NCBI GenBank assembly: GCA_002280565.1
Contig: NCEF01000020.1
Location: forward strand, 1 to 64,000
DNA: 64,000 bases
Direction of reading: 5' to 3'
DNA from: Sphingomonas sp. 32-66-10
Lineage (GTDB): Bacteria; Pseudomonadota; Alphaproteobacteria; Sphingomonadales; Sphingomonadaceae
A program made the position numbers and the translations under genes. Below the pieces are notes generated by a model that was not told the origin of the DNA, searched no databases, and saw only the letters and a program-made list of their open reading frames with translations. This document shows, in pieces, positions 1-64,000 of this stretch (position 1 is its first letter; every line of letters begins with the position of its first letter).

Positions 1-341
<341 letters not shown>

Positions 342-357
342 GGTCACATCGCCAGTC

Positions 358-387
358 GCATGGGGACAGGTTCGTCCGTCCCCATGC
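358..387 (+). terminator. Hairpin downstream of rpoD
   Basis: GCATGGGGAC (358-367) and GTCCCCATGC (378-387) form a perfect 10-bp stem around a 10-nt loop just after the rpoD stop. No T-run follows, so it is either a weak intrinsic terminator or an mRNA 3'-end stabiliser. The rest of 388-574 has no convincing gene and presumably holds the promoter of the next operon. Confidence 0.55.
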
Positions 388-574
388 GGCGGCAAGGTGG
401 GCTGTTCGCTTCGGATAACCCCTTGCATCGGTTCCGGATTTGGCCTTCATTCGGGACAGACGGTTAAGCGGCGGCGGCTGACCGACGTTGGCGGACACCG
501 CATCTCGGCGACGACGATTGTGCCTTGCTTCGCGCAAGCATTACACGTCGCGCCGAAACAGGGGGCGTTGGCGC

Positions 575-1084
575 ATGCAAGCATCCGAACTTGAGCTTCC
601 GCTTGAACGCGACGTGTTTTCACGGACCTTGATCCGCGAACTCGCCGGGACGCTGCAGGACGTGGTCGGCCTTGATGACGCATCGGGTTATATCAGCGTC
701 GTCGGCGTCGCGGTCGGGGAACAGATCGATCGCCAATATCGCAGCGCGCTCGCCGTCGATCGCCTGACGCGGGCACAGGTCACCGACGTGCTGATCGACC
801 TCAAGCAGCGCATTCAAGGGGATTTCTTCGTGATCGAAGAGACCGAGGATCGGATTGTCCTTGGCAATCGCGCCTGCCCGTTCGGCGAACTGGTGCGCGA
901 CCGACCCTCGCTGTGCATGATGACGTCGAATGTGTTCGGCCACATCGCCGCGCAGAATTTGGGCTATGCCGCCGTCGACCTGGAACGCACGATCGCTGAG
1001 GGGCATCCCGATTGTCGCGTGACGGTCTATCTGCGCGCGAGCGACGACCTTCCACTCACCGCGCGCGCCTATCACGGACGGTGA
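575..1084 (+). CDS. MetOD1-like (methanogen output domain 1) sensory protein
   Basis: A 169-residue soluble protein that I match, from memory of the family, to the MetOD1 output domain found beside bacterial signalling genes. Three cysteines (Cys101 in a CPFG motif, Cys114, Cys147) are spaced like metal or iron-sulfur ligands. I chose ATG 575 because conservation-like sequence begins at MQASELELP; the 29 extra codons possible upstream are Arg-rich and look non-coding. The stop overlaps the kinase GTG by 4 bp, so this protein is probably made with the kinase and receiver and may supply their input signal. The ligand is unknown. The family name is moderately secure, the function is inference. 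Confidence 0.7.
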
Positions 1085-2127
1085 GTGCGCTGCTGTCTCG
1101 AGATGCAAAGGCCCTGCTCGACGGGCTGGCGGAGGCGGCGCTGATCGTGTCCGAGGACGGAACCGTGCTCGGCCTGAACCGGGCTGCCCAGCAGCGGCTC
1201 GGCAGCGATCTTCCGGGTCACTCGTTGTTCGATCGCCTGGCGGGAGACGGGCAGGACGCGTTGCGCTTCATCCAGCGCTGTTTCGGCTCATCTGCGCCGC
1301 TGGTCGGTGCCCTGATTGTGTCCGACGCGCGCGGCAGCAAGCGCCTGAAATGCCGTGGCAACCGCATCGCCCTGTCAGATGGCCCGGCAGTCCTGCTGCG
1401 CATGCTTGAAACCGACGAGGATCGGTTCGGCGCCCTCTCGCGCAAGGTGCATGAGCTTCATACCGAGATCACCCAGCGCAAACATGCCGAGGCGGTGCTT
1501 CAGGAGTCGCTGCGGGAACGCGAGCTGTTGCTGCGCGAATTGCAGCACCGGGTTAAGAACAACATGCAGATGCTCGCGGGAATGCTGCAGGGCGGCGCGC
1601 GCGAGGCGACGAGCAACGAGGCACAACTCGCGCTGCGCGACGCCGCCAATCGCTTCTCAGCGGTCAGTGCGGTGCAACAACTGCTCTATGGTTCGGGACG
1701 GCTGGATACGATCGGATCCGAGGCGCTGGTGAACAGCCTGCTGGCAAGTCTGGCGGGCATGACCCGCACGCCGTTGAAAACCACAACGCACGTCGATGCC
1801 GTGGATTTACCGATCGAGCCGGCGACCCCGATCGCGCTCGTGCTCAACGAATTGCTGGTCAATGCTGTCAAATACGGTGTGCCGACGCGGGGCGAACAGC
1901 ATATCGCCGTCGAATTCCGGAACGAAGCAGGGCACGTCACGATGGTGGTTCACGACAATGGCCCGGGCTTTGCCGGACCTGACGCGCAGCGCCGGGCCTC
2001 CGGCCTCGGCCTCGTCCGGGCGCTGCTCCGCCAGCTTGGCGGAAGGCTCGATATCGAAAATCAGGACGGCGCGCGCTGCGTGACGCGGTTTGTGCTGCCG
2101 GCTGCACGCCTCGGAGAGTCGCAATGA
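1081..2127 (+). CDS. PAS-HWE/HisKA_2 sensor histidine kinase, cytoplasmic
   Basis: A 348-residue kinase starting at GTG 1081, which overlaps the previous stop as GTGA. The N-terminal ~110 residues look like a PAS domain ([19 protein letters not shown]). A short coiled linker leads to the HisKA_2 dimerisation motif [16 protein letters not shown] with His157 as the predicted phosphoacceptor. The ATPase domain follows, with the N-box [11 protein letters not shown], the G1 box DNGPGF and the G2 region [14 protein letters not shown]. No membrane segment or signal peptide is visible, so it should sense an intracellular cue, perhaps through the MetOD1 protein. Its stop overlaps the receiver gene as ATGA, which makes that protein its likely partner. 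Confidence 0.9.
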
Positions 2128-2600
2128 TCGCCCTCGACACTGCCATGATCTGGACCATGACCGTTCCGCCCCCCGGAGAGACGCCGGAGTCGGACCCAAG
2201 CTTCGGGCCTGAACCATCGGCGAATCGTGCCCGGATACTGGTCGTCGAAGACAATTACTTCGTCGCACTGAGCGTCGAGTCGGCGTTGCTGGACGCTGGC
2301 TATGAGGTCGTCGGCGTCGTCGATAGCGGCGAAGAAGCATTGCAAAGCGTGGCGGAGGCCGCCCCGGATCTGGTCCTGATGGACATCCGGCTCGCCGGAG
2401 AGCTCGACGGGATCGAAACCGCGGTCGCGATGCACGGCATGAACATCGCCAGCCTGTTCGCCAGCGCGCATTGCGACGACGCGATCCGGGCGCGTGGTGC
2501 GGCGGCCGACCCGCGCGGCTGGCTGGTCAAGCCGTTCACCGACGCGCAGATGCTCGCCGCCGTCCGCCTGGCGCTCGAGACACCACAGAAAGGGCACTGA
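2124..2600 (+). CDS. Single-domain response regulator
   Basis: A 158-residue receiver-only protein. After a ~37-residue Pro-rich lead it shows the acidic pair in VVEDN (Glu42, Asp43), the phosphoacceptor Asp87 in LMDIRL, Ser114 in the ASAH switch position and Lys136 in VKPF. No output domain follows. Such receivers act by protein-protein contact or as phosphate shuttles. It is translationally coupled to the upstream HWE kinase (ATGA overlap), so that kinase is its probable phosphodonor. A shorter start at ATG 2157 would remove most of the N-terminal extension and cannot be excluded. The nearby rpoD is not obviously connected. Confidence 0.88.
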   Translation: MIALDTAMIWTMTVPPPGETPESDPSFGPEPSANRARILVVEDNYFVALSVESALLDAGYEVVGVVDSGEEALQSVAEAAPDLVLMDIRLAGELDGIETAVAMHGMNIASLFASAHCDDAIRARGAAADPRGWLVKPFTDAQMLAAVRLALETPQKGH

Positions 2601-2686
2601 CTCCGCCCGCCACACTGCGGTGACCATTCCCCTTGCCCTTCCCCATTTCCCCGCTAGCCTCTGGTCACAACAAAAAAGGACCGGGC

Positions 2687-3985
2687 ATGCGGCATATCGC
2701 GGTGATCGGATCGGGGCCGGCGGGATATTACACCGCAGAGGCATGCCAGAAACAGTTCGGAGAGGATGTCCGGGTCGACATCATCGACCGGCTACCCGTC
2801 CCGTTCGGCCTGATCCGCAGCGGCGTTGCACCCGACCACCAGTCGATCAAAAGCGTGTCGCGACGCTATGAGGCGGTCGCGCTGACCGACACGGTCCGCT
2901 TCGTCGGCAATGTCACGGTCGGCAAGGACGTGACCATCCCGGAATTGATGGGCCTGTACGACGCGGTGGTGCTGGCGACCGGTGCACCGTTCGATCGCCC
3001 GCTGGAAATCCCCGGCGCGGACCTGCCGGGCGTCACCGGATCGGCCGCGTTTGTCGGCTGGTATAACGGCCATCCCGACTTTGCGGCGCTGAACCCGCCG
3101 CTCGGCGGACCCGGCGCGGTGGTGATCGGCAACGGCAATGTCGCGCTCGACGTCGCCCGCATCCTCGCCAAGACGCGCGGTGAGTTTGCCGGATCGGATA
3201 TCGTCAGCCCCGCGCTCAACGCGCTGGTCGACTCGGGGATCGAGACGATCACACTGCTCGGCCGACGCGGCCCGCACCAGATTGCGATGACGCCCAAGGA
3301 ACTGGGTGAGCTCGCCAATCTGACGCGCGCCGCACCGGTGGTCGATCCAGCCGATTTTCCGCCCGATCTGGACGACGCGCTGCTTGAGCCCGGCCATCGC
3401 AAGGCGGTGACGCATCTGCGCAACTTTGCCGCCGCCCATGTCGACAAGCCGGTCCATATCATCTTCGATTTCTACGCCATGCCGGTGCGGATCGAGGGCG
3501 ATGGCCGCGCCGAACGCGTCATCGTCGAGCGCACGCGACTCGATGAACGCGGCGCCGCGATCGGCACGGGCGAGACCTATGCGATCCCCGCCGGGCTGGT
3601 CGTGTCGTGCATCGGCTACCGCACACCCAAGATCGAGGGCGTGCCCTATGACGACCGCGCCGGGCGCTTCGCCAATGACGAGGGCCGCGTGCTGCCCGGT
3701 CTGTATGCCGTGGGTTGGGCGCGGCGCGGGCCGACCGGCACCATCGGCACCAACCGCCCGGATGGCTTTGCCATCGCTGAGAAAATTGCGGAAGACGCAC
3801 CGGGCGGCACCGGCAAGGCGGGTCGCCCCGGCCTCGATGCGCTGCTCGCGTCGCGCAACGTCGATGTCGTCACCTTTCGCGACTGGCAAAAGATCGACGC
3901 CGCCGAGATCGCCGCCGCCCGCAGCGATTCGCCGCGGGAGAAGTTCACCAGCGTATCCGGAATGCTCGACGCGCGCGGCGCGTGA
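2687..3985 (+). CDS. FAD-dependent ferredoxin--NADP+ reductase (FprA/adrenodoxin reductase type)
   Basis: A 432-residue flavoprotein of the adrenodoxin-reductase family, which moves electrons between NADPH and a ferredoxin. An FAD-binding Rossmann motif, VIGSGPAGYYTAE, sits at residues 6-18, followed by the family signature PFGLIRSGVAPDHQSIK. A second dinucleotide motif, VVIGNGNVALDVARIL, binds NADPH, and WARRGPTGTIGTNRPDG near the C-terminus matches the FAD-closing segment. ATG 2687 was chosen because AAAAGGA lies 6 bases upstream and the Rossmann strand starts immediately; the 18 codons further upstream are not family-like. It is probably monocistronic, with a tRNA downstream. The ferredoxin partner is not in the window. 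Confidence 0.9.
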   Translation: MRHIAVIGSGPAGYYTAEACQKQFGEDVRVDIIDRLPVPFGLIRSGVAPDHQSIKSVSRRYEAVALTDTVRFVGNVTVGKDVTIPELMGLYDAVVLATGAPFDRPLEIPGADLPGVTGSAAFVGWYNGHPDFAALNPPLGGPGAVVIGNGNVALDVARILAKTRGEFAGSDIVSPALNALVDSGIETITLLGRRGPHQIAMTPKELGELANLTRAAPVVDPADFPPDLDDALLEPGHRKAVTHLRNFAAAHVDKPVHIIFDFYAMPVRIEGDGRAERVIVERTRLDERGAAIGTGETYAIPAGLVVSCIGYRTPKIEGVPYDDRAGRFANDEGRVLPGLYAVGWARRGPTGTIGTNRPDGFAIAEKIAEDAPGGTGKAGRPGLDALLASRNVDVVTFRDWQKIDAAEIAAARSDSPREKFTSVSGMLDARGA

Positions 3986-4006
3986 AAAAACCGTGCAACG
4001 CAGTGC

Positions 4007-4034
4007 TTGCACAGCCGCAATGTGCCGGTTATAG
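4007..4034 (+). promoter_or_regulatory. Putative promoter of tRNA-Pro
   Basis: TTGCAC (4007-4012) and TTATAG (4029-4034) are separated by 16 bases and lie about 64 bases upstream of the mature tRNA. They fit a sigma-70 type -35/-10 pair. This is a visual match only. Confidence 0.4.
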
Positions 4035-4097
4035 GCGCGCCTCCAAGCGACGCGGTCTGCCCACCCGGGGCCTTTGACAAGGACTTCGCCGCTCAGT

Positions 4098-4174
4098 CGG
4101 GGAATAGCTCAGCCTGGTAGAGCACTGCCTTCGGGAGGCAGGGGCCGGAGGTTCGAATCCTCTTTCCCCGACCA
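4098..4174 (+). tRNA. tRNA-Pro (anticodon CGG)
   Basis: A 77-nt cloverleaf. The acceptor arms CGGGGAA and TTCCCCG pair over 7 bp, followed by an encoded ACCA tail. The anticodon stem CTGCC/GGCAG encloses the loop TTCGGGA, giving anticodon CGG, which reads the proline codon CCG. The T-loop GTTCGAATC is canonical. CCG is a heavily used codon in this GC-rich genome. No integrase or attachment duplication is visible beside it. Confidence 0.96.
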
Positions 4175-4208
4175 TTTCATCGACCGAACGATTTGCGAGC
4201 GCGAAGGG

Positions 4209-5564
4209 CTACAACCCCTCGCCGCCCACCCAATGTGCGTTGGACAGCCGCCGCGCGACATCCCAGGTCTGGCGGCGGATATCCGGCACCGCGACGATTT
4301 CCCAGAACGCCCCGCGCGTCATCGGGCCGAGCGCGAAGAGGCGCGGATTGGCGCGGCCGTCTGCGCCGATCACCTCCCCTGCCCCATTCACGTCGATTCC
4401 CAGATGCGCGGCATCGGGCCGGATTGCCCCCGACTCACGCAGCGCGACCAGCAGCGGATCGGTGGTGCGCCCCAGATCGCCCAGCGGCCCGGTGCAATTG
4501 ACCACGCGCCGGACTTGCAGGGTTTGCGCCGCATCGGCACCACGCGGTCGCCAGTGCAGCGTCACCTCGCCAACTCCGGGCTCGAAGCCCAGCGTCTTGC
4601 CCGCCATCACCTGCAACTGCCCCCGCGCCGCCATTGCGTCGAGCCGGTCCGCCACCTGCGGGGCGAGGCGATGGCGATGCACGTCCCACCATGGCCGCAG
4701 ATGCCGGAGGAACCGCCCGCGCTCAGCCACGCTCGCATTCGCCCACATCGGCTGCGTGAACGGGCGCAGCTCGTCCACCGCATTGCGCCAGCCGATCTCG
4801 GTGGCACGGGCGCGAACCTTGCGAACCAATGCCGAAGCCACCGTCGCGGGCCGCGCATCGATCCGCTCCCACGCCGCGCCGCTCTCGTGCCGCCGGGGCA
4901 GCAACCCGCGCCGTGACAGCGCCACGATCCGCCCGCCAAAGCCGCGCGCCTCCAGCGTCAGCGCGACGTCGATCATGGTGAGGCCCGTGCCGATCACCAG
5001 CACGGTATCGGTGTCGTTCAAGCCATCCGCGATATCCCCGGCCCAGGGGTCGCCCTTGTACAGTTCGCCTGGCAGCGCTGCGGGATCGAGCCCCGGCGGG
5101 TCGTGCGGCGGCAGATTGCCAACCGCCAGCACCGCCGCGTCCGCGCCGATCGCGCTCCCGTCCGCCATCGCCAACGCAACACCATCGGCGCGCTGTTCGA
5201 GCCCGGCCACCGCACCACGCACAACGCTCAGCCGCCCGTCGCTCCCCGCCACCGCCGCATCGAGCAATTCGCGCAGATACGCGCCATAGGTCACCCGCGC
5301 GGCAAAGGCATTGGCCGCATCCGCCACCCCGCGCGCCGCCAGCCACTCGGCGAAATGCCCCGGCTGGTCGGGAAAGGCGCTCATATTGCTCGCGCGGACA
5401 TTGAGCACATGGCTGGGATGCGCCGCGCCATAGGCCAGCCCCAACCCGGGCGTCGTACCACGCTCGATCAGCGTCGCGCGTGGCCCCTTGTGCCGCAACA
5501 GGTTGATCGCCTGCAGCGTCCCTGAAAACCCCGCACCGATGATCGCGACATGCTCGATCCGCAT
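4209..5564 (-). CDS. FAD/NAD(P)-binding protein (NAD_binding_9 type)
   Basis: A 451-residue putative flavin-dependent oxidoreductase. The N-terminus MRIEHVAIIGAGFSGTL is a textbook FAD Rossmann motif. GLGLAYGAAHPSHVLNVRA and MSAFPDQPGHFAEWL resemble the FAD_NAD(P)-binding family often annotated as hydroxyacylglutathione hydrolase-like or lycopene-cyclase-like proteins, whose reactions are mostly unknown. A second dinucleotide motif, VLVIGTGLTMIDVAL, follows in the middle, and the conserved VNCTGP lies near the C-terminus. ATG 5564 was picked over 20 upstream codons because the Rossmann strand starts there and the preceding gene ends one base before it. It probably forms an operon with the small DUF6356-like gene and hutC/hutF upstream. 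Confidence 0.8.
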   Translation of the reverse strand: MRIEHVAIIGAGFSGTLQAINLLRHKGPRATLIERGTTPGLGLAYGAAHPSHVLNVRASNMSAFPDQPGHFAEWLAARGVADAANAFAARVTYGAYLRELLDAAVAGSDGRLSVVRGAVAGLEQRADGVALAMADGSAIGADAAVLAVGNLPPHDPPGLDPAALPGELYKGDPWAGDIADGLNDTDTVLVIGTGLTMIDVALTLEARGFGGRIVALSRRGLLPRRHESGAAWERIDARPATVASALVRKVRARATEIGWRNAVDELRPFTQPMWANASVAERGRFLRHLRPWWDVHRHRLAPQVADRLDAMAARGQLQVMAGKTLGFEPGVGEVTLHWRPRGADAAQTLQVRRVVNCTGPLGDLGRTTDPLLVALRESGAIRPDAAHLGIDVNGAGEVIGADGRANPRLFALGPMTRGAFWEIVAVPDIRRQTWDVARRLSNAHWVGGEGL

Positions 5565-5565
5565 C

Positions 5566-5844
5566 CTAGATCTCGTAATCGAGCTGCCACTCCGGCGTGG
5601 CGAAGGCAGGCGGCTCCTTGGCAAAGGCCGGCTGGCGCGCCTTCATCGTCGCATAGAGCGACTTCACCGTATCGCTCGCGGTCCGCACGAACAGCACGGG
5701 CACGACCGCATGGACAATACACGCCAGCCCGCCCCCGACCATCCGCACCCCGAAACCGGCGGCGGTGGCGAAATGCTCGCCATAGCTTTCGCCGACATCG
5801 CGCGGGTGGTCCAGGAACAGGCGGTTGAACATCTGCGTCTCCAT
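5566..5844 (-). CDS. Small DUF6356-like membrane-associated protein
   Basis: A 92-residue protein beginning METQMFNRLFLDHPRDVGESY. It has one hydrophobic stretch (GGGLACIVHAVVPVLFV, about residues 37-53) that could be a membrane helix, and an acidic C-terminus ending WQLDYEI. I recall this layout (HP-RDVGESYGEH near the start and a central helix) from the uncharacterised DUF6356 family common in sphingomonads. A start four codons in (MFNRLF) is equally possible. It sits between the flavoprotein and hutC in the same direction with 1- and 8-bp gaps, so it is likely co-transcribed. Its function is unknown. Confidence 0.7.
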   Translation of the reverse strand: METQMFNRLFLDHPRDVGESYGEHFATAAGFGVRMVGGGLACIVHAVVPVLFVRTASDTVKSLYATMKARQPAFAKEPPAFATPEWQLDYEI

Positions 5845-5852
5845 GCATGCCG

Positions 5853-6548
5853 CTAACCGCGCGGCGTGAAATCCTCGACCAGCTGGTAATGCTCGCCCGG
5901 AAAGATCTGGCGCGCGAACGTCACCGGTGCCTTGCCGCGCCACGTCCAGCGCTCGACCTGAAGGCACGGCGCGCCCTCGGTCAGCTTCAACCGTCCTGCC
6001 GCCTCCGCGCTCGCCCCCACCGCCGCGATCCGGTGCCGCGCATCGGTCCACGGGATATTCGCGAGCAGCCAGTTGCCCGGCGCCATCGCCGAAAAATCCG
6101 CATCCGCCGCATTCGGCGCAGCGGCGAGGTCGAGCCAGCGCTCTTCCCAGCCGAACGGCGCGCGCCCGGCATGATGCACCCCGGTCAGCACCAGCCACCC
6201 GCTACCGGACCCGCGCACCGGAAACCCGGTCGGCGCGCGGCGATGCAGGTTCACCGTCAACAATTCCCAGCGATAGGCCTCGCCCCGCTCGGCGATCAGC
6301 GCAGCGATGTCCGGCACGCCCACGACCGGGGTGCGGATCGCCGGCCGCGCAACGAAGCTGCCCGCGCGCCGCTTGCGCTCGATCAGCCCCTCGCTGGCGA
6401 GCCGGCTCAGCGCCTTGTTCGCCGTCGCGCGCGCGCAGCGATACGCCTCCATCAACTCATATTCGGTCGGAACGCGCGTGCCCGGCCCCCATTCGCCCGA
6501 ACGGATGCGCCCCTCGATCTCGCCGCGGATCCGCGCCTCGACGCTCAT
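5853..6548 (-). CDS. hutC: Histidine utilisation repressor HutC (GntR family)
   Basis: A 231-residue transcription factor. Residues 1-66 are a winged helix-turn-helix of the GntR type (GTRVPTEYELMEAYRCARATANKALSRLASEGLI, described here in two parts: recognition helix around ARATANKAL, wing around RKRRAGSFV). The C-terminal ~160 residues fit the UTRA ligand-binding domain of the HutC subfamily, which in known systems binds urocanate and releases DNA. It lies directly behind hutF, four bases apart, and opposite hutI, so it should repress both hut units through the palindrome at 7836-7849. The identification rests on the family plus this context. Confidence 0.92.
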   Translation of the reverse strand: MSVEARIRGEIEGRIRSGEWGPGTRVPTEYELMEAYRCARATANKALSRLASEGLIERKRRAGSFVARPAIRTPVVGVPDIAALIAERGEAYRWELLTVNLHRRAPTGFPVRGSGSGWLVLTGVHHAGRAPFGWEERWLDLAAAPNAADADFSAMAPGNWLLANIPWTDARHRIAAVGASAEAAGRLKLTEGAPCLQVERWTWRGKAPVTFARQIFPGEHYQLVEDFTPRG

Positions 6549-6552
6549 GCCA

Positions 6553-7830
6553 TCAGGCTCCGCAGCGCGATGCGATAGCGCGCCTCGATCGCCTCGCGAT
6601 ACCGGTGCCGCCCAAAATCCAGCTGTCGATCAGCGCATCGCCGCTGCGGCCCTCGAACGCCGGATCGCTACGGTCGAGCGACACGATGTCCGCCGGACGC
6701 CCTGCGGCCAGACCGGTTTCGACCCCCAGCGACTGACCACCGCCACGCACCGCCGCATCGAACAGCCGCGCACCCGTCGAAGGCCGCTCCGCGCTCGCCA
6801 GCTGGTTGCGTCCGCGCAATGTCAGCCGCTGGCCATATTCGAGCACCCTTAACTCCTCCGCCGCATCGATCCGCACGTTCGAATCGCTCCCCACACCAAG
6901 AGCGCCGCCGCTATCGAGAAACGCGCTTGCGGGAAACAGCCCGTCGCCCAGATTGGCCTCGGTGATCGGGCACAGTCCGGCCACCGCCCCGCGCGCGACG
7001 ATCTCCGCAACCTCTTGCCGATCGACATGCGTCGCATGCACCAGCGTCCAGCGTGCATCGACCGGCACCGCGTCGAGCAGCCAGCGCACCGGCCGCTGCC
7101 CGCTCCACGCGATACAATCGTCCACTTCCTTCACCTGCTCGGCGATATGGATATGCACCGGCCCGCCTCCGGCGATCGGCAGCAGCGCGCCCAGCTCATC
7201 CGGCGTCACCGCGCGCAGGCTGTGCGGCGCAATCCCGATCACCCCGTCGGACGGCAGCATCGCCCCGGCGCGCGCGACCAGATCGGCAAAGCCATCGACG
7301 CCATTGATAAACCGCGCCTGCGCCGCACCCGGAGCCTGTCCCCCAAACCCGCCATGCGCGTAAAACACCGGCAGCAGTGTGAGGCCGATCCCCGCCGTAT
7401 CCGCCGCCACCGCGATCCGCCCGCTCATCTCGGCGACATCGGCATAGCGCGACCCGTCCGGCGCATGGTGGAGATAATGAAACTCGCCGACCCGCGTGAA
7501 GCCGCTCTCGAGCATCTCGGCATAGGCCAGCGCCGCAATCGCCTCGCACTGCTCCGGCCCGATCTTCGCCACGAACCGGTACATCAGCTCACGCCACGAC
7601 CAGAAATCGTCGTCCGACGCGCCGCGCACCTCGGTCAGCCCCGCCATCGCCCGCTGAAAGGCATGGCTGTGCAGGTTCGGCAGCCCCGGCAGCGCCGCGA
7701 AATGCCGCTCGTCGCTCCGGTCAGGTTCGACCCCGACCTCGACCCGCTCGATCCGCCCATCCACCAGCGTCAACCGGACCCGATCGGTCCAGCCATGATC
7801 CAGCAACGCAGTTTCGAACCAGAGCGCCAT
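6553..7830 (-). CDS. hutF: Formimidoylglutamate deiminase HutF
   Basis: A 425-residue amidohydrolase that converts N-formimidoyl-L-glutamate to N-formyl-L-glutamate and ammonia, the fourth step of the five-enzyme histidine pathway. Visible metal and catalytic features are [16 protein letters not shown] (HxH motif), [15 protein letters not shown] and the Asp in [11 protein letters not shown] 7830 is used because the 26 upstream codons run through the operator into the divergent gene. With hutG present and no direct HutG-type formimidase needed, the window encodes the Pseudomonas-like route via formylglutamate. It is transcribed with hutC, probably under HutC control from the short intergenic region. 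Confidence 0.94.
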
Positions 7831-7835
7831 GCGAA

Positions 7836-7849
7836 TATGTCTAGACATA
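7836..7849. promoter_or_regulatory. Probable HutC operator, perfect 14-bp palindrome
   Basis: TATGTCTAGACATA is an exact palindrome between the divergent hutF (start 7830) and hutI (start 7877). Its core GTCTAGAC fits the GTMTAKAC consensus known for HutC-subfamily GntR operators. The position, 5 bases upstream of the hutF ATG and 27 upstream of hutI, lets one bound dimer block both units. Confidence 0.72.
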
Positions 7850-7876
7850 ATGGCCGCGCTGTCCAACACTAAACGC

Positions 7877-9064
7877 ATGCCGATTCCCGCCGACAAACTC
7901 TGGCGCAACGCCCGCCTCGCGACGATGACGGGTGGCGGCTTGGGCGTGATCGAGCATGGCGCGGTTGCGGCGGTCGGCGATACGATCAGTTATGTCGGCC
8001 ACGACGCAGAAGCCCCGGACGCGGTCGAAATCTTCGACTGCGACGGCCGCTGGATCACCCCCGGCTTGATCGACTGCCACACCCACCTCGTCCACGCCGG
8101 CAACCGGGCGAGGGAGTTCGAGGCCCGCCTCAATGGCGCGACCTATGAGGAGATCGCCCGCGCCGGCGGCGGCATCCTCTCCACCGTTACCGCCACCCGC
8201 GCGGCCAGCGAGGACGAGCTGATTGCGAGCGCCCAGCCCCGGCTCGACCAGTTGATCGGCGAAGGCGTCACCACGGTCGAGATCAAGTCCGGCTACGGCC
8301 TGACGCTCGACGACGAACTCAAGATGCTCCGCGCCGCCCGCCGCCTCGGCGAAGTCCGCAACATCCGCATCTGCACCACCCTGCTCGCCGCCCACGCCGT
8401 CCCGCCCGAATATAAGGGCGATGCCGATGGCTATGTCGATCTGGTGTGCCGCGAGATCATCCCCGCCGCAGTCGGACTCGCCGAAGCCGTGGATGCCTTT
8501 TGCGAAGGCATCGGTTTCACCCCGGAACAGACCGACCGCATCCTGACAGCCGCCGTCGCCCACGGCCTGCCCGTCAAGCTCCACGCCGAGCAACTGTCGA
8601 ACCTCAACGGCGCAGCACTCGCCGCCCGCCACGGCGCGCTATCCGCCGATCACCTCGAGCATCTCGACGCCGCCGGCATTGCCGCAATGGCCGCCAGCGG
8701 TACCGTCGCCACGCTCCTCCCCGGCGCCTTCTACTTCACCCGCGAAGAGCGTCGCCCGCCGCTTCAAGCCCTGCGCGACGCGCGCGTCCCGATCGCGCTC
8801 GCCACCGACTGCAACCCCGGCACCTCGCCGATGGCGTCGATCCTGCTGGCGATGAACATGGGCGCGACGTTCTTCCGCCTGACCGTCGCCGAATGCCTGC
8901 GCGGCGTCACGGTCAACGCCGCCCGCGCGCTCGGCATCGCCGGCGGCACGCTGCAACCCGGCCGCCCCGCCGATCTGGCCATCTGGGACATCTCCGACCC
9001 CGCCGAGCTGGTCTACCGCATCGCCGCCAACCCCCTCCATTCCCGAGTTTTCTCAAGGCTATGA
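7877..9064 (+). CDS. hutI: Imidazolonepropionase HutI
   Basis: A 395-residue amidohydrolase that opens 4-imidazolone-5-propanoate to N-formimidoyl-L-glutamate, step three of histidine degradation. Metal-binding motifs are [15 protein letters not shown] near residue 70, [18 protein letters not shown] and the catalytic Asp in [13 protein letters not shown] 7877 (MPIPADKLW) is preferred to ATG 7850, because the latter would abut the operator palindrome and leave no room for divergent promoters. The stop overlaps hutH as ATGA, so this is the first gene of the hutI-H-G-U operon, predicted to be induced by urocanate through HutC. Confidence 0.95.
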
Positions 9065-10554
9065 TCGTCCCCGGCAATACCCCGCTTTCCACCTGGAACG
9101 CCATCTATCACGGCGAGCCAGCCCCACTCGACCCGTCCTGCCACGCCAAGGTCGCGGCCAGCGCCGATGCGGTGCAGGCAATCCTCGCCCGGCGCGAGCC
9201 GGTGTACGGGATCAACACCGGCTTCGGTAAGCTCGCCAGCGTCCGCATCGGCGACGACGATCTCGAAACGCTCCAGCGCAACATCGTGCTCAGCCACGCC
9301 GCCGGCGTCGGCGATCCGATGCCCGCCCCAGTCGTGCGCCTGATGATCGCGCTCAAGCTCGCCAGCCTCGCCCAGGGGCATAGCGGGGTGAAGCCCGAAA
9401 CGATCGCGATGCTTCAGGACATGCTCGATCGCGGCATCACGCCGATAATCCCCTCGCAAGGATCGGTCGGCGCCAGCGGCGACCTCGCCCCGCTCGCCCA
9501 TCTCGCCGCCGCGATGATCGGCGTGGGGGAAGTCGAGATGGGCCCGCGCCGCATGCCCGCGCGCACCATGCTCGGGGGCCTGACGCTCGGCCCCAAGGAA
9601 GGCCTCGCGCTGCTCAACGGCACCCAGTTCAGCACCGCCTATGCGCTGGCCGCCCTGTTCGAGACCGAAAAGCTGTTCCGCGCCGCGCTCGTCACCGGGG
9701 CGCTGTCGACCGAAGCGGCAAAAGGCTCCGACACCCCGTTCGATCCACGCATCCACCAAGTACGCGGCCATCGCGGCCAGATCGAGGTAGCAGCGGCGCT
9801 TGCTGGCCTCATGGAAGGCTCCGCCATCCGCGCCTCGCACCGCGACGGCGATGAGCGCGTGCAGGACCCCTATTGCCTGCGCTGCCAGCCCCAGGTGATG
9901 GGCGCCTGCCTCGACCTGATCCGTCAGGCCGCCGCGACATTGGCGATCGAGGCGAACGGCGTCACCGACAACCCGCTGATCTTCACCGACACGGGGGAGG
10001 CGCTGTCCGGAGGCAACTTCCACGCCGAACCCGTCGCATTCGCCGCCGACATGCTCGCCCTCGCTATCTGCGAAATCGGCAGCCTCGCCGAACGCCGTAT
10101 CGCTATGCTGGTCGATCCCGCCCTCTCGGGCCTCCCCGCCTTCCTCACCCCGCGCCCGGGCCTCAACTCCGGCTTCATGATACCGCAGGTCACCGCCGCC
10201 GCCCTGGTCAGCGAAAACAAGCAGCGCGCCCACCCCGCCAGCGTCGATTCGATCCCGACCAGCGCCAATCAGGAGGATCATGTCTCGATGGCCGGCCATG
10301 GCGCACGCCGTCTGCTCGCCATGACCGCCAACCTCGCTCACATCATCGGAATCGAATATCTCGCGGCGGTGCAGGGCTGCGACTTCCACGCCCCGCTGAC
10401 ATCCAGCGCCCCGCTCGAAGCAGCCCGCACCCTGCTGCGTGATCAGGTGCCGACGCTGGAGGATGACCGCCATTTCGCCCCCGACATCGCGCTGGCGACA
10501 GCGCTGGTGACGAGCGGCGCGCTGGGCGAGGGGTTGCCGGGAGTCGCGCCATGA
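9061..10554 (+). CDS. hutH: Histidine ammonia-lyase HutH
   Basis: A 497-residue lyase that deaminates L-histidine to trans-urocanate and ammonia, the entry step of the pathway. The MIO cofactor tripeptide Ala-Ser-Gly is present in [16 protein letters not shown]. Other family motifs are [26 protein letters not shown] and [12 protein letters not shown]. The ATG overlaps the hutI stop by 4 bp. An open frame continues 205 codons upstream inside hutI, but it lacks family similarity and is a shadow. Length and motifs match intact family members. Its product urocanate is both HutU substrate and the expected HutC inducer. Confidence 0.97.
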
Positions 10555-11347
10555 TCGTCACCGTCCGCAACGAAGGCCCGCTGATCGTCAGCATCCCACA
10601 TGCCGGCCTCGAAATTCCCGCCGACATCGCCCCCGCGCTGATCTCCCCCGCCCGCGCACGCTACGACGCCGACCTCTATGTCGACCAGCTCTACGCCTTC
10701 GCGTTTCAGCTTGGCGCGACCATCGTCCGCACCACCACCTCGCGCACGGTGATCGACGTCAACCGCGACCCCAGCGGCGCCACCCTCTACCCCGGCCAGT
10801 TCACTACCGGCCTGTGTCCGACCGAGACGTTCGACGGCGACCCGCTCTACCACCCCGGCAGGGAACCCGGCGCACCCGAAATCGCCCGCCGCCGCGAAGC
10901 CTATTTCGACCCCTATCACGCCGCCCTGCGCGCCGAGATCGACCGCCTGCGCGCGCTTCACCCGGCAATCGTCCTCTACGAAGCGCATTCGATCCGCAGC
11001 GTGGTGCCCCAGCTGTTCGATGGCCGCCTGCCCGAATTCAACATCGGCACCAATAGCGGCCAGTCCTGCGCCCCCGAACTCGCCCAATCCATCGCCGCGA
11101 TCTGCGCCGAGCAACAGCGCAGCCATGTGATCGACGGCCGCTTCAAGGGCGGCTGGACCACGCGCCATTACGGCCAGCCGGAACAGGGCGTCCATGCCAT
11201 CCAGATGGAGCTGGCGATGCGCACCTATGTCACCGAAGTGCCCGCCGCCAACTGGCCCCCGCGCTGGGACGACATTCACGCCGCACAGGCGCACGCCACG
11301 CTCCGCCCGATCCTCACCGCCGCCATCGACTTCGCGAAAGCTCAAGC

Positions 11348-11351
<4 letters not shown>
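10551..11351 (+). CDS. hutG: N-formylglutamate deformylase HutG
   Basis: A 266-residue hydrolase that releases formate from N-formyl-L-glutamate to give L-glutamate, the last step of the pathway. It has the N-formylglutamate amidohydrolase features [27 protein letters not shown] and LYEAHSIRS, plus a C-terminal [11 protein letters not shown] with [12 protein letters not shown]. This is the metal-dependent deformylase family found with HutF, not the arginase-like formimidase. Its start overlaps hutH and its stop overlaps hutU, each by 4 bp, implying coupled translation of the operon. Confidence 0.95.
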
Positions 11352-13003
<1,652 letters not shown>

Positions 13004-13016
13004 CCCGGCCGAGATG

Positions 13017-13325
13017 CTATTTCGATCCTCTTATGTCGCGCCAATATTCGTCGGCAACATCCGCGTCGATCTCGACCGGCATTCCGCTCCCCGGATGCAG
13101 CCGGTCGGCACCATCTTTACGCGGCCCCGAAATCCAAAAATGATCGCCATTATCTTCGGCGACGTGATTATATTTATATCCGCTTCCTACCCTGCCGAAT
13201 GTTCGCCCCTGATAGTGAATAGAGCGTCCGGATTTTGAAAATGTCACCCGGCCGATCCTGGCCGGACCATTGAGCCCTTCCGACTTGTCCTCGATGTACA
13301 TGATACGGGTCTTGGGCTTCGGCAT
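13017..13325 (-). CDS. Conserved hypothetical protein, 102 aa
   Basis: A soluble, charged 102-residue protein starting MPKPKTRIMYIEDKSEGL, with central VTFSKSGRSIHYQGRTF and a C-terminus around DEYWRDIRG. I recognise it as a widespread small family of unknown function that appears in databases under misleading enzyme names (DXP synthase), with no sequence basis for that activity. No signal peptide or membrane segment is visible. It is convergent with hutU. The AT content around its start is higher than in the neighbours, consistent with a separate promoter or acquisition. Confidence 0.75.
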   Translation of the reverse strand: MPKPKTRIMYIEDKSEGLNGPARIGRVTFSKSGRSIHYQGRTFGRVGSGYKYNHVAEDNGDHFWISGPRKDGADRLHPGSGMPVEIDADVADEYWRDIRGSK

Positions 13326-13362
13326 GGTGTTTATTCTGTCAGCAATCCAGCAAATTGGGAAG

Positions 13363-13739
13363 CTACCTTACCAAGCCCCGCCCCCGCCAGTTCGCCACGT
13401 GCGCCCCGGCCAGCAGCAAACTCCCTGCCACCGTCACGCCGGTCTCGACCGCAACCCACTCCTCGAACGCCAACCCCGCCGCCAGCAGCGCCAACCCCGC
13501 CGCCCCGACGAACAACGGCGTCAGGCCGCGATGCCGCCGCCACCCGTCACCCAGCGCAACCGCGCTGACCGGTAGCGCGAACGCCAGAACAGCAAGGTGG
13601 AACCCCTCGCCAGGTCGAGCCGCGCCGCCAGTGCGGGCAATGCGGCGATCACGATCGGCAGCGCCAGGCAGTGGATCAGGCACAGCACAGAAGCGCCCAC
13701 CGCCAGCCCGTCAAACCACTTCGCCACCATCACCCGCAT
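13363..13739 (-). pseudogene. merC: MerC-domain membrane protein, frameshifted
   Basis: The 5' part (from ATG 13739) encodes FDGLAVGASVLCLIHCLALP, the MerC helix with a Cys pair that in known MerC proteins handles mercuric ion. It then leaves frame near 13608. A second frame resumes with EGFHLAVLAFALPVSAVALG and runs to TAG at 13363, supplying the remaining helices. Inserting one base between 13608 and 13609 restores a continuous reading, LDLAEGFHLAV, which matches my memory of the family (LPEGFHLA). So either one base has been lost in the genome or in the assembly. The intact protein would be about 125 residues with four membrane helices. No mer regulator or reductase is nearby. Confidence 0.75.
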
Positions 13740-13787
13740 CGCAAACTCCTTCGTTCGCAGCGCAGATGATACTTTGTCACATAAATT

Positions 13788-14663
13788 TCAACCGCCCGCG
13801 AGCGGCGGCGCCTCGGGCGGCAGGGCCGCGTTGCGCCAGCGCGCCACCGGCACCGTCGTCACCGCACCCTCTTCCGAGCGCCGCCGCTGGATCAGCGTCG
13901 CGCCCTGCTGCACCGTATCGCCGATCTTCGCCCGCACCCGGACCCAGTACGTATTCGAGCTGAACGCCGTCCCCGGCGGCTGACTGACCTTAAGGTCGGA
14001 CAGGTCGCGCAAGGTGATCTGCCCGTTGCGCTTGCGGATCGCGACGATACGCTCGGCCGCGACCGGATCGCCGATCAGGAACGCGAGCAATTCCTCGTCC
14101 GCCGCATTCAGGTTGATCGTGGTCTTGCCGGGCAGCGCCGTCACCATCCGCTCCAGCCGGGCAATCGCCGCCGGGTCCGCGCCGGGGATCAGCCGGATCG
14201 GCCGGATGTCGCTGACCGGCCCTTGCGTGCGGATATAGGCAATCGCCTCGACCGTCTGTTGCTCGTCCAGCCCCGCGATCCGCGCCAGCTTCTGGAACAG
14301 GATCACCGGCACCGCGTCGCCACTGCGCAGCATGTTGACGTTGAACCGCCCCTCCGCGTCGCTGACCGCCAGATCGAACGTGCCCCCATCGATCGTCGCG
14401 CCATTGGCCCCGATCGACGCCCAGTCCTCCCCCGCATGGTCTACCTGCGGCGCGGCCAGCGCATCGCGTTGCAATGCCGCAAGCGCCGACAGCTCGCCCC
14501 CGCGCACGATCGCCGCCGCCCGCGCGGCCTCGCGACTGCGCAAGGCCCGGTCCAGCGCCAGCTCCTCGCGCCCGATCATCAGGAGGACCAGCCCGCTCGC
14601 GATGGCGACGAACATCAGCACATTGACCAGGATCATGCCCTGTTCGTCGTCGCGCCGGGTCAT
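13788..14663 (-). CDS. gspK: Type II secretion system minor pseudopilin GspK
   Basis: A 291-residue inner-membrane pseudopilin that caps the tip of the type II pseudopilus. The N-terminus shows a short leader before the prepilin site (RRDDEQG followed by MILVNVLMFVAIASGLVLL), here with Met rather than Phe after the cleavage Gly. The large periplasmic region contains the helix-hairpin-helix-like segment TINLNAADEELLAFL typical of GspK. It overlaps the gspJ stop by 4 bp and is the last gene of the SBP-gspJ-gspK unit. In known systems K forms a tip complex with I and J, both also encoded here. Confidence 0.93.
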   Translation of the reverse strand: MTRRDDEQGMILVNVLMFVAIASGLVLLMIGREELALDRALRSREAARAAAIVRGGELSALAALQRDALAAPQVDHAGEDWASIGANGATIDGGTFDLAVSDAEGRFNVNMLRSGDAVPVILFQKLARIAGLDEQQTVEAIAYIRTQGPVSDIRPIRLIPGADPAAIARLERMVTALPGKTTINLNAADEELLAFLIGDPVAAERIVAIRKRNGQITLRDLSDLKVSQPPGTAFSSNTYWVRVRAKIGDTVQQGATLIQRRRSEEGAVTTVPVARWRNAALPPEAPPLAGG

Positions 14664-15202
14664 TGCGGTTCGTCCTGCGGCTTGACCGGCAGCGCGACGA
14701 CGCGGCGTAACGTCCCCTGCGGCCCGCGCTCCCCCGCTAGCTGCATCTCGACCTGCACCGCGCGCGGCCAGTCGTCCTTGCGATCCTCATTCGGGGGCCA
14801 GCGATCGACCCAGTTTTGTCCGTCCAGGAATCGCCAGCGCACCCCGCTCACCCCGGTCAGCAACAGCTGGGGCTGCGGCGCGGCACGGACCAATGCGCCT
14901 CCGGTCGCGGCATAGCGAAGCGGCACCGGCGGGCCGCCCATCCCGGCAGCGACACGGGTAAAGGCGATGTTGCTGCCCCTGCCGCTGACCGCACCACGCG
15001 TAATCTGGTCGAGGTCGCTCTGCAGCACGAACATCGTCCGCTGAATCGCTGCGGTCCGATCGAGCCGTCCCTCGGTCCGCTCCTGCGTCGTCATCACGCT
15101 GTTGAGCAGGGTCAGCCCCGCCACCGCGATCAGCGCGAACAGCCCCAGCGAAATGATGAGTTCGAGCAGGGTAAACCCCTCCTCGCCCGATCCCTCTTTC
15201 AC
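14660..15202 (-). CDS. gspJ: Type II secretion system minor pseudopilin GspJ
   Basis: A 180-residue pseudopilin with a classical prepilin peptidase site, EEGFTLLELIISLGLFALIA: cleavage after Gly, Phe+1 and Glu+5. Later residues include a tip-complex-like region with WRFLDGQNWVDRWPP. It should be processed by a GspO-type peptidase, which is not in the window. The start overlaps the stop of the periplasmic binding protein gene and the stop overlaps gspK, each by 4 bp. The role is assembly of the pseudopilus tip. Confidence 0.93.
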   Translation of the reverse strand: MKEGSGEEGFTLLELIISLGLFALIAVAGLTLLNSVMTTQERTEGRLDRTAAIQRTMFVLQSDLDQITRGAVSGRGSNIAFTRVAAGMGGPPVPLRYAATGGALVRAAPQPQLLLTGVSGVRWRFLDGQNWVDRWPPNEDRKDDWPRAVQVEMQLAGERGPQGTLRRVVALPVKPQDEPQ

Positions 15203-16263
15203 GCCCCCAGGCTCACCGCCACCGGCTCATAACCCTGCGCCCCGGCGACCAGGATCGCCAGCTCGCGCGCCACGCTCCCGTCGCTGCGGAAGCGCGCATT
15301 GCCGGTGATACAGGGGTAGCTGGTCTCGGCCAGCAACGCCGCCTCATCGAGCGCGCCCTTCGCCCGCAAGGCCTTGACCACCCCGCCGGCGTCATAGGCC
15401 AGCGCCGACAGCGCCCCGGGCGTGCCGCCATGGCGCGACCGGAACTCGGCGGCGAATTTGCCGAATGCCGCCGGATCCGGACTCGCAATCCACGCACCGT
15501 CCAGCGTCTCCAGCGCCGTCGGTCGATGATCGAGCGCTTGCACCGTCCCCAGGAGCTGAACGCCCGTACCCTTCAAACTGCGCGCCGCCGACAGCACCGT
15601 CTCGCTGCTGCCGGGCAACAATACCGCGTCCGGCGCATCCCCTGCGGCGGGCAGTGGCTGCCCCTCGAGCACGGTCAGAGATCGCACATCCAGCCCGACC
15701 TCGCTCTGCATCTTACCCGCCGCCAGCGCCGCTGCGACGCTCCATGGCGATCCGTCATCGACCACCACCACGCTGCGCACCCCGCGCGATCGGGCATAGC
15801 GCAGCACCGCGCTGGTCACCTGAGCGGGCGTAATCCCGAACACGAAACTGCCCGGCCCGCGCGCCACGGCATTGTTGGTAAAGGCAATCACCGGCACCCG
15901 CCGTGCGACCTCTGCCGTGACCGCATTCAGCTCCTCGGCGGTCACCGGCCCCAGGATCATCGCAGCTTTGGCCTTCAGCGCATTGCGTGCCGCAAGCGCC
16001 GCGCCCTCGGCCGTCCCGCCGGTATCATAAGCCGTGATTTCAGGGCCAGAATCAGCGAGCAACACCGCCTGACGCATGCTAAGGCCCAGCGCGGCGCGCG
16101 GCCCCGAAAGGGGCAGCAGCAACGCCACCGGCCGCTTGTCACGCTTGACCTTGTCGGCCGCGAAGACAGAGGGACCAGCGAGCAATGCCGACGGCAATAC
16201 CAGCCCCGATCCCAGAGCGGTCAGCAGCGCACGGCGGCGAATCGGCGGCATTGTCACGGGCAT
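15199..16263 (-). CDS. Periplasmic binding protein-like (Peripla_BP_6 / LpoA-type)
   Basis: A 354-residue exported protein. The N-terminus RRRALLTALGSGLVLPSALL resembles a Tat or Sec signal, with a possible twin-arginine. The mature part, starting KRPVALLLPLSGPRAALGLSMRQAVLLA, has the type I periplasmic-binding fold of branched-chain amino acid receptors, the fold also used by the penicillin-binding protein activator LpoA. No ABC transporter genes are present. It heads an operon with gspJ and gspK through a 4-bp overlap, so a role in peptidoglycan remodelling around the secretion machine is more plausible than nutrient uptake; that is inference. A start at 16251 is also possible. Confidence 0.8.
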   Translation of the reverse strand: MPVTMPPIRRRALLTALGSGLVLPSALLAGPSVFAADKVKRDKRPVALLLPLSGPRAALGLSMRQAVLLADSGPEITAYDTGGTAEGAALAARNALKAKAAMILGPVTAEELNAVTAEVARRVPVIAFTNNAVARGPGSFVFGITPAQVTSAVLRYARSRGVRSVVVVDDGSPWSVAAALAAGKMQSEVGLDVRSLTVLEGQPLPAAGDAPDAVLLPGSSETVLSAARSLKGTGVQLLGTVQALDHRPTALETLDGAWIASPDPAAFGKFAAEFRSRHGGTPGALSALAYDAGGVVKALRAKGALDEAALLAETSYPCITGNARFRSDGSVARELAILVAGAQGYEPVAVSLGA

Positions 16264-16958
16264 CCTGGTCAGCTCGGCGGCGTCTTACCGTCTTCGTGGT
16301 GCTGGGCATAGCCGCTTATGCCCTCGCCATGGTCGCAACCATCCCCGCCAGCGTGATCGTCAAGAACCGTCCCTGGCGCACCGGCGTTGCCGGTACCGTA
16401 TGGAATGGCGAAGTCGGGGTCGCAGGCGGCAGCAAGTTCGAATGGCACTGGGCGCCCTTGCGCTCGCTCACCAGCCTCGCCTTCGCGGCGGATTGGACCG
16501 CGACCGGCCCCGACACCGACATGGGGGGCCGCGCGCTGGCCGGGTTCAGCAACACCGTGCTCGACAAGGTCAGCGGCAGCGCGCATTCGACGATGCTACA
16601 GGCGCTCCAGCCCAACCTCCCCTTCACCTGCGACATGGTGATGCAGCTCGAATTCGACCGGATCGCGGTCGGCGGCTCAAGCCAGGGCATCGACGGCCGC
16701 CTCACCACCGACGCCGGCACCTGCACCCCGAAGGGCGGCGGCGCTGCAGTCCCCGTCCCTCCATTGCTGCTGGTCTCCGAAAAGATCGGCACCACCACCC
16801 AGATCCGCCTCACCCCCCGCGCCCAGCAGCGTCAAACCCTGATGACCGCGACGCTCAGCGAGGACGGCCAGCTCACGATCCGCATGACGCCAGAGGGCGC
16901 GCGCATCCTGCCCTTCGCCGGTCTCCCCGCCGGGGCGAGCATTGCCGGGGAGCTGTAG
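16185..16958 (+). CDS. gspN: Type II secretion system protein GspN
   Basis: A bitopic inner-membrane protein of up to 257 residues with one N-terminal helix (LTVFVVLGIAAYALAMVATIP) and a periplasmic domain in the GspN family style (TVWNGEVGVAGGSKFEWHWAPLRSL). GspN is an accessory T2SS component found in some proteobacteria; its exact role is unsettled. The start is uncertain. ATG 16185 overlaps the divergent binding-protein gene by 79 bp and gives a long cytoplasmic tail, whereas TTG 16251 would leave the ~10 residues usual before the helix. It is convergent with gspF. Confidence 0.85.
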   Translation: MPTAIPAPIPERSAAHGGESAALSRASWSARRRLTVFVVLGIAAYALAMVATIPASVIVKNRPWRTGVAGTVWNGEVGVAGGSKFEWHWAPLRSLTSLAFAADWTATGPDTDMGGRALAGFSNTVLDKVSGSAHSTMLQALQPNLPFTCDMVMQLEFDRIAVGGSSQGIDGRLTTDAGTCTPKGGGAAVPVPPLLLVSEKIGTTTQIRLTPRAQQRQTLMTATLSEDGQLTIRMTPEGARILPFAGLPAGASIAGEL

Positions 16959-16962
16959 CAGA

Positions 16963-16987
16963 AATCCTCCCCGTTCCGGGGAGGATT
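16963..16987. terminator. Perfect 11-bp hairpin between convergent gspN and gspF
   Basis: AATCCTCCCCG (16963-16973), loop TTC, CGGGGAGGATT (16977-16987). The stem is symmetric, so it could end transcription from both sides. The sequence resembles the outer hairpin of the 50-nt repeats at 45846 and 54841, so it may be a half copy of that repeat adopted as a terminator. Confidence 0.6.
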
Positions 16988-16994
16988 GCCACAC

Positions 16995-18218
16995 CTACAA
17001 CGTCACCAGATCGTTCAGATTGATGATCGGCAGCAGGATCGCCAGCACCATCATCAGCACCATCCCGCCCATCAGCAGCAGCACCATCGGCTCGACCAGC
17101 GCGACCAGCGCGGTCGTGATCGCGTCCAGCTCGCGATCCAGTTCGTCCGCAGCGCGGGACAGCGCCGGGCCGAGCTTCCCCGACGCCTCACCCGACGCGA
17201 CGATCGCGGTCAGCATCAGCGGAAAGACGCCCGCTTCGGCCATCGCCGCGCGCAGGCTGATCCCTTCACGCACCCGTGCCGCGACATGCATCGCCCGCGC
17301 GCGCACCCACAGGTTGGGCGTCACCGCCGCCGCCGCGTGCAGCGCATCGACCAACGGCACCGCGCTCTCGACCAATGTCGCCAGGCTCCCGGCGAAGCGC
17401 GCGGCATTGTGCTGGCGGGAAAAGCGCTTGAACGGCCAGCGCTCGGTAAAGCCGCGATGGACCCTCAACCGGTTCGCCGGAATCGCCGCCCAGCGGTTGA
17501 ACACGAAATACCCCGCCAGCCCCGCAATCAGAAGATACAGCCCCCAGGCCTGCAGAAACCCCGATACCGCGATCAATATGCGGGTCAGCAGCGGCAGGTC
17601 GGTGCCGCGCGACACGAACACATTGACGATGTCCGGGATGACGTAAACCAGCAACAGCACGATCACGCCCAGCGACACCGTCGCCAGCAGACCGGGATAG
17701 AGCAGGGCCAGCTGCAATTTCTGCGCATTCGCCTGCCGGTTCTCGACGAAATGGGCAAGGTGGCCGAGCACTTCGGTGAGCTTCCCCGACGCCTCCCCCG
17801 CCGCAACCGATGCGCGGTAGAATTCGGGAAAGGTCTTGGGATGCGTCGCAAGCGCGCTGGCAAAGCTGCGCCCGTCCAGGATCGCGCCGCGCACCTCCAT
17901 CAGGATGCCCGAAACCCGCTGCGTCTCCGACTGGTTCGCCGCCAGCCGCAGTGCTTCCTCGACCGGAATGTCCGATCCGACCAGCGTCGAAATCTGCCGT
18001 GTCGCCGTCGCCAGTTCGCGCGCGCTCATGCCCGACCGGCCGAGCTTGGGCAGCTGGATCGACCCGATCGACCGCCGCTCCCCCGCTGCCTCGACCGCGA
18101 GCGGGAGCAGCCCCTGATCGCGCAGCATCGCCCGCGCCGCGACGGCGCTGGAGGCTTCGACGGTGCCTTTTTTCTGCGCGCCGCTGCGATCGGCGGCGCG
18201 ATAAGTGAAGGCGGGCAT
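16995..18218 (-). CDS. gspF: Type II secretion inner-membrane platform protein GspF
   Basis: A 407-residue polytopic protein with two homologous T2SSF domains. The first is around residues 70-190 (TRQISTLVGSDIPVEEALRL ... SVAAGEASGKLTEVL), the second around 270-395 (FAGSLATLVESAVPLVDAL ... IVASGEASGKLGPAL). Three hydrophobic helices are visible: LLYPGLLATVSLGVIVLLLVYV, a middle one, and the C-terminal VLLLMGGMVLMMVLAILLPI. GspF sits at the centre of the platform and contacts the GspE ATPase and GspL. Its start overlaps the gspE stop by one base (TAATG). It is the last gene of the gspL-M-E-F unit. Confidence 0.95.
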   Translation of the reverse strand: MPAFTYRAADRSGAQKKGTVEASSAVAARAMLRDQGLLPLAVEAAGERRSIGSIQLPKLGRSGMSARELATATRQISTLVGSDIPVEEALRLAANQSETQRVSGILMEVRGAILDGRSFASALATHPKTFPEFYRASVAAGEASGKLTEVLGHLAHFVENRQANAQKLQLALLYPGLLATVSLGVIVLLLVYVIPDIVNVFVSRGTDLPLLTRILIAVSGFLQAWGLYLLIAGLAGYFVFNRWAAIPANRLRVHRGFTERWPFKRFSRQHNAARFAGSLATLVESAVPLVDALHAAAAVTPNLWVRARAMHVAARVREGISLRAAMAEAGVFPLMLTAIVASGEASGKLGPALSRAADELDRELDAITTALVALVEPMVLLLMGGMVLMMVLAILLPIINLNDLVTL

Positions 18219-19693
18219 TAGCCCTCTTCCCTCACCACGCGCGCAACTTCCTCGACCGTCGTCACCCCCGCGCGCACCTTGTCGACGCCATCGTCGAGCA
18301 GCGAGGGATTGTGCCGCCGGGCATGTGTCTCGATCGCAGCCTCGGATGCGCCCTCATGGATCATCGCCTGGAGCTTCTCGTCCACCGCGATCACCTCATA
18401 CAGCCCGGCGCGGCCACGATAGCCGTCGCCATGGCAGTCATCGCAGCCAACCGCGCGCCACAGTTTCTTGCCAGGCTTCAGCGCCCCGCCCAACAACAGC
18501 GAATCCCCCTCGCTCGCCACATCCTGCCGCCGACAGCTTGGGCACAGCCGTCGCACCAGCCGCTGCGCCGCGACCCCGACCAGCATCGGCGCGAGCAAAT
18601 AGCGCTCGACGCCCATGTCGATCAACCGCGTCACCGATCCGACCGCGCTGTTGGTGTGCAGCGTCGACAGCACGAAATGCCCGGTCATCGCCGATCGCAC
18701 CGCGACCTCGGCCGTTTCCTGATCGCGGATTTCGCCGACCATGATCACATCGGGATCCTGCCGCAAAATCGCGCGCAGGCCGCGGGCAAAGGTCATGCCG
18801 GTGCGCGTGTTCACCTGGGTCTGAGCAACCCCGGCCAGTTCATATTCAATGGGATCTTCGACCGTCATGATATTGCGTTTGCGGTCGTTCAGCCGGTGAA
18901 GCGCGGCATAAAGGCTGGTCGTCTTGCCCGATCCGGTCGGCCCGGTGACCAGCAGCATGCCGTGCGGCCGTTCGAGCAACCGCGCGAACACCGCCCGGTC
19001 CCGCTCGCTCATTCCCAACGCCTCCATGTCGAGGCTGAGCGAACCCTTTTCGAGCAGGCGCATCACCACCCGCTCGCCATGCTGGGTCGGGATGGTCGAT
19101 ACGCGCGCATCGACGTCATGCCCACCGATGCGCAGCGTCACGCGCCCGTCCTGCGGCACGCGCTTTTCCGCAATGTCGAGCTTCGCCATCACCTTGATGC
19201 GGCTGACCAGCAGCGGGGCAAGTTCGCGGCGAGGCTCCAATTTGTCGCGCAGCACCCCATCGATACGGAAGCGCACGACGACACGCTTTTCCTGCGTCTC
19301 GACATGCACGTCCGACGCGCCTTCCTTCACCGCCTCCAGCAACAGCGCGTTGATCAGGCGGATGACGGGGGAATCGTCGCGCGAATCGAGCAGATCATCA
19401 ACCGCCGCCGCACTATCGGCCAGCGCCGCCAGGTCCATGCTGCCCAGGTCCAGCTCCGCCGCTGCCCCGGCGCTGCCCGAATAGCTTGCAGCGAGCGCCT
19501 GGTCGAACGCGGCATCGGCTGCGGCAACAAAGCGCACCCCCGGCGCGATCCGCTGCACCTCAAGCAAGGCATCGAGCGCCGCGTCGGAACGATGCAGGCA
19601 CTCGACCCCGCCCGCGCCGACCCGCAGCACCACGCCATGGTTGCGCGCATAGCTATAGGGCAGGCTCGGCAAATCCATCGTCACGGCGTTCAC
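18218..19693 (-). CDS. gspE: Type II secretion ATPase GspE
   Basis: A 491-residue cytoplasmic ATPase that powers pseudopilus assembly. Walker A is GPTGSGKTTSLYAALH. The Asp box and Walker B region read ILRQDPDVIMVGEIRDQETAE, the His box STLHTNSAVGSVTRL. A zinc-binding tetracysteine lies in RRLCPSCRRQ and CDDCHGDGYRGRAGLYE. Compared with long GspE proteins the N-terminal domain is short (~130 residues). I start at GTG 19693, which overlaps the gspM stop as GTGA; ATG 19678 five codons later is an alternative. It is encoded with its membrane partners L, M and F. Confidence 0.95.
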   Translation of the reverse strand: MNAVTMDLPSLPYSYARNHGVVLRVGAGGVECLHRSDAALDALLEVQRIAPGVRFVAAADAAFDQALAASYSGSAGAAAELDLGSMDLAALADSAAAVDDLLDSRDDSPVIRLINALLLEAVKEGASDVHVETQEKRVVVRFRIDGVLRDKLEPRRELAPLLVSRIKVMAKLDIAEKRVPQDGRVTLRIGGHDVDARVSTIPTQHGERVVMRLLEKGSLSLDMEALGMSERDRAVFARLLERPHGMLLVTGPTGSGKTTSLYAALHRLNDRKRNIMTVEDPIEYELAGVAQTQVNTRTGMTFARGLRAILRQDPDVIMVGEIRDQETAEVAVRSAMTGHFVLSTLHTNSAVGSVTRLIDMGVERYLLAPMLVGVAAQRLVRRLCPSCRRQDVASEGDSLLLGGALKPGKKLWRAVGCDDCHGDGYRGRAGLYEVIAVDEKLQAMIHEGASEAAIETHARRHNPSLLDDGVDKVRAGVTTVEEVARVVREEG

Positions 19694-20187
19694 TGGCCGA
19701 ACTCCACACGCGCGCTCAGCCGGCCCGGCGCGCTGCCCTTGGTCAGCTCGACCCGGCGCGCGCGCAGCACCGTCGTCCGCTCGACTGCCGCGATCCAACC
19801 GACCACGGCTTCATAGCTGGCCTCGGCAACCTGTCCGGTCGCGCCAGCCCCGCCCGGAGTCAGTGTCACGCTCAGCCCCGCCGCGCTCGCCGCCGCTTGC
19901 GCCGCCTCGATCGGTGGGCCTTCGCTCAGCTTGGGTTGAGTGCCCGGCGCAACCAACGTCCCGGCCGCACGCACCCGCGCCGCCAGCGTCTCATGGCTCC
20001 GGATATCGGCAATGGCGTCGGCGCGCGCGCCCTGCAACGGCTTGACGATCCCGAACACCAGGATCAGCGCCGCAAGGATCGCCCCCAGTGTCCCGACCAG
20101 CACCCGCTCGCGCGCGCTCAGGCCACTCCACCAGAGCTGGAACCGCAGGACCGCCGCGTCGATGGTCGGGGAACGTTCGATCTTCAT
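19690..20187 (-). CDS. gspM: Type II secretion platform protein GspM
   Basis: A 165-residue bitopic protein: a short cytoplasmic tail with the family-typical WWSGLSARERVLVGTLG, one membrane helix (AILAALILVFGIVKPL), a coiled segment and a small ferredoxin-like periplasmic domain. GspM pairs with GspL to link the cytoplasmic ATPase to the periplasmic pseudopilus. Both neighbours overlap by 4 bp (gspL stop upstream, gspE start downstream), which supports coordinated synthesis. Confidence 0.92.
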   Translation of the reverse strand: MKIERSPTIDAAVLRFQLWWSGLSARERVLVGTLGAILAALILVFGIVKPLQGARADAIADIRSHETLAARVRAAGTLVAPGTQPKLSEGPPIEAAQAAASAAGLSVTLTPGGAGATGQVAEASYEAVVGWIAAVERTTVLRARRVELTKGSAPGRLSARVEFGQ

Positions 20188-21275
20188 GCCGTCACCGTCA
20201 CGCGAATTGCACCATCCGCCCCTGCCCCGATTTGCGCCGGAACCGCCGCTGCACGGAACGCCGCGCGAATCCGATCGGCCAAATCCGGAGCGCCCGGCTC
20301 GATATCGAGCACCAGCGCATTGCCCTCAAACCGCATCGCCCGCGCGGTCACTGCGCTCGACAGCGGCGCCAGCGCCCGCGACGCAGCGGTCACGGCGGGA
20401 ACAAAGCGCCCCGGCGGCGGACCCGATACCGGCAGCATCCCGACCACCGATGCCTCAAGGTCGCCCGACAGATTGGCCCCCGGCGCGGCCTGCGCCACGG
20501 CCGACCGCACATCCTCGGCGCGCCGCTCGGCAATCACGCGCAGCATCACCACGTCCGCCGCCGCAATGACGACATGCGCCGCAATGCCGGCAGCCGCGAT
20601 CCAGGCGAGGCGCTTCTTCCAGCTGCTCCCGCGCGCGCCACGCCGCGCATAAACTCCCTGCCGCAGGTCGATTCCCGGGTTCGCCAGCCGCTCGGCCAAG
20701 CCACCGCCGCCGCCGCTCCACGGCGCTTGCGGGAACTCACCGATCGCCACTGGCCCGCAGTTCCAGATGCGCGGACTCCCGGCCCGCTCCCACGCCGACC
20801 CGACCAAAGCGGCAGGCAGCGCAAAGCCAGTCCCATCTCCGGCGCGCACCAGCACCCGCCCATCGCGCGCTTCGGCACACCATTCACCTAGCCCCGGCGC
20901 GGGCAAGGCAAGCGCATCGGGCACCATGGCGGCATGACCCAGCCCGCCCAACTCCGCCGCCTCGACCCAGCTCGCCATCTGCGCATGCCGCACCACCGCG
21001 ACCAGATAGGTCTGTGGCGCAATTTCCGTCCCCAGCGCGATATGCACCGACTCGATCGGGTCGGCGATCCGGTCCTCGATCGCAAAAGGCAGCGCCTCGA
21101 CCCGTTTCGCCCGGCTCGCCAGCGGCAGCTCGACACGCAGCAGCGATACCGATTCGCTCGGGACGAGGATGGTTGCAGGGCCATCAGGCTCGGCTATGAT
21201 CGCCTGCCCGCCCGCCAGCGTCCATACGCCGCCGGACGCGGCGTTCGCGGACTCCGAAAAGGGTTTGCCAGTCAT
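20184..21275 (-). CDS. gspL: Type II secretion platform protein GspL
   Basis: A 363-residue bitopic protein. The N-terminal ~230 residues are the actin-like cytoplasmic domain that recruits GspE (VPSESVSLLRVELPLASRAKRVEALPF, given here in two pieces: VPSESVSLLRVELPL and RVEALPFAIEDRIADP). Then a membrane helix (RLAWIAAAGIAAHVVIAAAD) and a periplasmic ferredoxin-like domain. I start at ATG 21275 because the longer open frame upstream runs into the divergent gspG and is not family-like. It is the first gene of the leftward gspL-M-E-F operon, back to back with gspG across a very short region. Confidence 0.92.
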   Translation of the reverse strand: MTGKPFSESANAASGGVWTLAGGQAIIAEPDGPATILVPSESVSLLRVELPLASRAKRVEALPFAIEDRIADPIESVHIALGTEIAPQTYLVAVVRHAQMASWVEAAELGGLGHAAMVPDALALPAPGLGEWCAEARDGRVLVRAGDGTGFALPAALVGSAWERAGSPRIWNCGPVAIGEFPQAPWSGGGGGLAERLANPGIDLRQGVYARRGARGSSWKKRLAWIAAAGIAAHVVIAAADVVMLRVIAERRAEDVRSAVAQAAPGANLSGDLEASVVGMLPVSGPPPGRFVPAVTAASRALAPLSSAVTARAMRFEGNALVLDIEPGAPDLADRIRAAFRAAAVPAQIGAGADGAIRVTVTA

Positions 21276-21332
21276 TCTTTGAGAGGTCCCGGCTGTAACA
21301 TGGCTTTCACGATGAACACGCATGGGGCTGCG

Positions 21333-21845
21333 ATGCGCATAGTTTTGAAACAATTCGATGACACCGTGGCAGTCGATGCCGCGAAGGGCAAGCGCCGCAC
21401 GGTGCCAAATGGCGAAGCGGGGCTCACCCTGCTCGAGATGATCGTGGTTCTCGTCATCATCGCGATCGTCGCCGGACTGGTGACGATGAACGTCGTCGGC
21501 CGCCCCGATCAGGCACGCGTGACCACGACCAAGACCAACCTCGTCACCCTGTCGAGCGCACTCACCACCTATCGCCTCGACAATGGCCAATATCCGACCA
21601 CCGAACAGGGGCTGAAGGCGCTGGTCGAAAAACCGACCACCCCGCCGCTGCCCACCGCGTGGCCCGATGGCGGCTATGTGAAGTCCGCTCCGGTCGATGC
21701 CTGGGGCAATCCCTACTCCTATGTTTCGACCGGCAGCAGTTTCGAGCTGAAGTCATTGGGTCGCGACGGCAAGCCCGGCGGCACCGAACTCGACGCCGAC
21801 CTCGATTCGCGCGACGCGGCCCAGACGCCCGCCAAGGGCGGATAA
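21333..21845 (+). CDS. gspG: Type II secretion major pseudopilin GspG
   Basis: The main subunit of the pseudopilus. The prepilin site is EAGLTLLEMIVVLVIIAIVA, with cleavage after Gly, then Leu+1 and Glu+5. The C-terminal half has the GspG signature LDNGQYPTTEQGLKALV and the calcium-binding-type region DAWGNPYSYVSTGSSFELKS with a GTELDADL tail. The leader is unusually long (about 30 residues). ATG 21333 is preferred to ATG 21300 because the latter would leave only 24 bp to the divergent gspL start. It heads the gspG-H-I-C-D unit. Confidence 0.94.
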   Translation: MRIVLKQFDDTVAVDAAKGKRRTVPNGEAGLTLLEMIVVLVIIAIVAGLVTMNVVGRPDQARVTTTKTNLVTLSSALTTYRLDNGQYPTTEQGLKALVEKPTTPPLPTAWPDGGYVKSAPVDAWGNPYSYVSTGSSFELKSLGRDGKPGGTELDADLDSRDAAQTPAKGG

Positions 21846-21850
21846 GCAGC

Positions 21851-22318
21851 ATGCGGGGGGCGACCATCCGCAGCGGTGAGCGCGGCATGACGCTCATCGA
21901 AATGCTGATCGTGCTCGTCATCATCGGCGTCGCGGCAGGCGGAGTCGCGCTCGGCATCGGTTCAGCGACCCGCGCCCCCTCGGTCGAGACCGAAGCCCGC
22001 CGCCTCGCCCTGCGCCTTCAGGCCGCCGCCGACGATGCGATGATCGGCGATCGCATCATCGCGTTCACGGTCGAAAAGGACGGCTATGGCTTCGCCGCAG
22101 TCGGCCGCGACGGGTCGATGGCCCCGCTATCCGACGGCCTCGCCTTTCACCGCCTCCCCGGCGGAATCGCGGTCGAACTCGATGTAGCGCCGCCGGTCAT
22201 GATGGGCGTCGACGGTGCGGGTAAGCCGCTCAACGCGACGATCAGCAATGGTGAACAGGTCTGGGTCGTCCGCTATGACGGCATGACTGCAACCGCCAGC
22301 CGGGCCGAACCCTCGTGA
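21851..22318 (+). CDS. gspH: Type II secretion minor pseudopilin GspH
   Basis: A 155-residue pseudopilin with the cleavage motif ERGMTLIEMLIVLVIIGVAA (Met at +1, Glu at +5). The rest is a typical GspH/FimT beta-rich domain containing EARRLALRLQAAADDAMI after the helix. In known systems GspH sits just below the tip complex. It begins 5 bases after gspG and overlaps gspI as GTGA. Confidence 0.93.
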   Translation: MRGATIRSGERGMTLIEMLIVLVIIGVAAGGVALGIGSATRAPSVETEARRLALRLQAAADDAMIGDRIIAFTVEKDGYGFAAVGRDGSMAPLSDGLAFHRLPGGIAVELDVAPPVMMGVDGAGKPLNATISNGEQVWVVRYDGMTATASRAEPS

Positions 22319-22671
22319 AGAACCAGGACGGCTTCTCGCTGATCGAGGCGCTGGTCGCGCTGGCGGTGCTCGCCATCGCCACCGTCGGCCTGGTTCGCGC
22401 TGTCGAGAGCCATGTCGACTCGACCCGCGGCCTCGAACGCCGCGCCGCCGCGATGTGGGTGGCGGAAAACCGCCTCGCCGAACTCCAGCTCGCCGACCCC
22501 GCCGCTGCGCAAAAGCAGGTCGAACTGCTCGGCCAGCAATGGCAGGTCGATGTCGCCCGCACCCGCACCGAAGATCCGGCAATCGACAAGGTGCGCATTC
22601 AGGTGATTCCGGAAGGCGAACGTTCGCCCCTTGCATCGCTCGACGGGTTCGTGGAGGGCACACGGGCATGA
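22315..22671 (+). CDS. gspI: Type II secretion minor pseudopilin GspI
   Basis: A 118-residue pseudopilin with a short leader and canonical site, QDGFSLIEALVALAVLAIAT (Phe+1, Glu+5). The downstream AMWVAENRLAELQLA is typical of GspI. The start is GTG 22315, overlapping the gspH stop; the stop overlaps gspC. With GspJ and GspK, encoded on the other side of the cluster, it forms the predicted pseudopilus tip. Confidence 0.93.
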   Translation: MKNQDGFSLIEALVALAVLAIATVGLVRAVESHVDSTRGLERRAAAMWVAENRLAELQLADPAAAQKQVELLGQQWQVDVARTRTEDPAIDKVRIQVIPEGERSPLASLDGFVEGTRA

Positions 22672-23438
22672 TCCGCTTCCCCGACCTCTCGCCGCGTCAG
22701 GCGCGCACGACGCTCGATCTCGTCGCGGGTGCCGTGATCGTGTCGGTCGCCGTCGCGCTGGCCGGTCTCACCTGGCGCATCGCGGGGCATGCCAGCACCG
22801 GCGCGGTCACCATCCCGTCCGGCGCGCGGCCGGTCTCGGTGACCTCCGATATCACCCCCGCCCTCGCCTTCGCGCCGTTCGGCAAGGGCGCGGCGACGGA
22901 CGCGACTCAAGCAACCGCACTGCCGCTCAAGCTCAAGGGCGTGTTCGCCACCAGCCCGGCCGCGCTCTCGGTCGCCTATATCGAGGTCGGCGGCGAAACG
23001 GCCAAGCCCTTCCGCGTCGGCGAAGCGCCTGGCGGCGGCACGATCGAGGGCATCTTGCGCGACCGCGTCATCCTGCGCGTCGCGGGCCGCATCGAATATC
23101 TCGCTTTTCCCGATCCCGCACTGACGAGCGAACAGCAACAGGCTGCCGCCGCGCCGCCCGCCCCCGTCGCGCCAGCCCAACCCGCCGCAGCGCCGGCCAG
23201 CGCGGCCGCCAGTGTCCTCGCCGCCATGACCCCCGCCCCCGGCGGCGGGATGCAAGTGGGTGCCAATGCCCCGCCCGGCCTTCGGACCGGCGATGTCATC
23301 ACCTCGATCGGCGGCAACCCGCTGACAAGTCCAGCCAGTGCCGCGTCCGCCTTTGCCGCCGCGCAGGGGCGTGGTTCCGTCCAAGTCCAGATCACCCGCG
23401 ATGGAAAGCCCGTGACGCTGACCATCCCGACCCGCTAG
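22668..23438 (+). CDS. gspC: Type II secretion protein GspC
   Basis: A 256-residue bitopic inner-membrane protein that links the platform to the secretin. One N-terminal helix (LVAGAVIVSVAVALAGLTW), then the HR domain (LPLKLKGVFATSPAALSVAYI ... FRVGEAPGGGTIEGILRDRVILR, described in parts), a Pro/Ala-rich linker, and a C-terminal PDZ-like segment (GLRTGDVITSIGGNPLTSPA). HR domains bind the N0 domain of GspD, encoded 19 bases downstream. It overlaps gspI as ATGA. Confidence 0.92.
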   Translation: MIRFPDLSPRQARTTLDLVAGAVIVSVAVALAGLTWRIAGHASTGAVTIPSGARPVSVTSDITPALAFAPFGKGAATDATQATALPLKLKGVFATSPAALSVAYIEVGGETAKPFRVGEAPGGGTIEGILRDRVILRVAGRIEYLAFPDPALTSEQQQAAAAPPAPVAPAQPAAAPASAAASVLAAMTPAPGGGMQVGANAPPGLRTGDVITSIGGNPLTSPASAASAFAAAQGRGSVQVQITRDGKPVTLTIPTR

Positions 23439-23457
23439 GGATCCCATTGTGCCGCAC

Positions 23458-25503
23458 ATGATCCGCAAGACCGCTCTCATCTTCGCGCTCGCCGCGATGA
23501 CCGCCCAGCCGGTGATGGCCGCGCAGACCGACAGCGCGGACATCGTCGTCAACATGCGCGGGGTCGAGATCGCGGACGTCGCCGACCAGATTTCGCGCCT
23601 CACCGGCCGCACCCTGATCCTCGACCCGGCGGTCAAGGGCAGCGTCACCGTCACCTCCGCCACCCCGCTGACCTCGGCGGGCGTGTGGGAGTTGTTCCTG
23701 TCCATCCTGCGCGCCAACGGTTTTGCCGCAGTCCGCTCGGGCCGCGCATGGCGCATCGTTCCCGCCGGAAACGCGGTGCGCGACGGCGGCGTGTCGTCGC
23801 GCTCGGCATCGGGGCAGGAACTGGTCACGCGGATGATCCGCCTCTCCAACGTCCCCAGTGCCGAGGCCGCCCGCGTCGTGCGCCCGCTGGTCGCCAGCTT
23901 CGGCAGTGTCGAACCGCTGGCGCAGCCCAACGCAGTGGTCGTCACCGACTATGCCGACAATGTCCGTCGCGTCGAATCGATCCTGCGCTCGCTCGACGGC
24001 AATGGCAGCGGCATGACCTTTGCCACCATCACCCTGCGCAACGGGAGCGCGCCGGAAGTCGCACAGGCGCTTCAGACCGTCCTTGGCGACGCTGCATCTG
24101 GCGGCGCGCGCGTCGCGGCGGATGGACGAAGCAACACCATCATCGTGCGCGGGTCGCCCTCCGCCGTCGCCGACGCGCGGCGCATGGCGGCCTCGCTCGA
24201 CACCCCCGGCGGCGCGACGCCGATGACCCGCGTCTTCCGCCTCAACTATGCCGATGCCGAGTCGGTGACCGAAGTGCTGCGCGGCATCCTGGGTCAGGAA
24301 GCAACCACCACCAACCCGGTCGCGCGCAGCCTGTCGGGATCGCGCAGCGACCCGCGCAGCCCGACCGGCGTGCTCGGCGGCCTGATCGCATCGGGTGGGA
24401 CCAGCACCGCCGAAACCGCCGCCGCGGCAGCAGCGGCCGCGACCGCGCAATCGGCACAGCTCGGGCAGCAGTCGGAAGCAACGCCACAAGGCTTCTCGAC
24501 GCCAGAGGTCACCGTCCAGCCCTCGCCGGACATCAACGCGGTCGTCGTGCGCGGCACCCCCAGCACGGTTGCGGCGATCGAAGCGATCATCACCGATCTC
24601 GACGTCCGCCGTCCGCAGGTTCTGATCGAAGCCGCCATCGCCGAAATCTCCGGAGAAGAGGCCGAGGCACTCGCGGTACAGCTCGGCACCAGCGGTGCCG
24701 CGCTCAACAGCGTGGAAGGGGCCGGAACTTCGTTCAACACCGCCGGCCCCTCGCTCGGCGCGATCCTCAGCGCCCTCGGTGTCCCGGCCGGCACCCTGCT
24801 CGGGGCGAGCCAGGGCCTGGTCGGCAATGTCTCGATCGGCGACAATTTCTCGATTCTGGTGCAGGCGCTCGGCACATCGACAAAGTCGAACCTGCTGTCC
24901 ACGCCCCAGATCACGACGCTCGACAACAAGGTCGGCGAGTTTGTCGCCGCGCAGCAGGTGCCGTTCGTCACCGGATCGATCCTCACCGATTCCAGCAATG
25001 TCCGTCCCTATACCTCGATCGAGCGCAAGGACGTCGGCATCACGCTGAAAGTCCTCCCGCGCATCAATGCCGGCGACACGATCCGGCTTGAGGTGGTGCA
25101 GGAAGCCTCGTCGATTGCCGCAACCCAGCTTAGCCAGGCGACCGACCTGATCACCAATCGCCGCGCGATCACCACCACCGTGCTCGCCGATAATGGTCAG
25201 ACGATCGTGCTCGGCGGCCTCACCTCAGACGATTATGGCCAGGTGAAGAGCCAGGTGCCGATTTTGGGCGACATCCCGATCCTCGGCGAACTCTTCAAGG
25301 CCCGCCGCGAAACCCGGCAAAAGCGCACCCTGTTCATCTTCCTCAAGCCGACGATCCTGCGCAATGGCGAGGATGCGGCGGCGATCGCCAAGGCCAAATA
25401 TGCCCGGCTACGGGCCGAGGAACTGGACCTCAATTCGCCCAGCAACCTGCTGCTCAAGCCGCTCCAGCCACGGCTGACGCTGGAGATTGACGGGATTTAC
25501 TGA
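23458..25503 (+). CDS. gspD: Type II secretion secretin GspD
   Basis: A 681-residue outer-membrane channel subunit. A signal peptide (MIRKTALIFALAAMTAQPVMA) precedes N0 (VNMRGVEIADVADQISRLTG) and repeated N1-N3 domains. A Gly/Ala/Ser/Gln-rich insert of about 60 residues interrupts N3, and the C-domain carries VPFVTGSI, IERKDVGITLKVLPRI and the secretin signature VPILGDIPILGELF. ATG 23458 was chosen over GTG 23449 because the signal peptide starts there. No S-domain pilotin helix is obvious at the end (LTLEIDGIY). It is the last gene of gspG-H-I-C-D. Confidence 0.95.
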   Translation: MIRKTALIFALAAMTAQPVMAAQTDSADIVVNMRGVEIADVADQISRLTGRTLILDPAVKGSVTVTSATPLTSAGVWELFLSILRANGFAAVRSGRAWRIVPAGNAVRDGGVSSRSASGQELVTRMIRLSNVPSAEAARVVRPLVASFGSVEPLAQPNAVVVTDYADNVRRVESILRSLDGNGSGMTFATITLRNGSAPEVAQALQTVLGDAASGGARVAADGRSNTIIVRGSPSAVADARRMAASLDTPGGATPMTRVFRLNYADAESVTEVLRGILGQEATTTNPVARSLSGSRSDPRSPTGVLGGLIASGGTSTAETAAAAAAAATAQSAQLGQQSEATPQGFSTPEVTVQPSPDINAVVVRGTPSTVAAIEAIITDLDVRRPQVLIEAAIAEISGEEAEALAVQLGTSGAALNSVEGAGTSFNTAGPSLGAILSALGVPAGTLLGASQGLVGNVSIGDNFSILVQALGTSTKSNLLSTPQITTLDNKVGEFVAAQQVPFVTGSILTDSSNVRPYTSIERKDVGITLKVLPRINAGDTIRLEVVQEASSIAATQLSQATDLITNRRAITTTVLADNGQTIVLGGLTSDDYGQVKSQVPILGDIPILGELFKARRETRQKRTLFIFLKPTILRNGEDAAAIAKAKYARLRAEELDLNSPSNLLLKPLQPRLTLEIDGIY

Positions 25504-25604
25504 CGGCGCATGGTGCAACCTCTAGTTTTTGTTTCAAAAGGCGCGGCGTTCAAATAGCCTGACGGAGATCGAGGCCCGCCGGGCCGGCCGGCGAAGGATT
25601 GAGT

Positions 25605-26780
25605 ATGCGTCTTCTGTTCTCCGCTTTGATCGCAACTTTGCTTCCGGCAACCGCCGGAGCGCAAAACAACCAGACGACTGGCCAGAACGAAATCAAGGCG
25701 CTGCTGGAACGGGTGCGTGCACCCATGTACACGGCATCCGGAGCGACGGTGCCGGGAAAGACGGCTACCTATTCATTTTCGGGAACCGGCTGTACCGCCC
25801 GACTTGAGGTCAGCTACCCCTCGCACCAGATCGGGACCACCGCGCACGCCGCCCGAACCGAAGCGACCGATTTCCGGTGGGCGACCGTCCGTTCGACGCG
25901 CCTCTCCAACAGCGATCAATATGTGGTTGTAAGCGGCCCCGGCCTGCCCGAGCGCGGACGGTATCTCTACGCCGGTGCCATGGCGACCGCGCTCAAGGCC
26001 GCCATCGACCGCGTTGTGCGTGCATGCGGCGGCCAGACAAGTCAGCCGGTACTGGTGTCGCCTCCCGCCCCGCCCGCCCCGCCATCGCAGCCCGCGATCA
26101 GGATCGAAACCATACCCGGCAAAGGCTACGCCGCCGTTGTGGGCACCTTCCCGGTGACGCAGCTCGCGTCCGTCAGCGATCGGATCAGCGTGCTGGCCAA
26201 GCAGCGCTGCGGACGGTTGTCGGCGCGGATGGGCCGCTACAAATATTTCACCAGCACCGACGCGCAAGGCCGCGCCGCGCTGACCCAGTATCGCTCAAGC
26301 TTCAGCTGCTATGACCCCGCGACCGATCCCTATGAACGCGCACCCGCCGACTGGAGGCCGAGCGCGCAGGATCAGGCCGACCTGACCGCCTTCGCCCAGC
26401 GCTATATGGGCCTGCTCGATCGCAGCGACTACGTCGCCGGCATGCCGATGATGGAGCCAATGCTCGAGGTCGAGAAAGACGAATGGCTCAGCGTCCCCAA
26501 CATGCTCAAGCAACATGCGGGCGGCCAAGGCCGCTGGACGCTGCAGACGCTCGGCTGGGCGAACAATCCGGAGGGCGCGTCGCATCCGGGGCGCTATGCC
26601 TTCGTCAAAGTGACCGGAAGCTATCCCCGGATCGCGGCCTATTGCGGCACCTTGGTCATCTACCGCCAGCGCCCCGGCTCCTACCTGATCACGCAGCAGA
26701 ATTTGAGCGTGATCCCGGAGAGCTGGATCAGCAGCGGTCGAACAACACGTGCCGAGGCGCTCAAGACCTGCGATAAATAG
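25605..26780 (+). CDS. Exported protein with C-terminal DUF4019-like domain
   Basis: A 391-residue protein with a clear signal peptide (MRLLFSALIATLLPATAGAQ). The N-terminal part holds CTARLEVSYPSH and a conserved-looking Cys pattern (Cys about 59, 137, 203, 233), followed by a Pro-rich linker (SPPAPPAPPSQPA). The C-terminal ~110 residues (from FAQRYMGLLDRSDYVAGM) resemble DUF4019: a helical start, then strands around YAFVKVTGSYPRIAAYCGTLVIYR. Function unknown; probably periplasmic. It lies between gspD and the second platform gene set but with its own leader region, so a link to secretion is only positional. Confidence 0.7.
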   Translation: MRLLFSALIATLLPATAGAQNNQTTGQNEIKALLERVRAPMYTASGATVPGKTATYSFSGTGCTARLEVSYPSHQIGTTAHAARTEATDFRWATVRSTRLSNSDQYVVVSGPGLPERGRYLYAGAMATALKAAIDRVVRACGGQTSQPVLVSPPAPPAPPSQPAIRIETIPGKGYAAVVGTFPVTQLASVSDRISVLAKQRCGRLSARMGRYKYFTSTDAQGRAALTQYRSSFSCYDPATDPYERAPADWRPSAQDQADLTAFAQRYMGLLDRSDYVAGMPMMEPMLEVEKDEWLSVPNMLKQHAGGQGRWTLQTLGWANNPEGASHPGRYAFVKVTGSYPRIAAYCGTLVIYRQRPGSYLITQQNLSVIPESWISSGRTTRAEALKTCDK

Positions 26781-27206
26781 TCACTCGGTGGGCGGCGGTT
26801 CGTCCTGCATCGCCACGCGCACCCGCTCGCGCCCGCGCGTGAAATAGGCGGCATCGATCGCCAGGCTCTCCAGCCGCCAGCCATCGACGCTTTCCCCCAC
26901 CGCCAGCGTCCGCGCGCTGCCATCGGCGCTCCGCACCAGCGCCACGGCATCGCGGTTGAGCCGCCCCGCAATACCCGTCAGCTCGGGTGCATCGACCGGC
27001 GCAGCGTCGCCCTCTGCTGCGGCGAACAGCGGGCGTTCGAACACCCGCGCCGGCGCGGGCAAGGGTGGTGGCACGATCGTCGCGATGACCGTCCGCGCAT
27101 CGGGTCGCGGCGCGACCGGATACGGATAGAGGGCGATCACCGGCACAAGCGCAGCGACGATCCCCACCGCGATCAGCACATTTCGCTCGATCCGGCTTAT
27201 CGCCAT
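26781..27206 (-). CDS. GspC/PilP-like platform protein of the second set
   Basis: A 141-residue protein with one N-terminal helix (VLIAVGIVAALVPVIALYPY), a Pro-rich linker and a small domain (FERPLF, then ELTGIAGRLNRDAVALVRS and LAVGESVDGWRLESL) that resembles the HR domain of GspC. There is no PDZ segment. It is the last gene of a three-gene leftward unit and overlaps the GspMb-like gene by 10 bp. By analogy with type II subtype-b and type IV pilus clusters it should connect the inner-membrane platform to a secretin. The closest family name is uncertain. Confidence 0.65.
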   Translation of the reverse strand: MAISRIERNVLIAVGIVAALVPVIALYPYPVAPRPDARTVIATIVPPPLPAPARVFERPLFAAAEGDAAPVDAPELTGIAGRLNRDAVALVRSADGSARTLAVGESVDGWRLESLAIDAAYFTRGRERVRVAMQDEPPPTE

Positions 27207-27664
27207 GCCGCCACCATTTCACCCTCAACCCGCACGCCGCCATCAGCCAGCGCGCTGACGCGCCAGCTGCGAAAGCGGATCAACGGCGTGCCGCGCTCGA
27301 CCCCGTCGAGCATGGCGATCACCGCCTTTTCCTGCCCGGACAGGCGGACGCGAAGCGTGACGACGCCGGTCTGCGATGCGCCGGGTGCGAGCGCCTCAAC
27401 CAGCACCCCGGCAGCGGCGGCGCTCGTCCGAACACGCGCGGCAAGGTTGCGCAGGGCAGACGCGCGATTCCCTGCGGCAATGGCAAGGCTTGGGGTCACC
27501 GGCGGTCGCACGGGCGCGGGCGCGGCGGTGAGACTTGCCGTGAGATCGGCGCGGGTCTGGCGCGCGGACCACAGTCCCGACAGCGCCTCGGCCAACGGCG
27601 CCGCCAGCAGGGTTGCCGCGATCAGCCCCCCGCCCAGCCCCGCCGCCACGCTGGCGCGTCTCAT
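27197..27664 (-). CDS. GspM subtype b / PilO-like protein
   Basis: A 155-residue bitopic protein: one N-terminal helix (GLGGGLIAATLLAAPLAEAL), a coiled segment and a ferredoxin-like domain (TSAAAAGVLVEALAPG ... VVTLRVRLSGQEKAVIAMLD, then IRFRSWRVSA). This arrangement fits the GspMb (T2SSM_b) family, which is distinct from the canonical GspM at 19690. It overlaps the PilN-like gene by 4 bp. It probably forms a heteromer with that protein. Confidence 0.75.
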   Translation of the reverse strand: MRRASVAAGLGGGLIAATLLAAPLAEALSGLWSARQTRADLTASLTAAPAPVRPPVTPSLAIAAGNRASALRNLAARVRTSAAAAGVLVEALAPGASQTGVVTLRVRLSGQEKAVIAMLDGVERGTPLIRFRSWRVSALADGGVRVEGEMVAAWR

Positions 27665-28173
27665 GCGCGCGTCCGCAGCGTCACGACGACACGCGCGTCC
27701 TGCGTCCGCCGCTGCCCGCTTTCTCGCAAGGTCCCGAGCAGCGAGTCGCGGCGCAGTGCGCCCCGCAACAGATCGGGGTCGCTGGCCGATATCTCAAACA
27801 ACAACGCTCCGTCAGCGTCGCGCACGGCCGAAACCAGCCGGGCATCGTCGGGCAGCGCGCGCGCCAGTCGATCGAGCGTCGCGGCCAATGCCGGCTGGCG
27901 CGTCGCATCCCGCAGCACCGCCGCCGCTGCCCCCCGTGCCGCCTGTGGCGCGTTGCGGGTCCGCAATTGGCTCGCCAGCGCCCGATTGTCCGCCTCGACC
28001 CCCGCACGCAGCATGTGTGCGCCGACGATGGTCAGCAAGGGCCCGAGTGCCACAAGCCCGGCAAGCGCCAGCGCCAGCCGGATGTCCGCAACCGCCAGCT
28101 TCGGCCGCACCTGCGCCACACGGGCGGTGCGTCGGACTAGCCGGTCGATCAGGCTGCTGGGCGGCGCGCTCAT
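27661..28173 (-). CDS. PilN/GspL-like platform protein of the second set
   Basis: A 170-residue bitopic protein with a short basic cytoplasmic tail, one helix (LALALAGLVALGPLLTIVGA), a coiled region and a PilN-type periplasmic domain (LDRLARALPDDARLVSAVRD). It lacks the actin-like cytoplasmic domain of GspL, so it corresponds to PilN or the truncated GspL of subtype-b systems. It is the first gene of the leftward trio and is divergent from phoX across 162 bp, so the two units may share regulation. Confidence 0.7.
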   Translation of the reverse strand: MSAPPSSLIDRLVRRTARVAQVRPKLAVADIRLALALAGLVALGPLLTIVGAHMLRAGVEADNRALASQLRTRNAPQAARGAAAAVLRDATRQPALAATLDRLARALPDDARLVSAVRDADGALLFEISASDPDLLRGALRRDSLLGTLRESGQRRTQDARVVVTLRTRA

Positions 28174-28335
28174 CCGATCGGCTCTAGCGAAGCGGTCGGC
28201 CTCTGCCCAGCGGTCATGAAATTGCCGCGAAAGCGCAACGCGTTCGTCCGCAAACCTGCATCACGCCGTAAAGCGCTGCGGCCACAGCGTTCCTGCACCT
28301 GGTCCAAACGGGACCTGGGTTCAGGGGACACAGAC

Positions 28336-30822
28336 ATGACCGAACTCACTGCGCACGGCTTCGCGTACAGCGATGGCGACGTCGACACCAACACCAGCGA
28401 TAATCCCAGCCTCAACGCGATGATCGAACAGCGCTATTCGCGCCGTGCCGCGCTACGCTCGGGCGCCATCGCAGCCTCGACTGCGGTGTTCGGCGGCGCA
28501 GTGCTGGCCGGCTGCGACAGCACCGCCTCCAGCTCCGACCCCTTCCCCAACATCATTTCGGTCGGCTCGTCGGGCACGACCAAGGCCGGTCGCGTCGTCA
28601 CGCTGAACGCCAATGTGACGGACAATGGTGCGATCACCTCGACCTGGGTGCAGACTCAGGGGCCGACGGTCACGCTGATCAACCCGACCTCGACGACGCC
28701 GTCGTTCATCGCCCCGGGTGTGTCGAACAGCACGCAGCTGCGCTTTGAATATCGCGCGACCGATACTGCGGGCCAGGTCAACACCCAGAGCGTAACGGTG
28801 GGCGTCGACGTCGCCGAATTGGGCTTCACGTCGATCGCCAAGAATCGCAACGACGTCGTCACCGTCCCGGCCGGTTATTCCGTCACCGTCCTGACCCGCC
28901 TCGGCGATCCGCTTGCTGCGGGCGTCCCGGCCTACAAGAATGACGGCACCGACACCGATTTCGCCAACCGCATCGGCGACCATGGTGACGCGCTCTACTG
29001 GTATGGCCTGTCGGCCGCTGGCGCGCGCGACGACAACAGCTCGGTGCGCGGCCTGCTCGTCCAGAATCACGAGAATCTGAACGTTCAGTATCTCCACCCG
29101 GCCGGTCCGACCGCGCCCGGCGGCGTGCGTCCCGAGGCCGAGGCGATCAAGGAGATCGAAGCCCATGGCGTGTCGGTCACCGAAGTTGTCGAAGGCGCCA
29201 ATCGCACCTGGACTTACGTCCAGAACTCGACGTTCAACCGCCGCATCACGCCGAACACGCCGGTCGTGTTCAACGGTCCGGTGCGCGGGTCGGCGCTTCT
29301 GCGCACGCCCTATTCGACTGACGGCACCGCCGGTCGCGGCACGATCAATAACTGCGCCAATGGCCACACCCTGTGGGGCACCAACCTCACCTGCGAGGAA
29401 AACTGGGCCGGCTATTTCCGCCGCAGCGGCGACGATGCGCAGCGTACGCCACGTGAACTGGTCGCCCTGCGCCGCTATGGCGTCAGCAGCAGCAGCGGTG
29501 GCTATGGCTGGGGGTCGGTGACCGCGTCCGACCCCAGCAACACGCTGTTCCGTCGCTGGGACGCGCGCGCGACCGTCGGCGGCAGCGCCACGACCGACTG
29601 GCGCAACGAACCCAACCAGTTCGGCTGGTGCGTCGAGCTCGATCCCTATGACAAGACCAAGGCCCCGCGGAAGCGGACTGCGCTGGGTCGCATGGGCCAT
29701 GAAGGCGCATGGTTCGGCAGCTTCCTGCCCGGCAAGAAGCTCGCCGTCTATCTGGGCGACGACGCGCGCGGCGAATATTTCTACAAGTTCGTGTCGAACG
29801 CGACCTGGACCGCCAGCGATGCACAGGCGACCGATCGCCTCGCCATCGGCGACAAGTATCTCGACGCTGGCACGCTCTATGTTGCCCGCTTCAACGCCAA
29901 TGGCACGGGCACGTGGATCCCGCTGGTCTTCGGCCAGGTCCCCAACCGCCCGGCCGTCGGCAGCGATCCTGAATATGTATTCGCTGACCAGGCGGATATT
30001 CTCACCCACGCCCGTCTCGCCGCCGATGCGGTGGGCGCGACGCGGATGGACCGTCCGGAATGGACCGCGACCAACCCGGTGACCGGTGAAATCTACCTCA
30101 CCCTCACCAACAACAATGCGAGCCTCCGTCCGATCACCGGCACCGACGCTGCAAATCCGCGCCACTATAACGACCCCAAGGGTGCGTCGAACCAGTTCGG
30201 CAACCCCAACGGGCACATCCTGCGCCTGCGTGAGCTGTCCGACGATCCTGCCGCAACGACCTTCGGTTGGGACATCTACCTGTTCGGTGCGGACTCGGCG
30301 GATGCGAACAGCGACGTGAACATCTCGGGCCTGACGGCGACGAATGACTTCTCCAGCCCCGACGGCCTGTGGTTCTCGCGCCCGACCAACCCGGGTGGCG
30401 TGGCCAAACCGCTGCTGTGGATCCAGACCGACGACGGTGCCTTCACCGATCGCACCAACAACCAGATGCTGATCGCGATGCCCGGGATCACCGGCGATGG
30501 TGCGAACGTGACGATCACCAACCGCGGCAATGGCGGGACCACCGGTACCCAGGCCACCCGTCGCGGCGCGCTGGCGACCGATGCGACGCTCAAGCGCTTC
30601 CTGGTTGGGCCGATCGGTTGCGAAATCACCGGTGTCGATACCACGCCGGACGGCCGCACCCTGTTCGTTGGCATCCAGCATCCGGGCGAGGACGGCACTC
30701 CCGCCGCCCCGGACAGCAGCTGGCCCGCGACCCAGGCGACCGGCACCGCGACTGCAGGCACCCGCCCGCGCTCGGCGGTGGTGGTGATCACCAAGAATGA
30801 CGGTGGCGTTGTCGGCCTCTGA
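28336..30822 (+). CDS. phoX: PhoX-family alkaline phosphatase, Tat lipoprotein with inserted Ig/PKD-like domain
   Basis: An 828-residue calcium-type phosphatase homologue (DUF839/PhoX). A ~33-residue cytoplasmic lead precedes a twin-arginine signal (YSRRAALRSG) ending in a lipobox, VLAGC, with Cys60. Residues ~72-165 look like a PKD/REJ-like beta domain (TKAGRVVTLNANVTDNG ... RYATDTAGQ-type end). The PhoX core follows: VQNHENLNVQYLHP, TCEENWAGYF, MGHEGAWFGSFLPGKKLAVY, GEYFYKFVS, SPDGLWFSRPTNPGG, and GCEITGVDTTPDGRTLFVG. In known bacteria PhoX releases phosphate from organic esters during starvation. ATG 28336 is chosen because GGGGAC lies upstream and the Tat region follows. The location suggests surface display through the neighbouring secretion genes. 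No clear Pho box was found. Confidence 0.9.
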   Translation: MTELTAHGFAYSDGDVDTNTSDNPSLNAMIEQRYSRRAALRSGAIAASTAVFGGAVLAGCDSTASSSDPFPNIISVGSSGTTKAGRVVTLNANVTDNGAITSTWVQTQGPTVTLINPTSTTPSFIAPGVSNSTQLRFEYRATDTAGQVNTQSVTVGVDVAELGFTSIAKNRNDVVTVPAGYSVTVLTRLGDPLAAGVPAYKNDGTDTDFANRIGDHGDALYWYGLSAAGARDDNSSVRGLLVQNHENLNVQYLHPAGPTAPGGVRPEAEAIKEIEAHGVSVTEVVEGANRTWTYVQNSTFNRRITPNTPVVFNGPVRGSALLRTPYSTDGTAGRGTINNCANGHTLWGTNLTCEENWAGYFRRSGDDAQRTPRELVALRRYGVSSSSGGYGWGSVTASDPSNTLFRRWDARATVGGSATTDWRNEPNQFGWCVELDPYDKTKAPRKRTALGRMGHEGAWFGSFLPGKKLAVYLGDDARGEYFYKFVSNATWTASDAQATDRLAIGDKYLDAGTLYVARFNANGTGTWIPLVFGQVPNRPAVGSDPEYVFADQADILTHARLAADAVGATRMDRPEWTATNPVTGEIYLTLTNNNASLRPITGTDAANPRHYNDPKGASNQFGNPNGHILRLRELSDDPAATTFGWDIYLFGADSADANSDVNISGLTATNDFSSPDGLWFSRPTNPGGVAKPLLWIQTDDGAFTDRTNNQMLIAMPGITGDGANVTITNRGNGGTTGTQATRRGALATDATLKRFLVGPIGCEITGVDTTPDGRTLFVGIQHPGEDGTPAAPDSSWPATQATGTATAGTRPRSAVVVITKNDGGVVGL

Positions 30823-30842
30823 TCCTGTGACCCCAACTGAAA

Positions 30843-30876
30843 AAGGGGGCGGTCTCGCGACCGCCCCCTTATTTGT
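30843..30876 (+). terminator. Intrinsic terminator of phoX
   Basis: A perfect 12-bp GC-rich stem, AAGGGGGCGGTC (30843-30854) and GACCGCCCCCTT (30859-30870), with a 4-nt loop TCGC and a short T-rich tail (ATTTGT). It lies 20 bases after the phoX stop and could also serve the convergent lipoprotein gene. Confidence 0.8.
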
Positions 30877-30894
30877 ACCTGCGTCGATCCCCGA

Positions 30895-31230
30895 TCAGGG
30901 GCGGCTACGAATGCGTGCCGTGCCGTCCGGAGTGATCTCGACCACATAGGGCTCCGTGTTATCGCACACGACCCGCCAGCGAATGCGGTCAGCGCGGGTC
31001 TCGACCCGGGTCAGTTCGGTGACCTCCTGACAGGTCAACTCGGCATCGCGGATCGCGCGCAGCATTACGCCATCCTGCAGCCGCTTGGGCATCGCGACGA
31101 TCCGCTTTTGCAGGTCGCTCAGTGCCGCCGGAGCCTTCGACGCCGCCGGATCGGGCACGTTTTGGTCAGAACCGCCGCCGCACCCGGCCAGCAGCACTGC
31201 TCCTGCAAAAATTGCCATCATGGTTCGCAT
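30895..31230 (-). CDS. Small lipoprotein of unknown function
   Basis: A 111-residue protein with a lipoprotein signal ending LLAGCGGGSDQNV (lipobox LAGC). The mature part has a central helix region (SDLQKRIVAMPKRLQDGVMLRA) and two further cysteines in LTCQEV and VVCDN that could form a disulfide, ending in a beta-like TEPYVVEITPDGTARIR. The start is ATG 31230, 7 bases after a strong GGAGGT. It faces the phoX terminator and is preceded by the TetR gene. I do not recognise the family. Confidence 0.75.
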   Translation of the reverse strand: MRTMMAIFAGAVLLAGCGGGSDQNVPDPAASKAPAALSDLQKRIVAMPKRLQDGVMLRAIRDAELTCQEVTELTRVETRADRIRWRVVCDNTEPYVVEITPDGTARIRSRP

Positions 31231-31265
31231 CATTCGCACCTCCATGCCGCTAACAACGCCGATCG

Positions 31266-31925
31266 TCACGGCTTCGATCCGATCATTTTCAGAAACAACC
31301 GCGTCGCCCGCTCCACCCGCGCCCGAATCGCCTCGGGTGAGGGCAGTGGCTCCAACCCCAGCTTGAGCCCCATGTCCGCTGCGCCCTTCCACAGCCCGCA
31401 CAAATCCTGCGCCGCCAGGTTGGGGTCGTCGATCTCCACCTCGCCCCGGCACGCGGCCTCGGCCAGCACCTCGGCGAGCCGGCCGAAACACACGCCCGGC
31501 CCGGCTTCGTAGAAGCGGCGCGCCAGCGTCGGGATCTGCGAAATCTCGTTGAGCAACACCCGGTCGATCGCGACATGATCCTCGCTGAACATAAAGGTCA
31601 GCAGCGCCACCCCATAGGCGTTGAGCTGGTCCTCCAGCGATCGTTGGTCGGAAACACCGTCGTCGAACACCTCGGCCATCCGCGTGCTTTCGGCGCGGAT
31701 CACCTCCTCGAACAGCGTCTCCTTGTCGCCAAAGCGGCTATAGACCGTGACCTTCGAAACGCCGGCGGCCTGCGCGATTTCCTCGATCGTGGCAGCGTGA
31801 AACCCGCGCGAAAAGAACGCCTGACGGGCGGCCTCGACGATCGCTGCATATTTTGCAGGATCGCGCGGGCGCCCGGCACGGCGGGGTTCACTCCCCGTGC
31901 ACCCCGTATGAAAGGGGACGGTCAG
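31266..31925 (-). CDS. TetR/AcrR family regulator, apparent CTG start
   Basis: A ~219-residue repressor. The N-terminal helix-turn-helix is clear: YAAIVEAARQAFFSRGFHAA, TIEEIAQAAGVSKVTVYSRF, GDKETLFEEVI. The C-terminal ~140 residues resemble the TetR_C domain found with AcrR-like exporters. There is no ATG, GTG or TTG in frame between the HTH and the GTG at 32072, which would add 49 residues translated from amidohydrolase sequence. CTG 31925 overlaps the amidohydrolase stop as CTGA, exactly like the other 4-bp overlaps here, so I use it. The ligand and targets are unknown. Confidence 0.85.
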   Translation of the reverse strand: MTVPFHTGCTGSEPRRAGRPRDPAKYAAIVEAARQAFFSRGFHAATIEEIAQAAGVSKVTVYSRFGDKETLFEEVIRAESTRMAEVFDDGVSDQRSLEDQLNAYGVALLTFMFSEDHVAIDRVLLNEISQIPTLARRFYEAGPGVCFGRLAEVLAEAACRGEVEIDDPNLAAQDLCGLWKGAADMGLKLGLEPLPSPEAIRARVERATRLFLKMIGSKP

Positions 31926-33223
31926 CGCTGATACGCCTTGGGCAAGGCGCCTTCCTTCGGATCGAAATAGCGCTTGCGCAGCTGGTCCTGGCGCGTCTCG
32001 ATCGGCTGTTCGACGCCGTCGATAAACACCTGCACCGCCGCCGTCCCGATCTCCAGCGGATCGCCGTCCCACACGACCACGTCGCCGCGACGACCGGGAC
32101 GCAGCGATCCGTACTCGCCGCCCATGCCCATCGCCTCGGCCGGCTTCGAGCTGATCGTCGCGAACGCCTGACCCCAGTCGAGCCCCGACGCGCCCGGAAC
32201 CTTGGTCAGCGCGACCAGATTGCCGGCATATTGCTTGATCAGCCGCGCCTGCCGTGCCTCGTCATCGTTGATCATGCCGATGCCGACCATAACCCCGGCC
32301 GCCTGCATCCGCCCGATATTCGACTGGGTCGCCGCCAGCTGTTCGAACGAGGCGGGCAGATCCGACAGCGCCGAGGCCAGCACCGGCACCTTCGCCGCCG
32401 CGATCTGCCGCGCGACGGTCCAGCCCTCATTGGCACCGACCACCACCAGCATGAGCGCAGGCACCTCGCGCTTGAGGTCGAGCACGACCAGAATGTCCGA
32501 TGCGCGCTCCACATGGACCAGCAACGGCACCTGGCCCGTCACGACCGGCACCAGCGCCTGCGCGTCGGCGCGGGTCAGCAGCGCGTCCTTGCCGCGATCG
32601 GCAAAGCTCGCCGGTGCGCGCGCATAATCGCGCACCTCGAACAGGATGTTCTTGAGCATCGCGATCGCGGCGGGACGGCTGCCACCGGCGCGGCGTCCGC
32701 CCTCTTCGCCATAGACCATGAATTGGAAGGCGCGCGGCTTGCTCACCGCATCCATGTCGGCGCCAAGATCGATGATCGCGCCCTGCCCGGCAAAGATCGA
32801 ACCGCGCGCCTCGGGCGCGACGACGGCGCGGGTGATGCCCTCGGCGCGGTTCAGCGTGATCGCGCTGGTCTTGGGATTTACCGCAGGCGACACGTCGATC
32901 GCCGCGTTGAACGGCGAGTTCCCCGCCGCGCTGTCATCGGTTTCGCTGACCCCGTCGACCTCGACGATGCCGACCCGGCTAAAGCCCGCAAACAGGCCCG
33001 GCGTGACCCAGCGTCCGCCGGCGTCGATCACCGGCACCCCGGCCGGCACCGCGACGCCAGCGCCCGCAGCGACCACGCGACCGTCGCGCACCACCACCGT
33101 GCCGCCCTCGACCGGGGCGGAGCCATCGCCAATGACCAGACGCGCATTGGTAACCGCCACCGTCTGTCCGGCGGCCGGGAGTGCGGCACCGATCGCCGCT
33201 GCTGCAATCAGGAGCTTCTTCAC
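31922..33223 (-). CDS. Exported amidohydrolase-family protein without the HxH motif
   Basis: A 433-residue secreted protein (signal MKKLLIAAAAIGAALPAAGQ) with the amidohydrolase composite fold: an N-terminal beta-sandwich start (VTNARLVIGDGSAPVEGGTV), a central barrel and the C-terminal GEYGSLRPGRRGDVVVWDGDP. Where active family members read PGLID-HxH, this one has VTPGLFAGFSRVG, so the two histidines that bind the first metal are missing. The later His and Asp positions are also not obvious. It may be an inactive partner of the amidohydrolase encoded just upstream, whose stop overlaps its start as ATGA. Confidence 0.88.
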   Translation of the reverse strand: MKKLLIAAAAIGAALPAAGQTVAVTNARLVIGDGSAPVEGGTVVVRDGRVVAAGAGVAVPAGVPVIDAGGRWVTPGLFAGFSRVGIVEVDGVSETDDSAAGNSPFNAAIDVSPAVNPKTSAITLNRAEGITRAVVAPEARGSIFAGQGAIIDLGADMDAVSKPRAFQFMVYGEEGGRRAGGSRPAAIAMLKNILFEVRDYARAPASFADRGKDALLTRADAQALVPVVTGQVPLLVHVERASDILVVLDLKREVPALMLVVVGANEGWTVARQIAAAKVPVLASALSDLPASFEQLAATQSNIGRMQAAGVMVGIGMINDDEARQARLIKQYAGNLVALTKVPGASGLDWGQAFATISSKPAEAMGMGGEYGSLRPGRRGDVVVWDGDPLEIGTAAVQVFIDGVEQPIETRQDQLRKRYFDPKEGALPKAYQR

Positions 33224-34644
33224 TTCACGTCTCCCGATCCGGGCTGGCCGAGTTCGAAATCGGATACCGGCCGCAATTTGGGGTTATGCATGTCGAACAG
33301 CAATGCGCCGTCGACCCACACCTTCTCGGGGCGGGTGTAGACGCTGAACGGATTGCCGTTCCACAGCACGACATCGGCCATCTTGCCCGGCTTCAGACTG
33401 CCGGTGACCTGATCGACGCCCAGCGCCTTGGCCGGAGTGATCGCGACCCATTTCCACGCAATCTCTTCAGAGATCACGAAACCCGCGCGCTTGGCGGCGG
33501 CGCGGACCTTGCCGATTTCCTGGTTGAGCCGCTGGATGCCGTTGGCGTCGTCCGAATGGATCATGCCGCACGCGCCCTCGCGCTCGAGCACGGCAAGGTT
33601 TTCCGAGATGGCGTCATAGGATTCCATCTTGAACCCCCACCAGTCCGCCCAGACCGCGGCGCACGTGCCATTGGCCTTCAGCAGATCGGCGATCTTGTAC
33701 GCCTCGACCGCGTGGTGGAAGGTGCCGACCTTGTAGCCGAACTCCTTGGCCATATCGAGGACGATGGCCATTTCGTCGGCGCGATAGCAGTGGTTATGGA
33801 CGATGATCTCGCCCGCCAGCACGCCGCGCAGCGTGTCCATCGCCATGTCGCGCGCGGGAGGCTCGCCGCCATTTTCCTCGTATCGGTCCCAGCGCTTCTT
33901 ATAGTCCTGCGCGCGCGCCCAGGTCTGGCGATCCACCGCGATATTGCCCATGCGGGTCGATGGCATCCGCCCCTTGCCGCCATAGACGCGCTTGGGATTC
34001 TCGCCGCACGCCATTTTGAGGCCATAGGGCGCGCCGGGGAATTTCATCCCCTGCATCGTGCGGGCATAGACATTCTTGAGCGTCACGCCGCGCCCGCCGA
34101 ACAAATTCGCTGACCCCGGCAGGATTTGCAGCGTCGTCACCCCGCCATTGGCCAGCGCGCGCGAAAAGCCGGGATCCTGCGGCCACACGCTGTGCTCGGC
34201 CCACACTTCAGCGGTGACTGGCCCAGTCGCCTCGTTGCCGTCCGAATGCGCCTGCACGCTGGGGCTCGGATAGTCGCCAAGATGGCTATGCACGTCGATG
34301 ATGCCCGGGGTCACATATTTCCCCGCGCCGTCGATCACCGTTGCGCCCTCGGGCGCGGCGATGCTCTGGCCGACCTCGACGATCTTGCCGTCGCGGAACA
34401 GCACCGCGCCACGCTCGATCTTGCCGCCCTCGCCATCCAGAATCGTGACATTGGTCAGCAGCGTCGGCACACCCGGATAGGGCTTGTAGGTAGAAGGATA
34501 GGGATTGTGGTCATATCCCTTGTTCTTGCCGGGACCCTTGCGTGCCGGTGCTTCCGAAGACGCACTCTGGGGCTTGGTCCCAGCGGTCGCGCTACATGCC
34601 GCCAGCGTCGCCGCCGCAGCCGTGCCGATGATAATCCGGATCAA
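33220..34644 (-). CDS. Amidohydrolase lipoprotein
   Basis: A 474-residue exported metal-dependent hydrolase. The signal MIRIIIGTAAAATLAACSAT ends in a lipobox (LAAC). The metal site is complete: VTPGIIDVHSHLGDYPSPS (HxH), EIIVHNHCYRADEM, VGTFHHAVEAYK and the Asp in MIHSDDANG. The C-terminus has GSLKPGKMADVVLWNGNPFS. The relatives I know are imidazolonepropionase- or dipeptidase-like periplasmic hydrolases; the substrate cannot be read from sequence. It is transcribed first, followed by its metal-less paralogue and the TetR regulator, so the three probably form one operon, divergent from the DUF4129 operon. Confidence 0.9.
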   Translation of the reverse strand: MIRIIIGTAAAATLAACSATAGTKPQSASSEAPARKGPGKNKGYDHNPYPSTYKPYPGVPTLLTNVTILDGEGGKIERGAVLFRDGKIVEVGQSIAAPEGATVIDGAGKYVTPGIIDVHSHLGDYPSPSVQAHSDGNEATGPVTAEVWAEHSVWPQDPGFSRALANGGVTTLQILPGSANLFGGRGVTLKNVYARTMQGMKFPGAPYGLKMACGENPKRVYGGKGRMPSTRMGNIAVDRQTWARAQDYKKRWDRYEENGGEPPARDMAMDTLRGVLAGEIIVHNHCYRADEMAIVLDMAKEFGYKVGTFHHAVEAYKIADLLKANGTCAAVWADWWGFKMESYDAISENLAVLEREGACGMIHSDDANGIQRLNQEIGKVRAAAKRAGFVISEEIAWKWVAITPAKALGVDQVTGSLKPGKMADVVLWNGNPFSVYTRPEKVWVDGALLFDMHNPKLRPVSDFELGQPGSGDVK

Positions 34645-34778
34645 CGCCTAAATCTCCCTGTCCGATGCCGCGCGGTCGGTCCGCCGCGCCGTTCCGGCGA
34701 CGTTAGGGACGAAAAGCGTTGCGCGCAATTTGCCGATTTGCTCCAAGGGTATGAAGCAGTTGCGGGGGGCAAGGGGCA

Positions 34779-35459
34779 ATGACGGTACAGGGCGCAAGCG
34801 CCGCTGCACGCGATGGCGCGGCCGCTAAGCCCGCCGCGCCCCCGTTTGGCGATCCTGCAAGCGCGGACGCCGCGCATCGCACGCTCAAGGGCGATGCGAG
34901 CATCCAGTTCGACTTCCCGTGGTTCATCCCGGAACAGCGCGAAATGCCCGAATGGCTCCGGGACACGCTCCGGGCACTCGGCAATTTCATCGAATGGGTC
35001 GGCGGCGGCTGGACCGTCCTGATGTGGATCGCAATCGCGCTGGTGGTGATCGCGCTTGCCTTCGCGATCTTCCCGCCGCTCCGCGCCTGGCTCGCCAACC
35101 GCATGGCTTCGGTTGGCGCAACCGTTGCGACGCCAGGCTGGACCCCCGAAGCATCGGTCGCCCGCGCGCTGCTGGTCGAAGCCGATGCGCTCGCCGCCGC
35201 GGGCGACTATGATGCGGCGGTACGTCTGCTGCTCCACCGCAGCGTCGAGGATATCGAACGCTGGCGCGGCGATCCGCTGCGTCCCTCCTGGACCAGCCGC
35301 GATATTGCGCGGATCGAAACGCTACCCGATGCTGCGCGCACCGTATTCGGTCGCATTGTCGCCGATGTGGAGCGCAGCCTGTTTGCCGGCCATCCGCTGG
35401 GTGAGGCCGATTGGACCCGCGCCCGCGCCGATTATGCCGGCTTTGCGCTCGGCCGATGA
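34779..35459 (+). CDS. DUF4129-domain membrane protein
   Basis: A 226-residue protein with one membrane helix (VLMWIAIALVVIALAFAIFPPL, ~residues 88-109) and a C-terminal cytoplasmic DUF4129 domain (ASVARALLVEADALAAAGDY, then AAVRLLLHRSVEDIERW and SWTSRDIARI). DUF4129 proteins usually travel with MoxR ATPases, DUF58 proteins and transglutaminase-like or RDD genes, as here. It opens a six-gene operon with 4-bp overlaps. The role is unknown; this type of operon is generally tied to envelope stress or protein-complex maturation. Confidence 0.88.
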   Translation: MTVQGASAAARDGAAAKPAAPPFGDPASADAAHRTLKGDASIQFDFPWFIPEQREMPEWLRDTLRALGNFIEWVGGGWTVLMWIAIALVVIALAFAIFPPLRAWLANRMASVGATVATPGWTPEASVARALLVEADALAAAGDYDAAVRLLLHRSVEDIERWRGDPLRPSWTSRDIARIETLPDAARTVFGRIVADVERSLFAGHPLGEADWTRARADYAGFALGR

Positions 35460-36655
35460 CCCAAGCCAGCGCCAACCCGTTTCGCACCCGCACGGTGCTG
35501 ATCCTTGTCGCGGCGGGGTTCATCCTCGCGCTCGGCTTCCTGCTGGTCAGCGCCTATGGCGACCGGCTGGACCGCCAGCGCGGCAATATCCCCAGCCCCG
35601 CATCGCGCTTCGCCACCGGCTTTTACGGGCTGACGAAACTGGTCGAACTGGCCGGCGGGAACGTGAGCATGTCGGGCGATCCGGCAGAGCGGCCCGAACA
35701 GGGTATCCTGATACTCACCCCCAATGCCGGCACCACGCAAGCCGAAATGGAGGCCGCACTGGAAGATGCGGCCGGGCCCAACGCGCCGGTCCTCGTCATC
35801 CTCCCGAAATGGATCGCTGCGCCCCAGCGTGACCAGCCCCGGCTGGAACAGCGCATCGGACTGCTCTCGGTCGAGCGGATCGCGGCCCTGCTCGCCCCGC
35901 TGGCGGAAGCGACCGTCGAGCGCGAAAAGCCCGGCGCCCTGATCATCCGCACCAGCCTGCCGATCCCTGCCTTCCGCCCGCCGGAAGACGCGCTCCAGTC
36001 GTTGCGCGGCGACAAGCTTTATCCGCTGATCGCCGCACCCGATGGCGGGGCGGTACTGGCGGAGATACCGGGCAAGAACATCTTCATCCTCGCCGACCCG
36101 GACCTGATCAACAATCACGGCCTGTCGCATCGCGCCAACGCCCGCGCCGCGCTCGCGATGCTCGCCGGGCTCGACCCACAGGCACCCGGCACCGTCGTCT
36201 TCGATACGATGCTTCCTTATGGCAGCGGCGGGCGCAACCTGCTCCAGCTGGCGTTCGAGCCACCCTTTGCCGGGGTCAGCATCGCGTTGCTGATCGCCGC
36301 GCTGCTCGCCGGGCTTGCCACCCTCGTCCGCTTCGGCCCGGTGCGGCGCGAACAGCGTGCGGTGCCGTTCGGCAAGGCAGCGCTGATCGACAATATCGTC
36401 AGTCTCGCCCGCCGTGCGCGCCGCACGCGCGAGGGGGGCAGCGCCTATGCCGACGCGATCCGCGACTGGGCCGCCCGCCGCCTCGCCCTGCCCCGCACAT
36501 TGCAGGGCGAGGCTCTCGACGCACAGCTCGACGCGGTCCCGACGACAACCTCCTACACCGCCGCGACCGAACGCGTCCGCGCTGCGACCACCGAAACCGA
36601 ACTGCTCCACGCCGCACAGGCGCTCGATGATTGGCGAAAGGAAGTAAAGGCATGA
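35456..36655 (+). CDS. DUF4350-domain membrane protein
   Basis: A 399-residue protein with an N-terminal helix ([20 protein letters not shown]) and a second near residue 285 ([24 protein letters not shown]). Between them lies a DUF4350 domain ([20 protein letters not shown], then [17 protein letters not shown]), which resembles a GATase-like Rossmann fold and is expected to be extracytoplasmic. The C-terminal ~110 residues are cytoplasmic and helical. Start and stop overlap the neighbours as ATGA, consistent with complex formation with the MoxR ATPase and DUF58 protein. Confidence 0.85.
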
Positions 36656-37608
36656 CACTCGACGACGTCCGCAACCTCGGCACGGCGATCGAAGCCCAGG
36701 TCGCCAAGGCCGTGGTGGGTCAGGGGCGTGCGACGCGCCTCCTCACCATCGCATTGCTCTCGGGCGGCCATGTCCTGCTCGAAGGCGCACCGGGAACCGC
36801 GAAAACCCTGCTGGCACAGAGCTTCGCGCGCACGCTCGGCCTCGACTTCGGCCGCATCCAGTTCACCCCCGACCTGATGCCCGGCGACATCGTCGGTGCC
36901 AGCCTGTTCAACTTCCAGAGCTCGTCGTTCGAGCTGCGCCGCGGCCCGGTGTTCACCGAATTGCTGCTCGCCGACGAAATCAACCGCACCCCGCCCAAGA
37001 CCCAGGCCGCCCTGCTCGAAGCGATGCAGGAACGCGCGGTGACCATCGACGGCTCGTCCGAAAAACTGTCCGACCGCTTCACCGTCGTCGCGACCCAGAA
37101 CCCGATCGAGCAGCAGGGCGTCTATCCGCTGCCCGAAGCGCAGCTCGACCGCTTCCTGTTCAAGCTCGCAATCGACTATCCCGATGCCGAGGCCGAACGC
37201 GCGATCGTCGCACAGTATGGCACCCGCACCGGCTCGCCGCGCCCCGAAGACAGCGGCGTCGAACAGGTCGCGACCCCCGATGCGCTCAAGGCCGCCAGCG
37301 ACACGGTGCTGACCGTGCGGCTGGCGGATGAGATCATCGCCTATGTCGTCGACCTGATCCGCGCGACCCGCGATCACGCCGACCTGTCGCACGGCGCATC
37401 GCCGCGCGCCGCCTCCGCACTCGCCGCAGCAGCGCGCGCCGCCGCCGCGCTGGAAGGGCGCGACTATGTCATCCCCGACGACGTCAAATTGCTCGCCCAG
37501 CCCTTGCTGCGCCACCGCGTCGTCCTGTCGCCCGCAGCCGAGATCGACGGCCGCAGCGCCGACGATATCGTCGCCCAGCTGATCGACCGGGTCGAGGCAC
37601 CGCGTTGA
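36652..37608 (+). CDS. MoxR-family AAA+ ATPase
   Basis: A 318-residue AAA_3 ATPase. Walker A is [18 protein letters not shown], Walker [21 protein letters not shown], sensor 1 [24 protein letters not shown], quoted here as two motifs, [12 protein letters not shown] and [10 protein letters not shown]. The C-terminal lid follows with [12 protein letters not shown] and [19 protein letters not shown]. MoxR ATPases act as chaperones with VWA/DUF58 partners. ATG 36652 overlaps the previous stop; seven extra upstream codons are possible but would remove that overlap logic. Confidence 0.95.
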
Positions 37609-38867
37609 TCGTTCCGACCCAGCGTGCGGTCGCGCTGACGCTGTTGGCGGCGCCGATGGCGCTGCTGCTCGGCGTCGTGCGTCCGGACGGCTGGCTGCTC
37701 GCGGTCGCCTGGGCAGCGGGCGTCGCGCTGCTGGTGCTGCTCGACGGGTTGATGGCCCCGCGTGTCCGCGCGGCCGATCTGCGGGTCGAGGGGGCGAGCG
37801 CCGTCGATGTCGGTGGAACGGTTGCGCTTGCCGGGGTAACGCCCGGCCTCGCTTACGCGGCGGACATTTCCTCTCCACTAGAAGCTCTCCCCTCCCCCAA
37901 GCGGAAGGGGAACACGCTCGACTTCACCGCGACCCGCCGGGGCACCGCACGCTTCTCGCGCATCTGGGCGCGCGCATCGGGTCCGCTCGGACTCGCCTAT
38001 CGCCAGCGCAGCGCCGCCACCGAAGACAGTATCCGCATCCTCCCCGACATGCGCCCCGTCCGCGAACAGGGGATGCGCCAGTTCCTGCGCAGCCGCCAGT
38101 TCGGCACCCGCATCCGCCCCGAAAGCGGCGACGGCACCGAATTCCAGTCGCTCACCGATTTCCAGCCCGGCATGGAGCGCCGCGCGATCGACTGGAAGGC
38201 CACCGCCCGCCACCTCTCGCTGCTCGCCCGCGAATATCGCACCGAACGCGACAACAGCGTCGTCTTCGCCGTCGATTGCGGCCGCACGATGAGCGAACCC
38301 GTCGCCGGCGTCCCTCGCATTGACCGCGCAGTTTCCGCCGCCCTGCTCGCCGCCTTCGTCGCGCTCAAATCGGGCGATACCGTGCGCCTGTTCGGCTTTG
38401 CCGGTCGCCCAACTGCGGATTCGGGCAGCATCACCGGCGCGCGCGGCTTCGCGACGCTCCACCGCACCGCCGCCGAACTCGATTACGGCGCGCAGGAGAG
38501 CAACTTCACCCTGTCGCTCGTCGCGCTCGACCAGCGGCTCCAGCGCCGCAGCCTGATCATCCTGTTCAGCGAATTCACCGATCCGACCAGCGCCGAACTG
38601 ATGCTCACCGCCGCCGCGCGGATGCGCAAGCGCCACCGCCTGCTCTTCGTCCTGTTCCGCGATATCGAGCTGGAGGCGTTTCTTGAGGCGCGTCCGGAAA
38701 CCGCGGACGACGTGATCCGCGCCAATGTCGCTCACGCCCTGCTGCGCGAGCGGCGGATCGTGATCGAACGGTTGAAGCGGCTCGGCATCGACGTGCTCGA
38801 AGCCGGTCCCGACGACCTCGCCCTCGCGCTCGCCGAGCGCTATGTCCGGGACCGCGAACGGCCATGA
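37605..38867 (+). CDS. DUF58/VWA-like protein
   Basis: A 420-residue protein starting at TTG 37605, overlapping moxR as TTGA. Two N-terminal helices ([14 protein letters not shown] and [19 protein letters not shown]) anchor it. The DUF58 signature [26 protein letters not shown] (cited as two parts, [17 protein letters not shown] and IDWKATAR) precedes a VWA-like domain with [14 protein letters not shown] low-complexity stretch, [16 protein letters not shown], is encoded by pyrimidine/purine-rich sequence that looks like an intergenic repeat carried in frame. The MoxR ATPase upstream is the usual partner. Confidence 0.92.
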
Positions 38868-39838
38868 GCAATACCGTCTTTGGCGTCAGCCAGTTCCGTG
38901 CCGAACGCGAAGCCGATTGGCAGCGGCTCGAAGCGATGCTCGACCTGATCGAGAAGAAATCGCCGCGCCGCCTGTCGAGCGAGGATCTGTTCGAACTCCC
39001 CCGCCTCTATCGCTCGACCCTGTCGGCGCTGTCCGACGGGTCGATGATCGCCTATCTGGAGAGCCTGTCGACCCGCGCCTATTTCATCCTCTATGGCTGC
39101 CGCGACTCCTTCTGGAAACAGCTCGGCGGATTTTTCGCACAGGGCTGGCCCGCCGCAGTGCGTGGGATGGTCCCCGAAATCCTGATTATCGCGGCATTGT
39201 TCATCGGCAGCGGCCTTGCCGGCTATTTCCTCGTGCTGGCCGATCCAGGCTGGTTTGGCGCGATCGTGCCCGGCGAGCTCGCCAGCGGCCGCAACATGCA
39301 GGCGAGTGTCGAAACCCTGCGCGAATCGATCTATGGCGCGCCCGATCATGACGGCCTCGAAATCTTCGCGACCTTTCTGTTCACGCATAACAGCCAGGTA
39401 TCGATCATGGCCTTCGCGCTGGGCTTTGCCTTCGGCATCCCCACGTTGTTCCTGATCGCGAGCAACGGGGTGCTGCTCGGCGCCTTTTATGCCGCCTTTG
39501 TCTCCAAGGGGCTGGGGGTGGGCTTCACCGGCTGGCTGATGATCCATGGTTCGACCGAATTGAGCGCAATCATCCTCGCCGGGGCGGCGGGGCTGCACAT
39601 CGGCCGCGCGGTCGCATTTCCCGGCGAACGCAGCCGCCTCGCCGCGGCGGGTGAAGCGGGACGCCGGGGCGCGCTGGTGATGATCGGGGTCGTCATCATG
39701 CTGCTGGTCGCCGGCCTGCTCGAAGGCTTTGCGCGCCAGCTGATCACCGCCGATGCAGCCCGCTTTGCCATCGCCGCGACGATGTTCGCGATCTGGGTGG
39801 TCTATTTCGCGTTGGTCGGACGCCGTCGCCATGGCTGA
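38864..39838 (+). CDS. Stage II sporulation protein M-like (SpoIIM) membrane protein
   Basis: A 324-residue polytopic protein of the SpoIIM family, which in non-sporulating bacteria accompanies MoxR/DUF58 genes. Five or so helices are visible, including IPEILIIAALFIGSGLAGYF-like, VSIMAFALGFAFGIPTLFLI and ALVMIGVVIMLLVAGLLEG. The conserved segment SNGVLLGAFYAAFVSKGLG and LMIHGSTELSAIILAGAAGL match the family. ATGA overlap with the DUF58 gene; its 3' end overlaps the RDD reading by 8 bp. Confidence 0.92.
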   Translation: MSNTVFGVSQFRAEREADWQRLEAMLDLIEKKSPRRLSSEDLFELPRLYRSTLSALSDGSMIAYLESLSTRAYFILYGCRDSFWKQLGGFFAQGWPAAVRGMVPEILIIAALFIGSGLAGYFLVLADPGWFGAIVPGELASGRNMQASVETLRESIYGAPDHDGLEIFATFLFTHNSQVSIMAFALGFAFGIPTLFLIASNGVLLGAFYAAFVSKGLGVGFTGWLMIHGSTELSAIILAGAAGLHIGRAVAFPGERSRLAAAGEAGRRGALVMIGVVIMLLVAGLLEGFARQLITADAARFAIAATMFAIWVVYFALVGRRRHG

Positions 39839-40656
39839 GCGCAAGGATCGCCTGGTGCGTGAGCTGGTGACGCCCGAGGGCGCGGTGCTGCATCTGCGCC
39901 TCGCCAGTGCCGGGTCGCGCGCGGCGGCATTCACCATCGATGCAGCGATCATGCTGGGAAGCCTGATCGCGGTGACGATCGCGGCGTTCGGCCTGCTGAG
40001 CAACAAGGCGTCGCAGCAATTTCTACTTCACCTTGTTCGAAAGCGGCGGGCGCGCCGCGACGCTCGGCAAGCGCGCACTCAAGCTGCGGGTCGTCGCACG
40101 CGACGGCGGGCGGCTGACCGGTGGCGCAATTCTCGCCCGCAACCTGACGCGTGAGATCGAGGTGTTCCTGCCGCTGCTCTTCCTGCTCTCGGCGCGGGCA
40201 GAAGGGTTCAGCAACCGCTGGCTCACCCTGTTCGGCTTTGGCTGGACCGCGATCTTCATGCTGTTTCCGCTGTTCAACCGCGACCGGTTGCGCGCGGGCG
40301 ATCTGATTGCAGGCACCTGGGTGGTCGAGAATGAACGGCCCAAGATCGCCCCCGACCTGCTCGCCGATGCCGAGCCCGAGCGGATCGAGCGTTACGCCTT
40401 TACCGCTGAAGAGCTTGAGACCTATGGCCAGATGGAGGTGCAGCGGCTCGCCGACATCCTCCACCGCGATGAGGCGGATACGATCGTCACCGTCGCCGGC
40501 GTGATCCGGCGCAAGCTCGGTCGCCCCGACCATGGCACCCATGTCGGCGAGGATCGTGCCTTCCTTGATGCCTATTATGCCGCCGCGCGCCGCCACCTCG
40601 AACGCCGTCTGTTGTTCGGCAAGCGAAAGCGCGACAAGTTCGATTCGGAGGGTTAA
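39831..40656 (+). pseudogene. RDD-family membrane protein with a +1 frame break
   Basis: The first frame, from ATG 39831, encodes the RDD-family start (VTPEGAVLHLRLASAGSRAA and FTIDAAIMLGSLIAVTIAAF). It runs through TTT at 40020-40022 and is then out of register. Skipping the single C at 40023 continues directly with YFTLFESGGRAATLGKRALK, a family hallmark, to the stop at 40656. The C-terminal frame includes LTREIEVFLPLLFLLSA and a soluble tail. By family comparison from memory, one membrane helix between the two parts also seems absent. So this is a decayed gene, an assembly error, or a recoded gene; the shift site matches those at 47798-48046. Confidence 0.75.
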
Positions 40657-40665
40657 AAGCACGCC

Positions 40666-41145
40666 ATGACCGAACCAAAGTCCGACATTCCCGGCGTAAT
40701 CGCCCCGCCGCCGCTGATCTTTCTCGGCTATCTGATCGCCGGAATCGCGCTGGAATATCTGGTTGTGAAGACTCAGGGGCTCGATATGCCGGGGTCGCTG
40801 CGCTGGACGGTGGTCACGTTGTTCGTGCTAGCGGGCGCGGGGCTGATCATCGCCGCCATGATGCGTTTCCGTATCGCAGGCACCCCCGCCCCGCCATGGC
40901 AGCCAACCACCGCCTTCGTCGCCCAGGGCGTGTATCGCTGGACCCGCAACCCGATGTATCTCGGCATGACGCTGATCTATATCGGTCTCACCGTCGCCGC
41001 GAATGCGCCGGTCGCCATATGGCTGTTCGTCCCGCTGATCCTGACCATGCACTATGGCGTGATCGTGCGCGAGGAACGCTATATGGCGGACAAGTTCGGC
41101 GCCGCTTACGTCAACTATGCGCACAGCGTCCCGCGCTGGTTATAG
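40666..41145 (+). CDS. Isoprenylcysteine carboxylmethyltransferase-like membrane protein
   Basis: A 159-residue integral membrane protein of the ICMT/PEMT superfamily, with four helices (PLIFLGYLIAGIALEYLVV, VVTLFVLAGAGLIIAAMM, and two later). The SAM-binding core is in QGVYRWTRNPMYLGMTLIY, with the trailing REERYMADKFGAAYVNYAHS motif. Bacterial members are mostly uncharacterised and may methylate lipids or small molecules. It starts 9 bases after the RDD reading frame and may be part of the same transcript. Confidence 0.88.
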   Translation: MTEPKSDIPGVIAPPPLIFLGYLIAGIALEYLVVKTQGLDMPGSLRWTVVTLFVLAGAGLIIAAMMRFRIAGTPAPPWQPTTAFVAQGVYRWTRNPMYLGMTLIYIGLTVAANAPVAIWLFVPLILTMHYGVIVREERYMADKFGAAYVNYAHSVPRWL

Positions 41146-41155
41146 CCGGCGACCT

Positions 41156-41566
41156 CTAACCCTCACGCTTCCCGAAGAAATGCTCGACGATATGCTCGGC
41201 GATCCGCGCCGGGCGCAGCGTCGTTGCGTCCACGCAGCACCAGCGTGACTTGACCTCGGCCAGCACCACATCGCCACGGCGGATAATCGTCTCGTAGAAC
41301 GCGCTGACGCCCTGCACCTTTTCCAGCAGCACCGTCGCGACGACCTCGTCATCAAGGAAGGCGGGCTTGCGGTAGGTGATCTCGTGCTTGAGCGCGACCC
41401 ACAGATGTTTCGCGACCTCTTCCGCCGGGGCCAGCTTCTGCCAATGCGTCAGCACCGCCTCCTGCACCCATTTGAGATAGCTGGCGTTATTGACGTGCCC
41501 CATGAAGTCGATGTCCGCAGGATCGACGGGGATGGGCACATCGAACGGAATGGCTGCGCGATTCAT
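41156..41566 (-). CDS. Acyl-CoA thioesterase, 4HBT hotdog fold
   Basis: A 136-residue single-domain hotdog protein. The motif DIDFMGHVNNASYLKWVQEA contains the catalytic-type Asp and the HVNNA signature of the 4-hydroxybenzoyl-CoA thioesterase family (YbgC/FadM-like). VALKHEITYRKPAFLDDEV and the FYETIIRRGD strand fit the fold. It likely hydrolyses medium or long acyl-CoA in the cytoplasm. It is convergent with the ICMT-like gene and divergent from the zinc-type dehydrogenase. Confidence 0.9.
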   Translation of the reverse strand: MNRAAIPFDVPIPVDPADIDFMGHVNNASYLKWVQEAVLTHWQKLAPAEEVAKHLWVALKHEITYRKPAFLDDEVVATVLLEKVQGVSAFYETIIRRGDVVLAEVKSRWCCVDATTLRPARIAEHIVEHFFGKREG

Positions 41567-41695
41567 GAACTGACCTTAACGTAAACTGGAAGCGGATGCG
41601 AGGACTATCCCCTTCGCCAACGCAGATACTGCCCCCATTGATCCCGGTTTCGAATTCACGGTATGGCCGTGGCCAACAATATAAAGGAGGATGCC

Positions 41696-42823
41696 ATGAC
41701 CCACCCGATCCCCGCACAGGGAAAGCAGATGTTCTCGACCGTCACCGACGACGGCGGCCTCGAACTCACCCTGCGCGACATGCCGGTGCCGCAGCCGACC
41801 GGGGACGAGGTGCTGATCCGCGTCGAAGCGACGCCGATCAACCCCTCCGACCTCGCAGTGATGCTCAGCGTCGCCGATTCCAACGCCTTCACCGCGCTCG
41901 GCTATGGCGCGCGGGCAGAGATCCCCGAGGGGCTCCGCCGCCATGTCGCGGTCCGCGCGGGCAAGCCGCTGCCGATCGGGAATGAAGGCGCCGGTACGGT
42001 CATCGCCGCCGGTGACGATCCTGCCGCACAGGCGCTGATCGGCAAGACCGTCGCCGCGGCGGGTGGCGGCTTCTACACCCAATATCGCCTGCTCCGCGCG
42101 CGCGACTGCCTCGTCCTCCCCGACGGCATCGCCGCCGAGGAAGCCGCCTCGTCCTTCGTCAACCCGATGACCGCGCTCGGCATGGTCGGGACGATGCGGC
42201 GTGAGGGCTATAAGGGCCTGGTCCACACAGCTGCCGCGTCGAACCTTGGCCAGATGCTGGTCAAGCTGACCCTCTCGGAAGGCGTTCCGCTGGTGAACAT
42301 CGTGCGCAGCCAGACCCAGGCGCTGCTGCTGCGTGATCTCGGCGCGACCCATGTCGTCGACAGCAGCGCGCCCGACTTCATGGCCCAGTTGACCGAGGCG
42401 ATCGCCGAGACCCAGGCCTTCCTCGCCTTCGACGCGATCGGTGGCGGCAAGCTCGCTGGCCAGATCCTGACCGCGATGGAGGCCGCAGCCGTCCGCACCA
42501 ATCCGGCAAACGGCCCCTATGGCTCGTCGACGATGAAGCAGGTCTATATCTATGGCGGCCTCAGCACCGCGCCGACGGAGCTCAATCGCGGGTTCGGTAT
42601 GATCTGGGGAGTCGGCGGCTGGCTGCTCACCCCGTACCTCATGAAGGCGGGGATGGAGGAAGTGGCGCGGATGCGCGCCAAGGTCGCGGCCGAAATCCGC
42701 ACCACCTTCGCCAGCAGCTACAGCAACCGCATCAGCCTTGAGGACGCGGTCCAGCCCAGCTGCATCGCCGCCTACAACCGGCGCGCGACGGGGGAAAAGT
42801 ATCTGATCCTCCCGCAACTTTGA
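41696..42823 (+). CDS. Zinc-binding-dehydrogenase-family (MDR) oxidoreductase
   Basis: A 375-residue medium-chain dehydrogenase/reductase. It has the GroES-like N-terminal part (VLIRVEATPINPSDLAVML and PIGNEGAGTVIAAGDD) and a Rossmann domain (GLVHTAAASNLGQMLVKL, NIVRSQTQALLLRDLGATHV). The catalytic zinc cysteines of alcohol dehydrogenases are absent, so it belongs with the zinc-independent quinone-oxidoreductase-like members; the substrate is unknown. ATG 41696 follows a strong AAAGGAGG at 41683-41690. A hairpin terminator lies downstream. Confidence 0.88.
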   Translation: MTHPIPAQGKQMFSTVTDDGGLELTLRDMPVPQPTGDEVLIRVEATPINPSDLAVMLSVADSNAFTALGYGARAEIPEGLRRHVAVRAGKPLPIGNEGAGTVIAAGDDPAAQALIGKTVAAAGGGFYTQYRLLRARDCLVLPDGIAAEEAASSFVNPMTALGMVGTMRREGYKGLVHTAAASNLGQMLVKLTLSEGVPLVNIVRSQTQALLLRDLGATHVVDSSAPDFMAQLTEAIAETQAFLAFDAIGGGKLAGQILTAMEAAAVRTNPANGPYGSSTMKQVYIYGGLSTAPTELNRGFGMIWGVGGWLLTPYLMKAGMEEVARMRAKVAAEIRTTFASSYSNRISLEDAVQPSCIAAYNRRATGEKYLILPQL

Positions 42824-42871
42824 TCGCGCTCCGGGAAACCATGCGTTCCCATTTCGTGATTTGAACAAGTC

Positions 42872-42901
42872 GGGGGCGTCGCGCATTGTCGTGGCGCCCC
42901 C
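42872..42901 (+). terminator. Hairpin after the MDR dehydrogenase
   Basis: GGGGGCG (42872-42878) pairs with CGCCCCC (42895-42901) across a 16-nt loop, 48 bases after the stop. There is no T-run, so termination strength is uncertain. Confidence 0.5.
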
Positions 42902-42924
42902 GTAACGCAATCCGGAGAACCACT

Positions 42925-43557
42925 ATGCGCATCGTCCTCGCCACCCTGCTCGCCGCGACCGCCATCGCCACCCCCCTTGTCGCCCAGCAGATGCCGGGGT
43001 CGAAGGACAAGGCCGCAATCACCGGCGGCAGCTACACCGTCGACGCCAACCACACGCTGGTGAAGTGGGAGGTCAACCATTTCGGCTTCTCGCCGCTGTG
43101 GGGCCTGTTCGGCCAGGTCACCGGCACGATGCAGCTCGACCCCAAGAACCCCGCCGCGTCCAAGGTCGATGTGACCATCCCCGTGTCGAAGATGGTGACT
43201 GGCGTCCCCGGCTTCACCGCGCACCTGCTGCGCGACGGTAAGGACGGCGGCAAGCCCGACTTCTTCGGCTCGGCACCCGCTGATGCCAAGTTCGTGTCGA
43301 CCAACGTCACCGTGGACGCGAGCGGCGAGGCCGCGCAGGTCGCGGGCAACCTCACCCTCAACGGCATCACCAAGCCGGTGACGCTCGACGTCGATTTCTA
43401 CGGCGCGGGCAAGGCACCGGCCCAGATGGGCGGCAAGGAAAATGTCGGGTTCGAGGCTGAGGCGACGATCAAGCGCAGCGACTTCGGCCTTGGCTATGCC
43501 GTGCCGCTGGTCAGCGACGAGGTCGAACTGACCATCGCCGCCGCGTTCCAGAAGTAA
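42925..43557 (+). CDS. YceI-family periplasmic lipocalin-like protein
   Basis: A 210-residue exported protein with a signal peptide (MRIVLATLLAATAIATPLVAQ). The YceI domain begins SYTVDANHTLVKWEVNHFGF and contains LDPKNPAASKVDVTIPVSKM, FVSTNVTVDASG and the typical C-terminal IKRSDFGLGYAVPLVSDEVE. Characterised YceI relatives bind amphiphilic or isoprenoid ligands in a beta-barrel. ATG 42925 follows GGAGA. It is probably monocistronic. Confidence 0.92.
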   Translation: MRIVLATLLAATAIATPLVAQQMPGSKDKAAITGGSYTVDANHTLVKWEVNHFGFSPLWGLFGQVTGTMQLDPKNPAASKVDVTIPVSKMVTGVPGFTAHLLRDGKDGGKPDFFGSAPADAKFVSTNVTVDASGEAAQVAGNLTLNGITKPVTLDVDFYGAGKAPAQMGGKENVGFEAEATIKRSDFGLGYAVPLVSDEVELTIAAAFQK

Positions 43558-43580
43558 GGCTTCCGGCCAGAAGTAAAGGT

Positions 43581-43976
43581 TCAGGCCGCGCGCCGGATCT
43601 TCGCAAAGCCTTCAAAGGTGGCGCGAACATTCGGCGACGCGGCCTCCAGCCGCTCGGCGATCTGCACCATCAGAGCGTCTGTGTCGCCGCCCGGCATGCG
43701 ATGCGCCATCGCCCATTCGCCGAACTCGCGCGCTTCGATCTCACGCCGCGACAGCGTCACAACGGCGCGGTGGCGCGGATCAGCGCCGATCCGTCCGAAT
43801 GCACGCTCGACCGCCTCGGCCGGCCCTTCCAGTACCTGCAGGAACCGCCGCCCATCGGCGTAGAGAAATCCGGTGACCCCATCGCGTGCGTTATTCCGGC
43901 GCGACAGCGTCAGGATCTGAGCAACGTCGATCGGGGCACAATGGGCGGCGCTACTAATGTACATGATTTGTAGCAT
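43581..43976 (-). CDS. BLUF-domain blue-light photoreceptor
   Basis: A 131-residue protein that is a single BLUF domain plus a short C-terminal helix region. Predicted flavin-site residues are in place: Tyr6 (LQIMYISSA), Asn29 (SRRNNARDG), Gln47 (RFLQVLEG), and Trp88/Met90 (GEWAMAH), with spacings matching PixD/AppA. No effector domain follows, so it should act through a partner protein. ATG 43976 is chosen because AGGATAAAA lies just upstream; nine more codons are open. It is divergent from the leuA leader region. Confidence 0.93.
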   Translation of the reverse strand: MLQIMYISSAAHCAPIDVAQILTLSRRNNARDGVTGFLYADGRRFLQVLEGPAEAVERAFGRIGADPRHRAVVTLSRREIEAREFGEWAMAHRMPGGDTDALMVQIAERLEAASPNVRATFEGFAKIRRAA

Positions 43977-44108
43977 TTTTATCCTGCTCAGCCCCCGACT
44001 CACCCTATGCCGTTCAAATCTTTATAGAATGATATCGCCCCGCGCGGGCCTAGCCGCAGGATTACGCTCTGGACATTTGTTGCGCGTCCGCGCTAAGCGC
44101 CACACATA

Positions 44109-44156
44109 ATGTTGCACGACCGCGGCCTCACCCTGCTTCGACTTACCTGCCCTTAG
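44109..44156 (+). CDS. Putative leuA leader peptide (15 aa, Leu-rich)
   Basis: The ORF reads [15 protein letters not shown] and stops at TAG 44154-44156. Five of 15 residues are leucine, with a cluster in the middle. The stop codon lies inside the first arm of an inverted repeat (44148-44157). A short Leu-rich ORF ending in a hairpin just upstream of leuA is the layout of leucine attenuation. No good ribosome site is visible and no downstream T-run was found. Confidence 0.5.
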
Positions 44157-44202
44157 GGCGTGGATTCGCGCGGGCACGGCCTGCGCACACGGCCTAAGGG
44201 CA
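44148..44202 (+). promoter_or_regulatory. Inverted repeat, possible attenuator remnant upstream of leuA
   Basis: TGCCCTTAGG (44148-44157) and CCTAAGGGCA (44193-44202) are perfect complements separated by 35 nt. The first arm also folds locally (GCCC TTA GGGC), allowing alternative structures as expected for an attenuator. A T-run is missing, possibly because the 3' half has been lost together with the leuA start. Confidence 0.5.
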
Positions 44203-44235
44203 GAGCAAACCCTCCCCCGACCGTCCGTTCGCCAA

Positions 44236-45837
44236 TGGCCGAGCCGCACGATCACCAAAGCGCCGCGCTGGCTCTCCACCGATCTGCGCGACGGCAATCA
44301 GGCGCTGATCGACCCGATGGATGCGGAAAAGAAGACCCGCTTCTTCGACCTCATCTGCCGCGTCGGGATCAAGGAGATTGAGGTCGGCTTCCCCAGCGCG
44401 GGCGCAACCGAGTTCGACTTCATCTCCGGCCTCGTCCGCGACGGCCGCATCCCCGACGACGTGACGATCCAGGTGCTGACCCAGGCGCGCCGCGACCTCA
44501 TCGAAACCAGCTTCGAAAGCCTGCGCGGCGCGAAACAGGCAATCGTCCATGTCTATAACGCGGTCAGCCCCGCATGGCGGCGGATTGTGTTCGGCATGGA
44601 CCGCGATCAGGTCAAGGCGATCGCCACCGACGCCGCGCGGATGCTGCGCGATGGCGCCGCCGCCCAGCCTGACACCGACTGGCATTTCCAATATTCGCCC
44701 GAAACCTTCTCCACCGCCGAACTCGATTTCTCCGTCGAGGTGTGCGCGGCGGTGATGGACGTGCTGCGCCCCACCCCCGAACGCCCGCTGATCCTCAACC
44801 TGCCTGCAACGGTCGAGGCGGCAACGGCCAATATCTATGCCGACCAGATCGAATATTTCTGTCGCCACATTCCCAATCGCGACAGCGTCGTGATCTCGCT
44901 GCACACCCATAACGACCGCGGCACCGGCGTCGCGGCGGCGGAGCTCGGCCTGATGGCCGGCGCCGACCGGGTCGAGGGCTGCCTGCTCGGCAATGGCGAG
45001 CGCACCGGCAATTGCGACCTCGTGACCGTGGCGATGAACCTGTACACGCAGGGCGTCGATCCGAAGCTCGCCTTCGACGATATCGACGAAGTGGTGAAAA
45101 CGGTCGAATATTGCACCAACATCCCGGTGCATCCGCGCACGCCCTATGCCGGCGACCTGGTCTTCACCGCCTTTTCGGGCAGCCATCAGGACGCGATCAA
45201 AAAGGGCTTTGCCGCGCAGGACGCGCGCAACGACGATTTCTGGGAAGTCCCCTATCTCCCGATCGACCCCGCCGATCTCGGCCGCAGCTATGAAGCGGTG
45301 ATCCGCGTCAATTCGCAGTCGGGCAAGGGCGGCGTCGCCTGGGTGCTCGAGCAGGACAAGGGGCTGAAACTCCCCAAGCGGCTCCAGGCCGATTTCAGCC
45401 GCCACGTCCAGCGCATGGCCGACGAAACCAGCCGCGAACTCAACGCACAGGACATCTGGGCGACCTTCCAGAGCGCCTATCGCCTGACCGAGCCACAACG
45501 CTTCACGCTAGGCGCCTATGACGAAACCCGTGCATCGAATGGCGAACGCATCTTCGCGGGCGCGATCGAGGTGGACGGCGTGTCCAAATCGGTCAGCGGG
45601 CGCGGCAACGGCCTGATCTCCAGCGTCGTCGCCGCGATCCGAGAGGGGTTCGGCGTCGATCTCGACATCGCCGACTATGCCGAACATGCGATTGGCCACG
45701 GCTCGACCGCACAGGCCGCCGCCTATGTCGAATGCCGCACCGCAGACGGCCAGACCGTCTGGGGCGTCGGCATCGACGAAGACGTCGCCACCGCCAGCGT
45801 CCGCGCCGTGCTCAGCGCAGCGGGGGCGGTGGGATAG
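44236..45837 (+). CDS. leuA: 2-isopropylmalate synthase LeuA, 5' end missing or start unresolved
   Basis: The first committed step of leucine synthesis: acetyl-CoA plus 2-oxoisovalerate to 2-isopropylmalate. Family-like sequence begins at 44236 ([20 protein letters not shown]), continues through the catalytic LRDGNQ at 44284-44301, [24 protein letters not shown] and GNGERTGN, and ends with a LeuA dimer/regulatory domain ([17 protein letters not shown]). The frame is open back to 44110 but contains no ATG, GTG or TTG before ATG 44317, which lies after the catalytic loop. The ~25 residues normally before WPSRT are not recognisable. ATG 44235 is in the wrong frame. Either the 5' end is deleted, a non-standard start is used, or the sequence has an error. 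Coordinates give the homologous part. Confidence 0.85.
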
Positions 45838-45845
45838 AAAATGCG

Positions 45846-45978
45846 ATCCTTCCCCGCAAGGGGAAGGTGGCGCCGAAGGCGACGGAGGGGGAGGACGGCT
45901 CTGCGGCCCCGGCTCAATCCGATCCCCTTCCTCCCCCTCCGTCAGTTGCGCTGACACCTCCCCCTGGCGGGGGAGGAT
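45846..45978. repeat. Inverted pair of 50-nt double-hairpin repeats (REP/BIME-like)
   Basis: Arm 1 is 45846-45895 (+), arm 2 is 45929-45978 in reverse, 33 bp apart. Each unit starts ATCCT(C/T)CCCC with a hairpin partner GGGG(G/A)AGG, then a second small hairpin, and ends ACGGAGGGGGAGGA. Differences between arms preserve pairing: T6-A19 in one is C6-G19 in the other, and the inner stems (CGCC/GGCG versus GTCAG/CTGAC) differ but still fold. Related units flank the DUF559 gene at 54841-55373. Confidence 0.85.
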
Positions 45979-45985
45979 TAGGGAG

Positions 45986-46345
45986 CTACTCCATCGCCGC
46001 CCCGCGCAGTTTGCGGCAGTTGCTGCCCGCACATCCCGGCACGCTCTTGTAATCATTCATGTCGAACCACAGCACCATCGGCTTACCCTGCTGCTTGGCG
46101 GCAATGGCAAGTGCAATCAGGCTTTGCACCTTGGCCGGGCCCTCGCCGAGGTTCATCGCGAAATAGTAGATTGCCTGGGTATGGCCGATCGACGGGATCG
46201 GCGCGCATTTGATGTGCATCCGCGCGTCGATCACCGCCACGCTGTCGACCGCGCAAGTGCGCTGCGTATTCGCCTTTGCCTCTGGCACCGCGACAAACGC
46301 CGCGCCCGCAACAGCAAGTCCGCCGATCCATTTCAGTCCGCCCAT
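45986..46345 (-). CDS. Small exported protein of unknown function
   Basis: A 119-residue protein with a signal-like N-terminus (MGGLKWIGGLAVAGAAFVAV). The mature part has four cysteines (RTCAVDS, IKCAPIP, PGCAGSNC), suggesting two disulfides, and a helical central segment (KVQSLIALAIAAKQQGKPM) followed by LWFDMNDYKSVPG. I do not recognise the family. Longer starts up to 46378 are possible. It stands alone between the repeat and the argJ promoter region. Confidence 0.65.
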   Translation of the reverse strand: MGGLKWIGGLAVAGAAFVAVPEAKANTQRTCAVDSVAVIDARMHIKCAPIPSIGHTQAIYYFAMNLGEGPAKVQSLIALAIAAKQQGKPMVLWFDMNDYKSVPGCAGSNCRKLRGAAME

Positions 46346-46513
46346 GATCCCTCTCCCAATGTCGCCCTGTGCGATCAAGGAAGCTGCTCATTTCGCGTAG
46401 GTCAAGCATAAATGGATTATTGCTCTAGATCAATGTTCTGCAACTTGATCACAGGCAGTGCCTGATGCGCGAATCGCTTTGATCCGCGCGCAACGCGGGG
46501 CTAGGTCGCGCAG

Positions 46514-47737
46514 ATGACCCGCTCCCCCCTCGCCCCCGCCGCCTTCCCTGCCCTGCCTGCAATCCCCGGCGTCACGCTCCGCGTCGCCCGTGCGCACTAC
46601 AAGCGATGGGACCGCTGCGACCTGACCTTCGTGACGCTGGACGCGGGCACGGCAGTTGCGGGCGTCACCACCACCAGCAAATGCCCCTCGCCCGAAGTCG
46701 AATGGTGCCGCGACGCGCTCCCGCTCGGCCGCGCGCGGGCGCTGGTGGTCAATGCCGGGAACAGCAACGCCTTCACCGGCAATCGCGGTCGCGCCGCAGT
46801 CGAAGCGATCGCAGCGCGGGTCGCGGGGCATCTCGGCTGCCAGCCTTCGGACGTGTTCGTCTCCTCCACCGGCGTGATCGGCGTACCGCTCCCGATCGAC
46901 AAGGCCGAGGCTGGCCTCGACGCCGCCTTCACCGCCGAACCGTGCGGCTGGGAAGATGCCGCCAACACCATCGGCACCACCGACACCTTCGCCAAGGGCG
47001 CGATGACCTCCGCCATCGTCGATGGCCGTACGGTCAATCTGGTCGGGATCATCAAGGGCAGCGGCATGATCGCCCCGGACATGGCGACAATGCTCGGCTA
47101 TGTCTTCACCGACACCGCGGTCGATCCCGCCTTCCTCCAGCGCGCCTTGTCCGACGCCAACCGCAAGAGCTTCTCCTGCATCACCGTCGACAGCGACACC
47201 TCGACCAGCGACACCGTCCTCGCCTTCGCCACCGGCACCGCAGGCAACGCGCCGCTCACCGATGACGACAGCGACGGCGCCGACGCCTTCCGCGCCGCGC
47301 TCGCCGACCTCTGCCTCCAGCTCGCCCATCTCGTCGTCCGCGACGGCGAGGGCGCATCGAAGTTCATCCGCATCGATGTCGAAGGCGCCGAAAACGACGC
47401 CAGCGCGCACCGCATCGCGCTCAGCATCGCCAACTCGCCGCTGGTAAAGACCGCCATCGCGGGCGAGGACGCCAATTGGGGCCGCATCGTCATGGCCGTG
47501 GGCAAGGCCGGCGAACCCGCCGACCGCGACAAGCTCGCCATCACCTTCGGCGGCGTACAGGTGGCGTCAGGCGGCCTCGCGGTAGAGGGCTATGACGAAA
47601 CCCCCGTCGCCGCGCATCTCAAGGGCCAGAACATCGAAATCGGCGTCGATCTGGGCCTGGGTGAAGGCCGCGCCACAGTGTGGACCTGCGATCTGACCGA
47701 CGGCTACATCTCGATCAACGCGGACTATCGCAGCTGA
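46514..47737 (+). CDS. argJ: Bifunctional ornithine acetyltransferase / N-acetylglutamate synthase ArgJ
   Basis: A 407-residue enzyme that transfers acetyl from N-acetylornithine to glutamate, recycling the acetyl group in arginine synthesis. The self-cleavage site is [19 protein letters not shown] with the nucleophilic Thr192, which splits the chain into alpha and beta subunits. Other family motifs are [40 protein letters not shown] and the C-terminal [15 protein letters not shown]. Length is normal. Whether it can also use acetyl-CoA cannot be judged from sequence. It is monocistronic, with a relatively AT-rich leader (46346-46513). Confidence 0.95.
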
Positions 47738-47797
47738 GGTCAGCCTGCTATCGGCCCTCCCGCGCGGCTTATCGCGCGTCAGCGACAGGAGGCCATC

Positions 47798-48046
47798 ATG
47801 GCACGCATCGACACCTTCGCCGACCTACCCTGCTTTCGAGCGTAGCTCAAAGCGGCGGCGGGGTTATCCCTCCGAAACGCATGTGAAGCGCGGCCTGCGC
47901 TTCGTCCATGGTGACGTCGAGCTGATCGAAAAACTCGGTCGGAACGATCCCTGCCCGTGCGGTTCGGGGAACAGATTTCAAGCGCTGCTGCATGCATTCG
48001 GGCCGGTTTCGACGGCGCGGAGCGGCATGATTATTGGCGCGATTAG
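47798..48046 (+). pseudogene. SEC-C motif protein encoded in successive frames (three +1 shifts)
   Basis: After a strong ribosome site (ACAGGAGG, 47785-47792), ATG 47798 encodes [13 protein letters not shown] and then hits TAG at 47843. Reading +1 from 47838 gives [19 protein letters not shown] ... [13 protein letters not shown]; a second +1 step at 47977 gives [11 protein letters not shown], completing the metal-binding SEC-C motif CPCGSGxxFKRCC; a third near 48013 gives [11 protein letters not shown] and stop 48044-48046. All three steps occur at TTT followed by C. Removing one T at each site yields one continuous 81-residue protein. It may be a pseudogene, an error, or a recoded gene. SEC-C domains bind zinc; the protein's role is unknown. 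Confidence 0.75.
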
Positions 48047-48055
48047 ATAGCAGAC

Positions 48056-48078
48056 GGGGGCCGGAAATCCCGGCCCCC
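48056..48078 (-). terminator. Hairpin after trxA
   Basis: GGGGGCCGG (48056-48064) and CCGGCCCCC (48070-48078) form a 9-bp stem with a 5-nt loop, six bases beyond the trxA stop on the minus strand. No clear T-run. It could also serve the SEC-C gene from the other side. Confidence 0.6.
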
Positions 48079-48084
48079 GCAATC

Positions 48085-48411
48085 TCACACCACGCTCTCG
48101 ATCCACGCCTTCAGCTTGGACTTGGTGTTGATGTCCTGAATGCCGACCTGCTGCGCAACCTTCTGTCCATCCTTATAGACGAACAAAGTCGGGATGCCGC
48201 GAATGCCGAGCTGGCCCGGCGTGTCGGGATTTTCCTCGATGTTCAGCTTGGTGATCGTGACCTTGTCGGCCAGCTCCTCGGCCAGTTCTTCCAGGCTCGG
48301 GCCGATGATCTTGCACGGGCCGCACCATTCGGCCCAGAAATCGACCAGCACGGGCTTGTCGGACTGCAGCACGTCGGTTGCAAAGCTCTCGTCGGTAACG
48401 GCCTTCGCCAT
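48085..48411 (-). CDS. trxA: Thioredoxin TrxA
   Basis: A 108-residue canonical cytoplasmic thioredoxin. It has the active site VDFWAEWCGPCKIIGP with the WCGPC dithiol, the buried Asp in LVDFWA, the cis-Pro in GIRGIPTLFVYKDGQ and the usual C-terminal helix. It reduces protein disulfides using electrons from thioredoxin reductase (not in the window). It follows addA in the same direction with a 51-bp gap, a common alphaproteobacterial order. Confidence 0.97.
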   Translation of the reverse strand: MAKAVTDESFATDVLQSDKPVLVDFWAEWCGPCKIIGPSLEELAEELADKVTITKLNIEENPDTPGQLGIRGIPTLFVYKDGQKVAQQVGIQDINTKSKLKAWIESVV

Positions 48412-48462
48412 GTCTCAAATCTCCTTGTGTTGCTGCCTAACTAGGGTCGGCAGCCGCGCGTC

Positions 48463-51400
48463 TCAAGCATCGAGTGCCAAGCTTTGTTCGCTGCCGGCGA
48501 AGCCCGGCTTGTGCGCCGCGACCAGATCGGCCGGCAGTTCGAACAGCACCGGCCCCGCCGTGTAGAGCAGCCCCGCGACCACCTCCCGCCCCGGAAAGAT
48601 CACCTCCAGCGCGGCGACATAGGCCGCCATCTGCCGCACATGGTACGGCGGCACCTCGCCAAGCGACCCCGGCGCCCGCCGCCCGGTCTTGAAATCCACC
48701 ACCAGCACGCGGCTGTCCGTCACCAGCAGCCGGTCGGCGGTCCCCGAAACGACATGCCCGCCCCCGACCACCGCCGCGACCGGCGCCTCGGCCAGCGCCT
48801 CCGGCCCGAACAGCGCTTCAAATCGCGGCTCGGCCAGCACCCCAAGCGCGGCGCGCGCCAGCTCGGCCCGCTCGCCCGCATCCGCAACGCCCCCCGCACC
48901 CGCCAGCCAGCGCTCCGCCACCTCGGCGCGCCGCTCGGCAGCCACCACCGGCAGCCGCTCCAGCAACGCATGGATCAACCGCCCGCGCTCCGCCGCCGCG
49001 CGCAGCGCCGCAGCAGGCGGCGGATCGGCGACCAGATCCTCACCCAGCGACGACGGCGCCAACGGCCGCGGCGGCCTTGCCTCGAGCGGAGCCGCACGCC
49101 GCGCCCAATCGGGCACCGCCCCCGCCGCCTCAGCCGCATCCGCAACAACCGCCTTGCGCGGCACGGCGCGGGTCGGCGCGAGCCCGGTAAAGCTCCGCTC
49201 CCCCTCGCCCGCTTCCACACCCAGCGCGTCCAGCCCGGCCGCAGCCGCCGTGTACCAGCTCAACTCCGGCGGCCCGTTGGTCGCGCGAGCACCCAGCGCC
49301 CCCGCGATCACCAACCGCTCCTCGGCCCGCGTCGCCGCGACGTAGAACAGCCGCCAATGCTCCTCCAGCTCGCGCGCCTCCGCCGCACTCACTGCCGCAT
49401 CGACCGGCCCGCCGCGCTCGGCCTTGCCGGGGCGGAACACAGGCAGCTTTGCGCCGAAATCGTCCGGCTCCCACTCCACAAAGTCGCCGCGATTGCCCGC
49501 CACCGGGTCCGCCGTCGCATCGGCCAGGATCACCAACGGCGCCTGCAACCCCTTCGCGCCATGCGCGGTCATCACCCGCACCGCCGCCTGCGGTTGCGCC
49601 GCATCGCGCACGATCTCGACATCGCCCCGGTCGAACCAGTCGAGGAAGCGTTGCAGCGTCGGCGTCGCCACCCCCTCGAACCCCAAGGCCGCCGTCAGCA
49701 GCTCCTCGATCGGATCGAGCGCCTCGGCCCCCAGCCGGTGGAGCAGCTTGCGCCGCCCATCCATCGGCCCGGTCAGGATCGCCTCCAGAAACCGGTGCGG
49801 CGTCATGAAGTCCGCCCGCGCCAGCAGCCCGAACAGCGGCTCCAGTCGCTCCGGCGTCTGCGTCGCGCGCAAATGCCGCCACAGGCTCCCGCGCTCGCGC
49901 ATCGCCGCGACCATCAGCTCGTCCTGCGTCCACCCGATCAGCGGCGACACCAGCAAAGCCGCCAGCGACAGATCATCATCCGGCTGCAACGCGAACCGCA
50001 CCGCCGCGAGCAGGTCTTGCACCGCCAGCGGCGCGTTGAGCCGCAGCCGGTCCACCCCCGCCACCGGCACCCCCTCGGCATAGAGCCGCGCGACGATCAG
50101 CCCGGCCAGCTCGCCGCGCCGCCGCACTAGGATCATCACATCCTCGGGCCGCAGCACCCGCCCCTTGCTCTCCAGCTCCAGCGTGCCGATCCACTCGCGG
50201 ATCTGCCGCGCGATCCGGTTGGCCAGTTCGCGCGTCGCGTCGTCGATCCAGCCTTCCTCATCCTCCGGGTCGCCGCCCGTCACCACCGGCGGCCACAACG
50301 TCACCGTCCCCGGCCCCTCGACCCGGCTGGCATGCGGCTCAGGCTCGGCGAATTCGCCCATCCCCGGCGGCGGCAGCGCGCCGATGGCCGCATCGACAAA
50401 CTCCAGCACCGGCGCGGTCGAGCGGAAGCTGTGCACCAGCGACAGCGTATCCAGCGCCCCCGCCGCGCGCGTGTCGAAATGCGTCTGCGCCGCGCGGAAA
50501 TTGACCGGGTCGGTCCCCTGAAAGCCAAAGATCGCCTGCTTGTAATCGCCGACCGCAAAGATCGTGCGCACTTCCTCGCCATGCGCGCCCTCGCCGGCAA
50601 AGAACTCGTCGGCGAGCGCGCGCACGATCCGCCATTGCGCGACATTGGTGTCCTGCGCCTCGTCGATCAGGACATGGCTGGTCGCCTGATCCAGCTTGTA
50701 GCGGATCCAGTCGCCCATCCCCGGCTGTTCGAGCAGCGCCACCGCCTTGCCGATCAGATCATCGAAATCGACCGCCCCCGCCCGCCGCTTCGCCGCGGTA
50801 TAGGTCGCGGCATAGTCCCGCCCGGCCTCCAATCCCTGCGCCAGACAATCGACATAGCCCGCCCGCGCCACCATCCCCTGCAACGCAATGCACGCATCGC
50901 CGAGCGCGGTTGCCAGTTCTGCATAATCCGGTTCGAGTGTGAGCAGCTTGCCCTTGAATACGCGGAAATCGCCGTCCTTCTTCAGGGCAATAAGGCTGAG
51001 GTCACGCAGCTGCTCAAATCGCCCGGCGGGATCAGCCGCGAGCCAGCGCTCGGCTATCGCAGCATCCTTGTCTCCGGTCGCCGTTTTCCAGGCGTGGTTG
51101 GCATCCGCAAGACGGCGGACGGCGTCGGTGTCGAAATGGTCGTCATCGCACCAGCGCTGTGCTTCGGCCGCGACATCCCCCGACGGCAGCCCGAACGCCC
51201 GCCGCAACCATGGCTGGATCCCGCTCGGCATCGCCGCCATCGCCTCGGGCGCGCGTGCGCACGCGCTCAGAAACGCCTCGGCCTTGCCCTCGCCCAGCCG
51301 CAGGCTCAGCGCGCCCACCGCGTCGATCACCCATCCGCGCCCCTCACGCTCGGCGGTCACCAGCATCTCCGCCAGCGCCTCGCGCGCCAGCGCCGCTTCC

Positions 51401-51873
51401 TCGCGCGCCTCCAGCGGCCGAAACCCCGGCGTCAGCCCCGCCTCGACCGGAAATGCCGACAGCAAGGTCTGGCAGAAACTATGGATCGTCTGGATGCGCA
51501 AGCCGCCGCCCGGCGCATCCAGCACCTTGGCGAACAGCGTCCGCGCGAATGCGACCTTCTCTGGCGCAATGTCCTCACCCAAGGACGCAAGGTCCTTTGC
51601 CACATCCTCACGCTTCGCCCGCACCCAATAGGCCAGCCGCCCGCTGACCCGCGCCGCCATCTCCGCCGCGCCCGCCTTGGTAAAGGTCAGGCAAAGGATC
51701 GCCCCCGGATCGACGCCGCGCAGCAACAGGCGAAACACGCGCGCCGCCAGCACCTGCGTTTTCCCCGTCCCAGCGCTGGCCGACAGCCACACGCTCGCCT
51801 CCGGCTGCGACGCCGCCCCCTGGCTCCCGGCGAGCGGGGGGAGTGCCGAGATATTAGCGCCGCTCACGGCCAT
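48463..51873 (-). CDS. addA: Double-strand break repair helicase AddA
   Basis: An 1136-residue UvrD-type helicase-nuclease subunit. Motif I is VWLSASAGTGKTQVLAARV; motif Ia region ILCLTFTKAGAAEMAARV; motif II VLIDEAQDTNVAQWRIVRAL (Walker B DEAQD); motif III FAVGDYKQAIFGFQGTDP; a UvrD C-terminal domain with VRVMTAHGAKGLQAPLVIL and FYVAATRAEERLVIAG. The C-terminal PD-(D/E)XK nuclease has LLVTDSRVLVVDFKTGRRAP. With AddB it resects broken DNA ends for RecA. Its start lies 20 bp inside the addB 3' end. Confidence 0.95.
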   Translation of the reverse strand: MAVSGANISALPPLAGSQGAASQPEASVWLSASAGTGKTQVLAARVFRLLLRGVDPGAILCLTFTKAGAAEMAARVSGRLAYWVRAKREDVAKDLASLGEDIAPEKVAFARTLFAKVLDAPGGGLRIQTIHSFCQTLLSAFPVEAGLTPGFRPLEAREEAALAREALAEMLVTAEREGRGWVIDAVGALSLRLGEGKAEAFLSACARAPEAMAAMPSGIQPWLRRAFGLPSGDVAAEAQRWCDDDHFDTDAVRRLADANHAWKTATGDKDAAIAERWLAADPAGRFEQLRDLSLIALKKDGDFRVFKGKLLTLEPDYAELATALGDACIALQGMVARAGYVDCLAQGLEAGRDYAATYTAAKRRAGAVDFDDLIGKAVALLEQPGMGDWIRYKLDQATSHVLIDEAQDTNVAQWRIVRALADEFFAGEGAHGEEVRTIFAVGDYKQAIFGFQGTDPVNFRAAQTHFDTRAAGALDTLSLVHSFRSTAPVLEFVDAAIGALPPPGMGEFAEPEPHASRVEGPGTVTLWPPVVTGGDPEDEEGWIDDATRELANRIARQIREWIGTLELESKGRVLRPEDVMILVRRRGELAGLIVARLYAEGVPVAGVDRLRLNAPLAVQDLLAAVRFALQPDDDLSLAALLVSPLIGWTQDELMVAAMRERGSLWRHLRATQTPERLEPLFGLLARADFMTPHRFLEAILTGPMDGRRKLLHRLGAEALDPIEELLTAALGFEGVATPTLQRFLDWFDRGDVEIVRDAAQPQAAVRVMTAHGAKGLQAPLVILADATADPVAGNRGDFVEWEPDDFGAKLPVFRPGKAERGGPVDAAVSAAEARELEEHWRLFYVAATRAEERLVIAGALGARATNGPPELSWYTAAAAGLDALGVEAGEGERSFTGLAPTRAVPRKAVVADAAEAAGAVPDWARRAAPLEARPPRPLAPSSLGEDLVADPPPAAALRAAAERGRLIHALLERLPVVAAERRAEVAERWLAGAGGVADAGERAELARAALGVLAEPRFEALFGPEALAEAPVAAVVGGGHVVSGTADRLLVTDSRVLVVDFKTGRRAPGSLGEVPPYHVRQMAAYVAALEVIFPGREVVAGLLYTAGPVLFELPADLVAAHKPGFAGSEQSLALDA

Positions 51874-54796
51874 ACCATTCGTCCCGGCGCATCAATTGGT
51901 CATAATCCGAATAGGGCGCATATTCCGGGTGCAGCTTGGCCGTAAACGCCTCGCCCCCGGTCAGATACCGGCCGGCCGTATCGGCGAACTTCTCTGCTGC
52001 ATTCGGCACGAAGTCCTCGGGCTTCATCCGCCCATATTTCTCCGCCGGATCGACCGGCGTCGCGACATAGCCGAACTCGCCATTCTTCCGCGCCAGCGAC
52101 CAATATTCAAAACAGCTTGCCCGCCCCGAAATCCCCGCAAAGCCGCCGCGCTCGGCGATCAGGCCCAGCAGCCCCAGCTGCAGACTATAGCCCGCGCGCA
52201 CCGCCTTCGTGCTCGGCGGCTGGCCGGTCTTGTAATCGACAATGCCGATCGTCCCGTCGCCCATCGCGTCGATCCGGTCGAACTTGCCGGTCAGGCGCAC
52301 CCCGGCAATGTCGATCCCGCCCTCCTGCTCCACCGCCAGGATGCGCCGCGCCGGATGCGCCGCCGTCTCGCGCACGATCCAGCGCACCGCCTCGATCAGC
52401 CGCGGTTGCCACAGCGCGCGCATCATCGGATGCGCCGCGCGCAGCATCTCCAGCACGCGCGGTTCCAGCGCATCGGGGTCGCAGCCATCGTGCCGCGCCC
52501 ATTGCTCCAGCGCGTCATGCACCGCCGTCCCGCGCCACGCCGCGCTCGGATCGGCATCGACCGGATCGAGCGGGCGCAGCCGCAGCATGCGCTTGGCGTA
52601 AAAGGCATAGGGGTCGGCCTTCAGCCGGTCGACATCGGTGACGGGAATCGATCGCGGCCGGATCGCCACCGGCGGACACGGCTCGGGCCGCGCCACTGGC
52701 TTGTGCTCGCCCGGCACATCGATCGCGCGCGCCCAGGCTTCGATCTCACTCGCCCGCTCCAGCCCGCCCGACAGCGCCTCCAGCCGCAGCCAGAAGCGCG
52801 ACGCAATCGTCGGCGCCCCCGCATCGCGCTTCGCCCGCGTCAGAAGCACCTCGCGCGCGCCCAGCCCCTGCGCCAGATCATGCGCCGCAAGACCGATCCG
52901 CCGCTCCAGCCCCGGCAGGCCCAGTTCGCTCCGAATCCGCGGCGCCAGCCACGGATCGGGCGCCGGCAGTCCCGGCCACACCCCTTCGTTCAACCCGCCC
53001 AGCACCAGCAGGTCGGCGGCATGCAGTCGCGCTTCGATCACACCCAGGATCGCAAGCCGGGGATGCCCGCCCTGGGGCGGTCGCACCGCCACCTCGTCCA
53101 TCAATGTCCGCAGCAATGCGGGCAGGCTCGCCGGTGCGATCAGCGCCGGACCATGCACGGCTTCCCGCTCCAGATCGTCGAGCAGCGCCGCCGCCGCGCG
53201 CCCATCGACACCCGCCCAGATCCGCTCGCCGCACAGCCGCTCGGCACATTCGCGCAACTGCGCCAGCAACGTGGCAGGCGGCACCGTCTCCGCCGCGAAC
53301 GCCGCCTCGATCGACTCCAGCAGCGCCGCGATCTCGGCCCAAGGCTCAATCGCCCGCCCCCGCATCCGCGCGTCATAGCCCTCGGGATCGGCCAGATGCG
53401 CCGCCACCCCGGCCAGCCCGGCAGGCGGTCGCGGCCCGCGCAGCGCGAGGTCGAGGATGCGCACCTGCTCCAGCCACCCGATGCGCGCCTCGCCCGCACG
53501 CACCAGCGGATGTTTGAGCAACGCCAGCAACGCCATCGGCGCAAAGCTCTGCGCCGCCGCCTCGGCCAGCGCCAGCAACAGCGTCCCCGGCGGCAGGATC
53601 GCCAGCGCCGACCCGGCGGAATCGTCGATCGCAATGCCCCAGCGCGCGCAATGCGCCGCCACCCGCTTGGCCAGCGCGCGATCCGGCGTCACCAGCGCCG
53701 CCGTCCGCCCCGGTTCCTCCAGCGCCTGCCGCAACGCCAACGCAATCCCCTGCGCCTCCTCCGCCGGGGTCGCGACTTCCAGCGCGCGCACCCCCGCCAG
53801 CCGTCGCTCGCCCGCGGGCAGGTCGCTCCACAAGGTCGTGCGCTCGGCGGGCATCATCGCGCTCGCAATCGCCTTGCTGCGCGCGGGCGGCGCATCCAGC
53901 TCGGTCGCCACGCGCCAGCTCTCGAACTCGCCGCGCTGCACGCCCATCCGGTCGATCAACAGCTTCAGATGGAATTGCGGATGCGTCTCCAGGCTGCGCT
54001 TGCGCCGCCCGCTCGCGGGGTCAGCCGGGAACGGCCCCAGCATCGCCCATTCCTCGTCCGCCATCGCCAGATCGACGCCCGGCAGCACCACCTGCCCCTG
54101 CGGCAGTCCCGCCACGACGCGCAGCAGCCGCGCGATCGCAGGCGCGCTCGTGGTAATCCCCGCCGCGCAGACAAAGCGCTCGGGCGGTTCCGTGCTCCAG
54201 CGCTTCGCGACCCGGTCGAGCAACCGGTTGCGCCGCTCGGCCAGATCGATCCGCCCAAGCTTCTCAAGCGCTTGTGGCCATTTCTCCAATATGATCTCGA
54301 ACAGATCGAGCGCGCGCTGCCAATGCACCGTTAGGTGATCGAGCAGCACCACATCGCGCAGCGCGCTCGGCGCAATCTCCTCGACCAGCATCTGGTCGAG
54401 CGTCCGCCCCAGATCCCCCGCCAGCCGCACCGCCTCTGCCGCATCGACGCTGCGGTCATGCGCCTCGATCAACCGCGCCAGGATCATCCGCCGCTGCAAT
54501 GGATCGACCGCGGGCGGGATTGGCGCGTCATCGTCGGCCGGATCGAGAAACGGCCCCGCCGCCTCGTCCAGCTCGGGATCGCCGATCGCCACCATGCGCG
54601 GCAACAACAACCCGCCCCCGCTCGCCCGCACGAATGCATCGGTGATCGTCCGCTTGGCGCGATTGGTCGGCACCAGCACCACGCCCCGCGCCAGCCGCAA
54701 CGGATCGCCCCCATGCCGCCGGATCAACCCCTGCGCGAGCGCATCGGCAAAGGCGCGATGCGGCGGGATGGTGAAGAGGTTGAGGCGGGTGGTCAT
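51854..54796 (-). CDS. addB: Double-strand break repair protein AddB
   Basis: A 980-residue partner of AddA. The inactivated helicase-like N-terminal part contains VLVPTNRAKRTITDAFV in place of Walker A. The C-terminal nuclease has CFEYW and the PD-(D/E)XK core GTIGIVDYKTGQPPSTKAV. SVTDVDRLKADPYAFYAKRM-like sequence precedes it, matching the alphaproteobacterial AddB family. A four-Cys iron-sulfur cluster as in Bacillus AddB is not apparent. It is followed by addA with a 20-bp overlap. The upstream side is the repeat/DUF559 hotspot, so its promoter must lie within about 50 bases of 54796 or beyond the insertions. Confidence 0.93.
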   Translation of the reverse strand: MTTRLNLFTIPPHRAFADALAQGLIRRHGGDPLRLARGVVLVPTNRAKRTITDAFVRASGGGLLLPRMVAIGDPELDEAAGPFLDPADDDAPIPPAVDPLQRRMILARLIEAHDRSVDAAEAVRLAGDLGRTLDQMLVEEIAPSALRDVVLLDHLTVHWQRALDLFEIILEKWPQALEKLGRIDLAERRNRLLDRVAKRWSTEPPERFVCAAGITTSAPAIARLLRVVAGLPQGQVVLPGVDLAMADEEWAMLGPFPADPASGRRKRSLETHPQFHLKLLIDRMGVQRGEFESWRVATELDAPPARSKAIASAMMPAERTTLWSDLPAGERRLAGVRALEVATPAEEAQGIALALRQALEEPGRTAALVTPDRALAKRVAAHCARWGIAIDDSAGSALAILPPGTLLLALAEAAAQSFAPMALLALLKHPLVRAGEARIGWLEQVRILDLALRGPRPPAGLAGVAAHLADPEGYDARMRGRAIEPWAEIAALLESIEAAFAAETVPPATLLAQLRECAERLCGERIWAGVDGRAAAALLDDLEREAVHGPALIAPASLPALLRTLMDEVAVRPPQGGHPRLAILGVIEARLHAADLLVLGGLNEGVWPGLPAPDPWLAPRIRSELGLPGLERRIGLAAHDLAQGLGAREVLLTRAKRDAGAPTIASRFWLRLEALSGGLERASEIEAWARAIDVPGEHKPVARPEPCPPVAIRPRSIPVTDVDRLKADPYAFYAKRMLRLRPLDPVDADPSAAWRGTAVHDALEQWARHDGCDPDALEPRVLEMLRAAHPMMRALWQPRLIEAVRWIVRETAAHPARRILAVEQEGGIDIAGVRLTGKFDRIDAMGDGTIGIVDYKTGQPPSTKAVRAGYSLQLGLLGLIAERGGFAGISGRASCFEYWSLARKNGEFGYVATPVDPAEKYGRMKPEDFVPNAAEKFADTAGRYLTGGEAFTAKLHPEYAPYSDYDQLMRRDEWYGRERR

Positions 54797-54840
54797 CGGT
54801 CGGGAGATCGTAGAAACGCCACGCTGAAACTGCTACCAAA

Positions 54841-54890
54841 ATCCTCCCCCGGAGGGGGAGGGGGACCGCCGAAGGCGGTGGAGGGGTAGC
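54841..54890 (+). repeat. 50-nt double-hairpin repeat, left copy
   Basis: Outer hairpin CCTCCCCC/GGGGGAGG, inner hairpin ACCGCC-GAA-GGCGGT, then GGAGGGGTAGC. The terminal GGAGGGG (54880-54886) lies 11 bases before the DUF559 ATG and could serve as its ribosome site. Confidence 0.85.
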
Positions 54891-54897
54891 TCACCAA

Positions 54898-55284
54898 ATG
54901 CTGCACGGCCCGAAGGAAACCCAGCAACGCGCAAAACACCTGCGCCGAACGATGAGCCTGCCCGAAATCACTCTGTGGCGCGAGCTGAAGAAACGCCCGA
55001 ACGGACTGCGCTTCCGCCACCAACACCCCGCCGGACTCTATATCCTCGACTTCTTCTGCCCCCGGTTCAAACTCGTCGTAGAGATCGACGGCGAGGCGCA
55101 CGAATATGGTGACCGCCCCCAGCGCGACGCAGCCCGCGATGGCTGGCTGCTGACCCAAGGGGTCCGCACGCTCCGTATCCCCGCTCAGGAAGTGCTGACC
55201 AACCTCGAAGGCGTCGTCCAACACATCGTCACGACGGCCCAAAACTCCTACCCCGGAGGGGGAGGTGGCGCCGCGATGCGGTGA
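54898..55284 (+). CDS. DUF559 (Vsr-like PD-(D/E)XK) endonuclease-domain protein
   Basis: A 128-residue protein. The DUF559 core reads AKHLRRTMSLPEITLWRELK, then GLRFRHQHPAGLYILDFFCP and LVVEIDGEAHEYGDRPQRDA, with the catalytic-type Asp in LDFFCP and Glu-x-Asp in VEIDG, and ends near GVRTLRIPAQEVL. This fold is shared with Vsr and some restriction endonucleases. The last ten or so residues (SYPGGGGGAAMR) and the stop are encoded by the downstream repeat. Its GC composition is close to its neighbours. The gene sits between two inverted repeat copies, which suggests it processes or moves those repeats. Confidence 0.88.
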   Translation: MLHGPKETQQRAKHLRRTMSLPEITLWRELKKRPNGLRFRHQHPAGLYILDFFCPRFKLVVEIDGEAHEYGDRPQRDAARDGWLLTQGVRTLRIPAQEVLTNLEGVVQHIVTTAQNSYPGGGGGAAMR

Positions 55285-55294
55285 CGGAGGGTAG
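55245..55294 (+). repeat. 50-nt repeat, variant copy overlapping the DUF559 3' end
   Basis: CTCCTACCCCGGAGGGGGAG leads into GGTGGCGCCGCGATGCGG and TGACGGAGGGTAG. It resembles the 45846 type (GGTGGCGCC, GACGGAGG) more than its left neighbour. It supplies the stop codon of the DUF559 gene (55282-55284). Confidence 0.75.
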
Positions 55295-55323
55295 CTTCGT
55301 CACGCGACGTCGCCGAGAGGAGA

Positions 55324-55373
55324 ACTACCCCTCCACCGGCTGCGCCGGTCCCCCTCCCCCTCCGGGGGAGGAA
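55324..55373 (-). repeat. 50-nt double-hairpin repeat, right inverted copy
   Basis: On the minus strand it matches 54841-54890 at 45 of 50 positions. The inner hairpin is ACCGGC-GCA-GCCGGT versus ACCGCC-GAA-GGCGGT, so a C-G pair has become G-C while pairing is kept. Confidence 0.85.
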
Positions 55374-55468
55374 TGAGATTGGGTGGGTGATACCTCGCAG
55401 CGCCTGATTTTCTACGAATTTTAGCCTTACCACCTATGCGCGTAGCACCGCGTGGTTCAAGGTAAGCG

Positions 55469-55687
55469 ATGATCGTATTCGTATTCGCCCTGATGGCAGC
55501 TCAGAGTCCTACAATCCAAGCAGATCGTGATTGGCTAGCAAGAGATTTTGCTGCTCGGCGTCTCGTTAGGGAAGAGGCGGCACCCCTGTTCCTTCAGGTG
55601 ATTGCCGAATGGAAGCGGTGCCTAATTCCACTCACCAAACACATGTCAACGTCAAATGACGCTGCTGATCTGGTAGCCGTGGCATGA
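55469..55687 (+). CDS. Short hypothetical ORF, possibly truncated
   Basis: A 72-codon ORF starting MIVFVFALMAAQSPTIQADR, which looks like a signal peptide followed by a helical, charged segment (DWLARDFAARRLVREEAAPL). Base composition is more AT-rich than the surroundings, suggesting transfer. Its last ~12 codons overlap, in antisense, the end of the interrupted small gene at 55652, so the 3' end is probably not original. I see no family match and the reading may not be translated. Confidence 0.35.
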   Translation: MIVFVFALMAAQSPTIQADRDWLARDFAARRLVREEAAPLFLQVIAEWKRCLIPLTKHMSTSNDAADLVAVA

Positions 55688-55772
55688 GGCGCAGTTGAAG
55701 CCCGCCCACTTGCCCCGGCCCAGGAACGGGTGCGACGACTCGGCGTTGCGGTAGCCCACCCAGACGAAGAAG
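55652..55772 (-). pseudogene. 3' fragment of a 45-codon CxxCH gene split by the IS element
   Basis: The minus strand reads ...VGYRNAESSHPFLGRGKWAG, then FNCASCHGYQISSVI and stop, with almost all third positions G or C. The 5' end lies on the other side of the IS, at 58688-58704: GTG at 58704 overlaps the murU stop as GTGA. Joining the two sides with one copy of the 8-bp duplication gives exactly 46 codons in frame. The CASCH motif could bind heme or a metal. The family is unknown to me. Confidence 0.55.
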
Positions 55773-55780
55773 AAATAAAG
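55773..55780. repeat. Left 8-bp target-site duplication of the IS element
   Basis: AAATAAAG, identical to 58688-58695. Eight bases is the duplication length known for the IS1595 family. Confidence 0.9.
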
Positions 55781-55804
55781 GGGGACTATATACCTAACTA
55801 GCCA
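55781..55804 (+). repeat. Left terminal inverted repeat of the IS element
   Basis: Begins GGGGACTATATACCTAACTA and matches the right end in 23 of 24 positions. Confidence 0.9.
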
Positions 55805-55892
55805 CGCATCGGAACGAGCGGCGGGTTGGTCCGGCTAGTTGGTGGGATTGAACCACCGATTCCCAAAGTCCATATAGGGAACGGAGAAAGCT

Positions 55893-56327
55893 ATGCCGAT
55901 ACCAGCAGCAAAAGCGATGCGCAGGCTATGCGAACTCAAGGATTGGAGCATCACCAACCTTGAGGCGCAGAAGCTCCTCTATTTCGCACAGATGATCGCG
56001 TTGGGTGAACACGAGAGGCCTCTAGTCTCAGGCACGTTTGAGGCTTGGGATTTAGGCCCGGTTCACCCTGACGCCTACCACAAGGCGAAGTTGTTTGGCG
56101 CGAAGCCGATCAAGCCTTTCATTTTCAAAACACGCGGCCCCATTCGGGAATGGGAAGGTGTTTTTGAGCGGACGCTAGACGTGTTTGGCGATCTTACCGG
56201 CGGACAACTCGTAGCGGAGTCTCATTGGGATCGTGGCGCATGGGCCGCGCATTATCGTCAGGGGGCAAAAGGGGTCGAAATCCCGAATGGAGACATCGCC
56301 AGAGAATACCGGGACCGGCTCCACTGA
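55893..56327 (+). CDS. Panacea-domain (SocA-like, DUF4065) protein
   Basis: A 144-residue protein with the Panacea signature: TNLEAQKLLYFAQMIALGEH, then VSGTFEAWDLGPVHPDAYHK. Family members such as SocA and GepA act as antitoxins or proteolysis adaptors, usually beside a toxin. Here the neighbour is a small membrane protein whose gene overlaps the 3' end, so an antitoxin-toxin pair carried by the IS is possible, but toxicity is unproven. The start is ATG 55893, preceded by a GGAACGGAGA stretch. Confidence 0.82.
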   Translation: MPIPAAKAMRRLCELKDWSITNLEAQKLLYFAQMIALGEHERPLVSGTFEAWDLGPVHPDAYHKAKLFGAKPIKPFIFKTRGPIREWEGVFERTLDVFGDLTGGQLVAESHWDRGAWAAHYRQGAKGVEIPNGDIAREYRDRLH

Positions 56328-56667
56328 TAACCTGCCAGCGGTAAGGCCCGCAGGGAATCTGACACGAGTTGAAAACGTCACGCCCGCAGATTTGCAGGTA
56401 GAGGCGCTTCAACGGCGCTTGGAGCAGTCGGAGGATCAACGAAAAGAGGAGCGCTTCTTGTGGTTCTCCTTTTCAGGATTGCTCCTCGTTTCACTGATCT
56501 ATGCAGGGGTTGGGGTCGCAGCGGGTAGCTTCGCCGGGATCATCTATGTCGCAATGGCGCTCGTGCTGAGCCGCCGCTGGGGTTTTGACGACCTTTTGGG
56601 TGCCCTACATGCGGCGAAAGAACTGTTCGGCCCGAAAAATGGCGGCAAGGATGACGAGGAAGCCTAG
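56287..56667 (+). CDS. Small two-helix membrane protein, IS passenger
   Basis: A 126-residue protein. After a polar N-terminus there is a coiled segment (ADLQVEALQRRLEQSEDQRK) and two adjacent membrane helices (LWFSFSGLLLVSLIYAGVGV and GIIYVAMALVLSRRW-type), then a charged tail ending KNGGKDDEEA. Start ATG 56287 overlaps the Panacea gene by 41 bp; a longer reading from 56233 exists. The overlap suggests co-expression, fitting a membrane-acting effector controlled by the Panacea protein. No homologue is recalled. Confidence 0.65.
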   Translation: METSPENTGTGSTDNLPAVRPAGNLTRVENVTPADLQVEALQRRLEQSEDQRKEERFLWFSFSGLLLVSLIYAGVGVAAGSFAGIIYVAMALVLSRRWGFDDLLGALHAAKELFGPKNGGKDDEEA

Positions 56668-56696
56668 CCAGTTCACATCGTCAAACCGGCATGGTG

Positions 56697-57692
56697 TCAC
56701 TTTCGCGGCAGCGTGAGGCGGTCCAGAAAGTCCAATTGGAGCTTTTCATCGAAGTGCGGATATGCGCGCTTCAGATGATCCTGGAAGGTCGACCAGTTAG
56801 GCGAGATGCGCATAAGCGCCTTCAGACCTTCAAGGAACTCCCGCAGCTTCGGATGGCCAACATGGTCGGAGAGCATCTGATGCAGTCGCACCTTGGGCCG
56901 CCCCTTGTCGTCGCGCGGAACGATACGCTGTATTTCAGCCAGAACGCCGGGGGCAAAGCGCTCATAGAAGTCGTTCGTCCACTTCCCGACGATTCCGGGA
57001 CGCTTCTTGATGGATTCCTCGGTGAAGTCCCACCCGTTTAGGCGGAAGATATTCATGTAGAGGTCGTCATCGAAGGTAAGCGCCCATGGCAGCGCTTCAG
57101 GGCTGACATACTCGCGAAGAACCTGCTCAAGCACCCGGCGGCGGTTGAGATCGCGAAAGCCGGTGGCTTCGTCGACGAGATCATTGATCGCTTTGTCAGT
57201 GAGCGCGCGTAGAAGCTGGGTGCAAGCCTTGGCGATATGCTCTTGGGTTGGCAGCAGCGCCCCAGCGAGCATGGCATCGTGATAGACCCAGCACACCGAA
57301 GGTAACAGGGTCGCACGATAGCCGAATGCGCGCACTCCCCGGCGCGTCTCAAAAACGATAGGTTCCGTCGACCTAATCAAGTCACTGGTAATAAACGGAA
57401 TAAGGTTCTTTGCGCGCAAAAATGGCGGCATCCCGTCGACCGTCGATCCCTCGCCCCCTTTTGCCTTTCCGGCTCGCCCGATGGATTTCAGGAAACCCTC
57501 TTGGGTCAGCACGCGCGTGTTGTGGATATCATCCAAAACCGCGCACGGGATTTCGATATTGCCCAAGGGCAGAAAGCCGTCGACCACCGCTGTAGGCACG
57601 GGGCCGGTAGTCGCAGGTGCACTTGCGGTCGACACCATGGATTTCGCCACATCGTCGAAATCAGCGTCGATCGGTTCGATATCCTTAGCCAT
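56697..57692 (-). CDS. P63C-domain protein, IS passenger
   Basis: A 331-residue soluble protein. The C-terminal half contains the P63C domain (REYVSPEALPWALTFDDDLY, MNIFRLNGWDFTEESIKKRP), known from phage and mobile-element proteins of unknown activity. The N-terminal part (IPCAVLDDIHNTRVLTQEGF, then SIGRAGKAKGG) resembles the antirepressor-like region usually found with P63C. Its ATG lies within the 3' end of the upstream transposase gene (8-bp overlap), so the two are probably co-transcribed. Confidence 0.85.
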   Translation of the reverse strand: MAKDIEPIDADFDDVAKSMVSTASAPATTGPVPTAVVDGFLPLGNIEIPCAVLDDIHNTRVLTQEGFLKSIGRAGKAKGGEGSTVDGMPPFLRAKNLIPFITSDLIRSTEPIVFETRRGVRAFGYRATLLPSVCWVYHDAMLAGALLPTQEHIAKACTQLLRALTDKAINDLVDEATGFRDLNRRRVLEQVLREYVSPEALPWALTFDDDLYMNIFRLNGWDFTEESIKKRPGIVGKWTNDFYERFAPGVLAEIQRIVPRDDKGRPKVRLHQMLSDHVGHPKLREFLEGLKALMRISPNWSTFQDHLKRAYPHFDEKLQLDFLDRLTLPRK

Positions 57693-58620
57693 GCGTTAGT
57701 TCCTTATAGGTGAGGCGCTTGCCCATCATGCGAGCGATGGTGCCTTCGATGAAAGCCATCGTGCCAGCTTGCGCGGTGTTGTGGCGGAAAGAGAACTCGT
57801 TGACGTAGCGGTGCAGATGCTTCGGCGACATGTAGTGATAGATGCCGTAGTGGCCGCGCTTGAGCAGCGCCCAGAAGCTCTCAATGCCGTTGGTGTGAAG
57901 GCAGTAGTGGCGGACATACTCGCCAGCGCCGTGATTGACGGTGTGGTGCGTAAAGCCCTTTGAGGTGAGGCTGCGATAGCCCGCGAACTCGTCGGTCACG
58001 ACCGTTGCGCCAGCGGGCGCGTTCGCTTCAATGAAGCCGACGAGCGTCTTGCCGGTGGTGTCTGCAACCGGCGTGGCGCGGACTTGATCGTTCTCGTCGC
58101 GGATGCCGACCACAGCCACCTTGCCGACGCCACCACGGCCCAGATGCTGACGTTTGCTCTCGTGCTTGTTCTTTTCCTTGCCGCCGATGAACGCTTCGTC
58201 GGCCTGCAAGTGACCGCCCATGTCGCCATCCGACGAACCGCCAAGCCACGTTTCGCGAATGCGCTGGGCGAGGAACCATGCCGACTTCTGGGTTACGCCC
58301 AGCTCGCGCGCCATCTGGGTCGAGGGGATGCCCTTGCGCGCGGTGGTCATCATGTAGATCGCCATCAGCCACTTGTGCAGCGGGAGGCGGCTTTCCGCTA
58401 GGACGGTGCCCGTGCGGACGCTGAAATGCTGGCGGCAGTCGCGGCAGCGATAGGGCATCGGCTTTTGGTTCTTGACCGGAGCGACCGACAGGCTGCCACA
58501 GTGGGGGCAGGAGACTTCGCCGTTCCAGCGGTTGCGCTCGAAATATTCCCGCGCCGCTTCCTCATTCGGGAACCGCTGGAAGAACTGGTAGAGGCTGACG
58601 GTTTCAGGCTTGCTGCTCAT
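57685..58620 (-). CDS. IS1595-family transposase
   Basis: A 311-residue transposase with an N-terminal zinc ribbon (VSCPHCGSLSV and YRCRDCRQHF) and a DDE/N-type ISXO2 domain. Visible catalytic-type elements are LQADEAFIGGKEKNKHESK, VVTDEFAGYRSL and CLHTNGIESFWALLKRGHYG, with the final HNTAQAG. Length is normal and no frameshift is seen, so the element may be active. The start lies 44 bp inside the right terminal repeat. Confidence 0.95.
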   Translation of the reverse strand: MSSKPETVSLYQFFQRFPNEEAAREYFERNRWNGEVSCPHCGSLSVAPVKNQKPMPYRCRDCRQHFSVRTGTVLAESRLPLHKWLMAIYMMTTARKGIPSTQMARELGVTQKSAWFLAQRIRETWLGGSSDGDMGGHLQADEAFIGGKEKNKHESKRQHLGRGGVGKVAVVGIRDENDQVRATPVADTTGKTLVGFIEANAPAGATVVTDEFAGYRSLTSKGFTHHTVNHGAGEYVRHYCLHTNGIESFWALLKRGHYGIYHYMSPKHLHRYVNEFSFRHNTAQAGTMAFIEGTIARMMGKRLTYKELTHG

Positions 58621-58623
58621 GTA

Positions 58624-58676
58624 ACCTAACTAGCCAATCGGAACGGTTCCGTCAAACGATTTTTGGCTAGTTAGGT
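58624..58676. promoter_or_regulatory. Inverted repeat at the transposase promoter
   Basis: ACCTAACTAGCCAA (58624-58637) and TTGGCTAGTTAGGT (58663-58676) are perfect 14-bp complements flanking a 25-nt spacer just upstream of the transposase ATG. The outer arm is part of the right terminal repeat. The inner arm, with the following TCGGAAC, repeats sequence from just inside the left end. This allows transposase to bind its own promoter. Confidence 0.6.
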
Positions 58677-58687
58677 ATATAGTTCCC
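58664..58687 (-). repeat. Right terminal inverted repeat of the IS element
   Basis: Reads GGGAACTATATACCTAACTA inward on the minus strand; 23 of 24 positions match the left end. Confidence 0.9.
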
Positions 58688-58695
58688 AAATAAAG
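58688..58695. repeat. Right 8-bp target-site duplication of the IS element
   Basis: AAATAAAG, identical to 55773-55780. It lies within the 5' fragment (58688-58704) of the interrupted 45-codon gene. Confidence 0.9.
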
Positions 58696-58700
58696 CTCCC

Positions 58701-59462
58701 TCACCCGTCCGCCAACACCGCCTCGGTCGCCGCAATCGCTGGCGGTGAACCCACGTCGAACCACAGCCCCTGATGCACCACGCCGAACGCGCGCCCGGCT
58801 TCCATCGCGCGCTGCCAGAACAAATTGGTCGAAAACGGCCCTTCCGGCCAGTCGCGGATCACGCGCGGCGACAGGATCTGCACCCCGGTATAGACGAACG
58901 GTGCCAGCCGCCCCGGCTTGCGCCGCCCGACGATCTTGCCGAACGGGTCGAGGTGAAAATCGCCCTGCCCGCCATGACAATGCGCGCGCGCCAGCGGGAC
59001 GAGCAGCAACAGCGCGTCCATCCGGTCATCGTCCCACGCCGCCGCCAGCTGGCGGATCGCGTCGATCGGGCCGTCGACCCACAGGTTATCGCTGTTGACG
59101 CAGACAAAGGGCTCATCGCCCAGCATGTCGCGCGCCTGCACCAGCCCGCCTCCAGTCTCCATCAGCTGCTTGCGCTCGTCGGAAACCAGCACCTCGATGT
59201 CCTTCACCCGGTGAGTGACATGCGCCTCCAACGCATCGGCAAGGTAATGGACATTGACCACCGCGCGTTCGACGCCGGCGCTGCGCAGCCGGTCGAACAC
59301 ATGGTCGATCAGCGGCTTGCCTGCGACCTCGACCAGCGGCTTGGGCCGGGTCGCGGTCAGCGGCCGCATGCGCTTGCCCAGCCCCGCTGCCATCACCATC
59401 GCGGTGCGCGGCACAGAACCGGCCGGGATTGGCCGGATCGCCAGCGTCTTTTTCGTGCTCAC
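58701..59462 (-). CDS. murU: N-acetylmuramate-1-phosphate uridylyltransferase-like protein MurU
   Basis: A 253-residue nucleotidyltransferase with the signature TAMVMAAGLGKRMRPLTATR and PKPLVEVAGKPLIDHVFDRL. VCVNSDNLWVDGP supplies the metal-binding Asp, and LWFDVGSPPAIAATEAVL ends the fold. In the MurU pathway it makes UDP-MurNAc from MurNAc-1-phosphate, bypassing de novo synthesis. GTG 59462 overlaps the amgK stop as GTGA. The stop overlaps the GTG of the small gene split by the IS, so any coupled translation of that gene is now lost. Confidence 0.85.
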   Translation of the reverse strand: MSTKKTLAIRPIPAGSVPRTAMVMAAGLGKRMRPLTATRPKPLVEVAGKPLIDHVFDRLRSAGVERAVVNVHYLADALEAHVTHRVKDIEVLVSDERKQLMETGGGLVQARDMLGDEPFVCVNSDNLWVDGPIDAIRQLAAAWDDDRMDALLLLVPLARAHCHGGQGDFHLDPFGKIVGRRKPGRLAPFVYTGVQILSPRVIRDWPEGPFSTNLFWQRAMEAGRAFGVVHQGLWFDVGSPPAIAATEAVLADG

Positions 59463-60481
59463 GCCTGCACCACCACCATCGGGTCGCCACGCAAATGCGC
59501 CGGGATATTTGCGTCGAACCACGCTTTCACTGGAGCCAGCGCCGGGTGCTGAAGGTCGCGCTCAAGATAGCCCCACACGCGCGGACACAGTCCCGGATAA
59601 CGCGGCTTGCCGTCGCGCCGCCACAGGCGGGTGAAGATGCCGATGATCTTCGCATTCCGCTGCGCGCCGAGCACATGATAGGCGTCGACGAACGCTTCGT
59701 CCGCCCCGGTAATCCGGCGGTACCGGTCGAGCATCGCCGCCTCCAGATCGGGGTGCACATCGCGCCGCGCATCCTGCAGCAGCGAGACGAGGTCATAGGC
59801 CGGATGCCCCGCCAGCGCATCCTGGAAATCGAGCAGGCCCAGCGTCTCGCTCCCCTCGATCAGCATCAGGTTCTCGGCGTGATAGTCGCGCAGCACTGTC
59901 ACCCGCTGGCCGTGCAGCGTGGGCGCCAGCACCGCGTTCCATGCTGCCCGATACCCCTCGACATCGGCATCCACGCCAATCGCCGGGCAATACCAGTCGG
60001 TCAGCAGCGCCGCCTCCCGCTGACAGGTCGCGACATCATAGGGATCGAGCTCCGCCGCTTCATGCCCGCGCAACCGGATCAGAACATCGATCGCCGCCTC
60101 GTACAGCCGCAACTCGCTCTCGGGCGCAGCGTCCACCGTCTCACGCAGCCGCGCGTCGCCAAAATCCTCGATCAGCACCAGCCCGACCTCAAGGTCTTCG
60201 CCATAAATGGTCGGCGCAGCAAAGCCGCGATCGGTCAACCAGCGCGCGATCGAGATGAACGGCCGCGGGTCCTCATGCGGAGGCGGCGCGTCCATCAGGA
60301 TCGCGCTGCGCCCCGGTGCCTGCACCCGGAAATAGCGGCGGAACGATGCGTCGCCCGCCAGCGGCAGGATTTCGCTGTCCCCCCAGCCGATCTCGGCGAG
60401 GAAATGGGGCGCCCGTGCGGGCGGATTCATGTCGGGGGGCGAAATCACGCCGTCGCTCGCGCTTGGGGTCACAGGGGCCAT
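59459..60481 (-). CDS. amgK: Anomeric MurNAc/GlcNAc kinase AmgK-like phosphotransferase
   Basis: A 340-residue aminoglycoside-phosphotransferase-fold kinase. LPLAGDASFRRYFRVQAPG is the N-lobe, VLRDYHAENLMLIEGSE the catalytic loop (Asp in RDYHAEN), and LLDFQDALAGHPAYDLVSLL carries the metal-binding DFQDA. In the recycling route AmgK phosphorylates MurNAc at C1 for MurU, encoded next. ATG 60481 is favoured because AAGGA lies 5 bases upstream; ATG 60493 and ATG 60430 are alternatives. It overlaps the tsaE 3' end slightly. Confidence 0.87.
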   Translation of the reverse strand: MAPVTPSASDGVISPPDMNPPARAPHFLAEIGWGDSEILPLAGDASFRRYFRVQAPGRSAILMDAPPPHEDPRPFISIARWLTDRGFAAPTIYGEDLEVGLVLIEDFGDARLRETVDAAPESELRLYEAAIDVLIRLRGHEAAELDPYDVATCQREAALLTDWYCPAIGVDADVEGYRAAWNAVLAPTLHGQRVTVLRDYHAENLMLIEGSETLGLLDFQDALAGHPAYDLVSLLQDARRDVHPDLEAAMLDRYRRITGADEAFVDAYHVLGAQRNAKIIGIFTRLWRRDGKPRYPGLCPRVWGYLERDLQHPALAPVKAWFDANIPAHLRGDPMVVVQA

Positions 60482-60912
60482 CGGTCCTTCCATGCCGCCG
60501 GCACACGCGCTGTCAAGGCGCGCGATCCATCGGTTTCGATCGTCAGTGTCACCACCAGGGCGTCCGCCCAGACGCTATCAGGCAGCCGTTCCGGCCATTC
60601 GACCAGCAGCAGCGAATCTGCGCGCCCATCGTCCAGCCCCAACTCCTCCGCCTCGTCCGGATCGTCGATCCGGTAGAGGTCAACATGCAGCACCGGAAAG
60701 GCGACCTCTGGCGGCGCATAAGGCTGAACGATCGCATAGCTCGGCGACGGCGCCTCGTCTTCCAGACCCAGCGCAGCGAGCAGCCCGCGTGCAATGCTGG
60801 TCTTGCCCGCGCCCAGCGGTCCCGACAGCGCGACGACATCGCCCGGCCGCACCCGCTCAGCGAGCGCACGCCCGAACGCCTCGGTCGCCGCTGCATCCGC
60901 CAGCGCGATCAT
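60469..60912 (-). CDS. tsaE: tRNA t6A37 threonylcarbamoyl transferase ATPase TsaE
   Basis: A 147-residue P-loop ATPase with Walker A LSGPLGAGKTSIARGLL, then SPSYAIVQPY and the metal site LHVDLYRIDDPDEAEELGL, ending LLLVEWPERLPD. TsaE works with TsaB, TsaC and TsaD in making t6A on ANN-decoding tRNAs. The start overlaps the DivL-like gene by 4 bp, and it is followed by amgK. Confidence 0.95.
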   Translation of the reverse strand: MIALADAAATEAFGRALAERVRPGDVVALSGPLGAGKTSIARGLLAALGLEDEAPSPSYAIVQPYAPPEVAFPVLHVDLYRIDDPDEAEELGLDDGRADSLLLVEWPERLPDSVWADALVVTLTIETDGSRALTARVPAAWKDRWPL

Positions 60913-63254
60913 GCGCGTGGAAGCTCCGCAACCACCATCGTCCCCTGCCCCGGCTCAGTTACCAGTGCGATCGTCCCGCGATGCGCCTCGACAAACTGTT
61001 TGGCGATCGGCAGGCCGAGTTGCAGCGCGCGCTCGCCGTTGCGGCTGATCCCAGCCTGCGCGAAACGGTCGAACGCCTTGGCCGCGACGTCCGCCGCCAT
61101 GCCCGGGCCGTCGTCGGATACCACGATCCGCGCCTTCTTGTCCGACCCGTCGATGTGCAGCAGCACGCGACCACCCTCACCCGTTCCGCTCACCGCGTGA
61201 CGCAGCAGATGTTCGATAATTTGGCGGATGCGGCGGGGATCGCCCTGGATGCTGCCAGCGCTTCCCTGAATGTCGACCGCCAGTTCGATCTTCTTGGTCT
61301 TGATCGACGGCTCGACATTCTCGACCGCTGCGCCCGCGATCAACTCCAGATCGACCGTCTCGCGGGCCAGCGCCCCGCCGTCGCGGGTCAGGTCGAGCAC
61401 ATCGTCGACCAAATCGCCGAGCCGTCCGACCGACTCCAGGATTGCGCCCGAATAATCGACTGCCGTCTGCGGCAATTCGCCCGCATAGCCATTGTAGAGC
61501 ATCTCCGCGAAGCCCTTGATCGACGTCAGCGGGGTGCGGAGTTCATAGCTCATGCTGGCGACGAACGCGGTCTTGATCCGGTCGGCCGCCTCCAGCGCGT
61601 CGTTGCGCTCACGCAGCGCATTTTCGATCCGCCGCCGATCGGAAATGTCGAGCATCGTGAACAGCGCGTTGCCATCGGGCAGCGGCACCGCCGCCACCTC
61701 GAAGTGCCGGCCATCGGCGAACTCGATCGATCCCCCGCGCTGCTGCCGCTCGACCGTCGCGGCGCGCACCAGATCGCCGATCAGCGACGCGCGACCCGGC
61801 TTGGCCAGTTTGCCCGCCGCTTGCTTGGCCAGCGCATCGACCCGCGGATGCGCCGTGATGAATGCGTCCTCAAACCCCCAGGCGGTCTTGAACCGGTTAT
61901 TCCACAGCTGCAGCCGTCCGTCGGCGGCGAACACGCCCAGCCCCTCGAACAGATTGTCGAACGTCGCCGTCCGCACCCGCAACAGCGTGTCGCGCGCGCT
62001 CGCCAGCTGCACCTGCTCGGTCAGATCCTCGAAAATCGTCAGCAGCCCGCCCTCGGGCAAAGGCTGGGCGACTACGCGCAAATGCGTGCCGCCGGGCAGC
62101 GTCCAATTCTCCTCGCGCGCGCTCTCCGCCGCCAGGAACCACTCACGCCGCTCATTCTTCCACCCGGGAAAGTCGCGCACCACCGGCAAGCGGTTAGCCT
62201 CGCGCATCCGCTCAAGGATGCGGTCGAACTCGGGCCGGTCGGCGAGCCATTCGTTCTTGAGCTCGAAAATGCGCCGGAACGGCTGGTTACAGAATACCAG
62301 CGCGCGATCCGGCCCGAACTGCGCCACGCCCGCCGACAGCCGGTCGAACATCGCGCGCTGCGCATCCGCCGCGCGCTTGATGCCGCCGCGTGCCTGTTCC
62401 AGCTCCTCAACATCCACGGCAAAGCCCGCGACCCCACCGGTCGGCAACGGCACGTCATGGATGTGCAGCGTGCGCCGCTTGCCACCAATCGTCGCGGGCA
62501 GCTTCACCATCTGCGGCGCGTTCACTTCCCGCGCATGCGCCGCGCTGGCAAGCGGCCCGCCCGGTGCCGAGGCATCGACCAGCTCGACGCCGGACGCGAC
62601 AACCTGCTCGGCATCCTTGCCCTCGACCGCCTCGACATAGGCGTTGTTGACCATCGCGATGCGCAGCTCGGGGTCGCGATACCACATCGGCATCGGCGCC
62701 GACTGGATCAGACCGGTCAGCGCATCGAACGCGACGCGATAGCGATCGGCCTCCGCGGCAAAGCGCGCCACTTCCTCGCTCGATTCGGTTGCATCGAGGA
62801 ACCACAGCACCGCTCCGCCCGGCGCGCGCACTGCATCGGGCGCCCGCATACCGCTGGCAAGCAACGTCCGGCTCGCCCCGCGCACCGGCACGATCATGCG
62901 GAACGGCTTGCCCGCCCGCTGCGCCGCGCTGACCTCCTGCCCCAGCATCTGCGCATCTTCGGGCGCCAGGACGGAATCATTGTCGATCAGGTCGGAAAAA
63001 TGCGCCGGCACAGTGTCGAAGCCGAACAGATTGGCGAGCGCGATCGACAGATCAATCCGCCCGTCCGCCCGCACGATCATCGCCAGCGCCGGCGACCCCG
63101 CTGCCAGGGCGAGCAAGCGCGCATTGGCATCGCTCAACCGCGCCGCCCGCGACCGTGCGCGCAACCCGACGAACAGCATCAGCCCGCCAGCCGCGAGCAA
63201 CAGTGCAAGCGCTGCGCCGGCCAGGGCCGCTGCGGTTTGGGAAATCTCGATCAA
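60909..63254 (-). CDS. divL: DivL-like PAS-containing tyrosine pseudokinase
   Basis: A ~781-residue membrane-anchored protein. One N-terminal helix (AAALAGAALALLLAAGGLML) is followed by several PAS-like domains, including AFDALTGLIQSAPMPMWYRD and TFDNLFEGLGVFAADGRLQL. The dimerisation helix reads FVASMSYELRTPLTSIKGFA, with Tyr570 where kinases have the phosphoacceptor His. The ATPase domain retains VVSDDGPGMAADVAAKAFDRF. This substitution and the gene order match alphaproteobacterial DivL, which controls the CckA-CtrA cell-cycle relay. I start at TTG 63254, just before the helix; no good ATG is nearby and longer readings run to 63368. The stop overlaps tsaE. Confidence 0.87.
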   Translation of the reverse strand: MIEISQTAAALAGAALALLLAAGGLMLFVGLRARSRAARLSDANARLLALAAGSPALAMIVRADGRIDLSIALANLFGFDTVPAHFSDLIDNDSVLAPEDAQMLGQEVSAAQRAGKPFRMIVPVRGASRTLLASGMRAPDAVRAPGGAVLWFLDATESSEEVARFAAEADRYRVAFDALTGLIQSAPMPMWYRDPELRIAMVNNAYVEAVEGKDAEQVVASGVELVDASAPGGPLASAAHAREVNAPQMVKLPATIGGKRRTLHIHDVPLPTGGVAGFAVDVEELEQARGGIKRAADAQRAMFDRLSAGVAQFGPDRALVFCNQPFRRIFELKNEWLADRPEFDRILERMREANRLPVVRDFPGWKNERREWFLAAESAREENWTLPGGTHLRVVAQPLPEGGLLTIFEDLTEQVQLASARDTLLRVRTATFDNLFEGLGVFAADGRLQLWNNRFKTAWGFEDAFITAHPRVDALAKQAAGKLAKPGRASLIGDLVRAATVERQQRGGSIEFADGRHFEVAAVPLPDGNALFTMLDISDRRRIENALRERNDALEAADRIKTAFVASMSYELRTPLTSIKGFAEMLYNGYAGELPQTAVDYSGAILESVGRLGDLVDDVLDLTRDGGALARETVDLELIAGAAVENVEPSIKTKKIELAVDIQGSAGSIQGDPRRIRQIIEHLLRHAVSGTGEGGRVLLHIDGSDKKARIVVSDDGPGMAADVAAKAFDRFAQAGISRNGERALQLGLPIAKQFVEAHRGTIALVTEPGQGTMVVAELPRA

Positions 63255-63386
63255 CGCGCCGGAACCTTCATGACCCCCGCTCTTACGAAGTCGTGCTGTC
63301 CCCGGCAACGCCCACAAGCCCGGCGCGGACGGTGATCGCCCATCCTGAACCGGAGCGGGAAGCAACACCGCTCAGCGGAAACAAAA

Positions 63387-63418
63387 AAAGGGGCGCTCCG
63401 ATGCTCGAAGCGCCCCCT
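63387..63418 (-). terminator. Intrinsic terminator of ahcY
   Basis: On the minus strand, AGCGCCCC-type arms (63409-63416 with 63390-63397) form an 8-bp or longer GC stem, followed directly by seven T residues (63383-63389 read in reverse). It lies about 20 bases after the ahcY stop. Confidence 0.85.
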
Positions 63419-63437
63419 TTCCGTTCGGCTCTACCGC

Positions 63438-64000
63438 TTAGTAGCGATAATGATCCGGCTTGAACGGCCCCTCGACCGGCACGCCGATATAATCGGCCTG
63501 ACGCTGGTTCAGCTTGGTCAGCTTCACGCCCAGCTTTTCGAGGTGCAGCGCCGCGACCTTTTCGTCGAGATGCTTGGGCAGGACGTACACTTCGTTCTTG
63601 TACTTTTCCGACGCGGTCCACAGTTCGATCTGTGCCAGCACCTGGTTGGTGAACGACGTCGACATGACGAACGACGGGTGGCCGGTCGCGTTGCCCAGGT
63701 TCACCAGGCGGCCCTTCGACAGCACGATGATCTTCTTGCCATCCGGGAACTCGACCTCGTCGACCTGCGGCTTGATCTCGGTCCACTTCATGTTGTTGAG
63801 GCCCGCGATCTCGATCTCGCTGTCGAAGTGGCCGATGTTCGACACGATCGCCATGTTCTTCATCGCGCGCATGTGATCGACGGTCAGCACGCCTTCGTTG
63901 CCGGTCGCGGTGACGAAGATGTCGGCGCGCGGGGCGGCCTCTTCCATCGTCACGACTTCATAGCCTTCCATCGCCGCCTGCAGCGCGCAGATCGGATCGA
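63438..64000 (-). CDS. ahcY: Adenosylhomocysteinase AhcY, C-terminal part
   Basis: The last ~187 residues of S-adenosylhomocysteine hydrolase; the start lies beyond the window edge. The enzyme splits SAH to adenosine and homocysteine using bound NAD+. Visible features are [18 protein letters not shown] at the NAD-domain end, [57 protein letters not shown], and the C-terminal tail [20 protein letters not shown], which completes the neighbouring subunit's active site. A strong terminator follows, so it is transcriptionally separate from divL. Confidence 0.97.

Follow-up and report, generated by a model that had tools for sequence, protein, structure and literature searches.

A DUF559 nuclease gene between inverted triplex-type palindromes in a sphingomonad: a candidate mobility enzyme for BoxC-like repeats

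The window, by which we mean the whole 64-kb stretch of DNA that was analysed, belongs to a 2.68-Mb assembly of 83 contigs that is 83% complete and contains two DUF559 matches. Between positions 54841 and 55373 it holds a short DUF559 gene together with three related palindromic units, and a pair of units without a gene lies at 45846–45978:

54841–54890, forward strand: left terminal unit, with an outer hairpin CCTCCCC..GGGGAGG, an inner hairpin ACCGCC..GGCGGT and a tail GGAGGGG pointing inward
54898–55284, forward strand: DUF559 (PF04480) gene of 128 amino acids, with a predicted Vsr-type PD-(D/E)XK fold
55245–55294, forward strand: third unit, which points right, contains the stop codon and codes for the C-terminal residues PGGGGGAAMR
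55324–55373, reverse strand: right terminal unit, inverted and identical to 54841–54890 at 45 of 50 positions
45846–45978, no strand assigned: gene-less inverted pair of a sister subtype, diverged but retained in the relative G142, with other DNA at its place in the relative G185

The initial annotation had described the gene as bracketed by inverted 50-nt repeats, had ascribed a GGAGGGG ribosome-like site to the left repeat and the stop codon to the third one, and had remarked that differences between copies keep the inner hairpin paired; all of these statements hold on re-analysis. The 54-nt arms around the gene are 91% complementary, and the encoded protein scores 96.2 bits against the PF04480 profile (curated cut-off 20.6), which places it in DUF559; the only other profile match, to MTES_1575, falls below the cut-off of that profile. 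The protein is predicted to adopt the Vsr fold. The GGAGGGG of the left unit is found 11 nt upstream of the ATG, and the TGA stop (55282–55284) is located inside the third unit which, being directed at the right terminal unit, makes 55245–55373 a 129-bp inverted pair by itself. The inner hairpins covary, C-G and G-C changes occurring in step on both sides (ACCGCC-GAA-GGCGGT vs. ACCGGC-GCA-GCCGGT). When folded as single-stranded DNA, the five window units give z values of -2.3 to -3.4, with 0 to 6 of 200 shuffles equal, and the best fold consists of two hairpins in four of them, the unit at 45929–45978 being the one that differs. A hairpin detector marked 10 places in the window, vs. 1–3 in each of five Markov-simulated windows, and the five units named in the initial annotation are five of these ten. 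To the right of the element (55893–58620) the gene order differs from that of relatives; the open frames in this region may encode a DUF4065-type protein and an IS1595-type transposase.

Units of this kind accompany DUF559 genes well beyond the window. DUF559 matches occur in 102 of the 119 genomes of the family. Among 31 family loci, made up of the two from the genome of the window and of the highest-scoring ones elsewhere rather than drawn at random, 27 are flanked on both sides by a G-rich hairpin unit at no more than 200 bp, three on one side and one on neither; diverged units visible by eye in the flanks of L003, L005 and L029 were left out of these counts. Taking every DUF559 match in five genomes of the genus added 25 loci, 18 of them flanked on both sides, three on one side and four on none, the last four being long open frames of 363 to 1995 amino acids. 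At the level of the phylum, hairpins were found on both sides in 15 of 28 loci (again best-scoring matches, not a random draw) and on one side in the other 13, so that none was devoid of them. Neither of the two outcomes that would have refuted the proposal, a lack of association in relatives and equal frequency of the repeats beside unrelated genes, was observed: with the same detector, GIY-YIG genes gave 0 of 30 two-sided and two one-sided loci, and none of 25 Y1_Tnp genes had a hairpin on either side. Hairpin density adjoining DUF559 genes amounts to 4.7–6.2 per kb, vs. 0.05–0.33 per kb at more than 400 bp from the gene in the same loci, 0.17 per kb beside GIY-YIG genes and 0 beside Y1_Tnp genes. 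As a background, 22 of 30 addB loci contain no such hairpin in about 4 kb, and two of the other eight correspond to the window element itself. In an inverted-flank test, which took in 28 of the 31 DUF559, 13 of the 25 Y1 and 25 of the 30 addB loci, own flanks exceeded the 95th percentile of swapped flanks in 9 of 28 DUF559 loci, in 0 of 13 Y1 and in 0 of 25 addB loci; the DUF559 figure is no higher because the units of different DUF559 loci are alike.

Another class of small nuclease genes gave a separate observation. Short stand-alone GIY-YIG genes (up to 160 amino acids; L087–L116) are often situated between inverted copies of other palindromes, for example CCGTTCGTCCTGAGCTTGTCGAAGGACG or GTCATTCCCGCGAAGGCGGGAATCC, and own flanks exceeded the 95th percentile of swapped ones in 10 of 17 short and 0 of 13 long GIY-YIG loci. 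At the place in G185 orthologous to 45846–45978 of the window (L239), a gene between such repeats, which we take by its motif to be GIY-YIG, stands instead of the gene-less pair. The accessible part of PMC3733652 reports CGTC REPs without a dedicated transposase.

The pair at 45846–45978 had been assigned to the same units as those of the DUF559 element. It is indeed real, inverted and gene-less, but its tail sequence (tggc...gacggaggggg, as compared with gggacc...ggtggagggg at the ends of the window DUF559 element) makes it a sister subtype, which terminates other DUF559 elements (L064, L065 and L078). Such pairs are abundant in the same-genus genome G091, where one hairpin pattern gave 82 forward and 78 reverse matches, i.e. 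about 80 hairpins as the palindrome is scored on both strands, and the reversed pattern gave none. These hairpins are dispersed over the genome, nearly all of them distant from DUF559. Two hairpins within 200 bp of each other were found at 28 of 40 gene-free sites, sampled from the listed G091 sites distant from DUF559; the tails face inward in 28 of 31 G091 pairs, like the ends of DUF559 elements, and a pair is 58–88% identical to the best-matching pair at another site. Solo hairpins are also common besides the inverted pairs. In the genome of the window, whose units are of another subtype, the same pattern gave 3 and 1 matches.

Comparison of units with the proteins they enclose indicates a correlation between the two. 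The two units that flank one locus have a mean similarity of 0.69, vs. 0.41 between loci (44 loci, 0 of 2000 permutations), and in 43% of cases a unit matches its own partner better than any other unit. Protein identity correlates with unit similarity (rho 0.41, 49 loci, 0 of 2000 permutations). Since many DUF559 loci have neighbours in common, 13 of 50 falling into one transitive flanking-gene cluster, the latter test was thinned to one locus per shared site, which left 24 loci and gave a mean rho of 0.46 (0 of 10000 permutations); all these permutations remove shared ancestry only in part. G091 contains at least six unit subtypes, each of which terminates its own DUF559 copy, and the paralogues L066 and L073 have a common unit subtype at different sites. 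As far as can be judged from the sequences, the units go with the gene and not with the site. The shared neighbours of DUF559 loci fit old inheritance or homing as well as they fit transposition. The 13-locus cluster crosses genera (L001, L006–L010, L012, L013, L019–L021, L027 and L028), and its intergenic site is either recurrently used or very old; the gene downstream of it is presumably that of dihydrolipoamide dehydrogenase.

The comparison of filled and empty orthologous sites, suggested in the initial annotation, involved 13 elements, each with at least one orthologous place, and the junctions were compared for seven of them and for the window element. It reveals that some elements are present in one close relative and absent from another. 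The window element is present at the orthologous place in G185 (94% identical over the start of addB); in G142 (93% identical) one unit of another subtype is found there, and none of the six G142 DUF559 matches is. L063 from G185 (compared with L146) corresponds to 21 bp of intergenic DNA in G142 and to another inverted pair in G000, L074 from G185 (compared with L150) to an 11-bp stretch in G142, and L001 from G000 (compared with L143) to a short, unit-free stretch in G142. Opposite L075 of G142, G000 carries a pair without a gene and G185 another repeat; opposite L068 of G185, G142 carries a single hairpin. For L062, L067 and L078 the orthologous places hold other DNA, in both relatives in the case of L078; L071 and L072 are orthologous sites that are both filled. 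No target-site duplication was resolved in the seven sphingomonad sites or in one E. coli site, the former being unreadable in this respect because the empty sites are 7–15% diverged. A second palindrome family, CACCCCGGACTTGTTCCGGGGTCCA, occurs as an inverted pair in G000 and solo in G185 (L145, L153), its copies occupying sites where a relative carries a DUF559 element.

The architecture of the units recalls the E. coli triplex motif TM, earlier called BoxC or PIT. According to the accessible part of the paper that defines it (PMC4666352), the discovery of BoxC-type repeats in E. coli dates from the 1990s, triplex motifs occur in more than 260 genomes, and MG1655 contains 23 TM copies, among them five inverted pairs that always combine a type A with a type B unit; TM sites vary strongly between E. 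coli strains. The authors of this 2015 paper state that they did not find mobility genes or activities near TM sites. In the sphingomonad units, too, a pyrimidine arm is followed by a purine arm and then by a purine tail. Over 91 units, the tail agrees with the mirror of its own arm at 0.947 and with that of other units at 0.862 (0 of 5000 permutations), the corresponding values for a direct copy of the arm being 0.903 and 0.866; among the 61 units with asymmetric arms, the mirror beats the direct copy in 33, loses in 4 and ties in 24. In the unit at 54841–54890, the tail GGAGGGG is the mirror of GGGGAGG and would fit as the third strand of a triplex (mirror score 0.88). Judged by sequence, the units carry the mirror-image purine third strand characteristic of BoxC/PIT/TM motifs, and they resemble them further in their intergenic position, in their occurrence as solo units or inverted A+B pairs and in their instability between strains. 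On the other hand, TM has been described without any enzyme whereas the window units enclose a DUF559 gene, and many subtypes flanking DUF559, among them that of the window, deviate from the strict TM pattern and contain a further hairpin in their second loop. The strict consensus has no match in the 64-kb window, whose subtype has this extra hairpin, and is matched by other subtypes in the genus.

The strict TM pattern was found in 62 of 299 genomes, with one hit for the reversed control pattern. Forty-six genomes have both TM and DUF559, 34 DUF559 only, 16 TM only and 203 neither (odds ratio 17, p 3e-19), and removal of the own family leaves 38, 29, 16 and 203, respectively. These figures count the 80 genomes with a strong DUF559 match; strong and weak matches were separated by hand, and with the 28 weak ones (best E 6.8e-8 to 8.8e-4) the 108 DUF559 genomes divide into 49 with TM and 59 without, against 13 with TM only and 178 with neither (odds ratio 11), genome relatedness not being removed from either odds ratio. 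TM genomes without DUF559 include G353 (130 motifs, 87% complete) and G270 (41 motifs, complete), and a relaxed DUF559 search of eight TM-only genomes recovered fragments only, in three of the eight. The 34 DUF559 genomes without strict TM may contain other subtypes, as the window does.

In E. coli itself, ycjD is annotated as a DUF559 gene (MG1655 1351407–1351760). An exact TM motif at 1351204–1351239, about 170 bp from ycjD, is no. 9 of the 23 in the table of PMC4666352 and the only TM listed there between 0.63 and 3.04 Mb. The units at ycjD do not bracket the gene in the sphingomonad fashion. The ycjD region is covered to at least 80% in 3362 of 5426 E. coli genomes, and in the two E. coli records consulted for an empty ycjD site the interval from fabI to the following gene is occupied by other genes, so that they provide no clean junction. 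The TM pair 1+2, situated between hrpB and mrcB, occurs in K-12 and in an O157:H7 record but not in three E. coli strains read, whose sites are 102 bp shorter; 22 two-piece matches of this kind appear among the 60 matches listed for the region, and the junction is not a simple duplication. In strain 98E11 (L235) the same pair is collapsed to a single hairpin made from the outer halves of both units, which may illustrate a route from pairs to solo units.

The initial annotation had likened the locus to a system of the REP type whose Y1 transposase is replaced by a Vsr-like nuclease, and the present data support the likeness, mobility by DUF559 still being deduced. Compared with RAYT/REP/REPIN systems, as described in the accessible parts of PMC3116915 and PMC3733652, the common features are a small nuclease-type gene enclosed by inverted palindromes, the occurrence of inverted doublets without a gene and of solo remnants at other places, and an own palindrome class for each enzyme lineage; doublets are also at least as frequent as solos (28 of the 40 sampled G091 sites, pairs within 200 bp). 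The differences concern the enzyme, which is DUF559 with a predicted Vsr-like PD-(D/E)XK fold and not a Y1 HUH transposase, and the purine third-strand tail of the window-type units. GTAG and CGTC REPs are ruled out, neither head being present at the palindrome foot in any of 92 units. RAYT-driven spread is likewise ruled out as the main driver, since 21 of 119 family genomes yielded Y1_Tnp and 0 of 25 Y1 loci had a unit beside them; in the 83%-complete genome of the window Y1_Tnp has no match. The element shares with a MITE and its parent insertion sequence the combination of an autonomous gene copy and short gene-less inverted-repeat copies, but it has no DDE/HUH transposase, its ends are hairpin units and no target duplication was resolved. 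Unlike E. coli vsr, which adjoins a cytosine methylase, the window gene stands alone between inverted palindromes, and unlike the Vsr-like homing endonuclease I-Bth0305I it is not an intron endonuclease.

The locus is best read as an element in which inverted palindromes of the triplex type (BoxC-like) enclose a DUF559 nuclease gene, and the system as a REP/REPIN-like one, by analogy, in which a Vsr-fold nuclease would replace the Y1 transposase. As the gene is found between inverted repeats here and beside repeats of this kind in the sampled relatives from the phylum, DUF559 is likely the missing repeat-copying enzyme; that it serves, in some form, as the mobility enzyme of these palindromes and would cut or move the units we consider probable. 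Both the palindromes and the gene-less inverted pairs made from them would then be spread by DUF559, a part ascribed to RAYT transposases in the case of REPINs. Units exposed as single strands, for example on the lagging strand, would each fold into a hairpin or an intrastrand triplex, and the DUF559 protein, made from a copy lying between two units, would nick the foot of a folded unit. By repair or template switching, the stretch between two inverted units could then be copied to a different intergenic location. For gene-less pairs the enzyme would be supplied in trans, and solo hairpins would be what remains of pairs that have lost one of their units.

Other explanations were weighed against this reading. 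DUF559 could act in the manner of a homing endonuclease, cutting an unoccupied fixed intergenic site into which it is then copied by homologous recombination, the palindromes belonging either to the element or to its target and not being mobile on their own. Several DUF559 copies per genome at unrelated sites, and paralogues that have a common unit subtype at different places, make this unlikely, and homing of the gene does not yield gene-less pairs dispersed over the genome. Conversely, the palindromes could be spread by another enzyme or by replication slippage, with DUF559 as a host repair gene captured or tolerated among them. The 16 of 62 strict-TM genomes that have no strong DUF559 match agree with such a passenger role, and so does the Caulobacter DUF559 protein VsrA, which, according to the accessible part of PMC12907096, behaves like Vsr and is linked to a cytosine methylase. 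Nevertheless, the association is two-sided and specific with respect to GIY-YIG and Y1_Tnp genes, nuclease lineage and unit subtype are correlated, and Y1_Tnp is present in just 21 of 119 family genomes and missing from the 83%-complete one of the window, and we regard a passenger DUF559 as unlikely.

It could finally be argued that the flanking hairpins are immobile and simply serve the DUF559 gene as transcription terminators or as translation signals, given that GGAGGGG in the left unit precedes the ATG and that the stop codon lies in the third unit. This appears very improbable in view of the approximately 80 G091 hairpins (0 for the reversed pattern) that are nearly all far from DUF559, of the gene-less inverted pairs at most of the sampled G091 sites and of the presence or absence of units at orthologous sites.

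A full-text literature search, outside of which most subscription papers lie, returned no paper linking DUF559 to such repeats, and according to the accessible part of PMC4666352 no enzyme had previously been tied to BoxC-type repeats. There is about an even chance that DUF559 nucleases are the mobility enzymes of BoxC/PIT/triplex repeats across Pseudomonadota, forming a class of REP-like systems in which a Vsr-fold nuclease would recognise a DNA hairpin-triplex independently of Y1 and DDE enzymes, and in which stand-alone GIY-YIG nucleases perhaps act likewise on other palindromes. A nuclease that travels with BoxC-type repeats makes both the spread of the repeats and the instability of their sites testable, and it suggests a candidate role for DUF559, a family of unknown function that includes E. 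coli YcjD. If this proves true, it would show that the task of a REP transposase can be performed by a nuclease of the Vsr type.
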